This document shows, in pieces, positions 1 through 64,000 of a stretch of DNA of 64,000 bases (positions within the stretch are counted from its first letter, which is position 1; each line of letters opens with the position of its first letter). The stretch spans positions 1 to 64,000 of the forward strand of contig JAFMLE010000005.1 in NCBI GenBank assembly GCA_017852395.1. Direction: 5' to 3'. The notes below the pieces were generated by a model. It ran no database searches. It saw only the letters and a list, made by a program, of their open reading frames with translations, and was not told where the DNA came from. Both the position numbers and the translations under genes were made by a program. This DNA comes from Flavobacteriaceae bacterium. Lineage in GTDB: Bacteria; Bacteroidota; Bacteroidia; Flavobacteriales; Flavobacteriaceae.

Positions 1-358
1 TATGAGAATGCATGGAGCCATGGTAGGCCAATCCATAATAATCTGAATTAAATACTGAACCCTTCCATAGATCATCTTTTGAAAATCGATGTTCCAAAGG
101 ATTGCGGTTGTATTGGGTTTGCACGGTGTCCAAAGGAAACGCCAGAGATAAGGTCTTGCCAGTCCTTATCAGTTGGGCGGCTTCTAACCGCTTTTGAGGT
201 GTAATAAAATTTAGGGTTCCTAACGCATCTTCGGCTCCCCAGCGATGTGTGTTGGAAAGCGTTTCCATCAATGTTTCAAAAGGATCGATATCGGGATCCT
301 GCGAAAAACACCGCCCCCAAAAAAGCAATACTACAATGGTCAAATAATATCCTCTCAT
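1..358 (-). CDS. Cyclase-family protein (kynurenine formamidase-like), C-terminus cut by window edge
   Basis: Reverse-strand reading from ATG at 358 gives MRGYYLTIVVLLFWGRCFSQDPDIDPFETLMETLSNTHRWGAEDALGTLNFITPQKRLEAAQLIRTGKTLSLAFPLDT..., with a signal peptide and the cyclase-family 'DALGTLNFITP..' pattern. Open at left edge, so absent from the ORF track. Confidence 0.75.
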   Translation of the reverse strand, partial: MRGYYLTIVVLLFWGRCFSQDPDIDPFETLMETLSNTHRWGAEDALGTLNFITPQKRLEAAQLIRTGKTLSLAFPLDTVQTQYNRNPLEHRFSKDDLWKGSVFNSDYYGLAYHGSMHSH

Positions 359-434
359 GCGCAAAAGATACCCATTTTTTGAATGCTGTTGGATTTATTA
401 AAAGGGGTTGCTTAATTTTAACCCAAAAAGCACC

Positions 435-677
435 ATGTACCTTTCACAAACCGAAGAACTTATCGCCTTGCTCCTATGTGCCGGTATTCTGATCAGTTTT
501 GTGGTAAAAACCATTCAAGATATTAAAACAACAATTGCTGAAGAAAAAGAAAAAGCAGCCCAAAAAAAAGAAGAAGAAGAAAAAGTCAAACAGTTAATCA
601 AGTACTTGGACACCAAAAATGAATTGATCCAAACCTATTTGAAAACAAAAGATCAGATTGACAAAAAATCAAAATAA
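435..677 (+). CDS. Small hypothetical protein: one TM helix plus charged coiled-coil tail
   Basis: In-frame ATG at 435 (MYLSQTEELIALLLCAGILISFVVKTIQDIKTTIAEEKEK...). Confidence 0.6.
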   Translation: MYLSQTEELIALLLCAGILISFVVKTIQDIKTTIAEEKEKAAQKKEEEEKVKQLIKYLDTKNELIQTYLKTKDQIDKKSK

Positions 678-717
678 AAAATTGGTGTAGTTTCGCACTT
701 CAAAAAAATGCTATAAA

Positions 718-1431
718 ATGAAAACAGTATTACATACCGCTTCGACTAGAGGTCATGCTAACCACGGATGGCTAAAGGCCAACCACAGTTTTAGCTTTGC
801 CAACTATTATGATCCCGAAAGGGTTCATTTTGGGGCACTTCGTGTGTTAAATGACGACACCATTGCTCCGGGCATGGGATTTGGTTCGCACCCTCATGAC
901 AATATGGAAATCATTACCATCCCCTTGGAGGGCGATCTCGAACACAAAGATAGTATGGGCTGCCATGGTGTGATCAAGGCTGGTGACGTTCAGGTTATCA
1001 GTGCGGGGACAGGCATCTATCACAGTGAGTATAATCACAACGCCGACCAACCGATCAATTTGTTGCAAATTTGGATATTTCCTAACCAAAAGGACGTCAC
1101 CCCTCGATATGAGCAAATGTCCATTAGAGACCTGCACCAATCGAATCAATTTTATCAAATATTATCTCCAAAAGCAGCGGATGCCGGGGTCTGGATTCAT
1201 CAAGACAGTTGGTTTCACCTTGGTGAATTTGATCAAGACACAACCCAAACCTATACCATAAAAAAAGAAGGCAATGGGGTATATGCATTTGTAATCAAAG
1301 GGACTGCCACAATCGAACAACTGTCACTCAATCAACGAGATGCTGCCGGAATCTGGGACACAGATTCATTTACCATTCACTCAAAAAAAGGAAGTCAAGT
1401 ATTGTTAATTGAAGTCCCTATGCAATTTTAG
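718..1431 (+). CDS. Pirin family protein (YhhW-like bicupin)
   Basis: TRGHANHGWLKANHSFSFANYYDP... GFGSHPHDNMEIITIPLEGDLEHKDSMG.. typical pirin motifs. Confidence 0.93.
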   Translation: MKTVLHTASTRGHANHGWLKANHSFSFANYYDPERVHFGALRVLNDDTIAPGMGFGSHPHDNMEIITIPLEGDLEHKDSMGCHGVIKAGDVQVISAGTGIYHSEYNHNADQPINLLQIWIFPNQKDVTPRYEQMSIRDLHQSNQFYQILSPKAADAGVWIHQDSWFHLGEFDQDTTQTYTIKKEGNGVYAFVIKGTATIEQLSLNQRDAAGIWDTDSFTIHSKKGSQVLLIEVPMQF

Positions 1432-1435
1432 GCCC

Positions 1436-1579
1436 ATGAAAAAAGACATTACTGCCCAACAACTTTTGGAGCACTTAACACAACGTATCGAAAACGGGAA
1501 ATACAACGATGCGGTTCACAAAATAAAATTGATGACCGCACAAGAAATTATTGCAAAGACCTTGGCTGAAGATTTTTGA
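1436..1579 (+). CDS. Short hypothetical protein (47 aa)
   Basis: ATG 4 nt after pirin stop; MKKDITAQQLLEHLTQRIENGKYNDAVHKIKLMTAQEIIAKTLAEDF. Confidence 0.4.
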   Translation: MKKDITAQQLLEHLTQRIENGKYNDAVHKIKLMTAQEIIAKTLAEDF

Positions 1580-1664
1580 CATTCCAATTGGAAGGTATGT
1601 CCCGCTTAATTTCTTAATACCAATAATAACCTCCAAAAAGGTTTCCTATATTTGAACCCATACT

Positions 1665-2984
1665 ATGGAACTACTATCTAATCAAGGAATGTCTATTGAA
1701 AGTGTCGGGAGGGGCCTTTTGGGCATGTTGGTTTTGCTTTTTTTTGCGTATTTGCTTAGTGTAGATCGACGGCAAATTCAATGGAAAACCGTTGGTTTGG
1801 GTTTATTGATTCAGGTTATCATCGCAATTGGCGTTTTAAAAGTCAGCCTAATCACAAAGGTTTTTGAAACTTTTGGAAACTTTTTTGTAAAAATACTCGA
1901 TTATACTGGTGCCGGAACTTCCATGCTTTTGGGAGAGTTTGGTGATGTCAACAAATATGGATTTATTTTCCTCTTCCAAGCCCTACCAGTAATCATTTTC
2001 TTTTCAGCTCTAACGTCTATTTTATACTACTTCGGAATCATTCAAAAACTGGTTGGTTTTTTGGCCTGGGGACTGACCAAGGCGCTAAAAATTTCGGGTG
2101 CAGAAAGTCTCTCAGTAGCAGGAAATATTTTTCTGGGACAAACCGAAGCCCCGCTGTTGATCAAAGCCTATTTGGAAAAAATGACCCGCTCAGAAATCTT
2201 TTTGGTTATGGTTGGCGGAATGGCAACAGTTGCGGGGAGTGTCCTAGGCGCCTACATTGGTTTTTTGGGGGGCAACGACCCTGTACAACGACTCGAATTT
2301 GCCAAAAGCCTACTCGCTGCATCGGTCATGGCTGCACCAGGGGCAGTAGTTATTTCTAAAATCATTTTTCCCCAAACCGAAGCCGTAAGTACAACGGTTA
2401 CCATTGCTCAAGATAAAATCGGCTCTAACCTGCTAACCGCTATTTCTAATGGTACAGGAGAAGGAATCAAAATGGCCGTAAACGTTGGAGCCATGTTACT
2501 TGTTTTCATCGCCTTGATCGCTTTGCTAAATGGTATCCTTTCTGGTCTGGGTAGCTGGACGGGGATCAACGATTGGGTCGCACTAAATACCCCTTACGAT
2601 ACGTTATCCTTTGAACTCATCTTGGGATATCTTTTTGCACCACTAATGTGGCTGATTGGTATTGCAAAAGAAGATATTGCAATGGCTGGCCAACTACTGG
2701 GCGTCAAATTGGTGGCAAGCGAATTTGTAGGCTACACCCAATTGGCCGAATTAAAAGACGCCACCGCTTCATTACATTTTGGGTATCAAAAATCCGTCGT
2801 CATGGCCACCTATATGCTCTGTGGTTTTGCCAACTTTGCTTCAATTGGTATTCAGATTGGCGGCATCGGTATAATCGCTCCCAAAATCAGAAAAACCCTT
2901 ACCGAATTGGGGCTAAAAGCCATGTTGGCAGGCTCTCTAGTTTCGCTTATGTCTGCAACGATTGCAGGGATGATATTAGGCTAA
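1665..2984 (+). CDS. nupC: NupC/CNT-family concentrative nucleoside transporter
   Basis: 439 aa; motifs FLGQTEAPLLIKAYLEKMTRSE, GTGEGIKMAVNVGAMLL, FANFASIGIQIGGIG. Confidence 0.92.
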   Translation: MELLSNQGMSIESVGRGLLGMLVLLFFAYLLSVDRRQIQWKTVGLGLLIQVIIAIGVLKVSLITKVFETFGNFFVKILDYTGAGTSMLLGEFGDVNKYGFIFLFQALPVIIFFSALTSILYYFGIIQKLVGFLAWGLTKALKISGAESLSVAGNIFLGQTEAPLLIKAYLEKMTRSEIFLVMVGGMATVAGSVLGAYIGFLGGNDPVQRLEFAKSLLAASVMAAPGAVVISKIIFPQTEAVSTTVTIAQDKIGSNLLTAISNGTGEGIKMAVNVGAMLLVFIALIALLNGILSGLGSWTGINDWVALNTPYDTLSFELILGYLFAPLMWLIGIAKEDIAMAGQLLGVKLVASEFVGYTQLAELKDATASLHFGYQKSVVMATYMLCGFANFASIGIQIGGIGIIAPKIRKTLTELGLKAMLAGSLVSLMSATIAGMILG

Positions 2985-3052
2985 TCTATGCACCGTTTAA
3001 TTTACCGAAAAACGCGTTTTCTTTAAGCTCTAATTTTGTTATGCAAAGAAGA

Positions 3053-3112
3053 AAACGCCTCTGCTATAGGATTTTAGAATTTGACTTATGGAAGTAAAAT
3101 GCAGAGGCGTTT
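3053..3112. repeat. Bulged inverted repeat / hairpin in intergenic region
   Basis: AAACGCCTCTGC (3053-3064) and GCAGAGGCGTTT (3101-3112) are perfect arms; inner ATTTTA (3071-3076) / TAAAAT (3095-3100). Confidence 0.8.
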
Positions 3113-3305
3113 AGAAACCAAATTGAATTTAAACTGTTTAAATATATTAAAAAAATCTTATACAAAACAATTTTTCTTAAACAAAAATTATAAATAACTG
3201 TTTATCAATATTTTATAAATGCTAAAAAACGTATGAAATCCGCCCTAAAGTTCAAAGTCAAATAAATTTGAAGTTGTATATTTGAATGTACTATATCTTA
3301 AAATT

Positions 3306-3392
3306 ATGTCCGGAACCTCTGTTGTAGTAATTGTAGTGGCCACCACATTTGTTGTTTTAATCGCCCTGTTGAGAGATATGACCAAAGAGTGA
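3306..3392 (+). CDS. 28-aa single-TM micro-ORF upstream of K+ channel
   Basis: MSGTSVVVIVVATTFVVLIALLRDMTKE; stop 4 nt before channel start; TATATTTG (3277-3284) upstream. Confidence 0.5.
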   Translation: MSGTSVVVIVVATTFVVLIALLRDMTKE

Positions 3393-3396
3393 TCAA

Positions 3397-4107
3397 ATGA
3401 ACATTTCAAATCAATTTGAAAAATTTATTTATCTCCTAATCATCGCCAATGTTCTGGCAATGATCTTAGAATCTCACGAAAATTTACATCTGGCCTACCA
3501 CAGTTATTTTAATCTTTTCGAAACTTTTTCTATTGCAGTCTTTTCATTTGAATACCTCTACAGAATTTTTACTGGTTTTAGAAAAAAAGGGCTTAAAGGA
3601 GTTTCAGAATATGTTTTTAGCGGGTTTGGTTTGATCGATTTGGTTTCGATTCTCCCGTTCTATTTTAACCAATTTGTAAAGGTTGACGGCCGATTTCTTA
3701 GAATCTTACGGCTGTTTCGATTAACACGAATTTTTAAATTGGGACGAGACAGTGCTTCGCTTAAGCTTTTTGTTAAAGCACTGATGGCCGTTCGCTCAGA
3801 GCTAAAATTTACTTTGTTTCTATCCGTACTCACCATTCTTTTTTCGGCATCTGCCATCTATTATTTGGAACACGATGCCCAACCCGAAAAATTTTCAAGT
3901 ATTACCGAGTCAATTTGGTGGGCCACGGTATCCCTAGCGACTGTAGGATACGGAGATGTGTATCCCATAACGGTTGGTGGCAAGATTTTCGCATCCATAA
4001 TTTCTCTTGTAGGCATTGGTATCGTTGCCATCCCAACAGGCGTTATCAGCGCTTCTTTTGTAGAAGAAATTATACGGGCTAACGCCAAATTGGATAAAAA
4101 CAAATAG
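3397..4107 (+). CDS. Voltage-gated-type potassium channel (ion transporter)
   Basis: S4-like LRILRLFRLTRIFKLGR, selectivity filter TVGYGD. Confidence 0.93.
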   Translation: MNISNQFEKFIYLLIIANVLAMILESHENLHLAYHSYFNLFETFSIAVFSFEYLYRIFTGFRKKGLKGVSEYVFSGFGLIDLVSILPFYFNQFVKVDGRFLRILRLFRLTRIFKLGRDSASLKLFVKALMAVRSELKFTLFLSVLTILFSASAIYYLEHDAQPEKFSSITESIWWATVSLATVGYGDVYPITVGGKIFASIISLVGIGIVAIPTGVISASFVEEIIRANAKLDKNK

Positions 4108-4155
4108 CCCGCTATACCATGATGCTAATTAGAATTCAAATATCTTTGTAGGGCT

Positions 4156-5610
4156 ATGAAGAGAAAAATTGCAATTATTGGTTCGGGATTCTCGTCCCTT
4201 TCAGCCGCCTGCTATCTATCACAGATGGGACACCAGGTTACTGTTTTTGAAAAAAACAGCACTTTTGGTGGCCGCGCCCGACAACTTAAGAAAGACGGTT
4301 TTGTCTTTGACATTGGACCCTCTTGGTATTGGATGCCCGATGTATTTGAAAAGTTTTTTGGCGACTTTGGCAAAAAACCAAGCGATTACTACACCTTAGA
4401 ACGGCTCGATCCCGGATACCAGGTGTTCTATGGCAAAAACGAAAGTGTCAACATAGGCGCCGATATGGAGGCCATCTATAAGGCCTTCGAAACGGTTGAA
4501 AAGGGCAGCGCAAAAAAACTAAAAAAGTTTATCGAACGTGCGCAAGACAACTATGGTATAGCCATAGACAAGCTGGTTTACCGCCCTGGCGTATCCCCCC
4601 TAGAACTGGTAACAGTAGAAACCATTCAAAAACTACGGTATTTTTTTACCAACATTAAGCGTGAAGTACTCAAGGATTTTAAAAACCCTAAGCTTCAACA
4701 AATTTTACAATTTCCAGTCCTGTTTCTCGGAGCCAAACCCGAAAACACACCAGCCTTTTACAACTTCATGAACTTTGCAGACTTTGGCCTTGGAACATGG
4801 CATCCCAAAAAAGGAATGTATTCTGTGGTCGAAGGTATCGTAGCTCTGGCAAAAGAATTGGGGGTAAAACTCGTTGCCAACGCCAATGTCGAAAAAATCG
4901 AAGTTAAAAATGGCACTGCGTCTGGGATATGGGTCGACGGAAAAAAAATCGAAGCTGAGGTCGTTCTAAGTGGTGCTGATTATCATCATAGTGAAACCTT
5001 ACTTCCTAAAAAATATCGAATGTATAGCGAGGACTATTGGGACAAAAAAACTTTTGCGCCCAGCTCATTGCTATTTTATATCGGATTGGACACCAAGGTT
5101 AAAAACTTGAGCCACCACAGCTTGTTTTTTGATGTTGATTTTGATGCCCATGCTGCAGCAATCTATGATCAACCCAAATGGCCCGAAAACCCCCTTTTCT
5201 ATGTCAATTTGCCCTCCATAACGGACGACAGTATGGCGCCAAAGGGCAAAGAGGTCTGTTTTATTTTGATTCCACTGGCTCCCGGCCTTGAGGATACTGC
5301 TGCGTGGCGTGAAAAATACTATCATATTGTAATGGACAGAATGGAGCACATCACTGGACAATCTCTCAAAGATCATGTGTGCTTGAAAGAATCGTTTTGT
5401 GTCAATGATTTTATTTCCGAATACAACTCCTACAAAGGCAATGCCTATGGCATGGCCAATACTTTGCTACAAACCGCTTTTTTGAGACCCAAATTGAAAA
5501 GCAACAAGGTTGAAAATCTATTTTTCACAGGCCAGCTGACTGTTCCTGGACCGGGAGTGCCGCCTGCTTTGATCTCCGGAAAACTGGTTGCGGGGCTGAT
5601 CGAAGGATAA
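4156..5610 (+). CDS. crtI: Phytoene desaturase family oxidoreductase
   Basis: N-terminal FAD motif GSGFSSLSAACYLSQMGHQVTVFEKNSTFGGRA; C-terminal FFTGQLTVPGPGVPPALISGKLVA. Confidence 0.93.
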   Translation: MKRKIAIIGSGFSSLSAACYLSQMGHQVTVFEKNSTFGGRARQLKKDGFVFDIGPSWYWMPDVFEKFFGDFGKKPSDYYTLERLDPGYQVFYGKNESVNIGADMEAIYKAFETVEKGSAKKLKKFIERAQDNYGIAIDKLVYRPGVSPLELVTVETIQKLRYFFTNIKREVLKDFKNPKLQQILQFPVLFLGAKPENTPAFYNFMNFADFGLGTWHPKKGMYSVVEGIVALAKELGVKLVANANVEKIEVKNGTASGIWVDGKKIEAEVVLSGADYHHSETLLPKKYRMYSEDYWDKKTFAPSSLLFYIGLDTKVKNLSHHSLFFDVDFDAHAAAIYDQPKWPENPLFYVNLPSITDDSMAPKGKEVCFILIPLAPGLEDTAAWREKYYHIVMDRMEHITGQSLKDHVCLKESFCVNDFISEYNSYKGNAYGMANTLLQTAFLRPKLKSNKVENLFFTGQLTVPGPGVPPALISGKLVAGLIEG

Positions 5611-6471
5611 TTAATCTTTAGGATTTAGCACCCACCAAATAAATTCAAATTCTGATTCTCTTACAGCAAGAACAGAGTCCAACATTTTAGTGCTTTTTAC
5701 CAAAGCATTTTTATAATCCTTTAGTTGAAAAGTCACCTGGTCTTCCCACAACTCGAGCCGTTTAAAAAGGTTATAATGTAACAGTTTATCGTTTTGAATG
5801 TACTTTCTATTTTTGATCCAAAAATTGTTGTCATATAGATTGACTTGATCCAAATCATAAACCCATTTGTTTCCTACCCGATCTACAAACTGAATCACAT
5901 AGCGTTCTTCAATTTTGGTGGTGTTTTCGATCAAATACTTCAGTTCCGTTCCATCATAAATAGTGGTCATCTCCAAGCCCACTTCTTTGGGCAATAGTCG
6001 AAACGTTCCGTCGAGTTTTATCGCATCAAAATTTACGCGTGGAGGCTCAAAAGGGTTGCGATTGGTATAATAGGCCATTGGAGGGAAATAGTACTTTCCG
6101 TCGGGTTCGTCTTCATCTTCTTGAAAATCAATAAAAATACTGTCGTTGTCTAACTCCCAACGATCGTATTGTTTTCGGTACATCTCAGACACCCATTTGT
6201 TTTCCTCGATATAATCATCAGTATAGGCAATCATTTTATCCACCTCTTCACGGAGATTTTCAAGATTTTCTATGGCATCTGCGCGATTGTCCGATTCGCC
6301 CCCCTGTTGCTCAATACCAAAAGACACTGTCACCCCAAAAACAAGAATTATAAATTCTACCGTTGATTTTTTAAGACGATCGTAAAAGTCTTTTATGTCA
6401 AAACGGTCTCCCAATGTAAACAGTCGAACAAACCAATGCAATTGATCTTTTTTCTTTTCGTGATTTTCCAT
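5611..6471 (-). CDS. Hypothetical protein with N-terminal TM segment
   Basis: 286 aa ORF; STVEFIILVFGVTVSFGIEQQ membrane segment then soluble charged domain. Confidence 0.7.
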   Translation of the reverse strand: MENHEKKKDQLHWFVRLFTLGDRFDIKDFYDRLKKSTVEFIILVFGVTVSFGIEQQGGESDNRADAIENLENLREEVDKMIAYTDDYIEENKWVSEMYRKQYDRWELDNDSIFIDFQEDEDEPDGKYYFPPMAYYTNRNPFEPPRVNFDAIKLDGTFRLLPKEVGLEMTTIYDGTELKYLIENTTKIEERYVIQFVDRVGNKWVYDLDQVNLYDNNFWIKNRKYIQNDKLLHYNLFKRLELWEDQVTFQLKDYKNALVKSTKMLDSVLAVRESEFEFIWWVLNPKD

Positions 6472-6511
6472 AAGATATATAGTCCCCTATTGCATCTTAA
6501 AAGTATAAAAA

Positions 6512-9256
6512 TTAGTCGGGTTTAAAAAAAGGAAGGGCAGGATTCATGATTTCTTCAATCAGTCGTATCAATTGATTTTCAAAATCTAAAAAGTGCTGAT
6601 TGGAGAGGTTGTATTCGTTTTTGTCCTTTTTTTCTTGATCCGGACAACGCAGCGGCAATGTATAACTTGAGCTGTTTTGAAACGCAATAATCCCCGCAGA
6701 AATCAATTGCTTTGGGTGGGCCAAATGATAGAGATAGGCGTAGGTCAATAGCTGAAAAGCCGGTGCTGGATTTTCTTGCGAAAGTAGTTTGTCCCAATCC
6801 TTGAGGTGTAGAGACGCAGGATCGATTTTGCCCGATTTATAATCAATAATTCTAATCTGATCGTTGTATCGATCTATCCGATCAATATGCCCTTTGAGGG
6901 CGATGGTGGCTCCGGAACTTGGCAAAACCAGTGTGTTTTGGACCTCTTTTTCGAGGGATAAGATTTCGATCGTTGCGCCTGCAACAATCTTTTTTTTCTC
7001 GACCTTCAACAAGGTATGACCGTAGTGTTTGAGGGCCTCGAATATTAGATAATTTCTCCCTGTCCGCCGGGTATTCCCGCCGTGAAATTTTGCGTATTGC
7101 TGCGTCAGGTATTGGTCAAATTCGGATTCTAAATGCTTATAATCCTCTATTAGAAGTATTTTGCCGATATAAGGGGTGTATATGTGCTCAAAAACTTCGT
7201 GCAATATGGTGCCGCTTTGTCGTGGATCCATGGCCTCTGCCCATTGTATCGGCGCACGAACTCCAAGTATGTATCGGTTATAAAATTCGGAGGGATCACG
7301 CAAGTAACTGCTTAGGGAGGAAGGGGAAATCCCCTTTTTGGCCCAATGCTCTAATCGATTGAGTACTGCTGCTGTTTTTTGAAGCGTTATCCCCTTTTTG
7401 TCCGTATGAATTATCGGATTACTCAGCGTGTATCTATTTACCTGATGTTTGGGGTGGTGTAACAAATCGAGCTGATGAACAAAACGGCTGGGACCTCCTG
7501 AATCTATGCCTTCACTATGGGTATTGTAAAGAATATGAATGGTTTTGGCGCGTTGTAACAACCGAAAAAAATGATAGCTATAAATGGCGTCTTGCTCCAA
7601 AAAAGTAGGAATCTCAAACTTCATTTTTACATCAAATGGTAAAAAGCTGGGCGACCCTTTCCCTGCGGGCAAGATGCCCTCATTTACGCCTGTGATAATC
7701 ACGGTATCAAAATCTAACAACCGGGTTTCTAACACGCCCATAATCTGCAAACCTTTTAGCGGCGTCCCCGAAAAATCGATGGTTTGCCCCGCTACCAATT
7801 CTCGTATAAACTGTCGCAGCATTGCCAAGCTTGTGAAGATTTGGTGGGCATGCTGATGGGCTTGTAATTGGATGAATATTGATCTAAAACGATCAAAATA
7901 ATAAAGATACCATTGGTTTTGGGTTGTCTTTGAGTCTTCTAAAAAATCAATGAAAAGATCGCTTAACTGAATCAATCTTGTGATCATGGTATCTACCTCC
8001 TTGATGGCTCCAAAAAGTTTGTCAATTAGGTTTTCAAAACCTTTCAATTCCTTGAAGTCATTAAGGCTAATGTAGCGTTTGTTTTGTGCTTCTTTTTGCC
8101 GTATAAATTCTTCCCAATGTGCAATTGTTTCTTTGAGAAAAGCTGCCATAAAAGGGGTGCTTACCAAACTTCGAAATGCTTTGTAAGAAAATCCTGATGG
8201 ATTGTTGTTTTGAAACAGTTCTATGTAATCATTGAAAAAAGAAAATAATGGTGTTTTGCTTAACGGATACCCCATAGTTACATTATAATCCTCAAAATCT
8301 TCGGGTAAACCAGAAAGTGTCGGGATCAATAGTTGCTCATCACCAAGAACAAGTGCCGTAGATTGTTGATGGTCTCTTTTTTGACTTTCCGCAGCCAAAG
8401 TGGCGGCATATTTGGCTTGTGCAATACTTTTGGTGCATTGGATTAGATTGATGGTCTTTTCTTCTCCATAATACGAGCTGAGGACAGGCTTTTTTTGAGC
8501 ACGAAGGTGTTTCCAACTTTCAAAATACTTACGTATAAACCGCCCTGCGTGATGCTGTGTGTCGTTATAAAAATAAGTGTCAATGTCCCAAAAGACCGTA
8601 CCTCTGTTGGCATCCATTATGCCTTGTATCAGAAAAGATTCTGCTTTATTTAGGGCGTTAAAACCAACAAAATAATGGTAGATGTTTGTGTTTTCAAGAT
8701 ACCATTCGAGTTGTTCAACTGCTTCTCTAAATTGTAGGCCCAAATAAGCCTGTTGTTTGTCACTAAGGCGCTCATAGAGGGATTGATATAATCGAGGCGC
8801 TTGTTCCCAAAAATCTAAATAATTGCTAATTAGCGGGGTTCGTTCACCCTCTTGTGCCCAGGTCTTTATTTGATGATAGGATTTTAGATAATCAAACAGC
8901 TGATCGACAGCGACCAAATGGGCGTCGATATCATTAAAATCTTTAAGCAATAAAGGCGCCCAGTTCAAAAATCGGTCAAAACTCTGTGGAGGCGATTCGT
9001 TGGTATTTCCTTTATATACTTCAAAAAACTCGAAGAGTAAGGATAGGGGTTCTATTTTTTCTAAACCGGACAGCTCTCCTACAAAATCTTCGATGCTGCT
9101 AATTTTTGGAGCAAGGGCGGGTTGTTTGCGTTTAAGCGCCAACTCCCGTTTTAAAAATCGTGCTGCCCGTCGACTGGGCAATACAATTACAAGCTGATCA
9201 AAAGGCCGTTGATCTGCCAAAATCTTTGAGGCAACATTTTCAAGGAAAGTTTGCAC
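6512..9256 (-). CDS. PD-(D/E)XK nuclease family, AddB-like
   Basis: 914 aa; VVLPSRRAARFLKREL N-term, C-terminal SGTILHEVFEHIY / GHIDRIDR..IRIIDYKSGK nuclease motifs. Confidence 0.88.
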   Translation of the reverse strand: MQTFLENVASKILADQRPFDQLVIVLPSRRAARFLKRELALKRKQPALAPKISSIEDFVGELSGLEKIEPLSLLFEFFEVYKGNTNESPPQSFDRFLNWAPLLLKDFNDIDAHLVAVDQLFDYLKSYHQIKTWAQEGERTPLISNYLDFWEQAPRLYQSLYERLSDKQQAYLGLQFREAVEQLEWYLENTNIYHYFVGFNALNKAESFLIQGIMDANRGTVFWDIDTYFYNDTQHHAGRFIRKYFESWKHLRAQKKPVLSSYYGEEKTINLIQCTKSIAQAKYAATLAAESQKRDHQQSTALVLGDEQLLIPTLSGLPEDFEDYNVTMGYPLSKTPLFSFFNDYIELFQNNNPSGFSYKAFRSLVSTPFMAAFLKETIAHWEEFIRQKEAQNKRYISLNDFKELKGFENLIDKLFGAIKEVDTMITRLIQLSDLFIDFLEDSKTTQNQWYLYYFDRFRSIFIQLQAHQHAHQIFTSLAMLRQFIRELVAGQTIDFSGTPLKGLQIMGVLETRLLDFDTVIITGVNEGILPAGKGSPSFLPFDVKMKFEIPTFLEQDAIYSYHFFRLLQRAKTIHILYNTHSEGIDSGGPSRFVHQLDLLHHPKHQVNRYTLSNPIIHTDKKGITLQKTAAVLNRLEHWAKKGISPSSLSSYLRDPSEFYNRYILGVRAPIQWAEAMDPRQSGTILHEVFEHIYTPYIGKILLIEDYKHLESEFDQYLTQQYAKFHGGNTRRTGRNYLIFEALKHYGHTLLKVEKKKIVAGATIEILSLEKEVQNTLVLPSSGATIALKGHIDRIDRYNDQIRIIDYKSGKIDPASLHLKDWDKLLSQENPAPAFQLLTYAYLYHLAHPKQLISAGIIAFQNSSSYTLPLRCPDQEKKDKNEYNLSNQHFLDFENQLIRLIEEIMNPALPFFKPD

Positions 9257-9266
9257 CCTCTAAAAT

Positions 9267-9297
9267 AACAAATCGCCCAATATTTGGGCGATTTGTT
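9267..9297 (-). terminator. Intrinsic terminator after OmpA-family gene
   Basis: Perfect 14-bp arms AACAAATCGCCCAA-TAT-TTGGGCGATTTGTT between ompA-type and addB-type genes. Confidence 0.75.
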
Positions 9298-9324
9298 CTT
9301 ATTTATCAATGATTATAAAATTCA

Positions 9325-10512
9325 TTATTGATCGATAGAGAACGAAACCCGTCTATTGGCTTTTCGGCCATCTTCTGTTTTATTAGAAGCCACCGGTTCA
9401 GTCTCTCCCTTGCCAATAGCGGTAAACTGGTTGGGATTAAGCCCTCGTTTTATCAGATAATTGACAACCGTTTGGGCGCGCATTTCGGACAAGGCCATAT
9501 TAAATTCTGCACTTCCTATGCTATCCGTGTGTCCGGTTACAACAACTTGAGCGTCTGGATACTCTTTTAAGATTTCATAAATCCCTTCTAATGCATCTAT
9601 CGAATCTGGGATGATGCTGTATGAATTGAATTTGAATAAAAGTACCTGTCCTAAAACATTAAGTGTTTCACGTTGTTGTTGCTCCATTTCGGGACATCCA
9701 TTATTGGCTTGAGTACCTGCATTATCAGGACAACGATCGTTCATATCTTTTATGCCATCACCATCGCGATCTGGACAGCCATCAAAAGCAACTAAACCGG
9801 GAACATCGGGACATTGATCTTCTTCATCGATGACGCCATCATCATCTGTGTCTACTTCACCAAATCTAAATTGAAGTCCTAGGATATGTTGGAAGTGTTT
9901 TATGCCATAGGACGTACCGGTAGCCTTGTAAGTCGTTCCTAGGTTTAGCCCTACCCGCTTTTTATCACCAAGCATGTAGGCGATCCCCGCTCCAGCGTTG
10001 AAGCTCCCATCTCCTTTTTCTCCAAAAATACTATAGCCGCCGCCAAATTCGAGATAAGGCTCTACCCGATTCCATTTTAAAAGGGTGTTGATGTTGTATT
10101 TGATTATGGCATCGGCGTTAAAATAACTTGCATCAGCGGGCTCAGGGCCATATTTTGTAAGTGTGTTAAAACCAAAACGAAAACCCAAAGAGAATCCCCG
10201 TCCAACATAATTGCTTATACCAATGTAGGACAGAAAGGGGGAGATGTTCCAATGAGCATCTACTTTAAAGAAATCCTCAAACAGTTCGCCATAAGGGTTT
10301 TGGCCAGTAGGATATACATCAACTGCATTAATCCCCATCTCAACCTGCCATGGGTAGGTTTCTGATTGTGCTTGTGTTTGGAAATAAAAATTAAAGATTA
10401 AAAACGTAGTGAGTAGGAGTAGTTTTTTTTCATTGTAATAGGGGGCTTTAAGTTTTTCTAAACTGCTAAACAACACAAAAAACCGCTTGTTAAAGCAGTA
10501 CGGATTGACCAT
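9325..10512 (-). CDS. OmpA family protein with TSP3 calcium-binding repeats (5' end uncertain)
   Basis: DTDDDGVIDEEDQCPD.. repeats and C-terminal OmpA domain VVVTGHTDSIGSAEFNMALSEMRAQTVVNYL; true start likely near 10433 (see findings). Confidence 0.9.
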   Translation of the reverse strand: MVNPYCFNKRFFVLFSSLEKLKAPYYNEKKLLLLTTFLIFNFYFQTQAQSETYPWQVEMGINAVDVYPTGQNPYGELFEDFFKVDAHWNISPFLSYIGISNYVGRGFSLGFRFGFNTLTKYGPEPADASYFNADAIIKYNINTLLKWNRVEPYLEFGGGYSIFGEKGDGSFNAGAGIAYMLGDKKRVGLNLGTTYKATGTSYGIKHFQHILGLQFRFGEVDTDDDGVIDEEDQCPDVPGLVAFDGCPDRDGDGIKDMNDRCPDNAGTQANNGCPEMEQQQRETLNVLGQVLLFKFNSYSIIPDSIDALEGIYEILKEYPDAQVVVTGHTDSIGSAEFNMALSEMRAQTVVNYLIKRGLNPNQFTAIGKGETEPVASNKTEDGRKANRRVSFSIDQ

Positions 10513-10628
10513 AAAAGTGTTGAGATATTTAATAATGTTTGCGATTTGGGTTCCTCAAATTTATAAGATTTATATTAATTCTTATAATATTCTTAGGGTT
10601 TTTCGCGCTTTGAAGCAAAAAAAGAGGG

Positions 10629-13600
10629 CTATAACTCCATAACCACAACCTTTTTGTCGAGATATACGAGGAATTGATGGGCAATTGGAGTTTCTAAAAA
10701 AGACAATGCTTCTGCGTATTGTTGCAGCTGATTCTGATGGGTAGAATGGGGTTTCCCAGTTTTAAAATCAATCAGTGTGATCCCTTGGGGTGTTTGTACA
10801 AAACGATCGGGGCGCAATGTTTCGCCATTTGGCATCAGGAGTTCTTGCTCGATCCAAATGTCGATTCCTTCTTCAAAAGCATGATGCAGTTTTGGATGCC
10901 CAACAACCGTTTTGAATAGGGGTTTTAATTTTTTTCCTTGCTCAGGCAACACCCATCCAAATTGTATTGCTCGTTCAAAAACTTCATCGACCTGATGTTG
11001 GTATTTTATTGCGGCAAAAAGTTGATGAATCAGGATTCCATACGCTCTTGGTGTTACGCCTTGTTGATCGGCATCGGGTCGATCCATCTGATTGATGAGG
11101 CGTTTTTGCCACCCAAGGCCTAGTTGCATTTTAAATTTTCGCGGGGCAATCGATTGGTCTTTTGATTCGCCTATTCTAGGGGTTTGGCTTCCCCATTCAA
11201 ACGAAGTTCCATGATCGGAGGCAAGACCTTCTTCTTTTAGAAAACCATGCAACAAAGTGGCGTAATTTTTGTTTGGATCGTCCGTGTCGTGTCTGCTAAT
11301 AATATGCAATTGATCTACCGCTCTTGTACAAGCAACATAAAGCACGTTGGCGGCATCTAACTGAGCTGAAGCACTGTTTTTATGATACGCCTCCGCTACT
11401 GATGTTGGATACTTTTCGAGTTTTTTAGAACTTTTAAACCACCCCCATTCTAAAGGGGGGGCTGTGTGGATCGGTGCCCATATACGGTCCTTATTGGGTT
11501 GAAATTCGGCTTCTAGAAATGGCAAAAATACCACCGGAAATTCAAGCCCTTTAGCCTTGTGAATTGTCATGATCTGAACGGCATCTATGGATTCTGAAAG
11601 CTGAAGACTCCACCGTTGGTGATGCCGTTCCCAATGCCGTTCAAAATGATGCCAGGAGGCCAAGTGATTGCAACTAAACTCATGAAGTGCATCTAAGAAA
11701 AACTGAATATAAACATCGCTTTCAAAGGGTAGTTTGAGCGTGCTCAAAGCATATTCTACACCCTCATATAGCGATAAACTTTGAAAAACATCAAAATCAA
11801 AAGTGGTCTCATAAGTGGTATTAAATTTTTGAAGTGCTCCATAAAAAGAGCCTTCTAAATATGTTTTCATAAAATCATAAAAGGGATGTTCTGCCCCTTT
11901 CTCTTCCCAAAGCAATTCAAAAAACTGACGTCTAAACTCGGGATTGTTGACGTCCAATACAAGTTGAATCAGCCCCATAAGCCCTTGTACACGAGGTGCT
12001 TGTGACAACAACAATGCTTCTGACGAAATAACAGGAATGTTTTGGGCAGAAAGCCCTTTTGCAACTTGTGTAGCGGTGTCTTTTTGGCGGACCAAAACCA
12101 CCATGTCAGACCACTTATAGTGTTGGGCCTTACGCGCTAACAGTTGCGTTACTAGGGTGCTGATATAGGGTGCTGATCGCTCAGCTTTCTTTTTCCCCTC
12201 TGGGATCAGAGTGATGGTTACACACCCTTGTTTTTGATCTATTGGTTGCTGTGCTGCTTGCCCATATAATGCTTGATGCTCCGCCGCACTAAGATGCTTG
12301 CCGAGATAGGTAAACAAACGGTTATTGAAATCAACAATTTGGGAGGCGCTTCGATAATTAGAAGGCAATTTTTCTATATTGGGTTTTATTTGAAAAGGGG
12401 TCTGTGCTGCAAGCAATCCCAAAAATTGATCTACATGACCTCCACGCCAACGGTAAATGGCCTGTTTGGCATCCCCGACCAAAAACAGCGAGCCCGGATC
12501 TCCCCCTTGACGAACACCTTCTAAGGTGTTGGAAATTAACGGCACCAAGTTTTTCCATTGCAATTGGGAGGTATCCTGAAATTCATCGATATAGTAGTTC
12601 AAATACTTTTCGCCCAGACGTTCGTAGATAAATGGTGCCGGTTGTTTGGCAATAACCGCGGCAATCAATTCATTGAAACGCCCTAAAAGCATTTGTTGAT
12701 TTTCGTGCTGGAGGGTTTCTAAGGTTTTTTCCATTTGCCCCAGCAAAGACAAGGGAGTCAACTGACCCAAAAGCTTTTGGGATTGGACCAACCTAAAGAC
12801 ATGGCTTTTTTGTGCATTGAATGCCTCCAAAAGAACAGGAAGCAACTGATCGATGTATTTCTTATGCAGCTCGGGGGTTGCTTTTTTATAGATATTGGTT
12901 CCGTTTTCTAAGTTTTCTTGAAGCTTGTTGTTATAAGTGCTTTCTATCTTATCTACTTTCTTTTCGTCAAAATCAATAAATTGTTGAAAATGGTTAAAAA
13001 CCATTCCACGATTAAAATCACTCGCATCAAGTCCTTTAGAGGTCATTAATTCAACCGTTTGCTTGCCAACAGTCCGAAGGTCACTAGCAATCTGATCGAT
13101 AACTTGAACAAGTCTGTCTTTTATTGTTTTAAAATCTTGATGGGTAAGATTTTTGAGATGTTTTAATGGAATCCGATCGTTTTCATTCATCAACAAGGGC
13201 GCTACATCTTTGAGATCTATTCCCACATCCCAACTTTTTTGATCCTTGAGCTTTTGCAAGCTAAAGGCCACCAACAAGGGTGTGATTGTATCGTCTTCTC
13301 CCACTTTATCTAACAACGTATCGATGAGTGCGTCTAAAATTTCATCCGAATCAACAACCACTTCAAAACTGTAGGGAAGTTTGAGGTCTGTGGCAAAAGT
13401 GCGTACCAAACGATGGTTAAATTTGTCTATGGTAAGCACGTCAAAAGCACCATAGTCTTGCAACAATTGACGTAACCGAATTTGAGAACGTTCTTGCAAA
13501 ACAGTCTCAGAAAGCCCTAAATCCTCACACAAGGCAGCAGCCATGGGCTGGTCTTTTGGGTCTTTTGCCAAAGCAGCGAGTGTGGTAAGGATTCGTGATT

Positions 13601-13772
13601 TCATCTCTTGCACCGCTTTGTTGGTAAAGGTCAAGGCAAGCATTTCTCGAAATGGATAAGGCTTTGTTTTGCCCAACAATTCTTTGAGATAATGAAAAAC
13701 CAAGGTATAGGTCTTGCCAGAGCCTGCGGAGGCACTTATGATTTTAAAAGCATGTGTTTTCGATGTAGGCAC
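10629..13772 (-). CDS. UvrD/REP-type helicase-nuclease, AddA-like (exonuclease V beta)
   Basis: Walker A SASAGSGKTYTLVFHYL; ALTFTNKAVQEMKSRI; YIDEFQDTSQLQW; C-terminal nuclease TLIDFKTGKP. Confidence 0.93.
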   Translation of the reverse strand: MPTSKTHAFKIISASAGSGKTYTLVFHYLKELLGKTKPYPFREMLALTFTNKAVQEMKSRILTTLAALAKDPKDQPMAAALCEDLGLSETVLQERSQIRLRQLLQDYGAFDVLTIDKFNHRLVRTFATDLKLPYSFEVVVDSDEILDALIDTLLDKVGEDDTITPLLVAFSLQKLKDQKSWDVGIDLKDVAPLLMNENDRIPLKHLKNLTHQDFKTIKDRLVQVIDQIASDLRTVGKQTVELMTSKGLDASDFNRGMVFNHFQQFIDFDEKKVDKIESTYNNKLQENLENGTNIYKKATPELHKKYIDQLLPVLLEAFNAQKSHVFRLVQSQKLLGQLTPLSLLGQMEKTLETLQHENQQMLLGRFNELIAAVIAKQPAPFIYERLGEKYLNYYIDEFQDTSQLQWKNLVPLISNTLEGVRQGGDPGSLFLVGDAKQAIYRWRGGHVDQFLGLLAAQTPFQIKPNIEKLPSNYRSASQIVDFNNRLFTYLGKHLSAAEHQALYGQAAQQPIDQKQGCVTITLIPEGKKKAERSAPYISTLVTQLLARKAQHYKWSDMVVLVRQKDTATQVAKGLSAQNIPVISSEALLLSQAPRVQGLMGLIQLVLDVNNPEFRRQFFELLWEEKGAEHPFYDFMKTYLEGSFYGALQKFNTTYETTFDFDVFQSLSLYEGVEYALSTLKLPFESDVYIQFFLDALHEFSCNHLASWHHFERHWERHHQRWSLQLSESIDAVQIMTIHKAKGLEFPVVFLPFLEAEFQPNKDRIWAPIHTAPPLEWGWFKSSKKLEKYPTSVAEAYHKNSASAQLDAANVLYVACTRAVDQLHIISRHDTDDPNKNYATLLHGFLKEEGLASDHGTSFEWGSQTPRIGESKDQSIAPRKFKMQLGLGWQKRLINQMDRPDADQQGVTPRAYGILIHQLFAAIKYQHQVDEVFERAIQFGWVLPEQGKKLKPLFKTVVGHPKLHHAFEEGIDIWIEQELLMPNGETLRPDRFVQTPQGITLIDFKTGKPHSTHQNQLQQYAEALSFLETPIAHQFLVYLDKKVVVMEL

Positions 13773-13863
13773 TAACTAAAAGTAGTGGTTTTAAAAGCCA
13801 TATAAAACAGATTGCCAAAAGAAATTCTATTTTTGTAGGTATAAACTAAAAAAAATCATTGTT

Positions 13864-14472
13864 ATGGCTTTTGAACTTCCCCCATTACCTTATGCTTATG
13901 ATGCGTTAGAACCGCATATCGATGCCCGTACTATGGAAATCCATCACGGAAAACACCACAACGGTTATACAACCAATCTCAATAACGCAATTGCTGGAAC
14001 TGCACTCGAAAATACGTCAATCGAAACGATGTTGTCCAATTTGGATATGAACAATGCGGCTGTAAGAAATAATGGCGGCGGGTTCTATAATCACACCCTT
14101 TTTTGGGAATCCATGCACCCCCAAGGTGGTGGCACACCCCAAGGGGATCTTGCCAAGGCTATAGATGCTGCATTTGGTTCGTTTGATGGGTTTAAAGATA
14201 CTTTTGCAAAAGCAGCCGCTACCCGTTTTGGTTCGGGATGGGCATGGCTTTGTGTACACCCTGGAGGTAAACTTGAGGTATGCTCTTCGGCAAACCAAGA
14301 CAACCCCATTATGCCCGGTATTGGCTGTGGTGGCACTCCCATACTAGGACTAGATGTTTGGGAACATGCCTATTATCTAAACTATCAAAACAGAAGACCC
14401 GATTATATTCAAGCGTTTTTCAATGTGATCCACTGGGATAAAGTTGCGGAACGTTATGCGCAAAATCAATAA
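13864..14472 (+). CDS. sodB: Superoxide dismutase (Fe/Mn family)
   Basis: [52 protein letters not shown]. Confidence 0.97.
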
Positions 14473-14490
14473 CTGATACTCTCCCTGACA

Positions 14491-14520
14491 AAAAAAGGAG
14501 GAATAAATTCCTCCTTTTTT
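14491..14520. terminator. Bidirectional intrinsic terminator
   Basis: AAAAAAGGAGGAATAAATTCCTCCTTTTTT between convergent sod and purF-like genes. Confidence 0.85.
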
Positions 14521-14541
14521 TTTATAGAATTCATTTTACGA

Positions 14542-16437
14542 TCAATAGGCTCTGGCCGATTTGCCTTCATAAAAATTCATAAAGGCACGGTTTACCATAC
14601 GATTACCCCCAGGCGTGGGATAGTCTCCCGAAAAATACCAGTCTCCCAAGTGTTCGGGACAAGCCCGATGAAGATCTTCAATTTTCTGAAAAATAATTTG
14701 TACTTCAGAACGGATTTCATGATCGAGCAATGCGGCAATTTTATGCGAAATTTCAACATCACTAAAGGGTGCGTAGAGTGCCTTAACGCAATTGGTAACT
14801 TCTGTAACCGGTAGCGCAACACTTGCTTGACAGTTTTTATATATAGTATCTAATACTTTTTGAAGCGTTCCTTGATCCTTATGTAGGGCCAGTGCGGCCT
14901 GAAAGGCAATAAAATCCTGGAGCTTTGCCATGTCTATTCCATAACAATCGGGATAACGTATCTGAGGCGCGCTAGAAACTACAATGATTTTTTTGGGTTG
15001 TAAGCGGTCGAGCATCTTTAAGATGCTTTTTTGAAGTGTTGTCCCACGAACAATACTATCGTCGATGATGACCAAATTATCGGTGGGTTTGACCACACCA
15101 TAGGTTACGTCATATACATGTGCTACTAGATCATCTCGACTCGAATCTTCGGTAATAAAGGTTCGTAGCTTGGCATCCTTAATTGCGATTTTTTCGATCC
15201 TTGGCTTTAAGTTGATCAACCGTTCTAAGGCTTCATTATCGGGGCGATTTTCGGACAAAAGAGCCTTGGTCAATTCTTTTTTGGCGTGTGCCTGTGCTGC
15301 GCCGATCATCCCATAAAAAGATGTCTCTGCTGTATTGGGTATGTAAGAAAATACAGTGTTTTCTAAATCCTCATCTATAGATTTTAAGATGTGAGGAAAC
15401 AAGTATTGGCCCAGTTTTTTGCGCTCGGTATAAATTTCAAAATCACTCCCTCTAGAAAAATAGATGCGTTCAAAAGAACAGGATTTTTTTTCTCTCGGAG
15501 GGATAATTTCTTTGATGATGCTGTCGCCATGCTTTTTGGTAATAATTGCATGACCAGGATCTAGTTCTTTCACTTGCTCAAAGGGTACATTAAACACCGT
15601 TTGTATTACTGGGCGCTCCGATGCGACAACCACGATTTCGTCGTCGTTGTAGTAGTAGGCGGGGCGGATTCCAGAGGGGTCGCGCAAGACAAAGGAGTCA
15701 CCGTGTCCAAGCAACCCAGCCATGGCATATCCACCGTCCCAGTTTTTGGCTGCTTTGCGTAGGACTTTGTGCATTTTGAGACGGGCTGCAATCTGGGGAG
15801 AGGCTGTCGCTTTATCAAAGCCTTCCTTTTTGAGGGTTTTATATATTTTGGCCACCGCATCGTCCAAAAAATGGCCGATTTTTTCCATTACGGTTATCGT
15901 ATCGGCACGCTCTTTGGGGTGCTGACCAAGATCTACCAAGTTCTGAAACAACTCATTTACATTGGTCATATTAAAGTTTCCGGCAACAATCAGGTTGCGG
16001 TGCATCCAGTTGTTTTGACGTAAAAAGGGATGAACACTTTCCAAGCTGTTTTTGCCATAGGTGCCGTATCTTACATGACCAAGCATAAGCTCACCGACAT
16101 AGGGTACGGCTTCTTTGAGCTGGTCTGGGTGTTCTAGAATTTGAGAGTCAACTTTGGTTGCCTGCCGAATGCGTTTGTTGATTTTATCAAAAATATGTTG
16201 AATGGGCTGCTGATTGTTAGAACGTACACGACTGATGTAGCGTTGGCCAGGTTGCATATTAAATTTGATGCTTGCAAATCCAGCGCCGTCTTGACCACGG
16301 TTGTGCTGCTTTTCCATCATCAAATACATCTTGTTGATGCCGTATAGCGCAGTGCCGTACTTTTCTTTGTAGTAAGCTAGCGGTTTTTTTAGATGGATCA
16401 GTGCAATTCCGCACTCGTGTTTTATCTGGTCGCTCAT
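14542..16437 (-). CDS. purF: Amidophosphoribosyltransferase-like protein, large variant (ORF open to 16446)
   Basis: MSDQIKHECGIALI (Ntn-type Cys context), MMEKQHNRGQDGAGFAS, PRPP loop VIIDDSIVRGTTLQ. Confidence 0.85.
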   Translation of the reverse strand: MSDQIKHECGIALIHLKKPLAYYKEKYGTALYGINKMYLMMEKQHNRGQDGAGFASIKFNMQPGQRYISRVRSNNQQPIQHIFDKINKRIRQATKVDSQILEHPDQLKEAVPYVGELMLGHVRYGTYGKNSLESVHPFLRQNNWMHRNLIVAGNFNMTNVNELFQNLVDLGQHPKERADTITVMEKIGHFLDDAVAKIYKTLKKEGFDKATASPQIAARLKMHKVLRKAAKNWDGGYAMAGLLGHGDSFVLRDPSGIRPAYYYNDDEIVVVASERPVIQTVFNVPFEQVKELDPGHAIITKKHGDSIIKEIIPPREKKSCSFERIYFSRGSDFEIYTERKKLGQYLFPHILKSIDEDLENTVFSYIPNTAETSFYGMIGAAQAHAKKELTKALLSENRPDNEALERLINLKPRIEKIAIKDAKLRTFITEDSSRDDLVAHVYDVTYGVVKPTDNLVIIDDSIVRGTTLQKSILKMLDRLQPKKIIVVSSAPQIRYPDCYGIDMAKLQDFIAFQAALALHKDQGTLQKVLDTIYKNCQASVALPVTEVTNCVKALYAPFSDVEISHKIAALLDHEIRSEVQIIFQKIEDLHRACPEHLGDWYFSGDYPTPGGNRMVNRAFMNFYEGKSARAY

Positions 16438-16454
16438 CTTAGCCAAAGATAGGT

Positions 16455-17384
16455 TTATTCTAACTCGATTTCAAATTTTGTGAGTTGTTCAAATGCTTTA
16501 AGTCGTTGTAAAAGACGCTCGGGAGTAACTTGCTCAATATTGGCAGTGCCAAACTGCTCTACTGTAAAAGATGCCATTGCAGAACCGTGAATGATGGCCG
16601 ATTTCATATGCGACAGACTGACCGATCCGCATTGGGTTAAATACCCCGCAAATCCTCCAGCAAAACTGTCCCCTGCTCCCGTAGGGTCAAAAACTTCTTC
16701 TAAAGGTAGTGCAGGTGCACAAAAGATGTGTTGATTGTAAAACAATAAGGCGCCATGTTCTCCTTTTTTGATGATTACATATTTAGGGCCCATTTTTTGA
16801 ATAATAGCTGCTGCTTTTACCAAAGAATGTTGTTCTGTCAGTTGACGTGCTTCTTCATCATTGATTGAAATCACATCAACCTCGGCCATGACTTGATCCA
16901 GTTTTGGTCTAAAATGTTCCATCCAAAAATTCATGGTGTCTAAAATGACCAACTTAGGTCTGTTTTGCATTTGTTGTAGGGCGGCCCATTGTACCTCGGG
17001 GTGCAAATTGCCAAGCAACAAAATGTCAGGTGTCGTCAAGTGCTTGGGTATTTTGGGTTCAAAATGTTCCAAAACATTCAGGTGGGTTTCTAAGGTAGTA
17101 CGGGTATTTAGATCATTGTGATAACGGGCTTTCCAGAAAAAAGTTTTACCGCCTTTGATAGTTTCTACACCGGATAAATCAATGGCTCGATCACGAAGCA
17201 ATTGCAGGTGTGCTTCTTCAAAATCTTCTCCAATTACAGATACCAGCCCACAATCCAAATCATAGTTTTTGGCCGCTAAGGCAATATAGGTGGCGGCGCC
17301 TCCCAACGTGCGGTCGATTTTGCCAAAAGGAGTTTCTAAAGCGTCGTAAGCCATCGTGCCAACAACAAGAAGTTTATTTTTCAT
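16455..17384 (-). CDS. PfkB family carbohydrate kinase
   Basis: TLGGAATYIALAAKNYDL; C-terminal FDPTGAGDSFAGGFAGYL. Confidence 0.9.
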   Translation of the reverse strand: MKNKLLVVGTMAYDALETPFGKIDRTLGGAATYIALAAKNYDLDCGLVSVIGEDFEEAHLQLLRDRAIDLSGVETIKGGKTFFWKARYHNDLNTRTTLETHLNVLEHFEPKIPKHLTTPDILLLGNLHPEVQWAALQQMQNRPKLVILDTMNFWMEHFRPKLDQVMAEVDVISINDEEARQLTEQHSLVKAAAIIQKMGPKYVIIKKGEHGALLFYNQHIFCAPALPLEEVFDPTGAGDSFAGGFAGYLTQCGSVSLSHMKSAIIHGSAMASFTVEQFGTANIEQVTPERLLQRLKAFEQLTKFEIELE

Positions 17385-17427
17385 CGTCTAAATTTAGTAT
17401 ATGTTTCTATGCTTTTTTGCATGGTTT

Positions 17428-17922
17428 TTATTTTTTCTCCCTGGGCATTGCTTCAGGGTTTTCTTGCTCATATACACGATCTCTTTTGAGGCTTTTGCTT
17501 TTTGCTGCTGCAACTGCTAGCGCATCACAACGTTCGTTTTGTGGGTGATCATTGTGTCCTTTGATCCATCTAAAGGCCACCTGGTGTAACTTGTAGACCT
17601 TTAGAAAACGCTTCCAAAGATCCGCATTTTTCTTGTCCTTAAATTGTTTTTTTTCCCAGCCAAACACCCATTTTTTTTCAACGGCATCAACCACATATTT
17701 GGAGTCAGAAAAGACCACCACGTCGGCGCGCTCGATCCGTATTTGCTCAAGACCTTCTATCACGGCCAAAAGCTCCATACGATTGTTGGTTGTGTATAAA
17801 TAGCCTTGAGAAAACTCTTTGACATAATTTTTGCCTACCCACTCCAAAATAATACCATATCCTCCTGGGCCGGGATTGCCCAAAGCGCTGCCATCAGTGT
17901 AGATGTGTATGGTGTTACTCAT
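17428..17922 (-). CDS. rnhA: Ribonuclease HI
   Basis: MSNTIHIYTDGSALGNPGPGGYGIIL, NNRMELLAVIEGLE, WIKGHNDHPQNERCDALA; ORF open further upstream to 18018. Confidence 0.95.
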   Translation of the reverse strand: MSNTIHIYTDGSALGNPGPGGYGIILEWVGKNYVKEFSQGYLYTTNNRMELLAVIEGLEQIRIERADVVVFSDSKYVVDAVEKKWVFGWEKKQFKDKKNADLWKRFLKVYKLHQVAFRWIKGHNDHPQNERCDALAVAAAKSKSLKRDRVYEQENPEAMPREKK

Positions 17923-18496
17923 GGTCCGTAAGGAGTTTTTCGATGATCTCGGGATAATGTTTGTACTCAAGTAGATGTACCTTCTGGGCAATCGTGGCTG
18001 GGGTATCATCGGGTCCAAGTGCTACTTTTTGTTGAAACACGATCGCTCCCTCATCGTAGTGCGCATTGACATAGTGAATGGTAATTCCGGTTTCGGCTTC
18101 TTTTTGGTCGTAGACCGCTTGATGAACGTGCATTCCAAACATGCCTTTACCGCCATATTTGGGCAACAAAGCCGGGTGTATATTGATGATTTTGTTAGGA
18201 AACCGCAGTAAGGTAGAGGGCGCAATTTTTCGAAGAAATCCGGCCAAGACAATCAGATCTGGGGTGTATTTGGCCACAGTTTGATCTATGGCGCCGGACT
18301 CAAAAACCGCGTTTTCATGAATTTCAAACACCACTTTATAGGGTTCCATACGCTGTAAAACGCCGGCATTGGATTTGTTGGTAAAAACGGCTGCAACCTT
18401 TATAAGGGGGTTTTGTTGAAAATATTTAAAGATGTTTTCAACATTTGACCCACTTCCACTGGCCCACAAAATTATTTTTTTCACGCTTTGTGCCAA
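17915..18496 (-). CDS. purN: Phosphoribosylglycinamide formyltransferase
   Basis: LWASGSGSNVENIF, LAGFLRKI, IINIHPALLPKYGGKGMFG. Confidence 0.95.
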   Translation of the reverse strand: MAQSVKKIILWASGSGSNVENIFKYFQQNPLIKVAAVFTNKSNAGVLQRMEPYKVVFEIHENAVFESGAIDQTVAKYTPDLIVLAGFLRKIAPSTLLRFPNKIINIHPALLPKYGGKGMFGMHVHQAVYDQKEAETGITIHYVNAHYDEGAIVFQQKVALGPDDTPATIAQKVHLLEYKHYPEIIEKLLTDHE

Positions 18497-18649
18497 GTCC
18501 TATTTTGTTGTTGAAGCATTGAAAATATAGCTGTTTTCAAAATTTTTTATAGCAACTATTTCACAAAGAAAAGTTATATTTAACAAACCAAAGGACGAAA
18601 TAGTACAAAGTTTTTTATTTTTGTCCACAACAATTTTAAATAGAAAATC

Positions 18650-18883
18650 ATGTCAGACATTTCATCACGCGTTAAAGCCATAATTGTAGACAAATTGGGT
18701 GTAGACGAAAATGAAGTTGTATCAGAAGCAAATTTCACCAACGATTTAGGAGCAGATTCTTTAGATACAGTGGAGTTGATTATGGAATTTGAAAAAGAAT
18801 TTGATATCCAAATTCCGGATGACCAAGCAGAAAACATCGCAACTGTAGGTCAAGCTATTCAATTTATTGAACAAGCCAAATAA
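18650..18883 (+). CDS. acpP: Acyl carrier protein
   Basis: [19 protein letters not shown] phosphopantetheine site. Confidence 0.97.
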
Positions 18884-18895
18884 ATTTCTAGTGCC

Positions 18896-20146
18896 ATGAG
18901 TCCAAGACGCGTAGTTGTTACCGGATTAGGGGCTCTGACACCTATTGGAAACACCCTCCCAGCCTATTGGGAGGGTTTATTATCTGGAACAAGTGGTGCA
19001 GCCCCAATTACTTATTTTGATGCCTCAAAATTTAAAACGCAGTTTGCCTGCGAAATCAAAAATTTTGACCCTCTAGCACATTTTGACCGCAAAGAAGTCC
19101 GAAAGTACGACCGGTTTACCCAGTATGCTTTGGTCGCTACTCAAGAAGCTATCGAAGACTCTGGTCTAGATCTCGAACGGATTGACAAAGACCGTGTCGG
19201 TGTCATTTGGGGTGCCGGAATCGGTGGTTTAGAAACGTTTCAAAACGAAGTTATTGATTTTGCTCAAGGCGATGGAACACCGCGTTTTAATCCGTTTTTC
19301 ATTCCAAAAATGATTGCGGATATTGCCCCTGGAATGATTTCGATACAATATGGTTTTGCAGGGCCCAATTTTGCTACGGTTTCTGCTTGTGCCTCTTCTG
19401 CCAATGCCCTAATTGATGCCTTAAACTACATCCGCTTGGGCTATGCAGACATTATGGTCAGTGGTGGTTCTGAAGCTGGCGTTACCATTGCAGGTATGGG
19501 AGGCTTCAATGCAATGCATGCATTGTCCAAACGCAATGACGACCCCAAAACAGCTTCTCGTCCTTTTGACAAGGATCGTGACGGGTTTGTATTGGGTGAA
19601 GGTGCGGGATCACTAATTTTAGAAGAATATGAGCACGCCAAAGCACGGGGTGCTAAAATTTATGCCGAATTATTAGGCGGCGGCCTCTCTGCAGATGCAC
19701 ATCACATGACGGCACCCCATCCGGAAGGAGCAGGGGCCATCAAAGTAATGCAAAATTGCCTTAAAGACGCCAACCTAAAACCCGAAGATGTAGATGCCAT
19801 AAACATGCATGGTACATCTACCCCTCTTGGAGATATTGCAGAATCTAAAGCGGTTAAAGCCGTTTTTGGAGAACATGCTTACAACATCAACATCAATTCT
19901 ACCAAATCCATGACCGGACACCTTCTAGGTGCTGCTGGTGCCATAGAGGCGATTGCTTCCATTATGGCCATCAAACACGGTATTGTTCCTCCCACCATCA
20001 ATCATCAAACCCCGGATGAAAATATTGATCCTAAGTTGAACTTTACCTTTGGCAAAGCCCAAAAACGAACCGTTAATATTGCCCTGTCAAACACCTTTGG
20101 TTTTGGAGGACACAATGCTTGTGTTGTTTTTGGAAAAATTGATTAA
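18896..20146 (+). CDS. fabF: Beta-ketoacyl-ACP synthase II
   Basis: RRVVVTGLGALTPIGN, VSACASSANALIDA, NMHGTSTPLGD. Confidence 0.97.
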   Translation: MSPRRVVVTGLGALTPIGNTLPAYWEGLLSGTSGAAPITYFDASKFKTQFACEIKNFDPLAHFDRKEVRKYDRFTQYALVATQEAIEDSGLDLERIDKDRVGVIWGAGIGGLETFQNEVIDFAQGDGTPRFNPFFIPKMIADIAPGMISIQYGFAGPNFATVSACASSANALIDALNYIRLGYADIMVSGGSEAGVTIAGMGGFNAMHALSKRNDDPKTASRPFDKDRDGFVLGEGAGSLILEEYEHAKARGAKIYAELLGGGLSADAHHMTAPHPEGAGAIKVMQNCLKDANLKPEDVDAINMHGTSTPLGDIAESKAVKAVFGEHAYNININSTKSMTGHLLGAAGAIEAIASIMAIKHGIVPPTINHQTPDENIDPKLNFTFGKAQKRTVNIALSNTFGFGGHNACVVFGKID

Positions 20147-20154
20147 CTTGAAAT

Positions 20155-20898
20155 GTGAGATTTCTTAACCACATATTTAGATCCCGTTTGTCCTCAAACG
20201 GGATTTTTTATACCCAATTAAAAAAAATCTTAGGGACCCCACCAAAAAACATGGCCCTCTATCAAGAGGCCTTTACACACCGCTCGATGAACCTCAAAGA
20301 TGCGCAAGGTGAAAGAATCAATTATGAACGTCTCGAATTTTTAGGAGACACCATGCTTAGCAGCGTGGTATCAGCTTATATTTATCTCAAATACCCCAAG
20401 GCACAAGAAGGCAAACTCACCAAACTACGCTCAAAAATCGTAAGTCGTGAAAATCTCAACAACATCGGTCAAAAATTTGATTTGCTTAGCCTAATCATCC
20501 CCCTAAACCCAAAAGCCAATTTTGGCAATGACATATTGGGCAACCTGTTAGAGGCCCTCATCGGAGCTTTATATGTGGATCAGGGGTATGTCAAATGCGA
20601 ACGGTTTATTTTGGAAAAAATTCTCAAACAGCACGTCGACTTAGAGCATATAAATCGTTCCATACTTAGTTACAAAAGTGCTTTAATCGAATGGGCGCAG
20701 AAAGAAAAATCTAGACTTGTCTTTCAAACCCAAAAAGCCGATGGTCTTGACCCCGATATCAACTTTATGACGCAGCTTATAATTAACAACAAACCCTTAG
20801 TAAAAGCCCGAGAAGTATCGAAAAAAAAATCTGAAGAAAAAGCCGCCCGGAGAGCATATTTCAAACTAGGGCTCAACCACCACAAGGAACTCTTATGA
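20155..20898 (+). CDS. rnc: Ribonuclease III (GTG start)
   Basis: ERLEFLGDTMLSSVVSAYIY; GNLLEALIGALYVDQG; dsRBD C-terminus. Confidence 0.95.
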   Translation: MRFLNHIFRSRLSSNGIFYTQLKKILGTPPKNMALYQEAFTHRSMNLKDAQGERINYERLEFLGDTMLSSVVSAYIYLKYPKAQEGKLTKLRSKIVSRENLNNIGQKFDLLSLIIPLNPKANFGNDILGNLLEALIGALYVDQGYVKCERFILEKILKQHVDLEHINRSILSYKSALIEWAQKEKSRLVFQTQKADGLDPDINFMTQLIINNKPLVKAREVSKKKSEEKAARRAYFKLGLNHHKELL

Positions 20899-21356
20899 GC
20901 AAAAAACACTACTTACTCGATGCCGAAATCGACACCGATTTTGAACTGCTGGCCCTCCACACCTCCGCGGTTGGCTTTGAGCTGGCTTATGTGCTCAACA
21001 AAAATTTAAAAGGCCATTTTATTCGAACCCGCAAGGACCTCGAGCTTCACCATACGTTCTTTGAACATTATGTCTGGGAAGCTCCTCAGCGCGGCATTCA
21101 TTGCGAATTGCTTCAAAACATCGCACAACATATTGAAGACCAACAAACAAACAGTTCAAATTTATTTGAAGTCAGTATCACAAAAGAAGTATATTTGCTT
21201 TCCGAAGCCAAAAATGTTCCTTTTTTACTAAAAATAAACGAAGGGCTCAATCCCGATCACCTAAAGAATGTGCTCGAACAGTCCCCGCTTATTTCCATGT
21301 GCTATGGCATAAAGGAGCAAAAAATAAAAAGCAAATTGAATATTTTGAACTTGTAA
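20895..21356 (+). CDS. IPExxxVDY family protein
   Basis: Family resemblance plus position between rnc and pyk, typical of Flavobacteriia. Confidence 0.8.
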   Translation: MSKKHYLLDAEIDTDFELLALHTSAVGFELAYVLNKNLKGHFIRTRKDLELHHTFFEHYVWEAPQRGIHCELLQNIAQHIEDQQTNSSNLFEVSITKEVYLLSEAKNVPFLLKINEGLNPDHLKNVLEQSPLISMCYGIKEQKIKSKLNILNL

Positions 21357-22784
21357 ATGAATAAACAAAAGAAGACCAAGATTGTCGCCACTTTAGGCCC
21401 CGCCTGTTCGGACATCGAGGTGATGGAAAAACTGATTAAGGAAGGGGTTGACGTTTTCAGAATCAACTTTTCACACGCCGATTATGAAGGAGTCCGTGAG
21501 CGTATAAAAAATATCCGCAAACTAAACGAAAAACTAGGAACACATACCTCCATTTTGGCAGACCTTCAAGGGCCAAAACTGCGTGTAGGTGAAATGGAAG
21601 AAGGCTGCGTGGTCAAAGAAGGTGACATCGTAACTTTTTTGACACAGACCCCTTTTGTAGGAGATGCGACACGTGCTTACATGAATTATTCAAATTTTCC
21701 TAAAGATGTTAGTCCAGGCGAACGAATACTTCTCGATGACGGCAAGCTTATTTTTGAAGTACTCACTACCGACAAAGACAAAGAAGTAACCGCTAAAGTC
21801 ATACAAGGAGGGCCCTTCAAATCCAAAAAAGGAGTCAACCTGCCCAATACCAAAATTTCACTTCCTGCGCTGACAGAAAAAGACATCAAAGACGCCAAAT
21901 TTGCGATCAGCCAAGAAGTCGATTGGATCGCGCTTTCTTTTGTACGCAACAGTCAAGACCTACAAGATCTTAAAGACCTTATTGAAGAACACTCAGATTA
22001 TAAAATTCCGATTATTTCTAAAATTGAAAAGCCCGAAGCGATTGTCAATATTGACAAAATAATTGCCCACAGCGACGGACTTATGGTGGCACGTGGTGAC
22101 CTTGGAGTAGAAATCCCTGCGGCAGAAGTGCCCTTGATACAAAAACAACTGGTACGGGCAGCCAAAAAAGCACGCATTCCCGTGATTATTGCAACACAGA
22201 TGATGGAAACCATGATTGAAAGCCGAACTGCAACACGTGCAGAGGTCAATGATGTTGCCAATTCTGTAATGGACGGTGCCGATGCAGTGATGCTTTCTGG
22301 CGAAACTTCGGTTGGAAAATATCCCGTAGAGGTCATCAAAACCATGTCTTCTATCTTACATCAAGTAGAAGGCTCTGATTTGATTCGAGTTCCTCAAAAC
22401 CCTCCTACAATCCGAACCAAGCGATATATTACCAAAGCAATTTGCTATCATGCGGCACATATGGCCAATGAAATCAATGCCAGCGCTATCTGTACCCTAA
22501 CCAATAGTGGATATACAGCTTTTCAAATTTCGGCTTGGCGCCCCTCAGCACATGTTTTGGTGTTTACCTCCAACAAAAGAATTTTGACGCAGCTCAATTT
22601 GTTGTGGGGAGTAAAAGCTTTTTATTACGACAGTTTTAGCAGTACGGACAATACGGTTGAAGAAATCAATAAAATTGCCCACGAAAAAGGCTATGTTGAC
22701 TCCAATGAATTGGTCATCAACCTAACCGCAATGCCAATCGCTGCAAAAGGGATGGTAAATACCTTGCGGGTCTCTACCATCTAA
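21357..22784 (+). CDS. pyk: Pyruvate kinase
   Basis: KIVATLGPACSDIEVMEKLI, LVARGDLGVEIPAAEVPLIQK, ADAVMLSGETSVGKYP. Confidence 0.98.
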   Translation: MNKQKKTKIVATLGPACSDIEVMEKLIKEGVDVFRINFSHADYEGVRERIKNIRKLNEKLGTHTSILADLQGPKLRVGEMEEGCVVKEGDIVTFLTQTPFVGDATRAYMNYSNFPKDVSPGERILLDDGKLIFEVLTTDKDKEVTAKVIQGGPFKSKKGVNLPNTKISLPALTEKDIKDAKFAISQEVDWIALSFVRNSQDLQDLKDLIEEHSDYKIPIISKIEKPEAIVNIDKIIAHSDGLMVARGDLGVEIPAAEVPLIQKQLVRAAKKARIPVIIATQMMETMIESRTATRAEVNDVANSVMDGADAVMLSGETSVGKYPVEVIKTMSSILHQVEGSDLIRVPQNPPTIRTKRYITKAICYHAAHMANEINASAICTLTNSGYTAFQISAWRPSAHVLVFTSNKRILTQLNLLWGVKAFYYDSFSSTDNTVEEINKIAHEKGYVDSNELVINLTAMPIAAKGMVNTLRVSTI

Positions 22785-23887
22785 AAATCAAACGAAAGTT
22801 GCACATCGAGCTTTTCTTGATCTGATGTAGTGCTTGAGTTACGCTCGCCTTTTAAGTTGGACAGTGATATGCCAATTAGACGGACCGAGTCTTTTAGTCG
22901 GTCTTGATACAAAAGGTCTTTGGCTTGGTCCAAAATGACACTTTTGTCTGAGACAAAATAAGGCAGTGTTTTGCTTCGGGTTTGCATGGTAAAATCGCTG
23001 TACTTGATTTTTAGGGTAATGGTTTTGCCGGCTTGCTTTTTGCGGCCCATTCTTTTGATAAGTGCTTGGGCAATCTGTTCGAGTTTTTCTTCCAGAAAAA
23101 CTTCACTGCTCAAATTGGTGTCAAAAGTACGTTCGGCGCCCAAAGATTTTGGGGTACGTTGCGGTTGTACTGGTCGCGTATGAATCCCACGAACCGCTTG
23201 ATAATAATACGATCCCGATTTGCCAAAATAAGCTTCTAACTGTTCTAAGGATACCTTTTTTAAATCCGCTCCCGTGTAGATTCCGAGTTGATACATCCGG
23301 TCGGCCGTTTTTTTTCCAACACCATAGAATTTTTGGATGTCCAAGGCCTCCAAAAAAGAAATAACCTCCTCGGGTGGGATGGTTTTTTGTCCATTTGGTT
23401 TATTCCAATCACTAGCAATTTTGGCAATAAACTTGTTAATCGAAATCCCTGCTGAAGCGGTGAGTCCGGTGTCGTTATAAATTTGTTGTCGAATTGCAGC
23501 TGCTATTTGAGTTGCTGAAGAGAGGTTCTTTTTGTTTTTAGTTACGTCCAAATATGCCTCATCAAGGGATAGAGGCTCTACCAAATCGGTATATTCAAAA
23601 AAGATATTTCTAATGCGTTCAGAAACTTCTTTATAGCGCTCAAAACGGGGCTTTACAAAGGTCAAATCTGGGCATAAACGAGCGGCCAAACGGCCACTCA
23701 TTGCACTACGGACACCAAATTTACGGGCCTCATAACTGGCTGCCGCAACAACCCCTCGAGAACCACCCCCACCTACAGCAAGGGGTTTGCCTCTAAGTTC
23801 TGGATGGTCATACTGCTCTACCGATGCAAAGAATGCGTCCATGTCAATATGGATGATTTTGCGTTGTGCATCGAAAGCATATTTCAT
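22781..23887 (-). CDS. dinB: DNA polymerase IV
   Basis: IHIDMDAFFASVEQYDHPELRGKPLAVGG; SLDEAYLDVT. Confidence 0.97.
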   Translation of the reverse strand: MKYAFDAQRKIIHIDMDAFFASVEQYDHPELRGKPLAVGGGGSRGVVAAASYEARKFGVRSAMSGRLAARLCPDLTFVKPRFERYKEVSERIRNIFFEYTDLVEPLSLDEAYLDVTKNKKNLSSATQIAAAIRQQIYNDTGLTASAGISINKFIAKIASDWNKPNGQKTIPPEEVISFLEALDIQKFYGVGKKTADRMYQLGIYTGADLKKVSLEQLEAYFGKSGSYYYQAVRGIHTRPVQPQRTPKSLGAERTFDTNLSSEVFLEEKLEQIAQALIKRMGRKKQAGKTITLKIKYSDFTMQTRSKTLPYFVSDKSVILDQAKDLLYQDRLKDSVRLIGISLSNLKGERNSSTTSDQEKLDVQLSFDF

Positions 23888-24003
23888 AGGTGTCTGCTTT
23901 GGGTCTTCTAAATTAGAAAATCAAATTGGTATGAAGATTTTAAATTAAATTGTTGCCTTGCTTTTGAAAGCCTAAATTGTTTTAAATTTTAAAAGTACCC
24001 TAT

Positions 24004-25149
24004 ATGAGTCTTTTAGTAGCGTCTTTGAGTATCGTTTGCATTACTTTAACCGTCGTTATTTGGCTCGAAAAACAAGAAAGACGCTGGATAAAAGCCCTTT
24101 TGCAATGGGTTCCTCCCATTTTGTTTGCTTATATCGTACCTGCTGTTCTTTCTGCGTTACTAGGGCTCCAACTCGACCAAGTGGTGCTTCATCAATGGAG
24201 CAAACAGTGGATCATCCCAATAGCCATATTGAGTATTATGGCTTCTTTGTCTTTACGTGCCCTTAAAATTGTAGGGGTTAGGCCCTTATTGTTGTTTGTT
24301 TTTGGGTCTTTTTTTATTGCCTTACTTCCTGTGGTGATTTTGATGACAGGGGGTTGGGTCTCGTCAAGTTTTCAAGCAGAATTTATCTCAAAAGACCTTT
24401 GGAAGGGATTGGTCCCTATTGTAGGAAGTTGGATTGGGGGCAGTACCAGTCAACTGGTGCTCAAAGAATTTGTAGGTACCTCAGAAGGACTTTTCTTGTC
24501 CGTATTGGTTTTGGATAATGTTTTGGTCAATATTTGGACCTTGTTGATGTTTCAATTAATTAAAAAAAGTGGTTCCCTCAACACAAAATTAGGGCTTCCT
24601 GAAGCGCCCATTCTAGAAACAGAACAAACCGCAATCAGATCGACCAAAGATCGTTTTTTTACAGTGACCCTATTGGCCATTGGCATAGCAGTGCCCTATT
24701 TGTTTGGGTTGAGTTTTCTGCAAACCATTATCGGCCTTTCCTTCTTGGGAATCCTCTTGGGCAATCGTCTAAAAGCTTGGGACCATCAACTTTGCTTGAA
24801 AATCGGTAGCTTTAGTATCCTAACCGTAATGGCTATTTTGGGGCTAAAACTCAACTTTAGCCAGTTCGAATTGCCCGGTATTTTTGTGCTTTTTGTACTC
24901 GTTTGGTTGCTGCTACAATTTGTGTTTTCGGTTTTGACGGCCCTGGCCCTAAAAATTTCAATGGTATGGGTTCCCATCGCAAGCATGGCAAATCTTGGGG
25001 GTATTTCTACAGCACCTGCCGTAACTGCGGCCTATGATCGAAAATTGATGCCTCATGCGATCGTTTTGGCCATATTGAGTATGGTTACAGGCACCTTTTG
25101 GGGCATCTTCACTACCTGGCTTTTCAAATTGTATCTTGCGACACTATGA
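24004..25149 (+). CDS. DUF819 family membrane protein
   Basis: GGSTSQLVLKEF, LGLKLNF, MANLGGISTAPAVTAAYDRKLMPHAIVLAI. Confidence 0.85.
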   Translation: MSLLVASLSIVCITLTVVIWLEKQERRWIKALLQWVPPILFAYIVPAVLSALLGLQLDQVVLHQWSKQWIIPIAILSIMASLSLRALKIVGVRPLLLFVFGSFFIALLPVVILMTGGWVSSSFQAEFISKDLWKGLVPIVGSWIGGSTSQLVLKEFVGTSEGLFLSVLVLDNVLVNIWTLLMFQLIKKSGSLNTKLGLPEAPILETEQTAIRSTKDRFFTVTLLAIGIAVPYLFGLSFLQTIIGLSFLGILLGNRLKAWDHQLCLKIGSFSILTVMAILGLKLNFSQFELPGIFVLFVLVWLLLQFVFSVLTALALKISMVWVPIASMANLGGISTAPAVTAAYDRKLMPHAIVLAILSMVTGTFWGIFTTWLFKLYLATL

Positions 25150-25589
25150 ATATCGAAATTGAAAGAAAATTTTTGGTTACCTCAACTGCATATAAGCAGT
25201 TGAGCATCGAAAAAATAGAAATAATACAAGGCTATCTGTCAAAAATTCCAGAACGTACCGTTCGTATTCGAATAGCAGACAAAAACGCTTGGCTGACCCT
25301 CAAAGGCAAAAGCGATAGTCAAGGATTGGCTCGTCGTGAGTGGGAATACAAAATTCCCCTATCCGAAGCTCATGAACTCCTTGCACTCTGTGAAAAACCG
25401 TTGATCCGAAAAACCCGATATAAAATTCCGTATAACAACTTGATGATCGAAGTCGATGAATTTCAGGAGCCCCGTCAAACCGTTTGGGCAGAAGTCGAAC
25501 TGCCATCCATGGACACCCCTTTTGACCCACCAGAATGGCTCGGTAAAGAAGTTACAGGCGATCCAAACTACTATAATGCACAGCTTTAG
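25146..25589 (+). CDS. CYTH domain-containing protein
   Basis: MNIEIERKFLV signature; ORF open further upstream (25098). Confidence 0.93.
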   Translation: MNIEIERKFLVTSTAYKQLSIEKIEIIQGYLSKIPERTVRIRIADKNAWLTLKGKSDSQGLARREWEYKIPLSEAHELLALCEKPLIRKTRYKIPYNNLMIEVDEFQEPRQTVWAEVELPSMDTPFDPPEWLGKEVTGDPNYYNAQL

Positions 25590-25607
25590 TGCTTAAAACT
25601 TATAATT

Positions 25608-26918
25608 ATGAAAAAACAAGTTCTTACCCTTTTATTTTTTACTTCACTATTGTCAGCACAAGACCCCGTTGCTATTAATCCCGATCGAGTCAATGCCAAT
25701 TTGCAAGCGCTCAAACAATTTGGAATCAACGAACAAAAAGGAAACGACCGAATCGCTTACAGTGATTATGAGATAGAGGCGCGGTCTTTTTTAATCCAAA
25801 AACTAAAGAAATTGGGGCTTGAGGTACAGGTTGATTTTTCGGGAAACATTTCTGCACTTCGAGCAGGAAGCGACCCCAAAGCACCAACAGTAGCCTTCGG
25901 GTCTCATATCGATGCCGTCCCCAATGGTGGGCATTACGACGGCAATGTTGGTAGTATTGGCGCTTTGGAAGTGATGGAAACACTCGTTGAAAACAACATC
26001 GAAACAAAACACCCTTTTGAGCTGCTTATTTTCACCAACGAAGAAGGCGGCGTTTTTGGAAGTAGAGCATTAGCAGGTAAAATAAAACCCGCTGCGCTGG
26101 CCGTAAAAACGAACTCCGGATATACCAATGCCGAAGGTGTAAAACGCCTTGGTGGTGATCCTGAAAAAATAGATGCAGTCATCCGAAAACCCGAACAACT
26201 CCATGCTTTTATGGAGCTACATATCGAGCAGGGAAGCACGCTCTATGAAAAGGATATTGAAATTGGCGTAGTCGAAGGCATCGTCGGTCTCAAATGGTGG
26301 GACGTCACCATAACCGGTTTTGCAAACCATGCAGGCACTACCCCCATGCATCGCCGACAAGATGCGCTATTAGCAGCCGCAGCCTTTACACTTAAAGTCA
26401 ATGAAGTGATCAAAAGCTACCCCGGAAGACACGTCGGGACCGTAGGCCGTATCGCAGCCTATCCTGGTGCCCCCAATGTCATCCCCGGAAAAGTCGTTTT
26501 GAGTTTAGAAATTCGAGATCTTGATGCCCAAAAAATTGCACGTCTTTTTGACCAAATACAGGAGGAGGCAAACCACATTGGAGAAAAATATAACACCCGC
26601 ATCCAATTTAGCCCTATAGATGCAACGAGTGACCCCGCACTGACAGACAAACGCATCCAACAAATCATACGTGAGAACGCCGACCTACTGGGGCTAAGCC
26701 ATCTGGACTTGCCTAGCGGCGCCGGTCATGATGCACAAGACATGGCTTTGCTAACACCCACAGGCATGATTTTTATTCCAAGTGTTGATGGAATTAGTCA
26801 CGCCCCCAACGAATATTCGACGCCGCAAGCGATCGCAAAAGGAACGCAGTTGTTGCTAAACACCCTTTTGGAAATCGACCAAACAGATTTTAACCCCCAA
26901 TTGGGAAATTTAAAATAA
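25608..26918 (+). CDS. M20-family Zn-dependent hydrolase (N-carbamoyl amino acid hydrolase/allantoate amidohydrolase type), secreted
   Basis: SHIDAVPNGGHYDGNVGSIGALEV, FTNEEGGVFGSRALAG, GFANHAGTTPMHRRQDAL. Confidence 0.9.
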   Translation: MKKQVLTLLFFTSLLSAQDPVAINPDRVNANLQALKQFGINEQKGNDRIAYSDYEIEARSFLIQKLKKLGLEVQVDFSGNISALRAGSDPKAPTVAFGSHIDAVPNGGHYDGNVGSIGALEVMETLVENNIETKHPFELLIFTNEEGGVFGSRALAGKIKPAALAVKTNSGYTNAEGVKRLGGDPEKIDAVIRKPEQLHAFMELHIEQGSTLYEKDIEIGVVEGIVGLKWWDVTITGFANHAGTTPMHRRQDALLAAAAFTLKVNEVIKSYPGRHVGTVGRIAAYPGAPNVIPGKVVLSLEIRDLDAQKIARLFDQIQEEANHIGEKYNTRIQFSPIDATSDPALTDKRIQQIIRENADLLGLSHLDLPSGAGHDAQDMALLTPTGMIFIPSVDGISHAPNEYSTPQAIAKGTQLLLNTLLEIDQTDFNPQLGNLK

Positions 26919-26951
26919 ATTAATATCTTACTTATTGTAAATCAATTTACT

Positions 26952-27116
26952 ATGAGTGACATAACCATTGTAATCATCGGAGCCGTCGTACTTGTGGGAG
27001 GTGTGATTCTCTATGCAGTAATCAGCACTACCACAGGCTATGAAGAAGACATCAATCAAAATTATGTGCCCGACCGTATGGAACGTTTTTTTGGAAAAGA
27101 ACCCAAGAAAAAATAA
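26952..27116 (+). CDS. 54-aa single-TM small protein
   Basis: MSDITIVIIGAVVLVGGVILYAVISTTTGYEEDINQNYVPDRMERFFGKEPKKK. Confidence 0.5.
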   Translation: MSDITIVIIGAVVLVGGVILYAVISTTTGYEEDINQNYVPDRMERFFGKEPKKK

Positions 27117-27199
27117 CTATTCGCCTGCTGAAATAGTAACAATTTATACCCAGTTCTTGGGCCAAGTTTTATATTTTTATATAAATAATTGCTACACCA

Positions 27200-27946
27200 A
27201 TGAACGTATTAGTTTGTATCAGCAATGTGCCTGATACTACCTCAAAAATTAACTTTGTAGAAAACGACACACAGTTTGACACCAACGGGGTCCAATTTAT
27301 CATTAATCCAAACGATGAATTTGGTCTCACTCGTGCCATATGGCTCCAACAGCAGCAACAAGCAGAAGTGACTGTTTTGACTGTAGGGGATGCTTCTTGC
27401 GAAGCAATTCTTAGAAAATGTCTTGCCATAGGCGCACAAAAAGCAATCCGAATTGATGCACTACCTACGGATGGTTTTGCAGTCGCCCAAGAAATTGCCG
27501 CTCATTGTAAAAATGAATCCTACGATTTGATAATTACCGGTCGTGAATCCATTGACTACAATGGCGGAATGGTCGGGGGTATTTTGGCAGGATTACTTGG
27601 AATGGGCTATGTTACAAATTGCATTGGACTTACTATTTCCGGAGATACGGCAAGCCTGTCCAGAGAAATTGACGGCGGAAAAGAAAATCTATCTGCGGCT
27701 TTGCCCTTGGTCATAGGGGCACAAAAAGGATTGGTCGAAGAAGACGACTTGATTATCCCCAATATGCGTGGAATCATGCAGGCGAGACAAAAACCTTTGA
27801 CCGTACTGCCCAGTCAGAATTTGACCCCAAAAACAACGATTTCAAAGTTTGAAAAACCCCAGCCCAAAGGTGCGGTTAAGCTCATTGCTGAAGACCAACT
27901 AGACCAACTCATCGAGCTGTTACACAGCGAAGCTAAAGTCATTTAA
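27200..27946 (+). CDS. etfB: Electron transfer flavoprotein beta subunit
   Basis: MNVLVCISNVPDTTSKI; LIITGRESIDYNGGMVG. Confidence 0.95.
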   Translation: MNVLVCISNVPDTTSKINFVENDTQFDTNGVQFIINPNDEFGLTRAIWLQQQQQAEVTVLTVGDASCEAILRKCLAIGAQKAIRIDALPTDGFAVAQEIAAHCKNESYDLIITGRESIDYNGGMVGGILAGLLGMGYVTNCIGLTISGDTASLSREIDGGKENLSAALPLVIGAQKGLVEEDDLIIPNMRGIMQARQKPLTVLPSQNLTPKTTISKFEKPQPKGAVKLIAEDQLDQLIELLHSEAKVI

Positions 27947-27961
27947 AAATTTATTAAAAAA

Positions 27962-28924
27962 ATGAGTGTATTAATTTTTGCAGAAGCCGAAAAAAGAACC
28001 TTCAAAAAGGTTGGCTTTGAAGTCGCCTCCTACGGACGCGCACTGGCAGACCAATTGAATGTAAAATTAATTGCTGTTGCCATCAATACAGATGATGTGC
28101 ATGCTTTAGCAAAATATGGTGTAGATCATATCGTCCAAATCGATACAGTGGCCTTAGAAAATTTTTCTGCGCATAACTATGCCAAAGCCCTAGCAGCGGT
28201 TGCTAAAAATCAAAACGCCAAAACCGTAGTATTATCATCAACAGCCAATGCGCGCTATTTGGCGCCGCTATTGAGTGTGGCGCTTGAGGCTTCTTATGCC
28301 TCAAATGTTGTTGCCCTGCCTGTGTCTTTAGACCCTTTTGTCGTCAAGCGTTCTTGTTTTACCAACAAAGCTTTCAACCATACCACGCTTTCGGGAGCTA
28401 TAAATCTTATTGGCCTGGCAAGCAATTCGTATGGGATTCATGAAAAAACTTCACAGCCAGAAATAGTGTCCTTTAGTGTTGACGTAGAACAGGACTTAGT
28501 ACAAACTCAAAGTATCGAAAAAGTAACCGGAAAAGTGTCCATTGCCGATGCCGACATCGTAGTTTCTGGTGGTCGCGGGCTCAAAGGCCCCGAAAACTGG
28601 CACTTGATAGAAGATCTTGCAACAACCTTAGGGGCAGCAACTGCATGCTCTAAACCGGTGTCTGATATGGGTTGGCGCCCACATAGTGAACATGTTGGTC
28701 AAACCGGAAAACCGGTCGCTTCTAACCTCTACATTGCTATTGGTGTTTCTGGCGCCATTCAACACCTTGCTGGGATCAATGCTTCTAAGGTTAAGGTGGT
28801 GATCAATAACGATCCTGAAGCCCCCTTCTTTAAGGCCGCTGATTATGGCGTGGTTGGTGATGCCTTTAAGGTCGTTCCAGAACTGATTGAAAAACTGAAG
28901 GCTTTCAAAGCGGGAGCCCACTAG
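27962..28924 (+). CDS. etfA: Electron transfer flavoprotein alpha subunit
   Basis: [40 protein letters not shown]. Confidence 0.97.
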
Positions 28925-30306
28925 GCCTTGTACCCTAGCTTTTTTTCAATCGCAATAATCATTTGATTGGCTAAGTCTTTCCCAGTGGCGTTTTCTATGC
29001 CTTCCAGTCCTGGTGAAGAATTGACTTCGAGTACCAAAGGGCCTTTGTTGGATCGGATAATATCCACCCCTGCAACGGCCAAATCAAAAACCTTTGCGGC
29101 ACGAACGGCAAGTCGTTTTTCTTCGGGTGTAACTTTGACCTTGGATGCGACCCCTCCTTGGTGCAAATTGGATCTAAACTCGCCTACAGCTGCTTGACGT
29201 TGTATCGAGGCAACTACTTTGCCATTTACCACAAAACAACGAATGTCTTTGCCTTGGGCTTCTTTGATAAATTCTTGAACTAAAATATTGGCATTAAGGC
29301 TTCTGAACGCATTGATCACACTTTCTGCAGCTTTGCTCGTTTCTGCTGAAACCACCCCTTTTCCTTGAGTGCTTTCTAATAATTTGATGATCAAAGGCGC
29401 TCCGCCTACCATTGAGATTATGTCTTTGGTGTCCAATGGTGATTTTGCAAATCCTGTGATTGGAGTATTGATCCCTTTTGCAGTAAATATTTGAGAAGAA
29501 TGAAGTTTGTCTCTAGACTGTGCAATGGACTCAGCAGAATTTAGGCAATAGGTCCCAATTCCACTAAACTGACGCAATAGTGCACAGCCATAGAAAGTCA
29601 TACTGGGCCGAATCCTTGGAATTACAGCATCAATATCTTCAAGATTGCTTCCTCCTCGATATCGCACACCGGGCTTGGTTGCATCCATGTGCATATAACA
29701 ATATTGTATATTAAGAAACTGGATTTCGTGGCCTCTAGCTTGTGCTGCCTCCATAATACGCTGATTGCTATATAACTCTCTGTTGGTAGCCAATAGTGCA
29801 AGTTTGAGTCCAGATTTTTTCTTTATCAGATGTTTATAAAACGATCGTATCTCTGAGGAGCTATAGTCGCCCAAACAAAAGCTTTCTGTGGGATTGATTA
29901 TAAACGACTCCATGGCTTGACGTCCAAGCAACATGCGATAATCCATTTGATCCCGATTGGACAAAGTCAATTCTATCGGGAATTCGTGCTTGCCCAAACG
30001 TACATTGGTCTGAATCACATAGCGTCGTTCCGAAATTCCGGACGAGCTTTTAATCATTCTACTATCAATAATTTTTGCCTTACACTTAACGGTGAGGCTG
30101 CGGTTATCCTGAACCGGATTGACATCAAACTCTACCCAAGCAACACCGTTGACAAAGATGCGCTTTACGTTGAGCGCTTGAATCGAAGAGGTCTTGGCTC
30201 CAGAGTCGATCCTTGCTTTGATTGCTGGAATGTTTAGTGCGTCAAAGGCACACCACTCTTGATTTCCGATAGTAATGGGCGTTTCCATGGCCAAAATTTT
30301 TTGCAA
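28921..30306 (-). CDS. Fusion: N-terminal RimB/ATP-dependent zinc protease-type retropepsin-like domain + C-terminal RimK ATP-grasp ligase
   Basis: [14 protein letters not shown] (DSGA) at N-term; ATP-grasp [34 protein letters not shown] at C-term. Confidence 0.88.
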
Positions 30307-30360
30307 TAGTACTCTTTTTTTAACTTAAATTAATGCTTTAATTGATCTCTAAATGGTTGA

Positions 30361-31566
30361 ATGAGAAATATTCATTTTAAAAAATACGGAATTCTTTTGG
30401 TGCTCATCTTGGTTTCAGCTTGCCAAAAAGAAAATCCATTGAATAAAATTATGGCCGGCGAAGACCCCAAAATCAAAGCTATCGCAGGTTCCATAGACGC
30501 CCATAATGTACAAATTCTATATACTACGGTCTCTAAGGATACCCAAGGGCGTTCGCAATTAAAATCATGGTCGTATGGTTTGGATGAAAACCGGTATTTC
30601 TATCCCGCCAGTACGGCAAAATTTCCAATTGTTTTACTCACACTTGAAAAATTAAACGCTTTGCAAAAACAAGGGGTCCCGATTACTAAAGACACGCCTT
30701 TTCATATCATCAATTCCAAAGATATGGGGTATATCGCTCAACGCGATAGCACAAAATCCGATGGCCTTTTGACCATTGGCCATCTGATTAAAAAAATATT
30801 TTTAGTCAGTGACAATGATGCTTACAACTATTTGTTTGATTTTTTGGGCACCGATTACATCAATGCCACGCTGCAAGAAAAAGGGTTTAACAACACCCAA
30901 ATACATCATAAATTTTTGTTTGGTGCAGACAATCAGTCCACCTGGGAATATGTTTTTTTTGATGATAAAGACACCTTGTATCATCAAGCTACAATTTTGG
31001 CCAAAAACGAACTAAAAAATCAGGGCCTCAAAGGACTTTTGGCTGGAGTAGGGTACCTAGAAAAAGGCAGTTTGGTAGAAAAACCAATGGATTTTTCTCA
31101 AAAAAACAGCATCTCTATTCGAGACCTTGAAGGCATGGTGCAACGCGTCATCTTACCGGAAATGTTTCCAACCCATGCGCGCTTTGATCTTGCCAACGAG
31201 GATTATGAATTTGTTCGGTACTGGATGAGTCGCAATACGCTGGAAAGTACTGATCCCGAATACCGGACACAAGATGGGTATTTTGACAGTTATGTTAAGT
31301 TTTTGATTTTTGGAGATGTCCCCGGACAAATGGATGGAAAGGTCCGTATCTATAACAAAGTAGGTGAAGCTTATGGCACCCTTACCGATACGGCCTATAT
31401 TGTTAGTGAAGCGGAGGATATTGCATTTTTTCTAACAGCGACTGTTTTTGTAAATGAAAATCAAGTCTTCAATGACGACCAATACGAATACGAAACCCTA
31501 GGGTTCCCGTTTTTAGGCGCGTTGGGCCGTGCGGTATTGGCGTTGGAGCGAAGCCAAAAAAACTAG
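30361..31566 (+). CDS. Serine hydrolase (class A beta-lactamase-like), lipoprotein
   Basis: LLVLILVSACQKE lipobox; PASTAKFPIVLLTLEKL (SxxK); VSDNDAYNYLFD (SDN-like). Confidence 0.8.
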   Translation: MRNIHFKKYGILLVLILVSACQKENPLNKIMAGEDPKIKAIAGSIDAHNVQILYTTVSKDTQGRSQLKSWSYGLDENRYFYPASTAKFPIVLLTLEKLNALQKQGVPITKDTPFHIINSKDMGYIAQRDSTKSDGLLTIGHLIKKIFLVSDNDAYNYLFDFLGTDYINATLQEKGFNNTQIHHKFLFGADNQSTWEYVFFDDKDTLYHQATILAKNELKNQGLKGLLAGVGYLEKGSLVEKPMDFSQKNSISIRDLEGMVQRVILPEMFPTHARFDLANEDYEFVRYWMSRNTLESTDPEYRTQDGYFDSYVKFLIFGDVPGQMDGKVRIYNKVGEAYGTLTDTAYIVSEAEDIAFFLTATVFVNENQVFNDDQYEYETLGFPFLGALGRAVLALERSQKN

Positions 31567-32516
31567 TCTTTTTTCTTGAGTCCCAATTCGATCAACCGCT
31601 CTTCCAGATAAGCACCTGCAGTTGTGTCTTCAAATCCTTTAGGGTGGTCTTTATCAACGCAATTAGAGAGGCAATTGAGCGGCATTTCGGAGATGGGATG
31701 CATAAAAAACGGGATTGAAAACCGTGAATTTCCCCACTCTTCTCTTGGGGGGTTAACCACCCGGTGGATGGTCGACTTAAGTTTGTTGTTGGTCAATCGA
31801 GAGAGCATGTCCCCCACATTGATCATCAATTCATCAGGGGCAGCCAAGGCATCAATCCACTCGTTTTGCTTGTTGAGGACTTGTAGCCCTGCGCCTTGTG
31901 CTCCCATCAATAGGGTAATAAGATTTATGTCTCCATGAGCTGCTGCTCGAACGGCATCTTTTGGCTCGACGGTAATGGGCGGATAGTGAATGGGTCTAAG
32001 GATGGAGTTGCCATTTTTGATGTACGGGTTAAAATAATCGGTGGGCAACTGAAGAAAGTCGGCAAGAGCCTCTAAAACATAAGCTGCCGTGGCTTCGAGT
32101 TGCTGGTAGGTTTCTTTACCAATGGCATTAAATTCGGGGAGTTCTTCAACCCACACATTTTTGGGATAAGCGGCTTCGAGCGCTGGGTTGTTGACCACAT
32201 ATTGCCCAAAATGCCAAAACTCTTTGAGGTCGGCTATTGTTCTACCTTTTGCCGTTTCTTTTCCAAAAGAAGTATAGCCTCTTTGTCCGCCAATGCCCGG
32301 GATTTCGTACTTCTTTTTTGTTTCATAGGGCAAGTCAAAGAACGCTTTGATTTGCTTGTAAAGGTTTTCTTGTAGACTTGTAGACAACAAATGGCCTTTG
32401 AGCGCTACAAAACCGATCTCAGTAAACGCTTTTCCTAAGTCTGCAACAAATTGTTTTTTGGCTGCTGCATCGCCATTTATATATTGATTGAGGTCTACTT
32501 TTGGAATCCGATTCAT
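31563..32516 (-). CDS. Isopenicillin N synthase family 2OG-Fe(II) oxygenase
   Basis: MNRIPKVDLNQY..; AHGDINLITLLMGAQGAGLQV; STIHRVVNPPREEWGNSRFSIPFF; supplied start 32573 lies inside a terminator. Confidence 0.9.
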   Translation of the reverse strand: MNRIPKVDLNQYINGDAAAKKQFVADLGKAFTEIGFVALKGHLLSTSLQENLYKQIKAFFDLPYETKKKYEIPGIGGQRGYTSFGKETAKGRTIADLKEFWHFGQYVVNNPALEAAYPKNVWVEELPEFNAIGKETYQQLEATAAYVLEALADFLQLPTDYFNPYIKNGNSILRPIHYPPITVEPKDAVRAAAHGDINLITLLMGAQGAGLQVLNKQNEWIDALAAPDELMINVGDMLSRLTNNKLKSTIHRVVNPPREEWGNSRFSIPFFMHPISEMPLNCLSNCVDKDHPKGFEDTTAGAYLEERLIELGLKKKD

Positions 32517-32550
32517 CCCCGAATATTTTTGTTCTCTCAAAGATAATGCT

Positions 32551-32583
32551 AAAAAAAAGAAAAGCAGGCCCATCGACCTGCTT
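32551..32583 (-). terminator. Intrinsic terminator upstream of 2OG oxygenase
   Basis: Minus strand AAGCAGGTCGATGGGCCTGCTTTTCTTTTTTTT: 7-bp stem plus U tract. Confidence 0.8.
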
Positions 32584-32603
32584 CTTAAGTAGATAAGGAA
32601 TGT

Positions 32604-32669
32604 TTAAAACAGCTGGCCAAAAGGCGTCTGCTGTCTTGAGGTATTCCTTAAATGTTGATCATAAGACAT
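32604..32669 (-). CDS. 21-aa small ORF with extended Shine-Dalgarno
   Basis: MSYDQHLRNTSRQQTPFGQLF; AGAAAGGAGGTG-N4-ATG. Confidence 0.5.
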   Translation of the reverse strand: MSYDQHLRNTSRQQTPFGQLF

Positions 32670-32673
32670 AAGA

Positions 32674-32685
32674 CACCTCCTTTCT
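32674..32685 (-). promoter_or_regulatory. Extended Shine-Dalgarno complementary to Bacteroidota 16S 3' tail
   Basis: Minus AGAAAGGAGGTG is the exact reverse complement of CACCTCCTTTCT. Confidence 0.75.
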
Positions 32686-32693
32686 ACATTTAA

Positions 32694-32729
32694 TTAGACA
32701 TTGCTGTTGTCACAGCACGAACAGGTCAT
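32694..32729 (-). CDS. 11-aa Cys-rich leader-type ORF
   Basis: ATG ACC TGT TCG TGC TGT GAC AAC AGC AAT GTC TAA = MTCSCCDNSNV. Confidence 0.45.
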   Translation of the reverse strand: MTCSCCDNSNV

Positions 32730-32763
32730 CTCAAATTTAGGGATAGTTTATAATAAAAAAGTC

Positions 32764-34032
32764 CTATTTGACAATTTTTTTTAAGGTCAATCCTTGAACC
32801 AATATTGTAAATAAGACAACCATATAGGTAAGGATCAATATAAGTTCTTTGCCTGATCCAATTTGATCGGGCAAGTTGAGTGCAAGGGCGATGCTCAAAC
32901 CTCCACGGAGACCTCCCCAAGTGATAATCAATGCGGTATTTTTTTCAAATTCTTTTTTTATTGATAAGGATTTGATCGGTATAAGTACCCCAATCCAACG
33001 AGCGAGTACTACATTAATGATGGTTAATATGGAAATCATCAGATAGGAAAGGGAAAAATTTTGAAGTATGGGTATAATCTCCAATCCAATTAAGATAAAA
33101 AGAATGGCATTTAGTGTTTCGTCTAACAGGTGCCAAAATTTATATACATAGTCCCCCATTGCTCGCTGTAAGCCTATTTTATCTTTATCTGTATCAATAT
33201 TTTGGTTTAAAAATAAACCCATCACCACCACCCCTAAAGGGCCCGAAAAGTGAAGATAACTGGCCAATATCGAAATAATTAATACCAAAGAAAGTGTGAT
33301 CAGCACTTCGAGCTCAATGTGTTGGTTTTCGATATATTTTACCAATTTTAGCCCCAAATATCCGATCAACAATCCCAAGGCCACTCCTCCGACTACTTCG
33401 GTAAGAAATAACGTTCCAACGCTTTGAGCGGTTATGTTTTCGATGCCTTCTACCTTAACATTGAGCAAGGTTAAAAACAAAACAACACCGATGCCGTCGT
33501 TGAAGAGCGACTCTCCAGCAATACGTGTTTCGGTCACCGATGAAAGATTCATTTTTTTGACCATTGCCAATACTGCAATTGGATCTGTAGGGGCAATTAG
33601 TGCACCAAAAAGCAAGCAATCTACATAGGTTAGCCCCAAATGATTGAGATTAAGAAACGGCTGGCTAATGAACCAATACGTAGCTGACCCTACCATAAAA
33701 GTAGAAAACACCACTCCAAAACTGGCCAATAACAACACGGTTACTTTATCTTTAAGAAGTTCATGGACATTGACACTTATGGCTCCAGCAAACAACAAAA
33801 AAGGCAGCATAACATCGATCAACAATACACTAAAATCAAATTGGGCCGTCAATGTCGTCACCATCGACAAAAACTGGGGCCATATCAACCCCAAAACCAT
33901 GACGGTCAGCGATAAGACTATGGCCAAAACCATCAAACCTATCGTTTGTGGCAGCTTAAGAACACGGAGATTTACAATCGAAAATATAGACGCCAGCAGC
34001 AATAAAAAGGTGGTCAACTCAAGAAGACTCAT
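32764..34032 (-). CDS. Na+(cation)/H+ antiporter, NhaP/CPA1-like
   Basis: ALIAPTDPIAVLAMVKK, GESLFNDGIGVVLFL, WGGLRGGLSIALAL. Confidence 0.93.
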   Translation of the reverse strand: MSLLELTTFLLLLASIFSIVNLRVLKLPQTIGLMVLAIVLSLTVMVLGLIWPQFLSMVTTLTAQFDFSVLLIDVMLPFLLFAGAISVNVHELLKDKVTVLLLASFGVVFSTFMVGSATYWFISQPFLNLNHLGLTYVDCLLFGALIAPTDPIAVLAMVKKMNLSSVTETRIAGESLFNDGIGVVLFLTLLNVKVEGIENITAQSVGTLFLTEVVGGVALGLLIGYLGLKLVKYIENQHIELEVLITLSLVLIISILASYLHFSGPLGVVVMGLFLNQNIDTDKDKIGLQRAMGDYVYKFWHLLDETLNAILFILIGLEIIPILQNFSLSYLMISILTIINVVLARWIGVLIPIKSLSIKKEFEKNTALIITWGGLRGGLSIALALNLPDQIGSGKELILILTYMVVLFTILVQGLTLKKIVK

Positions 34033-34079
34033 GAATATTCAAATATAGTTTCTACAAGATACTATTTTTTGAAATATCC

Positions 34080-34673
34080 CTACTTAACTTGATTGGCGTA
34101 GATCTTGCTAATGTATTTTCCGATCAAATCAAATTCTAAATTGATCAGAGTCCCAACCTTGAATTGATGAAAATTAGTGTGCTCGTAAGTATAAGGGATG
34201 ATGGCTACAGAGAACTGATCGACTCCAGAATCTACAACTGTCAAACTTACCCCATTGACGGTGATGGATCCTTTCTCTATCGTGATGTTATTTTGAACAG
34301 GATCGTAGCTAAAGGTAAAACGCCAACTGCCATTTTCTTCCAAAATATGGGTGCATACGCCAATTTGATCCACATGTCCTTGGACCATATGTCCATCTAA
34401 TCGAGTGCCCAATTTCATGGCACGTTCCAAATTGACCAAATCCCCTTCTTTGAGGGTTCCCAGGGCAGATTTTTCGAGGGTTTCTTTGATTGCTGTTACG
34501 GTATATTGGTCTCCTTCTTGGGCAACTACTGTGAGACAAACCCCATTGTGGGCCAACGATTGGTCTATTTTGAGTCGTTGGGCCAGGGTACTTTGCATCG
34601 TAATGTGCAAGTTGTCACCCTCTTTTTTTAGCTGTTTGACGATCCCAAAGGCTTCGATAATACCTGTAAACAT
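34080..34673 (-). CDS. ribE: Riboflavin synthase alpha subunit
   Basis: MFTGIIEAFGIV; HNGVCLTV; GHMVQGHVDQIG; ITVNGVSLTV (duplicated barrel). Confidence 0.97.
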   Translation of the reverse strand: MFTGIIEAFGIVKQLKKEGDNLHITMQSTLAQRLKIDQSLAHNGVCLTVVAQEGDQYTVTAIKETLEKSALGTLKEGDLVNLERAMKLGTRLDGHMVQGHVDQIGVCTHILEENGSWRFTFSYDPVQNNITIEKGSITVNGVSLTVVDSGVDQFSVAIIPYTYEHTNFHQFKVGTLINLEFDLIGKYISKIYANQVK

Positions 34674-34722
34674 GGACTTAATTAGTTACCTTTGTGTGCA
34701 AAAGTACAATTAAAAAAGTGAT

Positions 34723-35742
34723 ATGCCCTCCACACAGAAAATAACCATTGGAATTTCAATGGGTGATGCCAACGGCATTGGTTTAGAGATCATTTTAAAA
34801 TCTTTTGAAGACAAAAGAATGTTTGATTTTTTTACTCCAGTGCTCTTTGCTCCAAAAAATATCGTCAAATACCATCATGCGCATTTCAAACTCGATTGTG
34901 CCCTGAATTGGAGCAACGGTTGGTCGGATATAAAAAAGGGCAAACTTAACATTTTGGGGCCTCAAGAAGCTAATGAAAAAATAAGCTTTGGAACGTGTGA
35001 TTCACAAATTGGAGCCCTTGCTGTTGCCTCCTTTCAAGAGGCTACACAAGCGCTCAAAACCCAAAAAATAGAGGCCCTTGTCACAGCGCCTATTCACAAA
35101 CAAGCCATACAATCAGAACACTTTAAATTTCCCGGACACACCGACTATTTGGCACAAGAGTTAGAAGGCGAAAGTCTCATGTTTATGGTTACCGAAGGGC
35201 TACGTGTGGCACTACTTACCGACCACATACCCCTTCATCAAGTTGCTCAGGAGCTTCAAGAAACACTCTTGACCAAAAAAATCCAACAACTGCAACAAAG
35301 TCTAATCGTGGACTTTGGAATCACCAAGCCAAAAATTGCAGTGTTGGGCCTCAACCCCCACACGGGGGATCATGGTGTGATTGGTCTAGAGGACGATGAG
35401 GTCATACGGCCTGTATTGGCCACTTTCCAAGAACAAGGGCACCTGGTTTACGGGCCATTTGCTGCGGATAGCTTTTTTGGATCGGATGCGTATCGCGGGT
35501 TTGATGCGGTGTTGGCCATCTATCATGACCAGGGACTGATTCCTTTTAAAACCTTATCCTTTGGCAAGGGCGTCAATTTTACGGCAGGGCTCAATCGGGT
35601 ACGTACCTCTCCAGACCATGGCACCGCTTTTGAAATTGCCGGCAAAGGAATTGCTGACAACAGCTCTTTTGTAGAAGCCCTTTTTATGGCCAAAAAAATT
35701 GTTCTACAACGCCAAAGTCAACTACAAGACAGTGATTTATAG
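34723..35742 (+). CDS. pdxA: 4-hydroxythreonine-4-phosphate dehydrogenase
   Basis: ISMGDANGIGLEII, TAPIHKQAI, GLNPHTGDHG, AIYHDQGLIPFK. Confidence 0.97.
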   Translation: MPSTQKITIGISMGDANGIGLEIILKSFEDKRMFDFFTPVLFAPKNIVKYHHAHFKLDCALNWSNGWSDIKKGKLNILGPQEANEKISFGTCDSQIGALAVASFQEATQALKTQKIEALVTAPIHKQAIQSEHFKFPGHTDYLAQELEGESLMFMVTEGLRVALLTDHIPLHQVAQELQETLLTKKIQQLQQSLIVDFGITKPKIAVLGLNPHTGDHGVIGLEDDEVIRPVLATFQEQGHLVYGPFAADSFFGSDAYRGFDAVLAIYHDQGLIPFKTLSFGKGVNFTAGLNRVRTSPDHGTAFEIAGKGIADNSSFVEALFMAKKIVLQRQSQLQDSDL

Positions 35743-35776
35743 GTATTCGGCTAATTAATTTTTTTATGCCCAAGGG

Positions 35777-35805
35777 TTGCTATCTGTTATTTTTTATTAA
35801 ATTTG
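35777..35805 (+). promoter_or_regulatory. Putative Bacteroidota-type promoter for yceD-rpmF-fabH-accBC block
   Basis: TTG (35777-35779) - 18 nt - TAAATTTG (35798-35805), matching TTTG/TAnnTTTG layout; 25 nt before the start codon at 35828. Confidence 0.45.
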
Positions 35806-35827
35806 CCTGCTCAAATAGTATGAGGCC

Positions 35828-36349
35828 ATGCCGTCTGAATATAACATACCTTTCGTAGGATTGAAAAACGGGCTGCACAGTTTCGATTTTACTATTGAGA
35901 AAACGTTCTTTGAGACACTAGATTATTTTGATTTTTCTAAGGTTGACATTCGCGTAAACTTAGAACTGACAAAAAAAGAGCAACTATTGGAGCTTCATTT
36001 TTATGGGCATGGCGCAGTAGAAGTCCCTTGCGATATCAGCACAGAACTTTTTGACCTCCCCATAGAAACTCAGATGCAAATGATCGTCAAATTTGGTTCT
36101 GCATTTGAAAGCCCAAGCGAAGAAATTATGATTCTTCCTCACGGCACGTACCAAATTGACGTCACCCAGCAAATCTATGAGATGATCATTTTGGCCGTTC
36201 CACAAAAAAAAATCCATCCACAGGTTGCGGATGGCACCCTCAAGTCAGCAATTTTAGACAAATTAAAACTTCTAGCACCCAAAGAACAAAACACCTCAAC
36301 AAATGATCAACCCGATCCTCGTTGGGACCAATTGAAGAAATTATTATAA
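35828..36349 (+). CDS. yceD: DUF177 (YceD) family protein
   Basis: Adjacent to rpmF, C-terminal DPRWDQLKKLL ending, size 173 aa. Confidence 0.9.
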   Translation: MPSEYNIPFVGLKNGLHSFDFTIEKTFFETLDYFDFSKVDIRVNLELTKKEQLLELHFYGHGAVEVPCDISTELFDLPIETQMQMIVKFGSAFESPSEEIMILPHGTYQIDVTQQIYEMIILAVPQKKIHPQVADGTLKSAILDKLKLLAPKEQNTSTNDQPDPRWDQLKKLL

Positions 36350-36367
36350 AAACAAAATAGAGTACTG

Positions 36368-36565
36368 ATGGCACATCCTAAAAGAAAAATATCTAAAACA
36401 AGGAGAGACAAAAGAAGAACGCATTATAAAGCAAGTACCCCTCAAATAGCTACCTGCAGTGCCACTGGCGAACCACACCTTTACCACAGAGCACACTGGA
36501 GCGAAGGCAAACTGTATTATAGAGGAAAAGTCCTTATTGATAATACCGAAACTGCAGAAGCATAA
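36368..36565 (+). CDS. rpmF: 50S ribosomal protein L32
   Basis: [23 protein letters not shown]. Confidence 0.97.
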
Positions 36566-36591
36566 GATCAAATGCGCTTTTGAAATCAATT

Positions 36592-36619
36592 AAACTCTCT
36601 GATTCAGAGGGTTTTTTTT
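36592..36619 (+). terminator. Probable intrinsic terminator after rpmF
   Basis: AAACTCTCTGATTCAGAGGGTTTTTTTT. Confidence 0.65.
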
Positions 36620-36699
36620 ATGAGTTCAATTTCGTTTTTTAAAAAACCGTTATCTTCACATGCTGTGATATTGTTCCAAAAACAATACGTACAAATAGA

Positions 36700-37704
36700 A
36701 TGGCTCAAAGTTCTGATCAAATAAAAGCAGCGATCACTGCCGTTGGGGGCTACGTCCCTGAAGATCGACTCACCAACCAAGATTTGGAAAAAATGGTCGA
36801 TACCAACGATGAGTGGATCAAAAGCCGAACAGGCATCGAAGCACGAAGAATCTTAAAAGACTCCACAAAAGCAACCTCTTATCTGGCCATCAAAGCATGT
36901 GAAAACCTGCTCAAAAAAACCCAATTAGACCCCAAAACCATCGATCTTGTGATCGTTGCCACAATCACTCCCGATCTTCACGTATCCGCCACAGCACCCT
37001 ATGTAGCCACCCAAATAGGCGCAACAAACGCCTTTGCGTTTGACGTACAAGCAGCATGCTCTGGTTTCTTATACGCCCTTTCGATTGCCGCAGGGAAAAT
37101 AGAATCCGGTCGATACAAAAAAATACTCGTCATCGGAGCAGACAAAATGTCCTCAATCGTTGACTATACCGACCGAAGCACCTGTATCATCTTTGGTGAT
37201 GGTGGTGGTGTTGCGCTCATGGAACCAAGCACCAACAATTTTGGATGGGAAGACGAATATTTTAGATCATCTGGAGAAGGAAGAAACTACCTCAACATGA
37301 AGGCCGGTGGCTCACTATGCCCAACAACGAGCCAAACCCTAGCCAATCGATGGCACTATCTCTATCAGGATGGCAAAAGCGTTTTTAAATACGCAGTCTC
37401 CGAAATGGCGCATGCTGGATCAGAAATAATGAAACGAAACGGACTAAAAAACCAAGACATTAAATATCTTGTACCCCATCAAGCCAACAAAAGAATCATT
37501 GAAGCCACCGCAAAACGGATGAACTTAGAGCAAGACAAAGTACTAATGAATATTAAAGATTACGGAAATACAACAGCCGCAACCATTCCCCTACTATTCA
37601 ATGATTTTGAGGCAGATTTAAAAAAAGGCGATAAATTAGTGCTCGCAGCCTTTGGAGGTGGATTTACTTGGGGGGCCGCTTTAATAACCTGGGCATATAA
37701 CTAG
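36700..37704 (+). CDS. fabH: Beta-ketoacyl-ACP synthase III
   Basis: [50 protein letters not shown]. Confidence 0.97.
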
Positions 37705-37718
37705 AAATAAATAGAAAT

Positions 37719-38210
37719 ATGGATATAAAAGAAATTCAAAATCTCATCAAATTCGTAGCCAAATCTGGGGCACACGAGGTAAAACTTGAAATGGAAGATT
37801 TTAAAATCACAATCAAAACCGCTGCAGATCAAATCGTACCTGAACAACAAACGATCGTACAACATCTACCAGCAACAGCACCAGCCGTTGCAGCAGCACC
37901 GGCGCCGGCACCTGCTTCATCAACCAACGAAGCCAAAGCCGATGCTCCAGCAGACGCAGCAACAGATCACCTGATCACCATCAAATCTCCAATCATCGGA
38001 ACCTTTTACCGAAAACCATCTCCCGACAAACCCAATTTTGTAGAAGTTGGAAGTGCCATAGCACAGGGAGACGTACTTTGTGTGATTGAGGCCATGAAAC
38101 TTTTTAACGAAATCGAATCTGAGCATAGTGGTAAAATTGTCAAAATCCTCGTTGATGATGCATCTCCGGTAGAATTTGACCAACCCCTATTTTTAATCGA
38201 TCCATCGTAA
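37719..38210 (+). CDS. accB: Acetyl-CoA carboxylase biotin carboxyl carrier protein
   Basis: Biotinylation motif [12 protein letters not shown]; Ala/Pro linker. Confidence 0.97.
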
Positions 38211-38221
38211 ATCAAACATTT

Positions 38222-39559
38222 ATGTTTAAAAAAATTCTCATTGCCAATCGCGGAGAAATCGCCATGCGGGTGATTCGGACCTGTAAAGAAATGGGTATAA
38301 AAACGGTCGCTGTATATTCTACCGCAGACGTAGAAAGTCTTCATGTTCGATTTGCCGATGAAGCAGTATGTATTGGTCCGCCAAGCAGTTCAGAATCTTA
38401 CCTCAAAATTGCCAATATCATTGCTGCAGCAGAAATTACAAACGCCGATGCCATACACCCCGGTTATGGATTTTTGTCAGAAAATGCCAAGTTTTCTAAA
38501 ATTTGCCAAGAACACGACATCAAATTCATTGGTGCAAATGCAGAAATGATCGAAAAGATGGGCGACAAAGCCACTGCCAAAGAAACCATGAAAGCTGCAG
38601 GCGTCCCAACGATCCCTGGATCAGATGGCCTTATAGAATCTCTAGAAAAAGCCCAAAAAATTGCTCAAGAAATTGGTTATCCAGTCATGCTCAAAGCTAC
38701 TGCTGGAGGAGGAGGCAAAGGAATGCGCGCCATCTGGAAGGCCAGCGACCTTCAAAAAGCTTGGGAAAGTGCCCGTCAAGAAGCGGCCGCTGCTTTTGGC
38801 AACAATGGCATGTACATGGAAAAACTCATCGAAGAACCCCGACACATCGAAATCCAAATCGTGGGAGATTCTTTTGGCAAAGCATGTCACCTCTCAGAAA
38901 GAGACTGCTCAGTACAAAGACGTCATCAAAAACTAACAGAAGAAACCCCATCACCCTTCATGACCAAAACCCTCCGTGAAAAAATGGGGGAAGCCGCAGT
39001 AAAAGCAGCAGAATTTATAAAATATGAAGGCGCCGGAACGGTAGAATTTTTGGTAGACAAGCACAAAAATTTCTACTTCATGGAGATGAATACCCGAATA
39101 CAGGTAGAACATCCTATCACAGAACAAGTCATCGACTATGACCTGATTAGAGAGCAAATCAAAGTCGCTGCTGGGATTCCGATTTCAGGAAAAAATTACA
39201 CCCCAAAACTCCATTCGATAGAATGTCGTATCAATGCAGAAGATCCTTACAATGATTTTAGACCCAGCCCGGGTCGGATTGACACCTTGCATTTTCCTGG
39301 AGGACACGGAGTGCGTTTAGACACCCATGTCTATAGCGGATATGTAATTCCTCCTTTTTATGATTCGATGATTGCCAAGCTGATCACCACAGCCCAAACC
39401 CGTGAAGAGGCCATCAATAAAATGCGTCGTGCCTTAGATGAATTTGTTATCGAAGGGATAAAAACCACGATTCCTTTTCACAGAAAACTGATGGACCATC
39501 CCGACTATATAGCGGGCAATTATACCACAAAATTTATGGAAGATTTTAAGATGGATTAA
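38222..39559 (+). CDS. accC: Acetyl-CoA carboxylase biotin carboxylase
   Basis: [50 protein letters not shown]. Confidence 0.98.
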
Positions 39560-39574
39560 TCCATCTTAAAATCT
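39541..39574. terminator. 34-bp perfect palindrome spanning accC stop codon, likely bidirectional terminator
   Basis: AGATTTTAAGATGGATTAATCCATCTTAAAATCT between convergent genes. Confidence 0.8.
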
Positions 39575-39595
39575 TTTTACCGAGAACCGTTTGGA

Positions 39596-41746
39596 TTATC
39601 CTTTTATTTTAGGCGTTTGCTTTTCGGGCAATTTAGTAATCCCCATATTGTAAAGCGTAAAGCCAAAAATATCCGCAGTCTGTTCGATACTTTTGGATAC
39701 TGGAGTTCCTGCACCATGACCTGCATTGGTTTCGATCCGAATCAGTACCGGCTGATTACCGCTCTGTTTTTGCTGCAATTCGGCAGCAAATTTAAACGAA
39801 TGAGCAGGTACCACGCGATCATCATGATCGCCTGTAGTAATTAGCGTAGCAGGATATTGTGTGCCTGCCATAACATTATGTACCGGAGAATAACCCTTGA
39901 GGTATTCAAACATTTCTTTTGACTCTTCCGCGGTGCCATAATCATAGGCCCAACCGGCCCCGGCAGTAAAAGTATGGTAGCGCAACATGTCCAAAACCCC
40001 AACGGCAGGCAAGGCTACCTTCATCAATTCGGGGCGTTGTGTCATCGTGGCACCAACAAGCAACCCGCCATTGGAACCACCGCGAATCGCTAAGAAATCG
40101 GGTGATGTAATTTGTTCTGCAATCAGGTATTCTGCTGCAGCTATAAAATCATCAAATACATTTTGCTTTTGTAGCTTGGTTCCTGCAACATGCCAGGCCT
40201 TGCCATATTCGCCGCCGCCACGCAAATTGGGGACTGCATAAACACCTCCCAGTTCCATCCAAACGGCATTGGTGATGCTAAATCCGGGTCTTAAACTGAT
40301 GTTAAAACCTCCATAGCCGTAGAGTATGGTAGGGTTTTTTCCGTTGTATTCGATCCCCTTTTTATGTGTAATAATCATCGGTATTTTGGTGCCATCAGCA
40401 GAAGTATAAAAAACTTGTGATGAGGTATAATTGTCGGGATTAAAATCGATCTCTGGCTGCCAATAAACCGAACTGCTTTGATCTTTGGGATTATAACGAT
40501 AGATTATTCCTGGGCTATAATAGTTTGAAAATGAAAAATAAAGCGTTTCGTCATTTTCTTTTCCACTAAAACCGCCTACACTACCAATTCCTGGTAATGG
40601 CACCTCTCCCATGGCCGCTCCGCTGCTCGAATATTGATATACTTTTGACACAACGTCAATCATATAACGGGCAAAAAAATAACCTCCTCCCGTACTGGCA
40701 CTCAGTACGTGTTCTGTTTCTGGGATAAAATCTACCCAATTGGTATGTTGTGGTTTTTTGGCATTGGCCATTACGACTTTTTGATTGGGTGCATTTTTGT
40801 TGGTGACCAAATAAAACGTGTCGTCTTTGCTGTGAAGCAAATAGGTGTCGTATTCATAATGATCAACCATGCTTATTATCGGTGCGTTTTTTCGGGTCAA
40901 GTCTTTCAAATACAGGGCGTTTCCAGAGGTGCTTTCGGATGCAGAAATCAGCAAATAGCGGCCGTCTTCAGTAACCTGAGCGCCGACATACCTGTTCTTT
41001 TGGGCTTCGGTACCTCCAAAAATTAGTTCATCTTCTGCCTGTGTAGTCCCTATTTTATGAAAATACAGTTTGTGCTGATCTGTCTTGGCCGAAAGAACAC
41101 TGCCGTCGGGCTTGTCATAGCTCGAATAAAAAAATCCTTCGTTGCCTTTCCATTGGGTGCCACTAAATTTGACATCTACCAAGGTGTCTTCTATGATCGC
41201 TTTGGTTTCTGTATCGATAACGATCACTTTGCGCCAATCACTACCCCCCTCAGAAATGGTGTAGGCCGCCATGGAGCCGTCTTCAGAAAATTGAAGCCCT
41301 GCCAATGAGGTAGTGCCATCTTCTGAAAAGGTATTGGGGTCTAAAAAAACGGTTTCTTCGCCCCCTGTCTTTTTTCGATAGACTACATATTGATTTTGAA
41401 CGCCCGAATTTTTGCTATAATAGGTATAATTACCTTCTTGGTAGGGTGCGGTGACTTTTTCATAGTTCCAGAGCTGTTCAATTCGGTTTTTGAGTTGGGC
41501 GCGGTAGGGGATTTTGTCTAGGTAATCAAACGTCACATCGTTTTGAGCCGAAACCCAAGCTGCTGTTTCACTGCTATTATCGTCTTCTAGCCAACGATAA
41601 GGGTCTTCCACGGTGACATCAAAATAGGAGTCTGTTACTACTTTTTTAGTGGTGGTGGGGTACTTAATGGTTGCGTTGTTTTGACAAGAAAATACGACTA
41701 TTGCAAGCGCGTACAGATATACATGTTTGTTCATTGTACTTTTCAT
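39596..41746 (-). CDS. Prolyl oligopeptidase family (S9A) serine peptidase, lipoprotein
   Basis: TDSYFDVTVEDPYRWLEDD; RGGSNGGLLVGATMTQRPEL; GDHDDRVVPAHSFKF. Confidence 0.95.
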   Translation of the reverse strand: MKSTMNKHVYLYALAIVVFSCQNNATIKYPTTTKKVVTDSYFDVTVEDPYRWLEDDNSSETAAWVSAQNDVTFDYLDKIPYRAQLKNRIEQLWNYEKVTAPYQEGNYTYYSKNSGVQNQYVVYRKKTGGEETVFLDPNTFSEDGTTSLAGLQFSEDGSMAAYTISEGGSDWRKVIVIDTETKAIIEDTLVDVKFSGTQWKGNEGFFYSSYDKPDGSVLSAKTDQHKLYFHKIGTTQAEDELIFGGTEAQKNRYVGAQVTEDGRYLLISASESTSGNALYLKDLTRKNAPIISMVDHYEYDTYLLHSKDDTFYLVTNKNAPNQKVVMANAKKPQHTNWVDFIPETEHVLSASTGGGYFFARYMIDVVSKVYQYSSSGAAMGEVPLPGIGSVGGFSGKENDETLYFSFSNYYSPGIIYRYNPKDQSSSVYWQPEIDFNPDNYTSSQVFYTSADGTKIPMIITHKKGIEYNGKNPTILYGYGGFNISLRPGFSITNAVWMELGGVYAVPNLRGGGEYGKAWHVAGTKLQKQNVFDDFIAAAEYLIAEQITSPDFLAIRGGSNGGLLVGATMTQRPELMKVALPAVGVLDMLRYHTFTAGAGWAYDYGTAEESKEMFEYLKGYSPVHNVMAGTQYPATLITTGDHDDRVVPAHSFKFAAELQQKQSGNQPVLIRIETNAGHGAGTPVSKSIEQTADIFGFTLYNMGITKLPEKQTPKIKG

Positions 41747-41788
41747 TTAATAATGGGGTTAAAAACCCTAAAGTACAAAAAGTTAGTG

Positions 41789-42778
41789 TCAGATCCAGCC
41801 TTTCTGATGGAGGTATTCTGCAATTTGGATGGTGTTGGTGGCAGCGCCCTTTCTGAGGTTGTCAGACACAATCCAAATGTTGAAGGTATTGTCCTGAGAA
41901 AAATCGCGACGGATTCTGCCTACAAAAACAGCATCTTTACCCGCAGCATATATTGGCATCGGATAGGTATTGGTTTCAGGTTGGTCTTGCACCACTACAC
42001 CGGCACTTTGATGCAATAATTTTTGAAGGTCTATTACTTCAAAAGAGGTTTTGAGTTGCACGTTGACTGCCTCGCTATGCCCGCCTACTACCGGAATGCG
42101 AACTGCTGTGGCAGTAATGCCAATTGTATCATCTCCCAAAATCTTGTGGGTTTCGTTCACCAGTTTTAATTCTTCTTTGGTGTAGCCCCCTTCTTGAAAA
42201 ACATCGCAGTGCGGAAGTGCATTGCGATGAATGGGGTAAGGATAGGCCATTTCACCAGAGGCCCCTTTATATTCATTTTCGAGCTGTTGTACGGCCTTTA
42301 CACCTGTCCCTGTAATGGATTGATAGGTTGAGATCACCAATCTCGAAATGCCATACTTTTTGTGTATAGGCCCCAGGGCTACCAACATCTGTATGGTAGA
42401 ACAATTGGGGTTGGCAATGATTTTGTCGGTTGGTTGAAGTACCTCTGCATTGATTTCTGGGACAATCAAAGGAATGTTTTTATCCATTCGCCATGCCGAG
42501 GAATTATCAACTACGGTGGTGCCTACTGCTGCAAATCGAGGTGCCCAATCTAAAGAGGTTTGCCCTCCGGCAGAAAAGAGCGCTAGATCGGGTTTGGCAG
42601 CCACAGCAGCTTCTAGTCCAATAACTGTGTGGGGTTGTCCTTTAAAATTTAAGGTTTTGCCTACCGACCGCTCAGAGGCGACTAACAACAATTGGGTGAT
42701 GGGAAAATTACGCGCCTCCAATACTTGGAGCATCACCTCACCTACCATTCCCGTAGCGCCAACAACAGCAACTTTCAT
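41789..42778 (-). CDS. asd: Aspartate-semialdehyde dehydrogenase
   Basis: VAVVGATGMVGEVMLQVLEARNFP; ANPNCSTIQM; VVGGHSEAV. Confidence 0.96.
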   Translation of the reverse strand: MKVAVVGATGMVGEVMLQVLEARNFPITQLLLVASERSVGKTLNFKGQPHTVIGLEAAVAAKPDLALFSAGGQTSLDWAPRFAAVGTTVVDNSSAWRMDKNIPLIVPEINAEVLQPTDKIIANPNCSTIQMLVALGPIHKKYGISRLVISTYQSITGTGVKAVQQLENEYKGASGEMAYPYPIHRNALPHCDVFQEGGYTKEELKLVNETHKILGDDTIGITATAVRIPVVGGHSEAVNVQLKTSFEVIDLQKLLHQSAGVVVQDQPETNTYPMPIYAAGKDAVFVGRIRRDFSQDNTFNIWIVSDNLRKGAATNTIQIAEYLHQKGWI

Positions 42779-42876
42779 ACGTATAAAATTTTTGGCAAAA
42801 ATAAGGCTCTTTCTCCTTCGGTCAATGACTTCTTTGGATTATCTCAAAAAGGGATGCTTTTGTGACAGGCATAACT

Positions 42877-43962
42877 TTAGGGCTCCCAAATTCGGAAAAC
42901 TCTGGAGCCAATGCCTGTTAAAAGTTCATAGCTGATGGTTTCGGATTGACGCGCTAAGGTTGCTGCAGATTGTTGATTGCCAAAAATTTGAACTGTATCT
43001 CCCACTTGACACTTACAGTTAGAAACGTCAATCATCAACATGTCCATACATACATTGCCTACTATAGGGACTTTGGTTGCGCCAATGCAAACGGTGCCTT
43101 TTTGTTTTCCAAAATGCCGCCCGATGCCATCGGCATGCCCTAAAGGAAGGGTCGCAATAACGCTGTCCTTGGGAGCAACCCAACCTTGATCATAGCCCAC
43201 CGTTTCTCCTTTTTGGATGTGATGAATTTGTGAAATGACACTTTCTAAAGTTGCAATAGGCTGCAGGCTCTGGTCCCATTCTGGATGGTTTGCAAAACCA
43301 TACAATCCGATACCGCATCGCACAGCATCAAGTTGCTGCTCCGGATAATTATACACCCCTGAAGTATTAAGCAAGTGAAACCAGGGGCTTTGCTCCGTAT
43401 CTTTTTCGTGCAAGGCTTTTATCTCCAAAAAAGTGTTGATTTGCTTGTCACTTGCTCGGTGCGGCCGTGGCCCTTCAGATTCAATTAGGTGCGAATATAC
43501 ACTAATCAACGACATGTTTGATTTGGCAGCATTGGCGATGACCCAATTGGCTTCTTCGGGTAAGAAGCCAATCCGATTGAGTCCCGTGTTGTATTTGATA
43601 TGAACAGGATATTTTGCGGTCGTACTTTGCACAAGTTCAGAAAAAGCATGCCACGTCTGTTTGCTGTAAAGCACGGGTTCTAATCGGTAATCGATCAGGG
43701 TCTTAAAATGGGCTATTTGGGGGTAAAAAACCATAATCGGAAGCTGGATTCCTGCTTCGCGTAGTTCCTGTCCTTCAGCGACATAAGCAACCGCGAGGTA
43801 ATCTGTTTGCAAGGCCTCAAGTTGTTTTGCCACTGCTACGGCACCATGGCCATAGGCGTTGGCTTTGACCACGGCAATGAGTTTGGTAGACGGGGACAAT
43901 CGAGATTTGAGTGCCCAAAAATTATGTGCTAAAGCTTTGGCGCTGATGCGTAATTGATTCAA
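42877..43962 (-). CDS. alr: Alanine racemase
   Basis: KLIAVVKANAYGHGAVAVA; VRCGIGLYGF; GNVCMDMLMIDV. Confidence 0.96.
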   Translation of the reverse strand: MNQLRISAKALAHNFWALKSRLSPSTKLIAVVKANAYGHGAVAVAKQLEALQTDYLAVAYVAEGQELREAGIQLPIMVFYPQIAHFKTLIDYRLEPVLYSKQTWHAFSELVQSTTAKYPVHIKYNTGLNRIGFLPEEANWVIANAAKSNMSLISVYSHLIESEGPRPHRASDKQINTFLEIKALHEKDTEQSPWFHLLNTSGVYNYPEQQLDAVRCGIGLYGFANHPEWDQSLQPIATLESVISQIHHIQKGETVGYDQGWVAPKDSVIATLPLGHADGIGRHFGKQKGTVCIGATKVPIVGNVCMDMLMIDVSNCKCQVGDTVQIFGNQQSAATLARQSETISYELLTGIGSRVFRIWEP

Positions 43963-43970
43963 CGGTTTAA

Positions 43971-44579
43971 TTAGGATTTGGTGTTGTTCTTTTCTTCGAT
44001 TTGTTTTTGATTGGCCTTAAAAAAAGCTGCTCTGCTAAGTGGCTCATAGGCTTCTTTTTCTCCGAGCAAAACAAGATCGTCCGTACCCGATTTTCGAAAA
44101 CTGTATTGGGCGAGATTTCCTGTACGGGTACAAACGGCATGTACCTTGGTTACATACTCTGCTGTAGCCATCAAGGCGGGCATGGGTCCAAAAGGGTTGC
44201 CCTTAAAATCCATATCCAAGCCGGCAACAATCACACGAACACCCCGGTTGGCGAGGTCGTTGCATACTTTGACAATTTCATCGTCAAAAAACTGCCCTTC
44301 GTCAATCCCAACCACGTCGCAACCCGAAGCCAAAATGGCAATATTGGCCGCTGCAGGTACGGGTGTAGATCGAATTTGATTTTGGTCGTGTGAAGTAACC
44401 AAGTTATCGTCGTAACGCACGTCAATTGCAGGTTTGAAAATTTCTACTTTTTGTTGGGCAAACTGAGCCCGTTTCAAACGACGGATTAATTCTTCTGTTT
44501 TTCCCGAAAACATCGACCCACAGATCACCTCTATCCACCCAAATTGTTCCTTTTGATTAACCGTGTTTTCTAAAAACAT
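43971..44579 (-). CDS. tdk: Thymidine kinase
   Basis: GWIEVICGSMFSGKTEELIRRLKRA; GIDEGQFFDDEI. Confidence 0.97.
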   Translation of the reverse strand: MFLENTVNQKEQFGWIEVICGSMFSGKTEELIRRLKRAQFAQQKVEIFKPAIDVRYDDNLVTSHDQNQIRSTPVPAAANIAILASGCDVVGIDEGQFFDDEIVKVCNDLANRGVRVIVAGLDMDFKGNPFGPMPALMATAEYVTKVHAVCTRTGNLAQYSFRKSGTDDLVLLGEKEAYEPLSRAAFFKANQKQIEEKNNTKS

Positions 44580-44652
44580 TTTGTAATTTTAAACGAGCCT
44601 ACGCCTACAAACAAAGGTATCAAAACAAATCATTTGACTCAAGTTATTTTCA

Positions 44653-45306
44653 ATGCGCAATAAAATAAGATCCCTAATCCAGGATTTGGCCCATCAAATC
44701 TCCGAACAACAGCTCACCGACGATGCCCAGCTACATCTTCAGATCCAGAAAATTTATGAATTGTCCGTGGTCGCGCAATATCAAAAAGAAAATACGACCC
44801 CCGCACAACAGGGACAAGAAAATCTGATCGAGAGCACCTTGAGAGAACTGGATCTAAAAAAGGCAACACATCAAGAAGCGAACCAAACAACGATTGAAGA
44901 AATTCCACCTTTGATGGATACCATTAAAGATTTGGTTGATGAAATGCCCGAAGCTAAGCTTGGCGAAGCCGTTTTTGAGCCGGTAGAAAAACTTACGTTT
45001 GTCAAAAAAGACACCCCTACCCTTGCATCAAACCAAGAAGAAAACGTAAAAGAAAACATCAACGATCGCTATTCGAAAATCTTAAAAATTGATTTGAATG
45101 ACCGCCTTTCTTTTGTACACCATCTTTTTGATCAAAACATAAAAGAATATGAACGCGTCATTCAACAAATCAGTTCATTGACTTCATGGGAGGAAGCCAA
45201 CTACCTGATTGAGCATTTGGTTAAAAAAGAGTATAATGATTGGGAAGGAAAAGAAGTCGTTGCCACCCGTTTTATTGGTGTTATAAAAACGTATTTTTCG
45301 ACCTAA
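44653..45306 (+). CDS. Conserved-type hypothetical protein (cytosolic, acidic)
   Basis: 217 aa clean ORF between tdk and rsmI. Confidence 0.75.
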   Translation: MRNKIRSLIQDLAHQISEQQLTDDAQLHLQIQKIYELSVVAQYQKENTTPAQQGQENLIESTLRELDLKKATHQEANQTTIEEIPPLMDTIKDLVDEMPEAKLGEAVFEPVEKLTFVKKDTPTLASNQEENVKENINDRYSKILKIDLNDRLSFVHHLFDQNIKEYERVIQQISSLTSWEEANYLIEHLVKKEYNDWEGKEVVATRFIGVIKTYFST

Positions 45307-45339
45307 ATTAGGCCAAAAAACTGAACGAAATATCAAACT

Positions 45340-46014
45340 ATGGGATTGAGCCTTGTACCAACTCCAATCGGAAATCTTGGAGATTTTACCCACCGAGCAG
45401 CAACGGTTCTTGAGAACGCCGATCTAATCCTGGCCGAAGACACTCGAACAAGCGGTCGGTTGCTGCAACATTATAAAATTGATACACCCTTGCAAAGTTT
45501 TCACATGCACAATGAGCATCAACGGGTAGCATGGGTTATCGACTTGCTAAAACAAGGACAACAAATCGCTTTAATATCCGATGCAGGCACCCCTGGAATT
45601 TCAGATCCCGGGTTTTTATTGGTGCGTGCTGCTATTGCCGAAGGTATTGAGGTAGAATGTTTGCCTGGTGCAACAGCGCTAATTCCTGCTTTGGTACAAA
45701 GTGGATTGCCAAGCGATCGCTTTCATTTTGAAGGCTTTTTACCCCCCAAAAAAGGACGGCAGTCCCGCCTTGAATATCTCGCACAAAATCCACACACCAC
45801 CATATTGTACGAAAGCCCACATAAACTGCTCAAAACCCTCGAACAACTCAAAGAACACTTTGAACACGACCGGGTAGTTAGTATTTCTAGAGAACTTACC
45901 AAATTGTATGAAACCACATTTAGAGGGACCCTTTCGGAAGCCCAACAGTTTTTTGAAACCAATCCCCCAAAGGGAGAATTTGTACTTTGCATTGCAGGAA
46001 AATCTAAAAAATAA
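45340..46014 (+). CDS. rsmI: 16S rRNA 2'-O-methyltransferase RsmI
   Basis: LVPTPIGNLGDFTHRAATVL; LILAEDTRTS; ISDAGTPGISDPG. Confidence 0.97.
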   Translation: MGLSLVPTPIGNLGDFTHRAATVLENADLILAEDTRTSGRLLQHYKIDTPLQSFHMHNEHQRVAWVIDLLKQGQQIALISDAGTPGISDPGFLLVRAAIAEGIEVECLPGATALIPALVQSGLPSDRFHFEGFLPPKKGRQSRLEYLAQNPHTTILYESPHKLLKTLEQLKEHFEHDRVVSISRELTKLYETTFRGTLSEAQQFFETNPPKGEFVLCIAGKSKK

Positions 46015-46016
46015 CG

Positions 46017-47711
46017 ATGCAGTGGCTCCCTATTTCTGTTCCATCTACTGATACGGTTGCAGCAATGCAACAAAACCTCGGCGTTTCTACAACCGTTGCA
46101 CAATTGTTGGTACAAAGAGGTTATGATAGCTTTGAAAAAGCCAAGGCCTTTTTTAGACCCCAACTTTCGATGCTACACGACCCCTTTTTGATGAAGGATA
46201 TGGACCGTGCTGTCGCACGAATTTTACACGCCATTGCAACCCAAGAACAAATTGTAGTCTATGGTGATTATGACGTTGACGGAACTACGGCTGTTGCGTT
46301 ACTTTTTTCTTATTTAAAAACAAAAACACCCCATGTCCATTTTTATATCCCAGACCGTTATACAGAAGGTTATGGCATTTCTAGATTGGGGATAGAAGTT
46401 GCCAGTCAAAATAACGCGGGGCTTATTATCGCGCTAGATTGTGGAATTAAAGCCCTTGAACAAGTAAACTTCGCGAAACGTTTAGGGATCGATTTTATAA
46501 TCTGTGATCACCATTTGCCTGGAGACAAACTCCCAGAAGCAGTTGCTGTACTGGATCCCAAAAGAAGTGATTGCCACTATCCTTATGATGCCCTTTGTGG
46601 CTGCGGGATCGGGTTTAAGCTGATTCAGGCGCTTCATATAAAACAAAAAGGTAATCCAAAAGAACTCGAAAACTATTTGGACCTGGTAGCCACAGCTATT
46701 GCGGCAGATATTGTTCCTATTACAGGTGAAAATCGCGTGTTGACCCATTTTGGAATTGCACAAATGCAAATAAAACCTAGATTGGGATTTGCTCCGTTTC
46801 TAAAACAATTAAACGGCACAATCACCGTTTCCGATCTTGTTTTTAAAATTGCCCCAAGAATCAATGCTGCGGGGCGCATGAAACACGGCAAATATGCCGT
46901 AGAATTACTCATCGCAAACACCTCTCAAGAAGCACTTCAATGGGCGCAACAGATCGACGCCTATAACGAAGATCGTAAGGCGCTAGATGATCAAATTACC
47001 CAAGAGGCGCTCACTCAAATCAAAACATTACAAGAAGAAAATACGGCAACTACCGTCGTTTGGAGCGACCACTGGCACAAAGGAGTAATTGGCATTGTCG
47101 CGTCACGACTCATCGAAACGTATTATAAGCCCACCGTTGTACTTTCAAAAAATGGTAACACGTTTACAGGTTCGGTTCGTTCTGTAAAAGGGTTTGATGT
47201 CTACGCCGCATTAGAGGCATGTAGTGCCTTTTTAGATCAGTTTGGCGGGCATCAATTTGCCGCTGGACTAACACTTGATGCGTCACAGCTAGCGGCTTTT
47301 AAAAATGCTTTTGAGCATGCTGTACAGCAACGTATAGATCCGGCCTCAAAAATCCCTTCAATGACCTATGATAGGATTCTTGGTTTGGATGAAATCGACT
47401 TAAAACTCTACCGTATTATCGAGCAAATGGCCCCCTTTGGACCCCATAATATGCGCCCTGTCTTTCGGACGCAATTCTGCAGGGATACTGGGCAATCAAG
47501 ACGTGTGGGACAAGACCAATTGCATCTAAAATTGGTCTGCACAGATCCCAGTGGAGTAGTGCAATCTGGTATTGCATTTGGTATGGGTCATCATTATGAC
47601 TCCCTTAAAAAAGGGACCCCGTTCGAAATTTTATACAGTCTTGATCTCAATACCTTCAATGGTTTTAAAGAACTACAGCTAAAGATTAAGGACCTTAAGT
47701 TTATGGAATAA
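46017..47711 (+). CDS. recJ: Single-stranded-DNA-specific exonuclease RecJ
   Basis: IVVYGDYDVDGTTAVALL; ICDHHLPGDKLP; RINAAGRMKH. Confidence 0.97.
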   Translation: MQWLPISVPSTDTVAAMQQNLGVSTTVAQLLVQRGYDSFEKAKAFFRPQLSMLHDPFLMKDMDRAVARILHAIATQEQIVVYGDYDVDGTTAVALLFSYLKTKTPHVHFYIPDRYTEGYGISRLGIEVASQNNAGLIIALDCGIKALEQVNFAKRLGIDFIICDHHLPGDKLPEAVAVLDPKRSDCHYPYDALCGCGIGFKLIQALHIKQKGNPKELENYLDLVATAIAADIVPITGENRVLTHFGIAQMQIKPRLGFAPFLKQLNGTITVSDLVFKIAPRINAAGRMKHGKYAVELLIANTSQEALQWAQQIDAYNEDRKALDDQITQEALTQIKTLQEENTATTVVWSDHWHKGVIGIVASRLIETYYKPTVVLSKNGNTFTGSVRSVKGFDVYAALEACSAFLDQFGGHQFAAGLTLDASQLAAFKNAFEHAVQQRIDPASKIPSMTYDRILGLDEIDLKLYRIIEQMAPFGPHNMRPVFRTQFCRDTGQSRRVGQDQLHLKLVCTDPSGVVQSGIAFGMGHHYDSLKKGTPFEILYSLDLNTFNGFKELQLKIKDLKFME

Positions 47712-47738
47712 AAAAACCCTGCGTAACGCAGGGTTTTT
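47712..47738. terminator. Bidirectional intrinsic terminator
   Basis: AAAAACCCTGCG-TAA-CGCAGGGTTTTT between convergent recJ and TonB receptor. Confidence 0.88.
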
Positions 47739-47757
47739 ATTTTAAAATCAACCGCTT

Positions 47758-50301
47758 TTAGAAGCGATAACGTAAGCTGAGGTTCCAAGTTGTCCCAAAA
47801 CCAAACCAAACGTAGTTGCTCTTATCGATTCCATTCCAAGTGTCTGATCCAGCAGTAGCGTGGATGTTAGAATTGGATTCTGCGATATAGGTTGTATTAA
47901 ACAAGTTGTTGATGTTTAAACGTAAACTGGTTGAATGACCAAATAACTCAAAGAAATAGGTAGAACCTAAATCAACCAAACTATACGCTGGCAATTTAAG
48001 CGCACCCTTGTTATTCGGTGATGTAAAGTCAGAATCAGTGATGCTATAGTCTGCATAAAGACCGTCAACGGTTCTTAAGCCCAAGTCCACATTAAGTGAT
48101 GATCCAAAACGGTATTCTGCTTCCCAATAGCTTGTAAACTGCGCTGCGTCACCCACTTTAGCATCTTTAGTGTATAACGTACCTGTACCCACTTGAATTT
48201 GATTTTCATCAAATAATGCAGCATCAAAATCTTTGGTATATCTCCAATCTCCGATTGATAGCATCCCTCTTAACTTAAGGTTTGATCCTGTCGGACGATA
48301 GCTTCCTTCAATCTCGATACCGTTGTGTTGTACGTCGATATTTTTAAATTGTGCAGTACCGTCGACCCCTTGTGTATTGGTTAAACTTCTTGTTACAAAA
48401 CGATCACCCCAGTTGGTAGAATAAAGGTTTACGTTGAAACGTACCGTGTTGGTAACATAACCATATCCCATTTCTACAGACGAAATTTTCTCGTTTTGTA
48501 AATCTGGATTTACGATGTTTGCAAAATTTGGAAATACGGCATCAAAGTTTGGTTGACGGCTGATATAACCCGCGTTGAAAAATATATTGGCTTTTTCGTT
48601 AAAGTTATAGTTTGCACCTCCTTTAATATATCCACCACCAACATTTTTCTTTTCTGAGATTGGGTTGCCGGGTTGATCAAAAAAGTCTTCTCTTTGGAAG
48701 GACTGATTGGATGTTCCTGCCTGGAAAACAGCATTAAATTTGTCATTAGTGCTGTATTCTGCAAGGAAGTTGAACCCTAACCAGCCAACTAATCCGTTGT
48801 TATAGAAATCAATCTTTGGTCCTCTAATACCCGTGTTTTTAAAGGGTGAAGCCTCAACAGTAGTTTCTATAATTTGACCTGCACTGTTTTTGTTTCCAGT
48901 AGAATAATAACCATCTAGACCCAATAGATCATTAACAACTCTGTAGTGGTATCCTTTATAGTTTCTGGCATCAATTCCAAAAGAATAACGCATTTTACCA
49001 GAAGTGATGTCAAGGTTAGATATAGCACCAACCCAGTCATGCGAGTTCATTGACGCTCTACGTATCAATGTAGCTCGGTTGACTCCAAAATCACGATAAC
49101 CGTTGGAGCCAATCAAAGACCCTTGGAAACGGCTGATATCACCAGTATAAGGGCTTGTAGATGCTTTGTTTACTTGTACCACACGGTCAAAGTTGATGGT
49201 GCCATCGGCATTTCGTGCTTTGGTCCCTGCTACAGAATTGCCATTACCAATACCTAAGTGATCGTAAAGGTCTCTTTGGTATGGAAGAATGTCAATGTCG
49301 CTATTTCTAAAGTTGTTACCTCTAGGGCCTGTTCCTCCACCGCGTCCTGCAGAAGCATAGAAAGATGTGGCTAACGAAATATTATCCGCAATTTGCCAAT
49401 CCCAGTTGAGTGTTGCAAGAGGCTTGTTGTAGAAGTTTCTACGCATGCTGTATTCAGAACCGTTGAGTGTTCCTCCGTTAGAGTTCCATCTTGGATCGAT
49501 TCCGTCTTCACCAAAGTATTCAAAATCACGTATGGATACCCAAACGTCTCTTTGATGGTGCCATTGTCCAGCACCTAGTACAGAAAGGTTTAGAGAATGG
49601 TTGGAGTCGTCAGGAGCATACCCCAAAGCGAAGAAATAAGTCCATCCTTCACCACTAGTGTTGTACACGTATCCATCACCAGACCATTTGCTCAACAAAT
49701 AAGAAGAAGCCCAGCCATTTTCGTTTTTACCGGTGTTGTAAATAACAGATGTTTTGGTATATCCATCGTTACCAATCAGTTGGCTGAACGATCCGCCCTG
49801 AGCGCGCTCTGCTGTTTTGGTAAAAATAGATACCGTTCCTCCAACAGAAGGTACTGCAAGACGGGATGCTCCAAGACCTCTTTGGATTTGAATTCCAGAA
49901 GCCACCTCTGTTAGTCCTTGCCAGTTGGACCAATAGACCCAACCGTTTTCCATATCATTAACGGGTTGCCCGTTGATAAGGAACGAAGTGTTTCGTTGAT
50001 CAAAACCACGTAGTGATATACGAGAGTCTCCATATCCACCACCTTGCTTGGTTGCATAAACCCCGGGGGTGCGGTTCATAATTTCTGGGAATTCTTGGTT
50101 CCCGATCTTAGCGGTAATTTCTTGAGCAGAAATCGCACTAACCGCGATGGGGGTTTCACGGTCCTTGGCTATATCTATGATTTTAGAAGAAACCGTGATT
50201 TCTTCAAGATTTACTTTTAGTATAGAATCTTGAGAAAAGAGGTCTTCTTGACCATAAACAAACCCAATACTTAGTGTTAAAGCAATTAGAATGTTTTTCA
50301 T
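47758..50301 (-). CDS. TonB-dependent outer membrane receptor
   Basis: Signal peptide, plug domain (FPEIMNRTPGVYATKQGGGYGDSRISLRGFDQRNTSFLINGQPVNDMENGW), beta-barrel ending in aromatic F. Confidence 0.95.
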   Translation of the reverse strand: MKNILIALTLSIGFVYGQEDLFSQDSILKVNLEEITVSSKIIDIAKDRETPIAVSAISAQEITAKIGNQEFPEIMNRTPGVYATKQGGGYGDSRISLRGFDQRNTSFLINGQPVNDMENGWVYWSNWQGLTEVASGIQIQRGLGASRLAVPSVGGTVSIFTKTAERAQGGSFSQLIGNDGYTKTSVIYNTGKNENGWASSYLLSKWSGDGYVYNTSGEGWTYFFALGYAPDDSNHSLNLSVLGAGQWHHQRDVWVSIRDFEYFGEDGIDPRWNSNGGTLNGSEYSMRRNFYNKPLATLNWDWQIADNISLATSFYASAGRGGGTGPRGNNFRNSDIDILPYQRDLYDHLGIGNGNSVAGTKARNADGTINFDRVVQVNKASTSPYTGDISRFQGSLIGSNGYRDFGVNRATLIRRASMNSHDWVGAISNLDITSGKMRYSFGIDARNYKGYHYRVVNDLLGLDGYYSTGNKNSAGQIIETTVEASPFKNTGIRGPKIDFYNNGLVGWLGFNFLAEYSTNDKFNAVFQAGTSNQSFQREDFFDQPGNPISEKKNVGGGYIKGGANYNFNEKANIFFNAGYISRQPNFDAVFPNFANIVNPDLQNEKISSVEMGYGYVTNTVRFNVNLYSTNWGDRFVTRSLTNTQGVDGTAQFKNIDVQHNGIEIEGSYRPTGSNLKLRGMLSIGDWRYTKDFDAALFDENQIQVGTGTLYTKDAKVGDAAQFTSYWEAEYRFGSSLNVDLGLRTVDGLYADYSITDSDFTSPNNKGALKLPAYSLVDLGSTYFFELFGHSTSLRLNINNLFNTTYIAESNSNIHATAGSDTWNGIDKSNYVWFGFGTTWNLSLRYRF

Positions 50302-50381
50302 GAATGATAATAGTTTTTCGCAAAATTAATCCATTTTGTTTGACATTTAAATGGATCTTATTAACAAATTATTAAGAAATT

Positions 50382-52031
50382 CTAAGCATTTTGTTTGTAA
50401 ATCCTCAATAATGCCGCAGTAGAGGGATCGTGAGTGTTTTGTGCTTTTTCTACGTCGTTAAAATCTTTTAAAATCGTGTTGGCCAACTGTTTGCCAAGCT
50501 CCACCCCCCACTGATCGTAACTAAAAATATTCCAAAGTACGCCTTGTACAAATATTTTTTGTTCATAAAGGGCGATCAGCGCACCCAGGTTATAGGGAGT
50601 AAGGGATTCAATCAAAAGGGTGTTGGTGGGGCGATTGCCTTCAAAAACCTTATAGGGGGCTAAAAAATCGATTTGTTTTTGGGGCATCCCTTGAGCCTGC
50701 AGTTCGGTTACTACCTGATCGCGGTTTTTGCCCGTCATAAAGGCTTCGGTTTGTGCTATAAAATTAGCCATCAATTTGTCTTGATGATCCTTTTCTGCAT
50801 GGAGTGATTTTTGAAAACCAATAAAATCAGCAGGAATCAACTTGGTGCCTTGATGCATTAACTGAAAAAAAGCGTGTTGGGCGTTGGTTCCAGACGCTCC
50901 CCATATAAGGGTCCCTGTTTGGTAGTTTACAGGGGTGCCGTTGCGGTCTACATATTTGCCATTACTCTCCATTATGCCTTGTTGCAAGTAGGCCGGGAGG
51001 TTTCTCAGGTACTGCGTGTAAGGAATAATTGCTTCGGACTCGGCCTCCCAAAAATTATTGTACCAAAGGCCTATTAGCCCCAGCATTATGGGAATATTTT
51101 TCTCAAAAGAAGCCGTTCTAAAATGATCGTCCATCGCTCCGGCACCTGCCAAAAGCTGATCAAAAGCGTCGGGACCTATGGCCAGACAAATACTGAGTCC
51201 TACGGCACTCCATAATGAAAAACGCCCGCCGACCCAGTCATTCATCGGAAAAACATTGGACGCAGCAATCCCAAATGCGGCGATTTGTTCCAAATTGGTA
51301 GATACCGCCACAAAATGATCCTTTATAGCGGCCTCCGATGCCTGAGCAACAAACCACTTGCGAATCGTGGTTGCGTTGCTGATCGTCTCTTGGGTCGTAA
51401 AGGTTTTAGAAACAATTACAAAAAGGGTTGTTTCGGGATTAATTTTTTTCAACACCTCACGGACATGATCGCCCTCTACATTAGAAACAAAATGAACCGT
51501 TAGGTGATTGCGATAATATTCTAACGCTTCCGTTACCATAGCAGGGCCAAGATCTGATCCTCCAATTCCGATATTAACGATGGTGTCAATTGCCTTGCCG
51601 GTATGGCCTTTCCAAACCCCATCGATGACACGTTGGGCAAAATTGCGCATTTGTATATTAACCTCCGAAATTTCGTGAGCTATGGGCTGTCCATCAACTT
51701 GCACTGATGTTGGTTTGGAGGATCGCAGGGCGGTGTGCAAAACCGCTCGATGTTCTGTTTCGTTGATTTTTTCTCCCTCAAAATATGCAGCAATTGCCTC
51801 CTTAAGCTGACATTCTTTGGCCAAATCAAGGAGTATCTTTTTGGTAGTTTTGGACAATCTATTTTTGGAAAAATCTATATAGAAGTCTTCCCATTGGATC
51901 GTAAAATTGTCCATGCGATCGGGTTCGTTTTTAAAGTGCTGCTGGATGGTCACCTTTTTTTCAGCCTCAAACTGAAGGCCCAACTTTTTCCAAGCTGGAG
52001 CTGTTGTCGGATTAATTTTGGGTAATGGCAT
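50382..52031 (-). CDS. pgi: Glucose-6-phosphate isomerase (ORF open to 52070)
   Basis: NIGIGGSDLGPAMVTEAL; FVSNVEGDHV; VGGRFSLWSAVGL. Confidence 0.97.
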   Translation of the reverse strand: MPLPKINPTTAPAWKKLGLQFEAEKKVTIQQHFKNEPDRMDNFTIQWEDFYIDFSKNRLSKTTKKILLDLAKECQLKEAIAAYFEGEKINETEHRAVLHTALRSSKPTSVQVDGQPIAHEISEVNIQMRNFAQRVIDGVWKGHTGKAIDTIVNIGIGGSDLGPAMVTEALEYYRNHLTVHFVSNVEGDHVREVLKKINPETTLFVIVSKTFTTQETISNATTIRKWFVAQASEAAIKDHFVAVSTNLEQIAAFGIAASNVFPMNDWVGGRFSLWSAVGLSICLAIGPDAFDQLLAGAGAMDDHFRTASFEKNIPIMLGLIGLWYNNFWEAESEAIIPYTQYLRNLPAYLQQGIMESNGKYVDRNGTPVNYQTGTLIWGASGTNAQHAFFQLMHQGTKLIPADFIGFQKSLHAEKDHQDKLMANFIAQTEAFMTGKNRDQVVTELQAQGMPQKQIDFLAPYKVFEGNRPTNTLLIESLTPYNLGALIALYEQKIFVQGVLWNIFSYDQWGVELGKQLANTILKDFNDVEKAQNTHDPSTAALLRIYKQNA

Positions 52032-53355
52032 TGTCGTTGTTGGATTGAAAAGTAATCGGTTCAAGGTCAAAAGAAATGCAATCTAGCGCTTCTTTTACGG
52101 GTTCAATAAAGGCGAAGTATTCTTGTTTGAGGTCATTAGAAATCGGTTCGGCTTCGGGCAGTTTTTGCTTAAAGGGATCTACTTGACGCCCCCGCTTCCA
52201 AAAACGATAACATACGTGTGGCCCCGAAGTGTTGCCGGTCATACCTACCCATCCAATAACATCGCCCTGTTGTACAAAGTCCCCTACGCGTACTTTGCGC
52301 TTTTTCATGTGCAAATATTGGGTAGAATAGGTATTGTTGTGTTGAATGGTTACATAATTGCCATTGCCGCGGGTATAACTCGATTTGACAACCGTTCCAT
52401 TGGCGGTGGCCATGATCGGTGTGCCCACACTAGCGGCAAAATCGGTCCCCTTGTGGGGGCGAATACGGTTCCCATAGTAGGCGATTCTACGCTTAAGATT
52501 GTAACGCGAAGAAATTCGACTAAACTTTACAGGCGCTTGCAAAAAGGCGCGGCGTAAATTTTTGGCACTGTCGTCAAAATAATCCACCATTCCTGGGAGC
52601 TTTGGCGACTCAAATTCAAACGCATACAAGGGCTGACCATTATGCTCAAAATAGGCCGCCTTGATGCGATCAATGCCTACAGATATCGTGTCATCAACAA
52701 ATTTTTCGGTATAAATAACTTTAAAGCGATCCCCCTTTTGCAATCTAAAAAAATCGATAGACCAAGCATATACATCCGACAAATAGTAGGTAAGCGCTTC
52801 GTTGAGGTTTTGTGCTTGCATAGTCTCGTAGAGTGAGCTATAGATTGTACCTGACGCTTGTTGTTCGATGGTTTTAATCGGCTTAGAAATCGTCTGCCCG
52901 TAGATACTATCACGCAATTGGACCACCCAATAATTGGAAATATCGGGCTGATAGATAAAGACTTTTGGCGTAGGGATAGTGTCTTTACTGTACAGTAAGG
53001 TGTAGGGTTTTCCGATTTGTAGTTTTCGAACGTTGACTTCGTTTTTGATTTTTGTCAAAACCTGATATACTTCTGGATAATCGATTCCGTGGTTTTCTAA
53101 AAGCGACCCAAAGGTGTCTCCACGACGAATTTTTTTTACAACAACCTCATAATCGTTGAGATTAAAGCCATATTTCATCACCGGCGGATCAGGTATTTCT
53201 TCAAGTACTTCAACCTCATCGACCGGTGTGTTAGTGGGTGTTTGACAACCAACAAAGAAAAACATCCCGCCCAGTAACCACACGAACGTTTGAAAATTGC
53301 AAAATGTCCATTTTAGAGCACCGCGTTGCATCATATTATTCAATATATAGTTCAA
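52012..53355 (-). CDS. M23 family metallopeptidase, lipoprotein
   Basis: FFVGCQ lipobox; RPHKGTDFAASVGTPIMATANGTV; GNYVTIQHNNTYSTQYLHM. Confidence 0.94.
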   Translation of the reverse strand: MNYILNNMMQRGALKWTFCNFQTFVWLLGGMFFFVGCQTPTNTPVDEVEVLEEIPDPPVMKYGFNLNDYEVVVKKIRRGDTFGSLLENHGIDYPEVYQVLTKIKNEVNVRKLQIGKPYTLLYSKDTIPTPKVFIYQPDISNYWVVQLRDSIYGQTISKPIKTIEQQASGTIYSSLYETMQAQNLNEALTYYLSDVYAWSIDFFRLQKGDRFKVIYTEKFVDDTISVGIDRIKAAYFEHNGQPLYAFEFESPKLPGMVDYFDDSAKNLRRAFLQAPVKFSRISSRYNLKRRIAYYGNRIRPHKGTDFAASVGTPIMATANGTVVKSSYTRGNGNYVTIQHNNTYSTQYLHMKKRKVRVGDFVQQGDVIGWVGMTGNTSGPHVCYRFWKRGRQVDPFKQKLPEAEPISNDLKQEYFAFIEPVKEALDCISFDLEPITFQSNNDNAITQN

Positions 53356-54157
53356 AAGGGTTTTTTATGTTTCTAAAGCGTTCCAAATCGATAGTTATTG
53401 CGCCCACAGCGATATCGGCTTGTATTCGGACCGGAATCCGGTTTTGATCATCCGAAACCCAAACGGTTACGCTTTCGTCGTTGTCAAACACCCGCCCTGA
53501 TTGAACCGATGGGCTCAGTTTGAGGCATTTGATTTTACCAAAAGGGGTTTCTAAAATTTCTTTGCCTAAATATTTTAGGCGAAAATGGAAATTCTCTTGG
53601 TCAAAAAATAGGTTGATATCAAAACTTGAACCAATAGGGATGGCCTTTCTAGGGAAAAAATTTCGCAAATAATAAAAAGCCGAAATCATATCATGAGACC
53701 TCGGAATAAACGATAGTGTCTTTTGTTTGTTATTCTTTTTGTCATCATAGGCCACTTTGGCATTTTCATGATCAAACCGCATTTCAATATTTTTAGTATA
53801 CCCGCCCTCATAAATATTTCTAATAAAATAATAGGGCAGCCCGGATTGGCGATCAAAATAACTTTCATAGTGATCTTCGACCTTAAAAAACCAACGGGCC
53901 AAACCGGTCGTTTTTCCATATCCTTTGGCATGAAATACCGGACGTCCGTCGCGTTGTTTTTCTTCTAATTTTAACGAAATATAAGAGGCGTTAAAAATGC
54001 CATAATGCACCCGAAACTCAAAAAATTCGCCGTCCTTAAAGGCGTTTATTGGCGTTTGATTGTCCGGCAACTTGGCGGTAGTTTGTTGTGCAAAAACTGC
54101 CGTACAAAGCATGAGATAGTAACAACTACTTAAAATGAAAAGAAATATTTTTCGCAT
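53336..54157 (-). CDS. DUF3108 domain-containing secreted protein
   Basis: Signal peptide; FKDGEFFEFRVHYGIFNASYISLKLEE. Confidence 0.85.
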   Translation of the reverse strand: MRKIFLFILSSCYYLMLCTAVFAQQTTAKLPDNQTPINAFKDGEFFEFRVHYGIFNASYISLKLEEKQRDGRPVFHAKGYGKTTGLARWFFKVEDHYESYFDRQSGLPYYFIRNIYEGGYTKNIEMRFDHENAKVAYDDKKNNKQKTLSFIPRSHDMISAFYYLRNFFPRKAIPIGSSFDINLFFDQENFHFRLKYLGKEILETPFGKIKCLKLSPSVQSGRVFDNDESVTVWVSDDQNRIPVRIQADIAVGAITIDLERFRNIKNPFELYIE

Positions 54158-54314
54158 AACAATAGTTCAAAAGTAAGAAAAGTTATAGCCTTCTAAAACC
54201 AATCCTTAATATTAAAACATGGAGTCATTTTATTTTCTATTAGGTCAGGGTTTTGGACATTGCTTTAGGCCACTAATCCTGTATGCTTTGAATACGAAAT
54301 GGCAAGACCATTCC

Positions 54315-56117
54315 CTAATTGGTCGTATTCTTTTGAAATGCTTCAAAAAACAACTTTGCTTTTTTGGGACCCACCACCGCGGTCAATTCTTCTGGAGTAG
54401 CTTCTTTGATGCGTTTGAGGGATTTGAAGACTTTGAGCAATTGTGCGCGTGTTTTTGGTCCAATACCTTGAATCTGATCCAACTCAGAAACCAACGCGCT
54501 TTTGCTCCGTTTGTTTCGGTGAAAACTGATGCCAAAACGATGGGCTTCATTGCGCAACTGTTGAATCACTTTGAGGGTTTCGGATTTTTTGTCCAAGTAG
54601 AGCGGTATGGGGTCGTTGGGGAAAAAAAGTTCTTCTAATCGTTTTGCAATCCCTATGATGGCTATTTTCCCCCGAAGTTCTAGTGCATCTAAGCTTTTGA
54701 GGGCCGCTGAGAGCTGTCCTTTTCCACCATCAATAACAATAAGCTGCGGTAGGGGCTGTGCTTCGTCGCGCAAGCGTTTGTACCGGCGGTAGACCACCTC
54801 CTCCATAGAAGCAAAATCATCGGGACCTACTACGGTTTTGATGTTATAGTGACGGTATTCTTTTTTGCTTGGTTTGCCGTTTCTAAAGACAACACATGCT
54901 GCCACAGGATTGGTTCCTTGTATGTTAGAATTGTCAAAACACTCGATATGTTGCGGCGCTACTGCAAGTCTCAAGTCGCTTTTGATCTGGTTAACGATCC
55001 GCTTTTCGTGGCGTTCTGGATCTACAATTTTGATTTGCTTAAAACGCTCCATCCTAAAATATTTGGCATTGCGAAGTGACAGGTCAATGAGGGCTTTTTT
55101 ATCACCTATTTTGGGTTGAAGGATTTCGAGGTCGGTGTTGATTTTTAACGGAATATTGGTGTAGACCGTGGGGGAAATTGAGTCAAAGCGCTGTCGGATC
55201 TCAATCAAGGCCAAAGCCAATAGTTGGGCGTCTGTTTCGTCGAGTTTCTTTTTGATTTCTAGGGTATGCGATCTTATAATGGCTCCGTGTGCTATTTGTA
55301 AAAAATTGATATAGCCATAAGTTTCATCCGAAAAAACAGTAAATACATCTACGTTGTCTATTTTGGCGTTTACTACAGTGGTTTTTGCTTGATAATTTTC
55401 AAGGATGTTTATTTTTTCTTTGATAAGCTGGGCGGCCTCAAACTCCATTGCCTCGGCGTGTTGCACCATTTTTTCTTTAAAAAGTTTAAGGGCGTTTTTA
55501 AAATTTCCTTTGATGATTTGACGAATTACTTGCAGGTTGTTGTTGTATTCGTCAGTTGCCATTTTGCCAACGCAGGGAGCCGCACAATTCCCTAGATGGT
55601 ACTCGAGACATACTTTATATTTTTGTCTTGCGATTTTTTCTTGAGACAAATCGTACTTACAGGTTCTCAACGGATAGAGGGCCTTGATCAAGTCTAACAA
55701 GGCGCGTACGGTCTTGACGCTAGTAAACGGACCAAAATATTCTGAACCGTCACGGATCATTTTGCGGGTAAGAAAAATGCGCGGAAATGCTTCGTTTTTG
55801 ATGCACAACCAAGGGTAAGTTTTGTCATCTTTGAGCATCACATTGTAACGAGGCTGGTAGGTTTTGATCAGGTTATTTTCCAACAACAGGGCGTCCATCT
55901 CTGAGCTAACTACAATGTGCTTGATCCGTGAGATTTTTTTGACAAGCAATCGGGTCCGGTTGTGATCGTGGGTTTTTGTAAAATAAGAACGGACTCTTTT
56001 TTTGAGGTTTTTGGCCTTGCCTACATACAACAATTTTTCTTCTGTATCATAAAATTGATATACGCCTGCACTGGCAGGAAGGGTTTTGATTTGAATCTCA
56101 AGGCTCGGTGTTTTCAC
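54315..56117 (-). CDS. uvrC: Excinuclease ABC subunit C
   Basis: GIY-YIG LPASAGVYQFYDTEEKLLYVGKAKNLKKRVRSYF; IECFDNSNIQGTNPVA; HhH C-term. Confidence 0.97.
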   Translation of the reverse strand: MKTPSLEIQIKTLPASAGVYQFYDTEEKLLYVGKAKNLKKRVRSYFTKTHDHNRTRLLVKKISRIKHIVVSSEMDALLLENNLIKTYQPRYNVMLKDDKTYPWLCIKNEAFPRIFLTRKMIRDGSEYFGPFTSVKTVRALLDLIKALYPLRTCKYDLSQEKIARQKYKVCLEYHLGNCAAPCVGKMATDEYNNNLQVIRQIIKGNFKNALKLFKEKMVQHAEAMEFEAAQLIKEKINILENYQAKTTVVNAKIDNVDVFTVFSDETYGYINFLQIAHGAIIRSHTLEIKKKLDETDAQLLALALIEIRQRFDSISPTVYTNIPLKINTDLEILQPKIGDKKALIDLSLRNAKYFRMERFKQIKIVDPERHEKRIVNQIKSDLRLAVAPQHIECFDNSNIQGTNPVAACVVFRNGKPSKKEYRHYNIKTVVGPDDFASMEEVVYRRYKRLRDEAQPLPQLIVIDGGKGQLSAALKSLDALELRGKIAIIGIAKRLEELFFPNDPIPLYLDKKSETLKVIQQLRNEAHRFGISFHRNKRSKSALVSELDQIQGIGPKTRAQLLKVFKSLKRIKEATPEELTAVVGPKKAKLFFEAFQKNTTN

Positions 56118-56199
56118 ACGTTAAAAATACTGTATTTATAAGTCTAATAAAATTTTAACTCCCTATGGGAGATTGAAATAAAGCGTACCTTGTTGGCGA

Positions 56200-56772
56200 A
56201 TGACAAAAAAATCATCCCTTCGACAAACCTATGGTGCGCTGCGTGCCACCTATAGTTCGGAGCAACTACAAGAAAAAAGTATTGCCCTGGCCAATCAATG
56301 TCTCAAACTCCCCATCTGGAAGGGCAAATATTACCATTTGTTTTTGACCAGTTCGACCCAACCTGAAGTAGATACCGAACCTTTGCTGGCCATACTCCAA
56401 TCAAAAGACAAGGAAATCATTGTTCCTAAGGTCGAAGATTCAAACAACTTGAGTCATTATCTGCTCACCGACAGTACGCTGTTAAAAACAAATCGATGGG
56501 GTATTCCGGAGCCACAAGAGGGTATCGTGGTGTCTCCGTCTATTATCAATGTTATTTTTGTTCCGTTATTCATATTTGATTTACAAGGGCATCGTGTAGG
56601 CTATGGCAAAGGATATTATGACCGCTTTTTGTCAAAATGTCCAAAAGAAACTATAAAGGTAGGGTTATCGTTTTTTGAACCCATCCCAGAGATTGAAGAT
56701 CGGACCACTTTTGATGTCCCGCTCGATTTTGGGGTTACGCCTGAGGGGACGTTTTGTTTTGGGGGGCAGTAG
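56200..56772 (+). CDS. 5-formyltetrahydrofolate cyclo-ligase
   Basis: VPLFIFDLQGHRVGYGKGYYDRFL. Confidence 0.95.
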   Translation: MTKKSSLRQTYGALRATYSSEQLQEKSIALANQCLKLPIWKGKYYHLFLTSSTQPEVDTEPLLAILQSKDKEIIVPKVEDSNNLSHYLLTDSTLLKTNRWGIPEPQEGIVVSPSIINVIFVPLFIFDLQGHRVGYGKGYYDRFLSKCPKETIKVGLSFFEPIPEIEDRTTFDVPLDFGVTPEGTFCFGGQ

Positions 56773-57421
56773 GTCCAAAGATTTTTTTATTGAAAAAAAC
56801 TAAAACTCCAACGCCAATACTAATGGCCGTGTCTGCTATGTTGAATATATATTCGAAAAATAAATAGGGCTCTCCCCCGACAAAAGGCATCCATTGGGGC
56901 CACGTCCATTCGACTAGTGGAAATTGAAGCATGTCTACCACATGTCCATAGAACAGCGGCGCATAGCCCTCGCCTGCTGCCGCCCATGTAGCAACCTGTC
57001 CATAACTGTGGGTAAATAAAACGCCATAAAAAACCGAATCGATAATGTTGCCCAACGCTCCGGCAAAAATCAAACACAAAGCCCATCGCAATAAAACAGG
57101 CCCCTTATTTTTGAAAGTGTCATAAGCCCAATAACCAAGCCCTACAATGGCCACCAAGCGAAATAAGGTGAGTACCAATTTTGCAGTTTGATCCGAAATA
57201 AAAGGGATGATGTCGTTGAGCCGTGCCCCCATTGCCATTCCTTTGTTTTCGACAAACAGTAATTTAAAAAAACCCCAGTCCAGAAGGGCATCACCGCCAT
57301 ATACGGTCAAAGGATGGTTTAGTTTTATATACATCTTTACCCCCTGATCGATGAGCAAAACCATTAGGACAATCAACAAGGCTCCTAAGTGGTTAAGTGG
57401 CTTAAATTTGATGTGTGGCAC
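56735..57421 (-). CDS. lspA: Lipoprotein signal peptidase
   Basis: LLIDQGVKMYIKL; FAGALGNIIDSVFYGV; YIFNIADTAISIGVGVL. Confidence 0.95.
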   Translation of the reverse strand: MPHIKFKPLNHLGALLIVLMVLLIDQGVKMYIKLNHPLTVYGGDALLDWGFFKLLFVENKGMAMGARLNDIIPFISDQTAKLVLTLFRLVAIVGLGYWAYDTFKNKGPVLLRWALCLIFAGALGNIIDSVFYGVLFTHSYGQVATWAAAGEGYAPLFYGHVVDMLQFPLVEWTWPQWMPFVGGEPYLFFEYIFNIADTAISIGVGVLVFFNKKIFGPTAPQNKTSPQA

Positions 57422-57459
57422 GATGCTAACGCTTTTAAGAGTGTAAATTTAGAAAAATA

Positions 57460-58053
57460 TCATTGGGCGACACAACGAATCGCCCCGCGTTGGCTGCCAA
57501 TTTGCAAAAAAGGTCCTTCTTGGGTTAGAGGGCAATTGGCCTGCAGATTCGCTGGGCTGCTAATTTGGAGCGTTAAATCATTGACATCAAGGACAATTTC
57601 AGCGTCTTGGGTTTGGATTTTTCCGGGGCCAGACCAATTTTTCAAAAGGCATTGTCCCCCTTGTTGAACCACATCTATTTCAATTAAATGTCCCTCTAAA
57701 GAAAGGCGGGCATCATTTACAACCAATCGCAAACTTTGGTTCGCGGGGATTTTTAGGGTAATCGAGGTCGCAAAAAATTTATGGGCCCCAAGTTTATCAT
57801 TAGGGCTTTGAAAGTCGGGCATTTCTTGTTCTTTTAAAAAAAGTACCCCCTCAGAAACGGTGCTATGAAGTTGCAATGCTCGGGCATATTCGCCCTCTGT
57901 TTGATAAACCGCCTCGACAACTTTAAGATTTTCATCTCCAATTATCTTGATGGTTCCTGCATAGGGGAAGTCTGCAAAGACTTGTCTTTGTGCTTGACCA
58001 GGCCAGGTAAGGAACTGTTGCTGCTGTGCCCCAAGAAAAAGGCTGATACTCAA
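57460..58053 (-). CDS. Hypothetical secreted protein
   Basis: 197 aa ORF between lspA and dksA-like genes; N-terminal hydrophobic segment, beta-rich. Confidence 0.7.
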   Translation of the reverse strand: MSISLFLGAQQQQFLTWPGQAQRQVFADFPYAGTIKIIGDENLKVVEAVYQTEGEYARALQLHSTVSEGVLFLKEQEMPDFQSPNDKLGAHKFFATSITLKIPANQSLRLVVNDARLSLEGHLIEIDVVQQGGQCLLKNWSGPGKIQTQDAEIVLDVNDLTLQISSPANLQANCPLTQEGPFLQIGSQRGAIRCVAQ

Positions 58054-58079
58054 AAACAGTCCTTGTAAAACGCGTCGAA

Positions 58080-58463
58080 TTATTTCTGCATGTTTTTTGC
58101 CTCAATGCTCAAAGTGGCATGGGGCACAAGAAACAATCGTTGTTTGTTGATCAGGTTGCCGGTAACTCTACAAATCCCGTAGGTTTTGTTTTCGATACGT
58201 ACCAACGCATTTTTCAAATCGCGGATAAATTTTTCTTGCCGTAGTGCCAGCTGCGTATTGGCTTCTTTGGACATGGTTTCCGAACCCTCTTCAAATGCTT
58301 TAAAGGTGGGTGCTGTGTCATCCGTCCCGTTGTTGCCGTCGTTCATGTAAGCACTTCGTAACAATTGGAGGTCGGCTTTGGCCTTGGCGATCTTTTCTTC
58401 AATCAATACTCTAAACTCCTCTAGGTCTTTGTCTGAGTATCTTACTTTCATATCCTCTGCCAT
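58080..58463 (-). CDS. TraR/DksA family transcriptional regulator
   Basis: YSDKDLEEFRVLIEEKIAKA...; KTYGICRVTGNLINKQRLFLVPHAT. Confidence 0.93.
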   Translation of the reverse strand: MAEDMKVRYSDKDLEEFRVLIEEKIAKAKADLQLLRSAYMNDGNNGTDDTAPTFKAFEEGSETMSKEANTQLALRQEKFIRDLKNALVRIENKTYGICRVTGNLINKQRLFLVPHATLSIEAKNMQK

Positions 58464-58464
58464 A

Positions 58465-61400
58465 TCAATTCGTATTTATGGTTATTTGTATCTGTTCTTC
58501 ATTTAGGGCTATGGAATGCCCTTCATCTAATGACTCTTTATACTCTATCACAGTCGCTAAAATCTCGGACATGATATAGTCTCGATTGGTTTCAACAGCC
58601 TGTTTGACTAGAGTCGTTGTGGTCATGGCAACCGTTATTTTGTCGGTTACTTCGAGTCCAGAGTCTTTTCTAAGGTTTTGGACTTTATTAATCAATTCAC
58701 GTGCCAACCCTTCTTGGATCAAAGTATCTGTTAGGGTAATGTCAAGGGCCACGGTTATTCCGTTGCTGTTGGCAACTTGCCACCCTTCGATGTCTTTAGA
58801 TCCGATCTGAACATCATCGGTTCCTAAAATAATATTTTTTTCATTAATGTAAAGCGAAATTGCAGATCCTGCTTCGAGCTTTTTAATTTGCTCGTTGTTG
58901 AGTTGCTTAATGGCTTCTACCACTGCTTTTAGGTCTTTACCAAAACGCGGTCCGAGGGTTTTGAAATTGGGCTTGATTTCTTTGACCAATATACTGCTGG
59001 CATCGTCAATTAGGACGACCTCTTTGACGTTGATCTCAGAACACAGTAACGGCATAATTTCTGTCAATGCCTCTTTTTCTTGTGGGCTGTGCACAGGGAT
59101 CATGATTTTTTGAAGCGGCTGGCGCACTTTTATTCGCTCTTTTTTACGCAATGAAAGGGCCAACGAAGTAATGATTCGTGCTTTGTTAATTCGGGTTTCG
59201 AGCTCGGCATTGTCGTATTGGGGTTTGCTTTTTGGAAAATCCGATAGGTGAACTGACTCAAAAGGTTCTATTTGCGTTGCATCAACCAAATCTTTGTAAA
59301 GAGCATCGGCATAAAATGGCGCAATGGGTGCGCTGAGTTTTGATACCGTCAAAAGGCATTCAAAAAGGGTTTGATATGCTGCAATTTTGTCAGGGCCATA
59401 GCTTCCTTTCCAGAAACGGCGACGGGATAGGCGCACATACCAGTTGCTCAGACGCTCTTGTACAAAGTCAGAAATTGCACGTGCTGCTTTGGTAGGCTCA
59501 TAATCGATATAGGCTGCGTCAACCTCAGACACCAAACCATTGAGTTCGGAAAGGATCCATTGGTCAAGTTCTGTTCGATCTTTTAAAGGGATGGCTTCTT
59601 CTTGATGGGTAAAGGCGTCTATATTGGCGTATAAACTGAAAAAAGAGTAGGTGTTGTATAGGGTTCCGAAAAACTTACGTTGGACTTCTGCAATGCCTTC
59701 GGGGTCAAATTTTAGATTGTCCCAGGGATTCGCATTGGCAATCATATACCAACGCGTGGCGTCGGGCCCATATTGGTCTAATATTTGGAATGGATCAACT
59801 GCATTACCGAGTCGTTTGGACATTTTTTGCCCTTGTTTGTCCAATACTAGACCGTTAGAAACAACGTTTTTGTAAGCCTGATTATCAAAAACCAAGGTTG
59901 CAATCGCGTGGAGGGTATAAAACCACCCTCGCGTTTGATCTACGCCTTCTGCAATGTAATCTGCCGGAAAATGACTCCCTTGATCAATTTTTTCTCGATT
60001 TTCAAATGGGTAATGCCACTGTGCATAGGGCATCGATCCAGAATCAAACCATACGTCAATCAAGTCTGTTTCGCGATATAGAGGGGTTTTACCGTCTTCA
60101 GCAACCAAAATTATTTGGTCAACGGTGTCTTTGTGCAGGTCGATCTTGTCATAGTTGGCTGTGCTCATATCTCCAACGACAAATCCTTCGAAAGGATTAT
60201 GCTCTTGTACGCCGGCAGCAATGGCTTTTTGTATTTCTTCTACAAAATCCTCCATAGAGCCGATGATTTTTTCGGTTTGGCCATCTTCAGAACGCCAAAT
60301 GGGTAGGGGTATTCCCCAAAAACGGGAGCGGGACAAATTCCAATCGTTGGCATTGGAGAGCCAGTTTCCAAAACGTCCTTCACCAGTAGCTTTGGGTTTC
60401 CAGTTGATTTCTTTATTTAAAGACACCATACGGTCTTTGACCTCGGTGACTTTGATGAACCAAGAGTCTAATGGGTAATACAATATTGGCTTGTCGGTTC
60501 GCCAACAGTTGGGATAGGAGTGAACGTATTTTTCTACCTTAAAGGCTTTGTTTTCTTCTTTTAGCCGAATGGCAATTTCGACATCAACAGAGCGGTCAGG
60601 TGCCTGTCCATCTGGATAGTATTCGTTTTTGACGTATTGCCCGCCTAAAGACCCAACCTCTTTTCTAAAACGTCCTTGAAGATCAACCAAAGGAACGGGA
60701 TTGTTGTTTTCGTCCAAAACCAAGAGCGGAGGAACTTCGGGTTTGGCTTCTTTGGCGGCTCTAGCATCATCGGCGCCAAAGGTTGGTGCGGTATGTACAA
60801 TTCCTGTACCGTCTTCGGTGGTGACAAAGTCACCTAAAATTACACGAAATGCATTCTGAGGGTTGGTCAATGGTAGTGGTGCTTCATCCCATAACTGCTC
60901 ATAGGTAATGCCCTCTAGGGCTTCACCTAAAATTTCTTCGCCCAACCAGTAGGGAATTTTTTTGTCCTCTGGTTGAAAGTCTTTGAGCGATTGATGGGCG
61001 TCCACTTCGAAATATTTACTGCCAAATTGTTTGGCTACCAAAGCCTTTGCAATCAAGACTCGTATTGGCTCAAAAGTGTATTGGTTGTAGGTGTGAATTT
61101 CTACATACGTGATTTTGGGCCCAACCGTCAGGGCTGTGTTTGATGGGAGTGTCCAAGGTGTGGTTGTCCATGCCAAAATATACAGTGGTGCCTCATTTTG
61201 TAATGCCTTCGGAAGGGTTTCTCGATGGGTTTTAAATTGGGCCGTAACAGTGGTATCGGTGACATCTTGATAGGTTCCGGGTTGATTGAGTTCGTGTGAG
61301 CTTAGCCCTGTCCCTGCTTTTGGCGAATAGGGTTGAATGGTGTACCCTTTGTAGAGCAAGCCTTTGTTGTAGATCTGTTCTAAAAGCCACCAGACGCTTT

Positions 61401-61869
61401 CGATGTATTTGGGTTCATAAGTAACATAGGGGTCGTCCATGTCCACCCAATAGCCGATTCGTTCGGTAAGTCGGTTCCAAATATCGGTGTAACGCATCAC
61501 TGCCGTTTTGCAGGCTTGGTTGTATTCGGATATAGAAATTGATTTTCCAATTTCGTCTTTGGTAATCCCCAATTCTTTTTCGACCCCCAACTCTACAGGC
61601 AGTCCATGGGTGTCCCATCCTGCTTTGCGTTTTACTTGGAAGCCTTTTTGTGTTTTGTAGCGACAAAAAATGTCTTTGATTGCACGTGCCATGACATGGT
61701 GAATCCCTGGCAGGCCGTTGGCCGAAGGAGGCCCTTCGTAAAAAATAAAAGGGGGGTTGCCCTCTCGATTGGAAATGGTCTTTTGGAAAATCGATTGTTG
61801 GTTCCAAACGGCTAAGACCTCTTCTGAGATTTTAGATAAGTTCAAACCTTTGTATTCCTTGAAAGCCAT
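58465..61869 (-). CDS. ileS: Isoleucyl-tRNA synthetase
   Basis: FYEGPPSANGLPGIHHV (HIGH region), GQKMSKRLGNAVDP (KMSKS). Confidence 0.98.
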   Translation of the reverse strand: MAFKEYKGLNLSKISEEVLAVWNQQSIFQKTISNREGNPPFIFYEGPPSANGLPGIHHVMARAIKDIFCRYKTQKGFQVKRKAGWDTHGLPVELGVEKELGITKDEIGKSISISEYNQACKTAVMRYTDIWNRLTERIGYWVDMDDPYVTYEPKYIESVWWLLEQIYNKGLLYKGYTIQPYSPKAGTGLSSHELNQPGTYQDVTDTTVTAQFKTHRETLPKALQNEAPLYILAWTTTPWTLPSNTALTVGPKITYVEIHTYNQYTFEPIRVLIAKALVAKQFGSKYFEVDAHQSLKDFQPEDKKIPYWLGEEILGEALEGITYEQLWDEAPLPLTNPQNAFRVILGDFVTTEDGTGIVHTAPTFGADDARAAKEAKPEVPPLLVLDENNNPVPLVDLQGRFRKEVGSLGGQYVKNEYYPDGQAPDRSVDVEIAIRLKEENKAFKVEKYVHSYPNCWRTDKPILYYPLDSWFIKVTEVKDRMVSLNKEINWKPKATGEGRFGNWLSNANDWNLSRSRFWGIPLPIWRSEDGQTEKIIGSMEDFVEEIQKAIAAGVQEHNPFEGFVVGDMSTANYDKIDLHKDTVDQIILVAEDGKTPLYRETDLIDVWFDSGSMPYAQWHYPFENREKIDQGSHFPADYIAEGVDQTRGWFYTLHAIATLVFDNQAYKNVVSNGLVLDKQGQKMSKRLGNAVDPFQILDQYGPDATRWYMIANANPWDNLKFDPEGIAEVQRKFFGTLYNTYSFFSLYANIDAFTHQEEAIPLKDRTELDQWILSELNGLVSEVDAAYIDYEPTKAARAISDFVQERLSNWYVRLSRRRFWKGSYGPDKIAAYQTLFECLLTVSKLSAPIAPFYADALYKDLVDATQIEPFESVHLSDFPKSKPQYDNAELETRINKARIITSLALSLRKKERIKVRQPLQKIMIPVHSPQEKEALTEIMPLLCSEINVKEVVLIDDASSILVKEIKPNFKTLGPRFGKDLKAVVEAIKQLNNEQIKKLEAGSAISLYINEKNIILGTDDVQIGSKDIEGWQVANSNGITVALDITLTDTLIQEGLARELINKVQNLRKDSGLEVTDKITVAMTTTTLVKQAVETNRDYIMSEILATVIEYKESLDEGHSIALNEEQIQITINTN

Positions 61870-61949
61870 GCTGTTATGTGCTTTTTCTAAAGTTGCGAAA
61901 ATAAGAATTTTACAGCAACCAAAGGCCTGTATTTCATATAAAATAAATA

Positions 61950-64000
61950 CTACATCTTAACCCGAAGTCCCAATTGAAGGCTTCGGCCTGGTGCAGATAC
62001 TCCAGAGGCAAAACTACGGTAATGCGTATCAAAAATATTGTCGATCCCCGCCTGAAAGGTCAAATGAGGTTTTGGGTCGTAATTGATAAAAACAGCTGCC
62101 ATGCCCCAGGATGGGGTCCCTGCGTAAATTGACCCTCCAATACCTGAGCTTAATATTGGTGTTTCTTCTAATCCATCCTCACCGCCAAAGCTATATTGGT
62201 CCGGATCTTTGGCGCCGCTGAAACTGTAGTTGGCTTGGAGATTCCAACGCTCTTTTTCATAAATGAGTGAAAAAGAGCCAAAATACGGCGCTATAGAAGG
62301 CAGTGGGCCATATTTTTCATTTTTATCTCCCTTGGTGTACATCAAGCTGGCACGTGCCATCAGGTGTTCTGATACGTGGTATTGTCCGTCAATTGAAGCT
62401 CCATAAACCCATCGATTGCCCAGGTTTTTGTTGGCAACGGTGGGTAATTCTTCGCCATCGTATAAAATGGTTTCCAAATTGGGGGTGGTAACATCCGAAA
62501 AAACGATGTAGTCACTTCGAACAATATGCCGAGAAATTAGCGTTGCAAAACCCCGAAAGGAAAGTTGATTTTTTTGGTTTTTAGAGATACGTGTTAAACC
62601 AAAATCAAAATTGTAGGCGTATTCGGGTTTGAGAAAAGAATTGGGAATGATAAGCACCCCGGCATTTTCCCTAATTTTGCCAATATCATCAATATTGGGT
62701 GCTTTAAAACCATTTGAAAGGATAAAATTGAGTTGCCAGCCCTGTTGGGGCTTCATGACCGTTGCCAAGGTCCATGTAAGGGCTTCGGAATTGAGTACTA
62801 CTTTGGTCAGCTGAGGGTCGATAAGCGCCATCTTTTTCCATTCGGCGTCCAAGGCAGAAAAACTCAGTCGTAAGCCTGCATTGAAGGTTAGTTTGGGAGA
62901 ATAATCCCAAATCAGATTGCTATATGCTGCAAGACTCCCCAATGTACTTCCGTTGCTGGGGTACCTACTTGGTATTGCCAAAGGAACAGTAGCACCAACT
63001 ATGGCGTTGCCCTGCACCTCAAGGGTACGGGTAAATCCTCTAGAATATACGGTGTTGAAGGTCCCTTCAAATCCATAAGCAACATTTATTGTTTTGGACA
63101 GTAGGGCGTCAAAATCAGTATTGAGGCTCAAAACATGAACTTGTTCTTCTTGGGTATCTCGGTCGAGGCTTCCAAATTTTCTTTTGTTTCGTGATTCGGC
63201 AACATTCTGATATGCTAGGGTAAGGGTTCCCTTTCGCAACCAACGGTTTCCCTTAAAAAACTTAAACTGTGTTGCTGCCAAAAAGCGTTTTTGAGGGCCG
63301 TAGTACCATTCGCTAAACTTGAGCGCTCCGTCGGATGATTCTCTAAGTTTGTCAAAACGATCAATGTCTGATGAGGTAGAATACTGAAGGTTGACGGTGA
63401 GCTGATTTTGGGCGTCGATTTGATATAAAAACTTTTGAAAAAAATCGTACTGGCTATACCCGGTGTTTTTTTGAATTTCTGGATCGGGATTCACCGTCTG
63501 ATCTGCCTTGTAGAAGTGTCTATTGTTTTCTGAATAAACGGGAGTCAGACCCCAGTTTTCGAAACCGTGTGTGCGATTTTTTCCCATCCGAATATCCCCA
63601 AAATTTGAAAAACTAAAACTGCTGATGCTTCCCCATTTCTTAGTGCTAATACTGGCTGTTAAATTGTTCATGCTGCCCATATTTGCACTATTAAAGGCAC
63701 TTGAAAAGGTGCTTTCAAAGGATTTTTCGGCATTGAGTTTTGGGGTTTTTGTAAAGTAGTGAATTACTCCGCCAAGGGCATCGGAACCGTATCCTACAGA
63801 AGAGGACCCAAAAACGACCTCAACGCGGTCAATAATATTGGGGTCCAATGTGATTGCGTTTTGTAGGTGCCCCGATCGATAAATTGCATTGTTCATTCGT
63901 ACACCGTCGACAACCAACAAGACCCTGTTGGCTTCAAATCCTCTTAAAACTGGACTTCCGCCACCGCCTTGAGATTTTTGTACACGAACTCCAGGGGTAA
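61950..64000 (-). CDS. TonB-dependent receptor, N-terminus cut by window edge
   Basis: Reading continues past the supplied Met to the edge: TPGVRVQKSQGGGGSPVLRGFEANRVLLVVDGVRMNNAIYRSGHLQNAITLDP...; C-terminal LGLRVKM. Confidence 0.93.
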   Translation of the reverse strand, partial: TPGVRVQKSQGGGGSPVLRGFEANRVLLVVDGVRMNNAIYRSGHLQNAITLDPNIIDRVEVVFGSSSVGYGSDALGGVIHYFTKTPKLNAEKSFESTFSSAFNSANMGSMNNLTASISTKKWGSISSFSFSNFGDIRMGKNRTHGFENWGLTPVYSENNRHFYKADQTVNPDPEIQKNTGYSQYDFFQKFLYQIDAQNQLTVNLQYSTSSDIDRFDKLRESSDGALKFSEWYYGPQKRFLAATQFKFFKGNRWLRKGTLTLAYQNVAESRNKRKFGSLDRDTQEEQVHVLSLNTDFDALLSKTINVAYGFEGTFNTVYSRGFTRTLEVQGNAIVGATVPLAIPSRYPSNGSTLGSLAAYSNLIWDYSPKLTFNAGLRLSFSALDAEWKKMALIDPQLTKVVLNSEALTWTLATVMKPQQGWQLNFILSNGFKAPNIDDIGKIRENAGVLIIPNSFLKPEYAYNFDFGLTRISKNQKNQLSFRGFATLISRHIVRSDYIVFSDVTTPNLETILYDGEELPTVANKNLGNRWVYGASIDGQYHVSEHLMARASLMYTKGDKNEKYGPLPSIAPYFGSFSLIYEKERWNLQANYSFSGAKDPDQYSFGGEDGLEETPILSSGIGGSIYAGTPSWGMAAVFINYDPKPHLTFQAGIDNIFDTHYRSFASGVSAPGRSLQLGLRVKM

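Follow-up and report, generated by a model that had tools for sequence, protein, structure and literature searches.

A predicted free-standing small RNA gene of Flavobacteriales with an extended Shine-Dalgarno sequence and a short open reading frame

The window analyzed here, a stretch of 64,000 nucleotides from a Flavobacteriaceae genome (contig JAFMLE010000005.1), carries on its minus strand a compact element between an antiporter gene and an oxygenase gene. The motifs listed in the original prediction, namely a -7-like box, an 11-codon open reading frame (ORF), a Shine-Dalgarno sequence (SD), a 21-codon ORF, competing inverted repeats, an intrinsic terminator and the oxygenase ATG, are all found on the minus strand where it had placed them. 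The features of the locus are as follows.

32764 to 34032, minus strand: upstream gene, CPA1-type Na+/H+ antiporter (PF00999), a frequent, non-obligatory neighbour
32732 to 32739, minus strand: -7 promoter element TAAATTTG (flavobacterial consensus TAnnTTTG)
32551 to 32727, minus strand: predicted transcript of about 175 nt, with a putative start a few nt after the -7 box and its end at the terminator T run, promoter and terminator both being conserved
32694 to 32729, minus strand: Cys-rich 11-codon ORF MTCSCCDNSNV, outside the conserved element
32703 to 32716, minus strand: hairpin H1, GCUGUGACAACAGC, with invariant GACAAC at 32711-32706
32673 to 32686, minus strand: extended SD UAGAAAGGAGGUGU, able to pair over 14 nt with the 16S rRNA 3' tail (GGAACACCUCCUUUCUA of relatives)
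32672 to 32675, minus strand: UGUC just 3' of the SD, a possible pseudoknot partner of GACA in the H1 loop
32604 to 32669, minus strand: 21-codon ORF, MSYDQHLRNTSRQQTPFGQLF and stop, conserved in frame and length
32643 to 32649, minus strand: ORF arm AAGGAAU (codons 7-9), pairing with tail AUUCCUU and covarying with it
32606 to 32637, minus strand: hairpin H3, variable, within the latter half of the ORF; present in predicted homologue structures and differing in sequence among lineages
32590 to 32601, minus strand: tail AUUCCUUAUCUA, with two alternative pairing partners, the ORF arm and the SD (UAGAAAGGA)
32551 to 32585, minus strand: intrinsic terminator, loop CGATGG at 32575-32570
31563 to 32516, minus strand: downstream gene, DIOX_N / 2OG-FeII_Oxy oxygenase with its ATG at 32516, an incidental neighbour

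Read 5' to 3', the layout consists of the -7 box, the hairpin, the SD, AUG, the ORF, its stop codon, the tail, the terminator and a T run. The parts that stay constant among homologues are the -7 box, the GACAAC-loop hairpin, the SD, an ORF of 19-21 codons, the tail and a covarying terminator with an invariant CGATGG loop, while the neighbours vary. On the strength of this conservation, the element appears to be a small RNA gene in its own right, about 175 nt long, and not an oxygenase leader, with its own flavobacterial -7 box and intrinsic terminator bounding a predicted transcription unit. The -7 box is retained in 62 of 63 copies (exact in 43, a near-match in 19) and is absent from one, the decayed copy of genome G298; the distance from the end of the box to GACAAC is 18-22 nt, mostly 20-21, across copies. 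Three homologues fold more stably than shuffled sequence (z of -3.3, -4.1 and -4.3), which is more than expected by chance.

Upstream of the element, the usual neighbour is the CPA1 antiporter gene, and most copies lie about 40-90 nt 3' of its stop codon; in seven copies this place is taken by riboflavin synthase (ribE), and eight copies have a divergent gene there. In genome G006, the same antiporter (76% identity) is not followed by the element. The oxygenase follows in 24 tallied loci, and elsewhere a glycosyltransferase, other families or, at 15 loci, convergent genes are found, so that no same-strand downstream gene is conserved of the kind that an attenuator would control. In one clade, named MSIEKN, both neighbours lie on the opposite strand in all eight copies. 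These eight copies, together with the fixed register of the promoter box, support a stand-alone regulatory RNA, which was one of the options originally offered. A possible separate -7 box for the oxygenase, TATCTTTG (32545-32538, minus strand), lies inside the 34-nt gap between the terminator and the ATG.

A DNA search among 60 relatives gave two strong homologues, and a covariance model built from three sequences matched 16 of 400 family genomes (9 of 237 genera), with one copy each and 13 of the 16 matches at E 6.5e-15 or better. When 84,980 genomes were scanned for the exact pattern, 65 loci were found, one of which was judged a chance match (L083, labelled Phycisphaeraceae), as the rest of the element is missing there and its genome gave no model match. 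This leaves 64 further copies in named genomes, plus several found by the covariance model; all of these come from records of Flavobacteriales or Bacteroidetes, many being metagenome-assembled genomes (MAGs). Many of the exact-pattern loci carry names that, as read from the records, we take to be those of marine isolates. A 61-sequence model applied to samples of the order and the phylum yielded weak terminator-like matches only, and those in other families and phyla were rejected for want of the SD and the GACAAC hairpin; the model searches ran with Infernal's stricter filters and may miss diverged copies. Within the samples searched, the element thus appears limited to some small-genome lineages of Flavobacteriales. 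Carriage by phages was also considered and dropped, as no exact-pattern match occurred in the viral collection. Two copies (L089 and L098), both beside ribE, occur in one MAG (ERR315863_bin.92), probably as a result of strain mixture. In the decayed copy of G298 (L026), the -7 box, H1 stem, SD, tail and terminator loop are all altered, and the rpsU gene of this genome retains its SD; the RNA therefore seems dispensable in G298. The window has no match at the gathering thresholds of Rfam 15, in agreement with the initial impression that no known family shows this layout, and a literature search found no description of this RNA, the search with the SD string giving unrelated papers only.

In Flavobacteriales, the anti-SD of the ribosome is hidden by bS21, bS18 and bS6 (McNutt et al., PMC9976891), and bS21-lacking ribosomes translate messages with an extended SD, the rpsU mRNA in F. 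johnsoniae (PMC9976891); SD-dependent control in this order has apparently been limited to rpsU (PMC9976891). Judged by pairing to 16S rRNA, the RNA described here is a predicted second extended-SD unit beside rpsU, and stronger than rpsU. The published screen (PMC9976891) presumably missed the ORF because it is short and unannotated. The extended SD claimed earlier is indeed present, although its length is not 12 nt but 14 nt against the 16S tail of relatives, from which the tail was taken as the host genome yielded no 16S 3' end; the tails of four element-bearing genomes read GGAACACCUCCUUUCUAGAG. The predicted SD:16S pairing energy is -23.2 kcal/mol here and -20.2 kcal/mol for rpsU of the same genome, and it ranges from -17.6 to -23.4 kcal/mol (median -23.2) in 64 copies, within the energy range of extended-SD messages, which pair at less than -13 kcal/mol just before the start codon. 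Among 16 AAAGGAGGTG sites in the genome, only those of rpsU and the element lie outside a coding frame and are followed by an ATG at SD distance. Furthermore, the element retains its SD in genomes whose rpsU lacks a strong one (pairing no stronger than -4.5 kcal/mol), namely G091, G107/G316, G1018, G1020, G1021, G1024 and G1025.

In two copies (L069 and L099), GAGAGGAGG replaces GAAAGGAGG; in this lineage (G107, G316) rpsU lacks an SD, and a 16S 3' end was looked for in the genomes and not found. Residue 54 of bS21 is His in three SD-less rpsU copies, L121 (G091), L110 (G107) and L125 (G316), and the other SD-less rpsU genes retain Tyr at this position. The change of Tyr54 to Ala in bS21 raises SD use in F. 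johnsoniae (PMC9976891).

In 61 of 62 copies, the ORF that follows the SD is 19-21 codons long; each of the three stop codons is found among the copies, and alignment gaps within the ORF span whole codons. The sole copy with an altered stop (L041, TAA to CAA) extends to 25 codons. Its dN/dS is approximately 0.46, a rough figure from close, non-independent pairs. This pattern indicates that translation would matter and that the constraint on the peptide may be loose. Of 63 copies, only 11 have an in-frame ATG for the Cys-rich ORF that had been counted as part of the element. In the window, this codon is 2 nt from the end of the -7 box and does not lie beyond the likely transcription start; a cysteine attenuator was accordingly rejected, as the upstream ORF is not conserved. 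The original interpretation is supported in part, and the Cys-rich ORF does not belong to the conserved unit.

Within the predicted RNA structure, the H1 stem is preserved in 90% of cells and GACAAC in all 61 aligned copies. A pseudoknot between the GACA loop and UGUC is a hypothesis that cannot draw on covariation, since both sides are essentially invariant in 61 sequences; the C of UGUC never changes even though it is unpaired with 16S rRNA. For the pairing of the ORF arm with the tail, 31 two-sided changes were counted against a mean of 13.5 in whole-arm shuffles (0 of 1000 as high), on anchored blocks whose per-clade anchors bias the count toward the helix. RNAalifold on the full alignment missed this helix because of alignment shifts. 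The tail resembles the 16S 3' end, and its alternative pairing with the SD is preserved in 92% of cells and hardly varies; as the SD is fixed, the lack of covariation in this pairing is uninformative either way. In partition functions, both tail pairings carry ensemble weight in most copies. The terminator helix shows many two-sided compensations and strong covariation around its invariant CGATGG loop, which was absent from other terminators in the scanned loci, few of which were found by the simple scan used. In the predicted structures of three homologues, the terminator lies outside both alternative folds and forms independently of the tail pairing. The analysis supports the stand-alone layout, the conserved promoter box, the SD, the frame and length of the ORF, and the covarying ORF:tail helix and terminator.

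The RNA probably has a regulatory role and senses a particular kind of ribosome. The best reading, to which we give an even chance, is a bistable stand-alone RNA whose ORF is engaged mainly by bS21-lacking ribosomes; we infer the engagement, the switching and the output from the features above. The extended SD would start the short ORF mainly on ribosomes with a free 16S 3' tail, that is, on those that lack bS21. In one state, the tail UCCUUAUCUA would pair with ORF codons 7-9 and leave the SD open, and in the other state, the tail would pair with the SD and close it. A ribosome translating the ORF could melt the ORF arm:tail helix, and one at the stop codon would cover the tail, so that occupancy by SD-competent ribosomes would set the state of the RNA. 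The output is likely to be regulatory, by holding bS21-free 30S subunits and/or by exposing the GACAAC and CGATGG loops to partners; ribosome buffering, a trans-acting RNA and a peptide are the candidates. This reading draws support from the fixed spacing of the promoter box, the antisense neighbours and the lack of a conserved downstream gene, from an SD that is stronger than that of rpsU and kept where rpsU has lost its own, and from the covariation of the ORF arm:tail helix and the terminator, the two competing folds and the single copy per genome in the covariance-model searches. Against it, the peptide constraint would fit a functional peptide too, the SD:tail pairing shows no covariation, the SD being fixed, the copy of G298 has decayed, and the antiporter of G006 stands without the element.

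Among the other explanations, an ordinary small-protein gene, with a peptide of about 20 residues as its product and with the RNA structure and strong SD serving just to tune expression, possibly in response to bS21, would account for the strictly preserved frame and length, the dN/dS below 1 and recurring peptide motifs such as QQIPxS and VPFVHLF; we consider it somewhat unlikely, as the peptides differ strongly among clades (MSYESNLRKLGQQIPSSTLF, MSIEKNSKELVGLLVPFVHLF, MSNTKYLSWNGLNDAFLVI), have no Pfam or NCBIfam match and are less well conserved than the terminator and GACAAC loops. The invariance of these apical loops within otherwise variable stems, and the specificity of CGATGG to this terminator among those scanned, would instead fit a classical base-pairing trans-acting small RNA with GACAAC and CGATGG as seeds and translation of the ORF as a secondary matter. 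That explanation seems improbable, for it leaves the invariant extended SD and the frame and length of the ORF unexplained. Both the small-peptide and the base-pairing rivals are compatible with gating by the SD.

The remaining two explanations tie the element to a neighbouring gene and are excluded as general explanations, since the neighbourhoods disagree. That the element is the antiporter gene's 3' UTR or terminator, for which the position of most copies shortly after the antiporter stop codon and the lack of another terminator between them in the window could be cited, is very improbable in view of its own conserved promoter box and of the copies located after ribE or next to a divergent gene; a pure 3' UTR is contradicted by those copies. 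Least credible is the translation-dependent attenuator of the 2OG-Fe(II) oxygenase that had been suggested: the oxygenase follows the element in the window and at 24 tallied loci, but the gene after the terminator changes among lineages and is unrelated or convergent elsewhere, the Cys-rich ORF is not conserved, and the alternative helices do not overlap the terminator. The link to the oxygenase is thus incidental.

The bistable, ribosome-engaged RNA preferred here shares features with several known systems. Dual-function bacterial small RNAs, of which SgrS/SgrT is an example, are stand-alone structured transcripts with an intrinsic terminator and a short ORF, as the element is predicted to be, and sequence conservation suggests that the element has the promoter and terminator expected of this class; it differs in its unusual SD and in an ORF that is part of the switch helix, and its invariant loops are only candidate seeds for pairing with targets. 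Leader-peptide attenuators of the trp/his type have a short ORF overlapping mutually exclusive helices, as does the element, which in contrast has no regulated downstream gene and has its terminator outside the switch. The best sub-threshold Rfam matches, BjrC1505 and L20_leader (24.9 and 21.1 bits against gathering thresholds of 50 and 58.7), resemble the element in a terminator-like 3' end and do not make it a member of either family. Rfp18 of Flavobacterium psychrophilum, which is conserved in the genus Flavobacterium and has metalloprotease mRNAs as targets (PMC9723704), is also a conserved structured small RNA of Flavobacteriaceae and is set apart by its description. The closest parallel in SD use, the rpsU (bS21) mRNA of Bacteroidia, which is autoregulated by bS21-lacking ribosomes (PMC9976891), shares with the element an extended SD, which forms 9-14 bp with the 3' tail of 16S rRNA, in bacteria that generally avoid SDs; the element, however, does not encode bS21, has an ORF of about 20 codons and an elaborately folded RNA, and its SD persists where that of rpsU is lost.

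A bolder and rather doubtful proposal is that the element is a dedicated RNA sensor of bS21-lacking ribosomes, whose folding and activity are set by the presence of SD-competent ribosomes and which in several marine lineages may have replaced or outlived SD-based autoregulation of rpsU. In Flavobacteriales, the anti-SD is perfect but hidden, and a second conserved extended-SD transcript, kept where rpsU has lost its SD, suggests a broader regulatory channel, for which the element would provide a compact reporter with which the hidden anti-SD channel could be tested.
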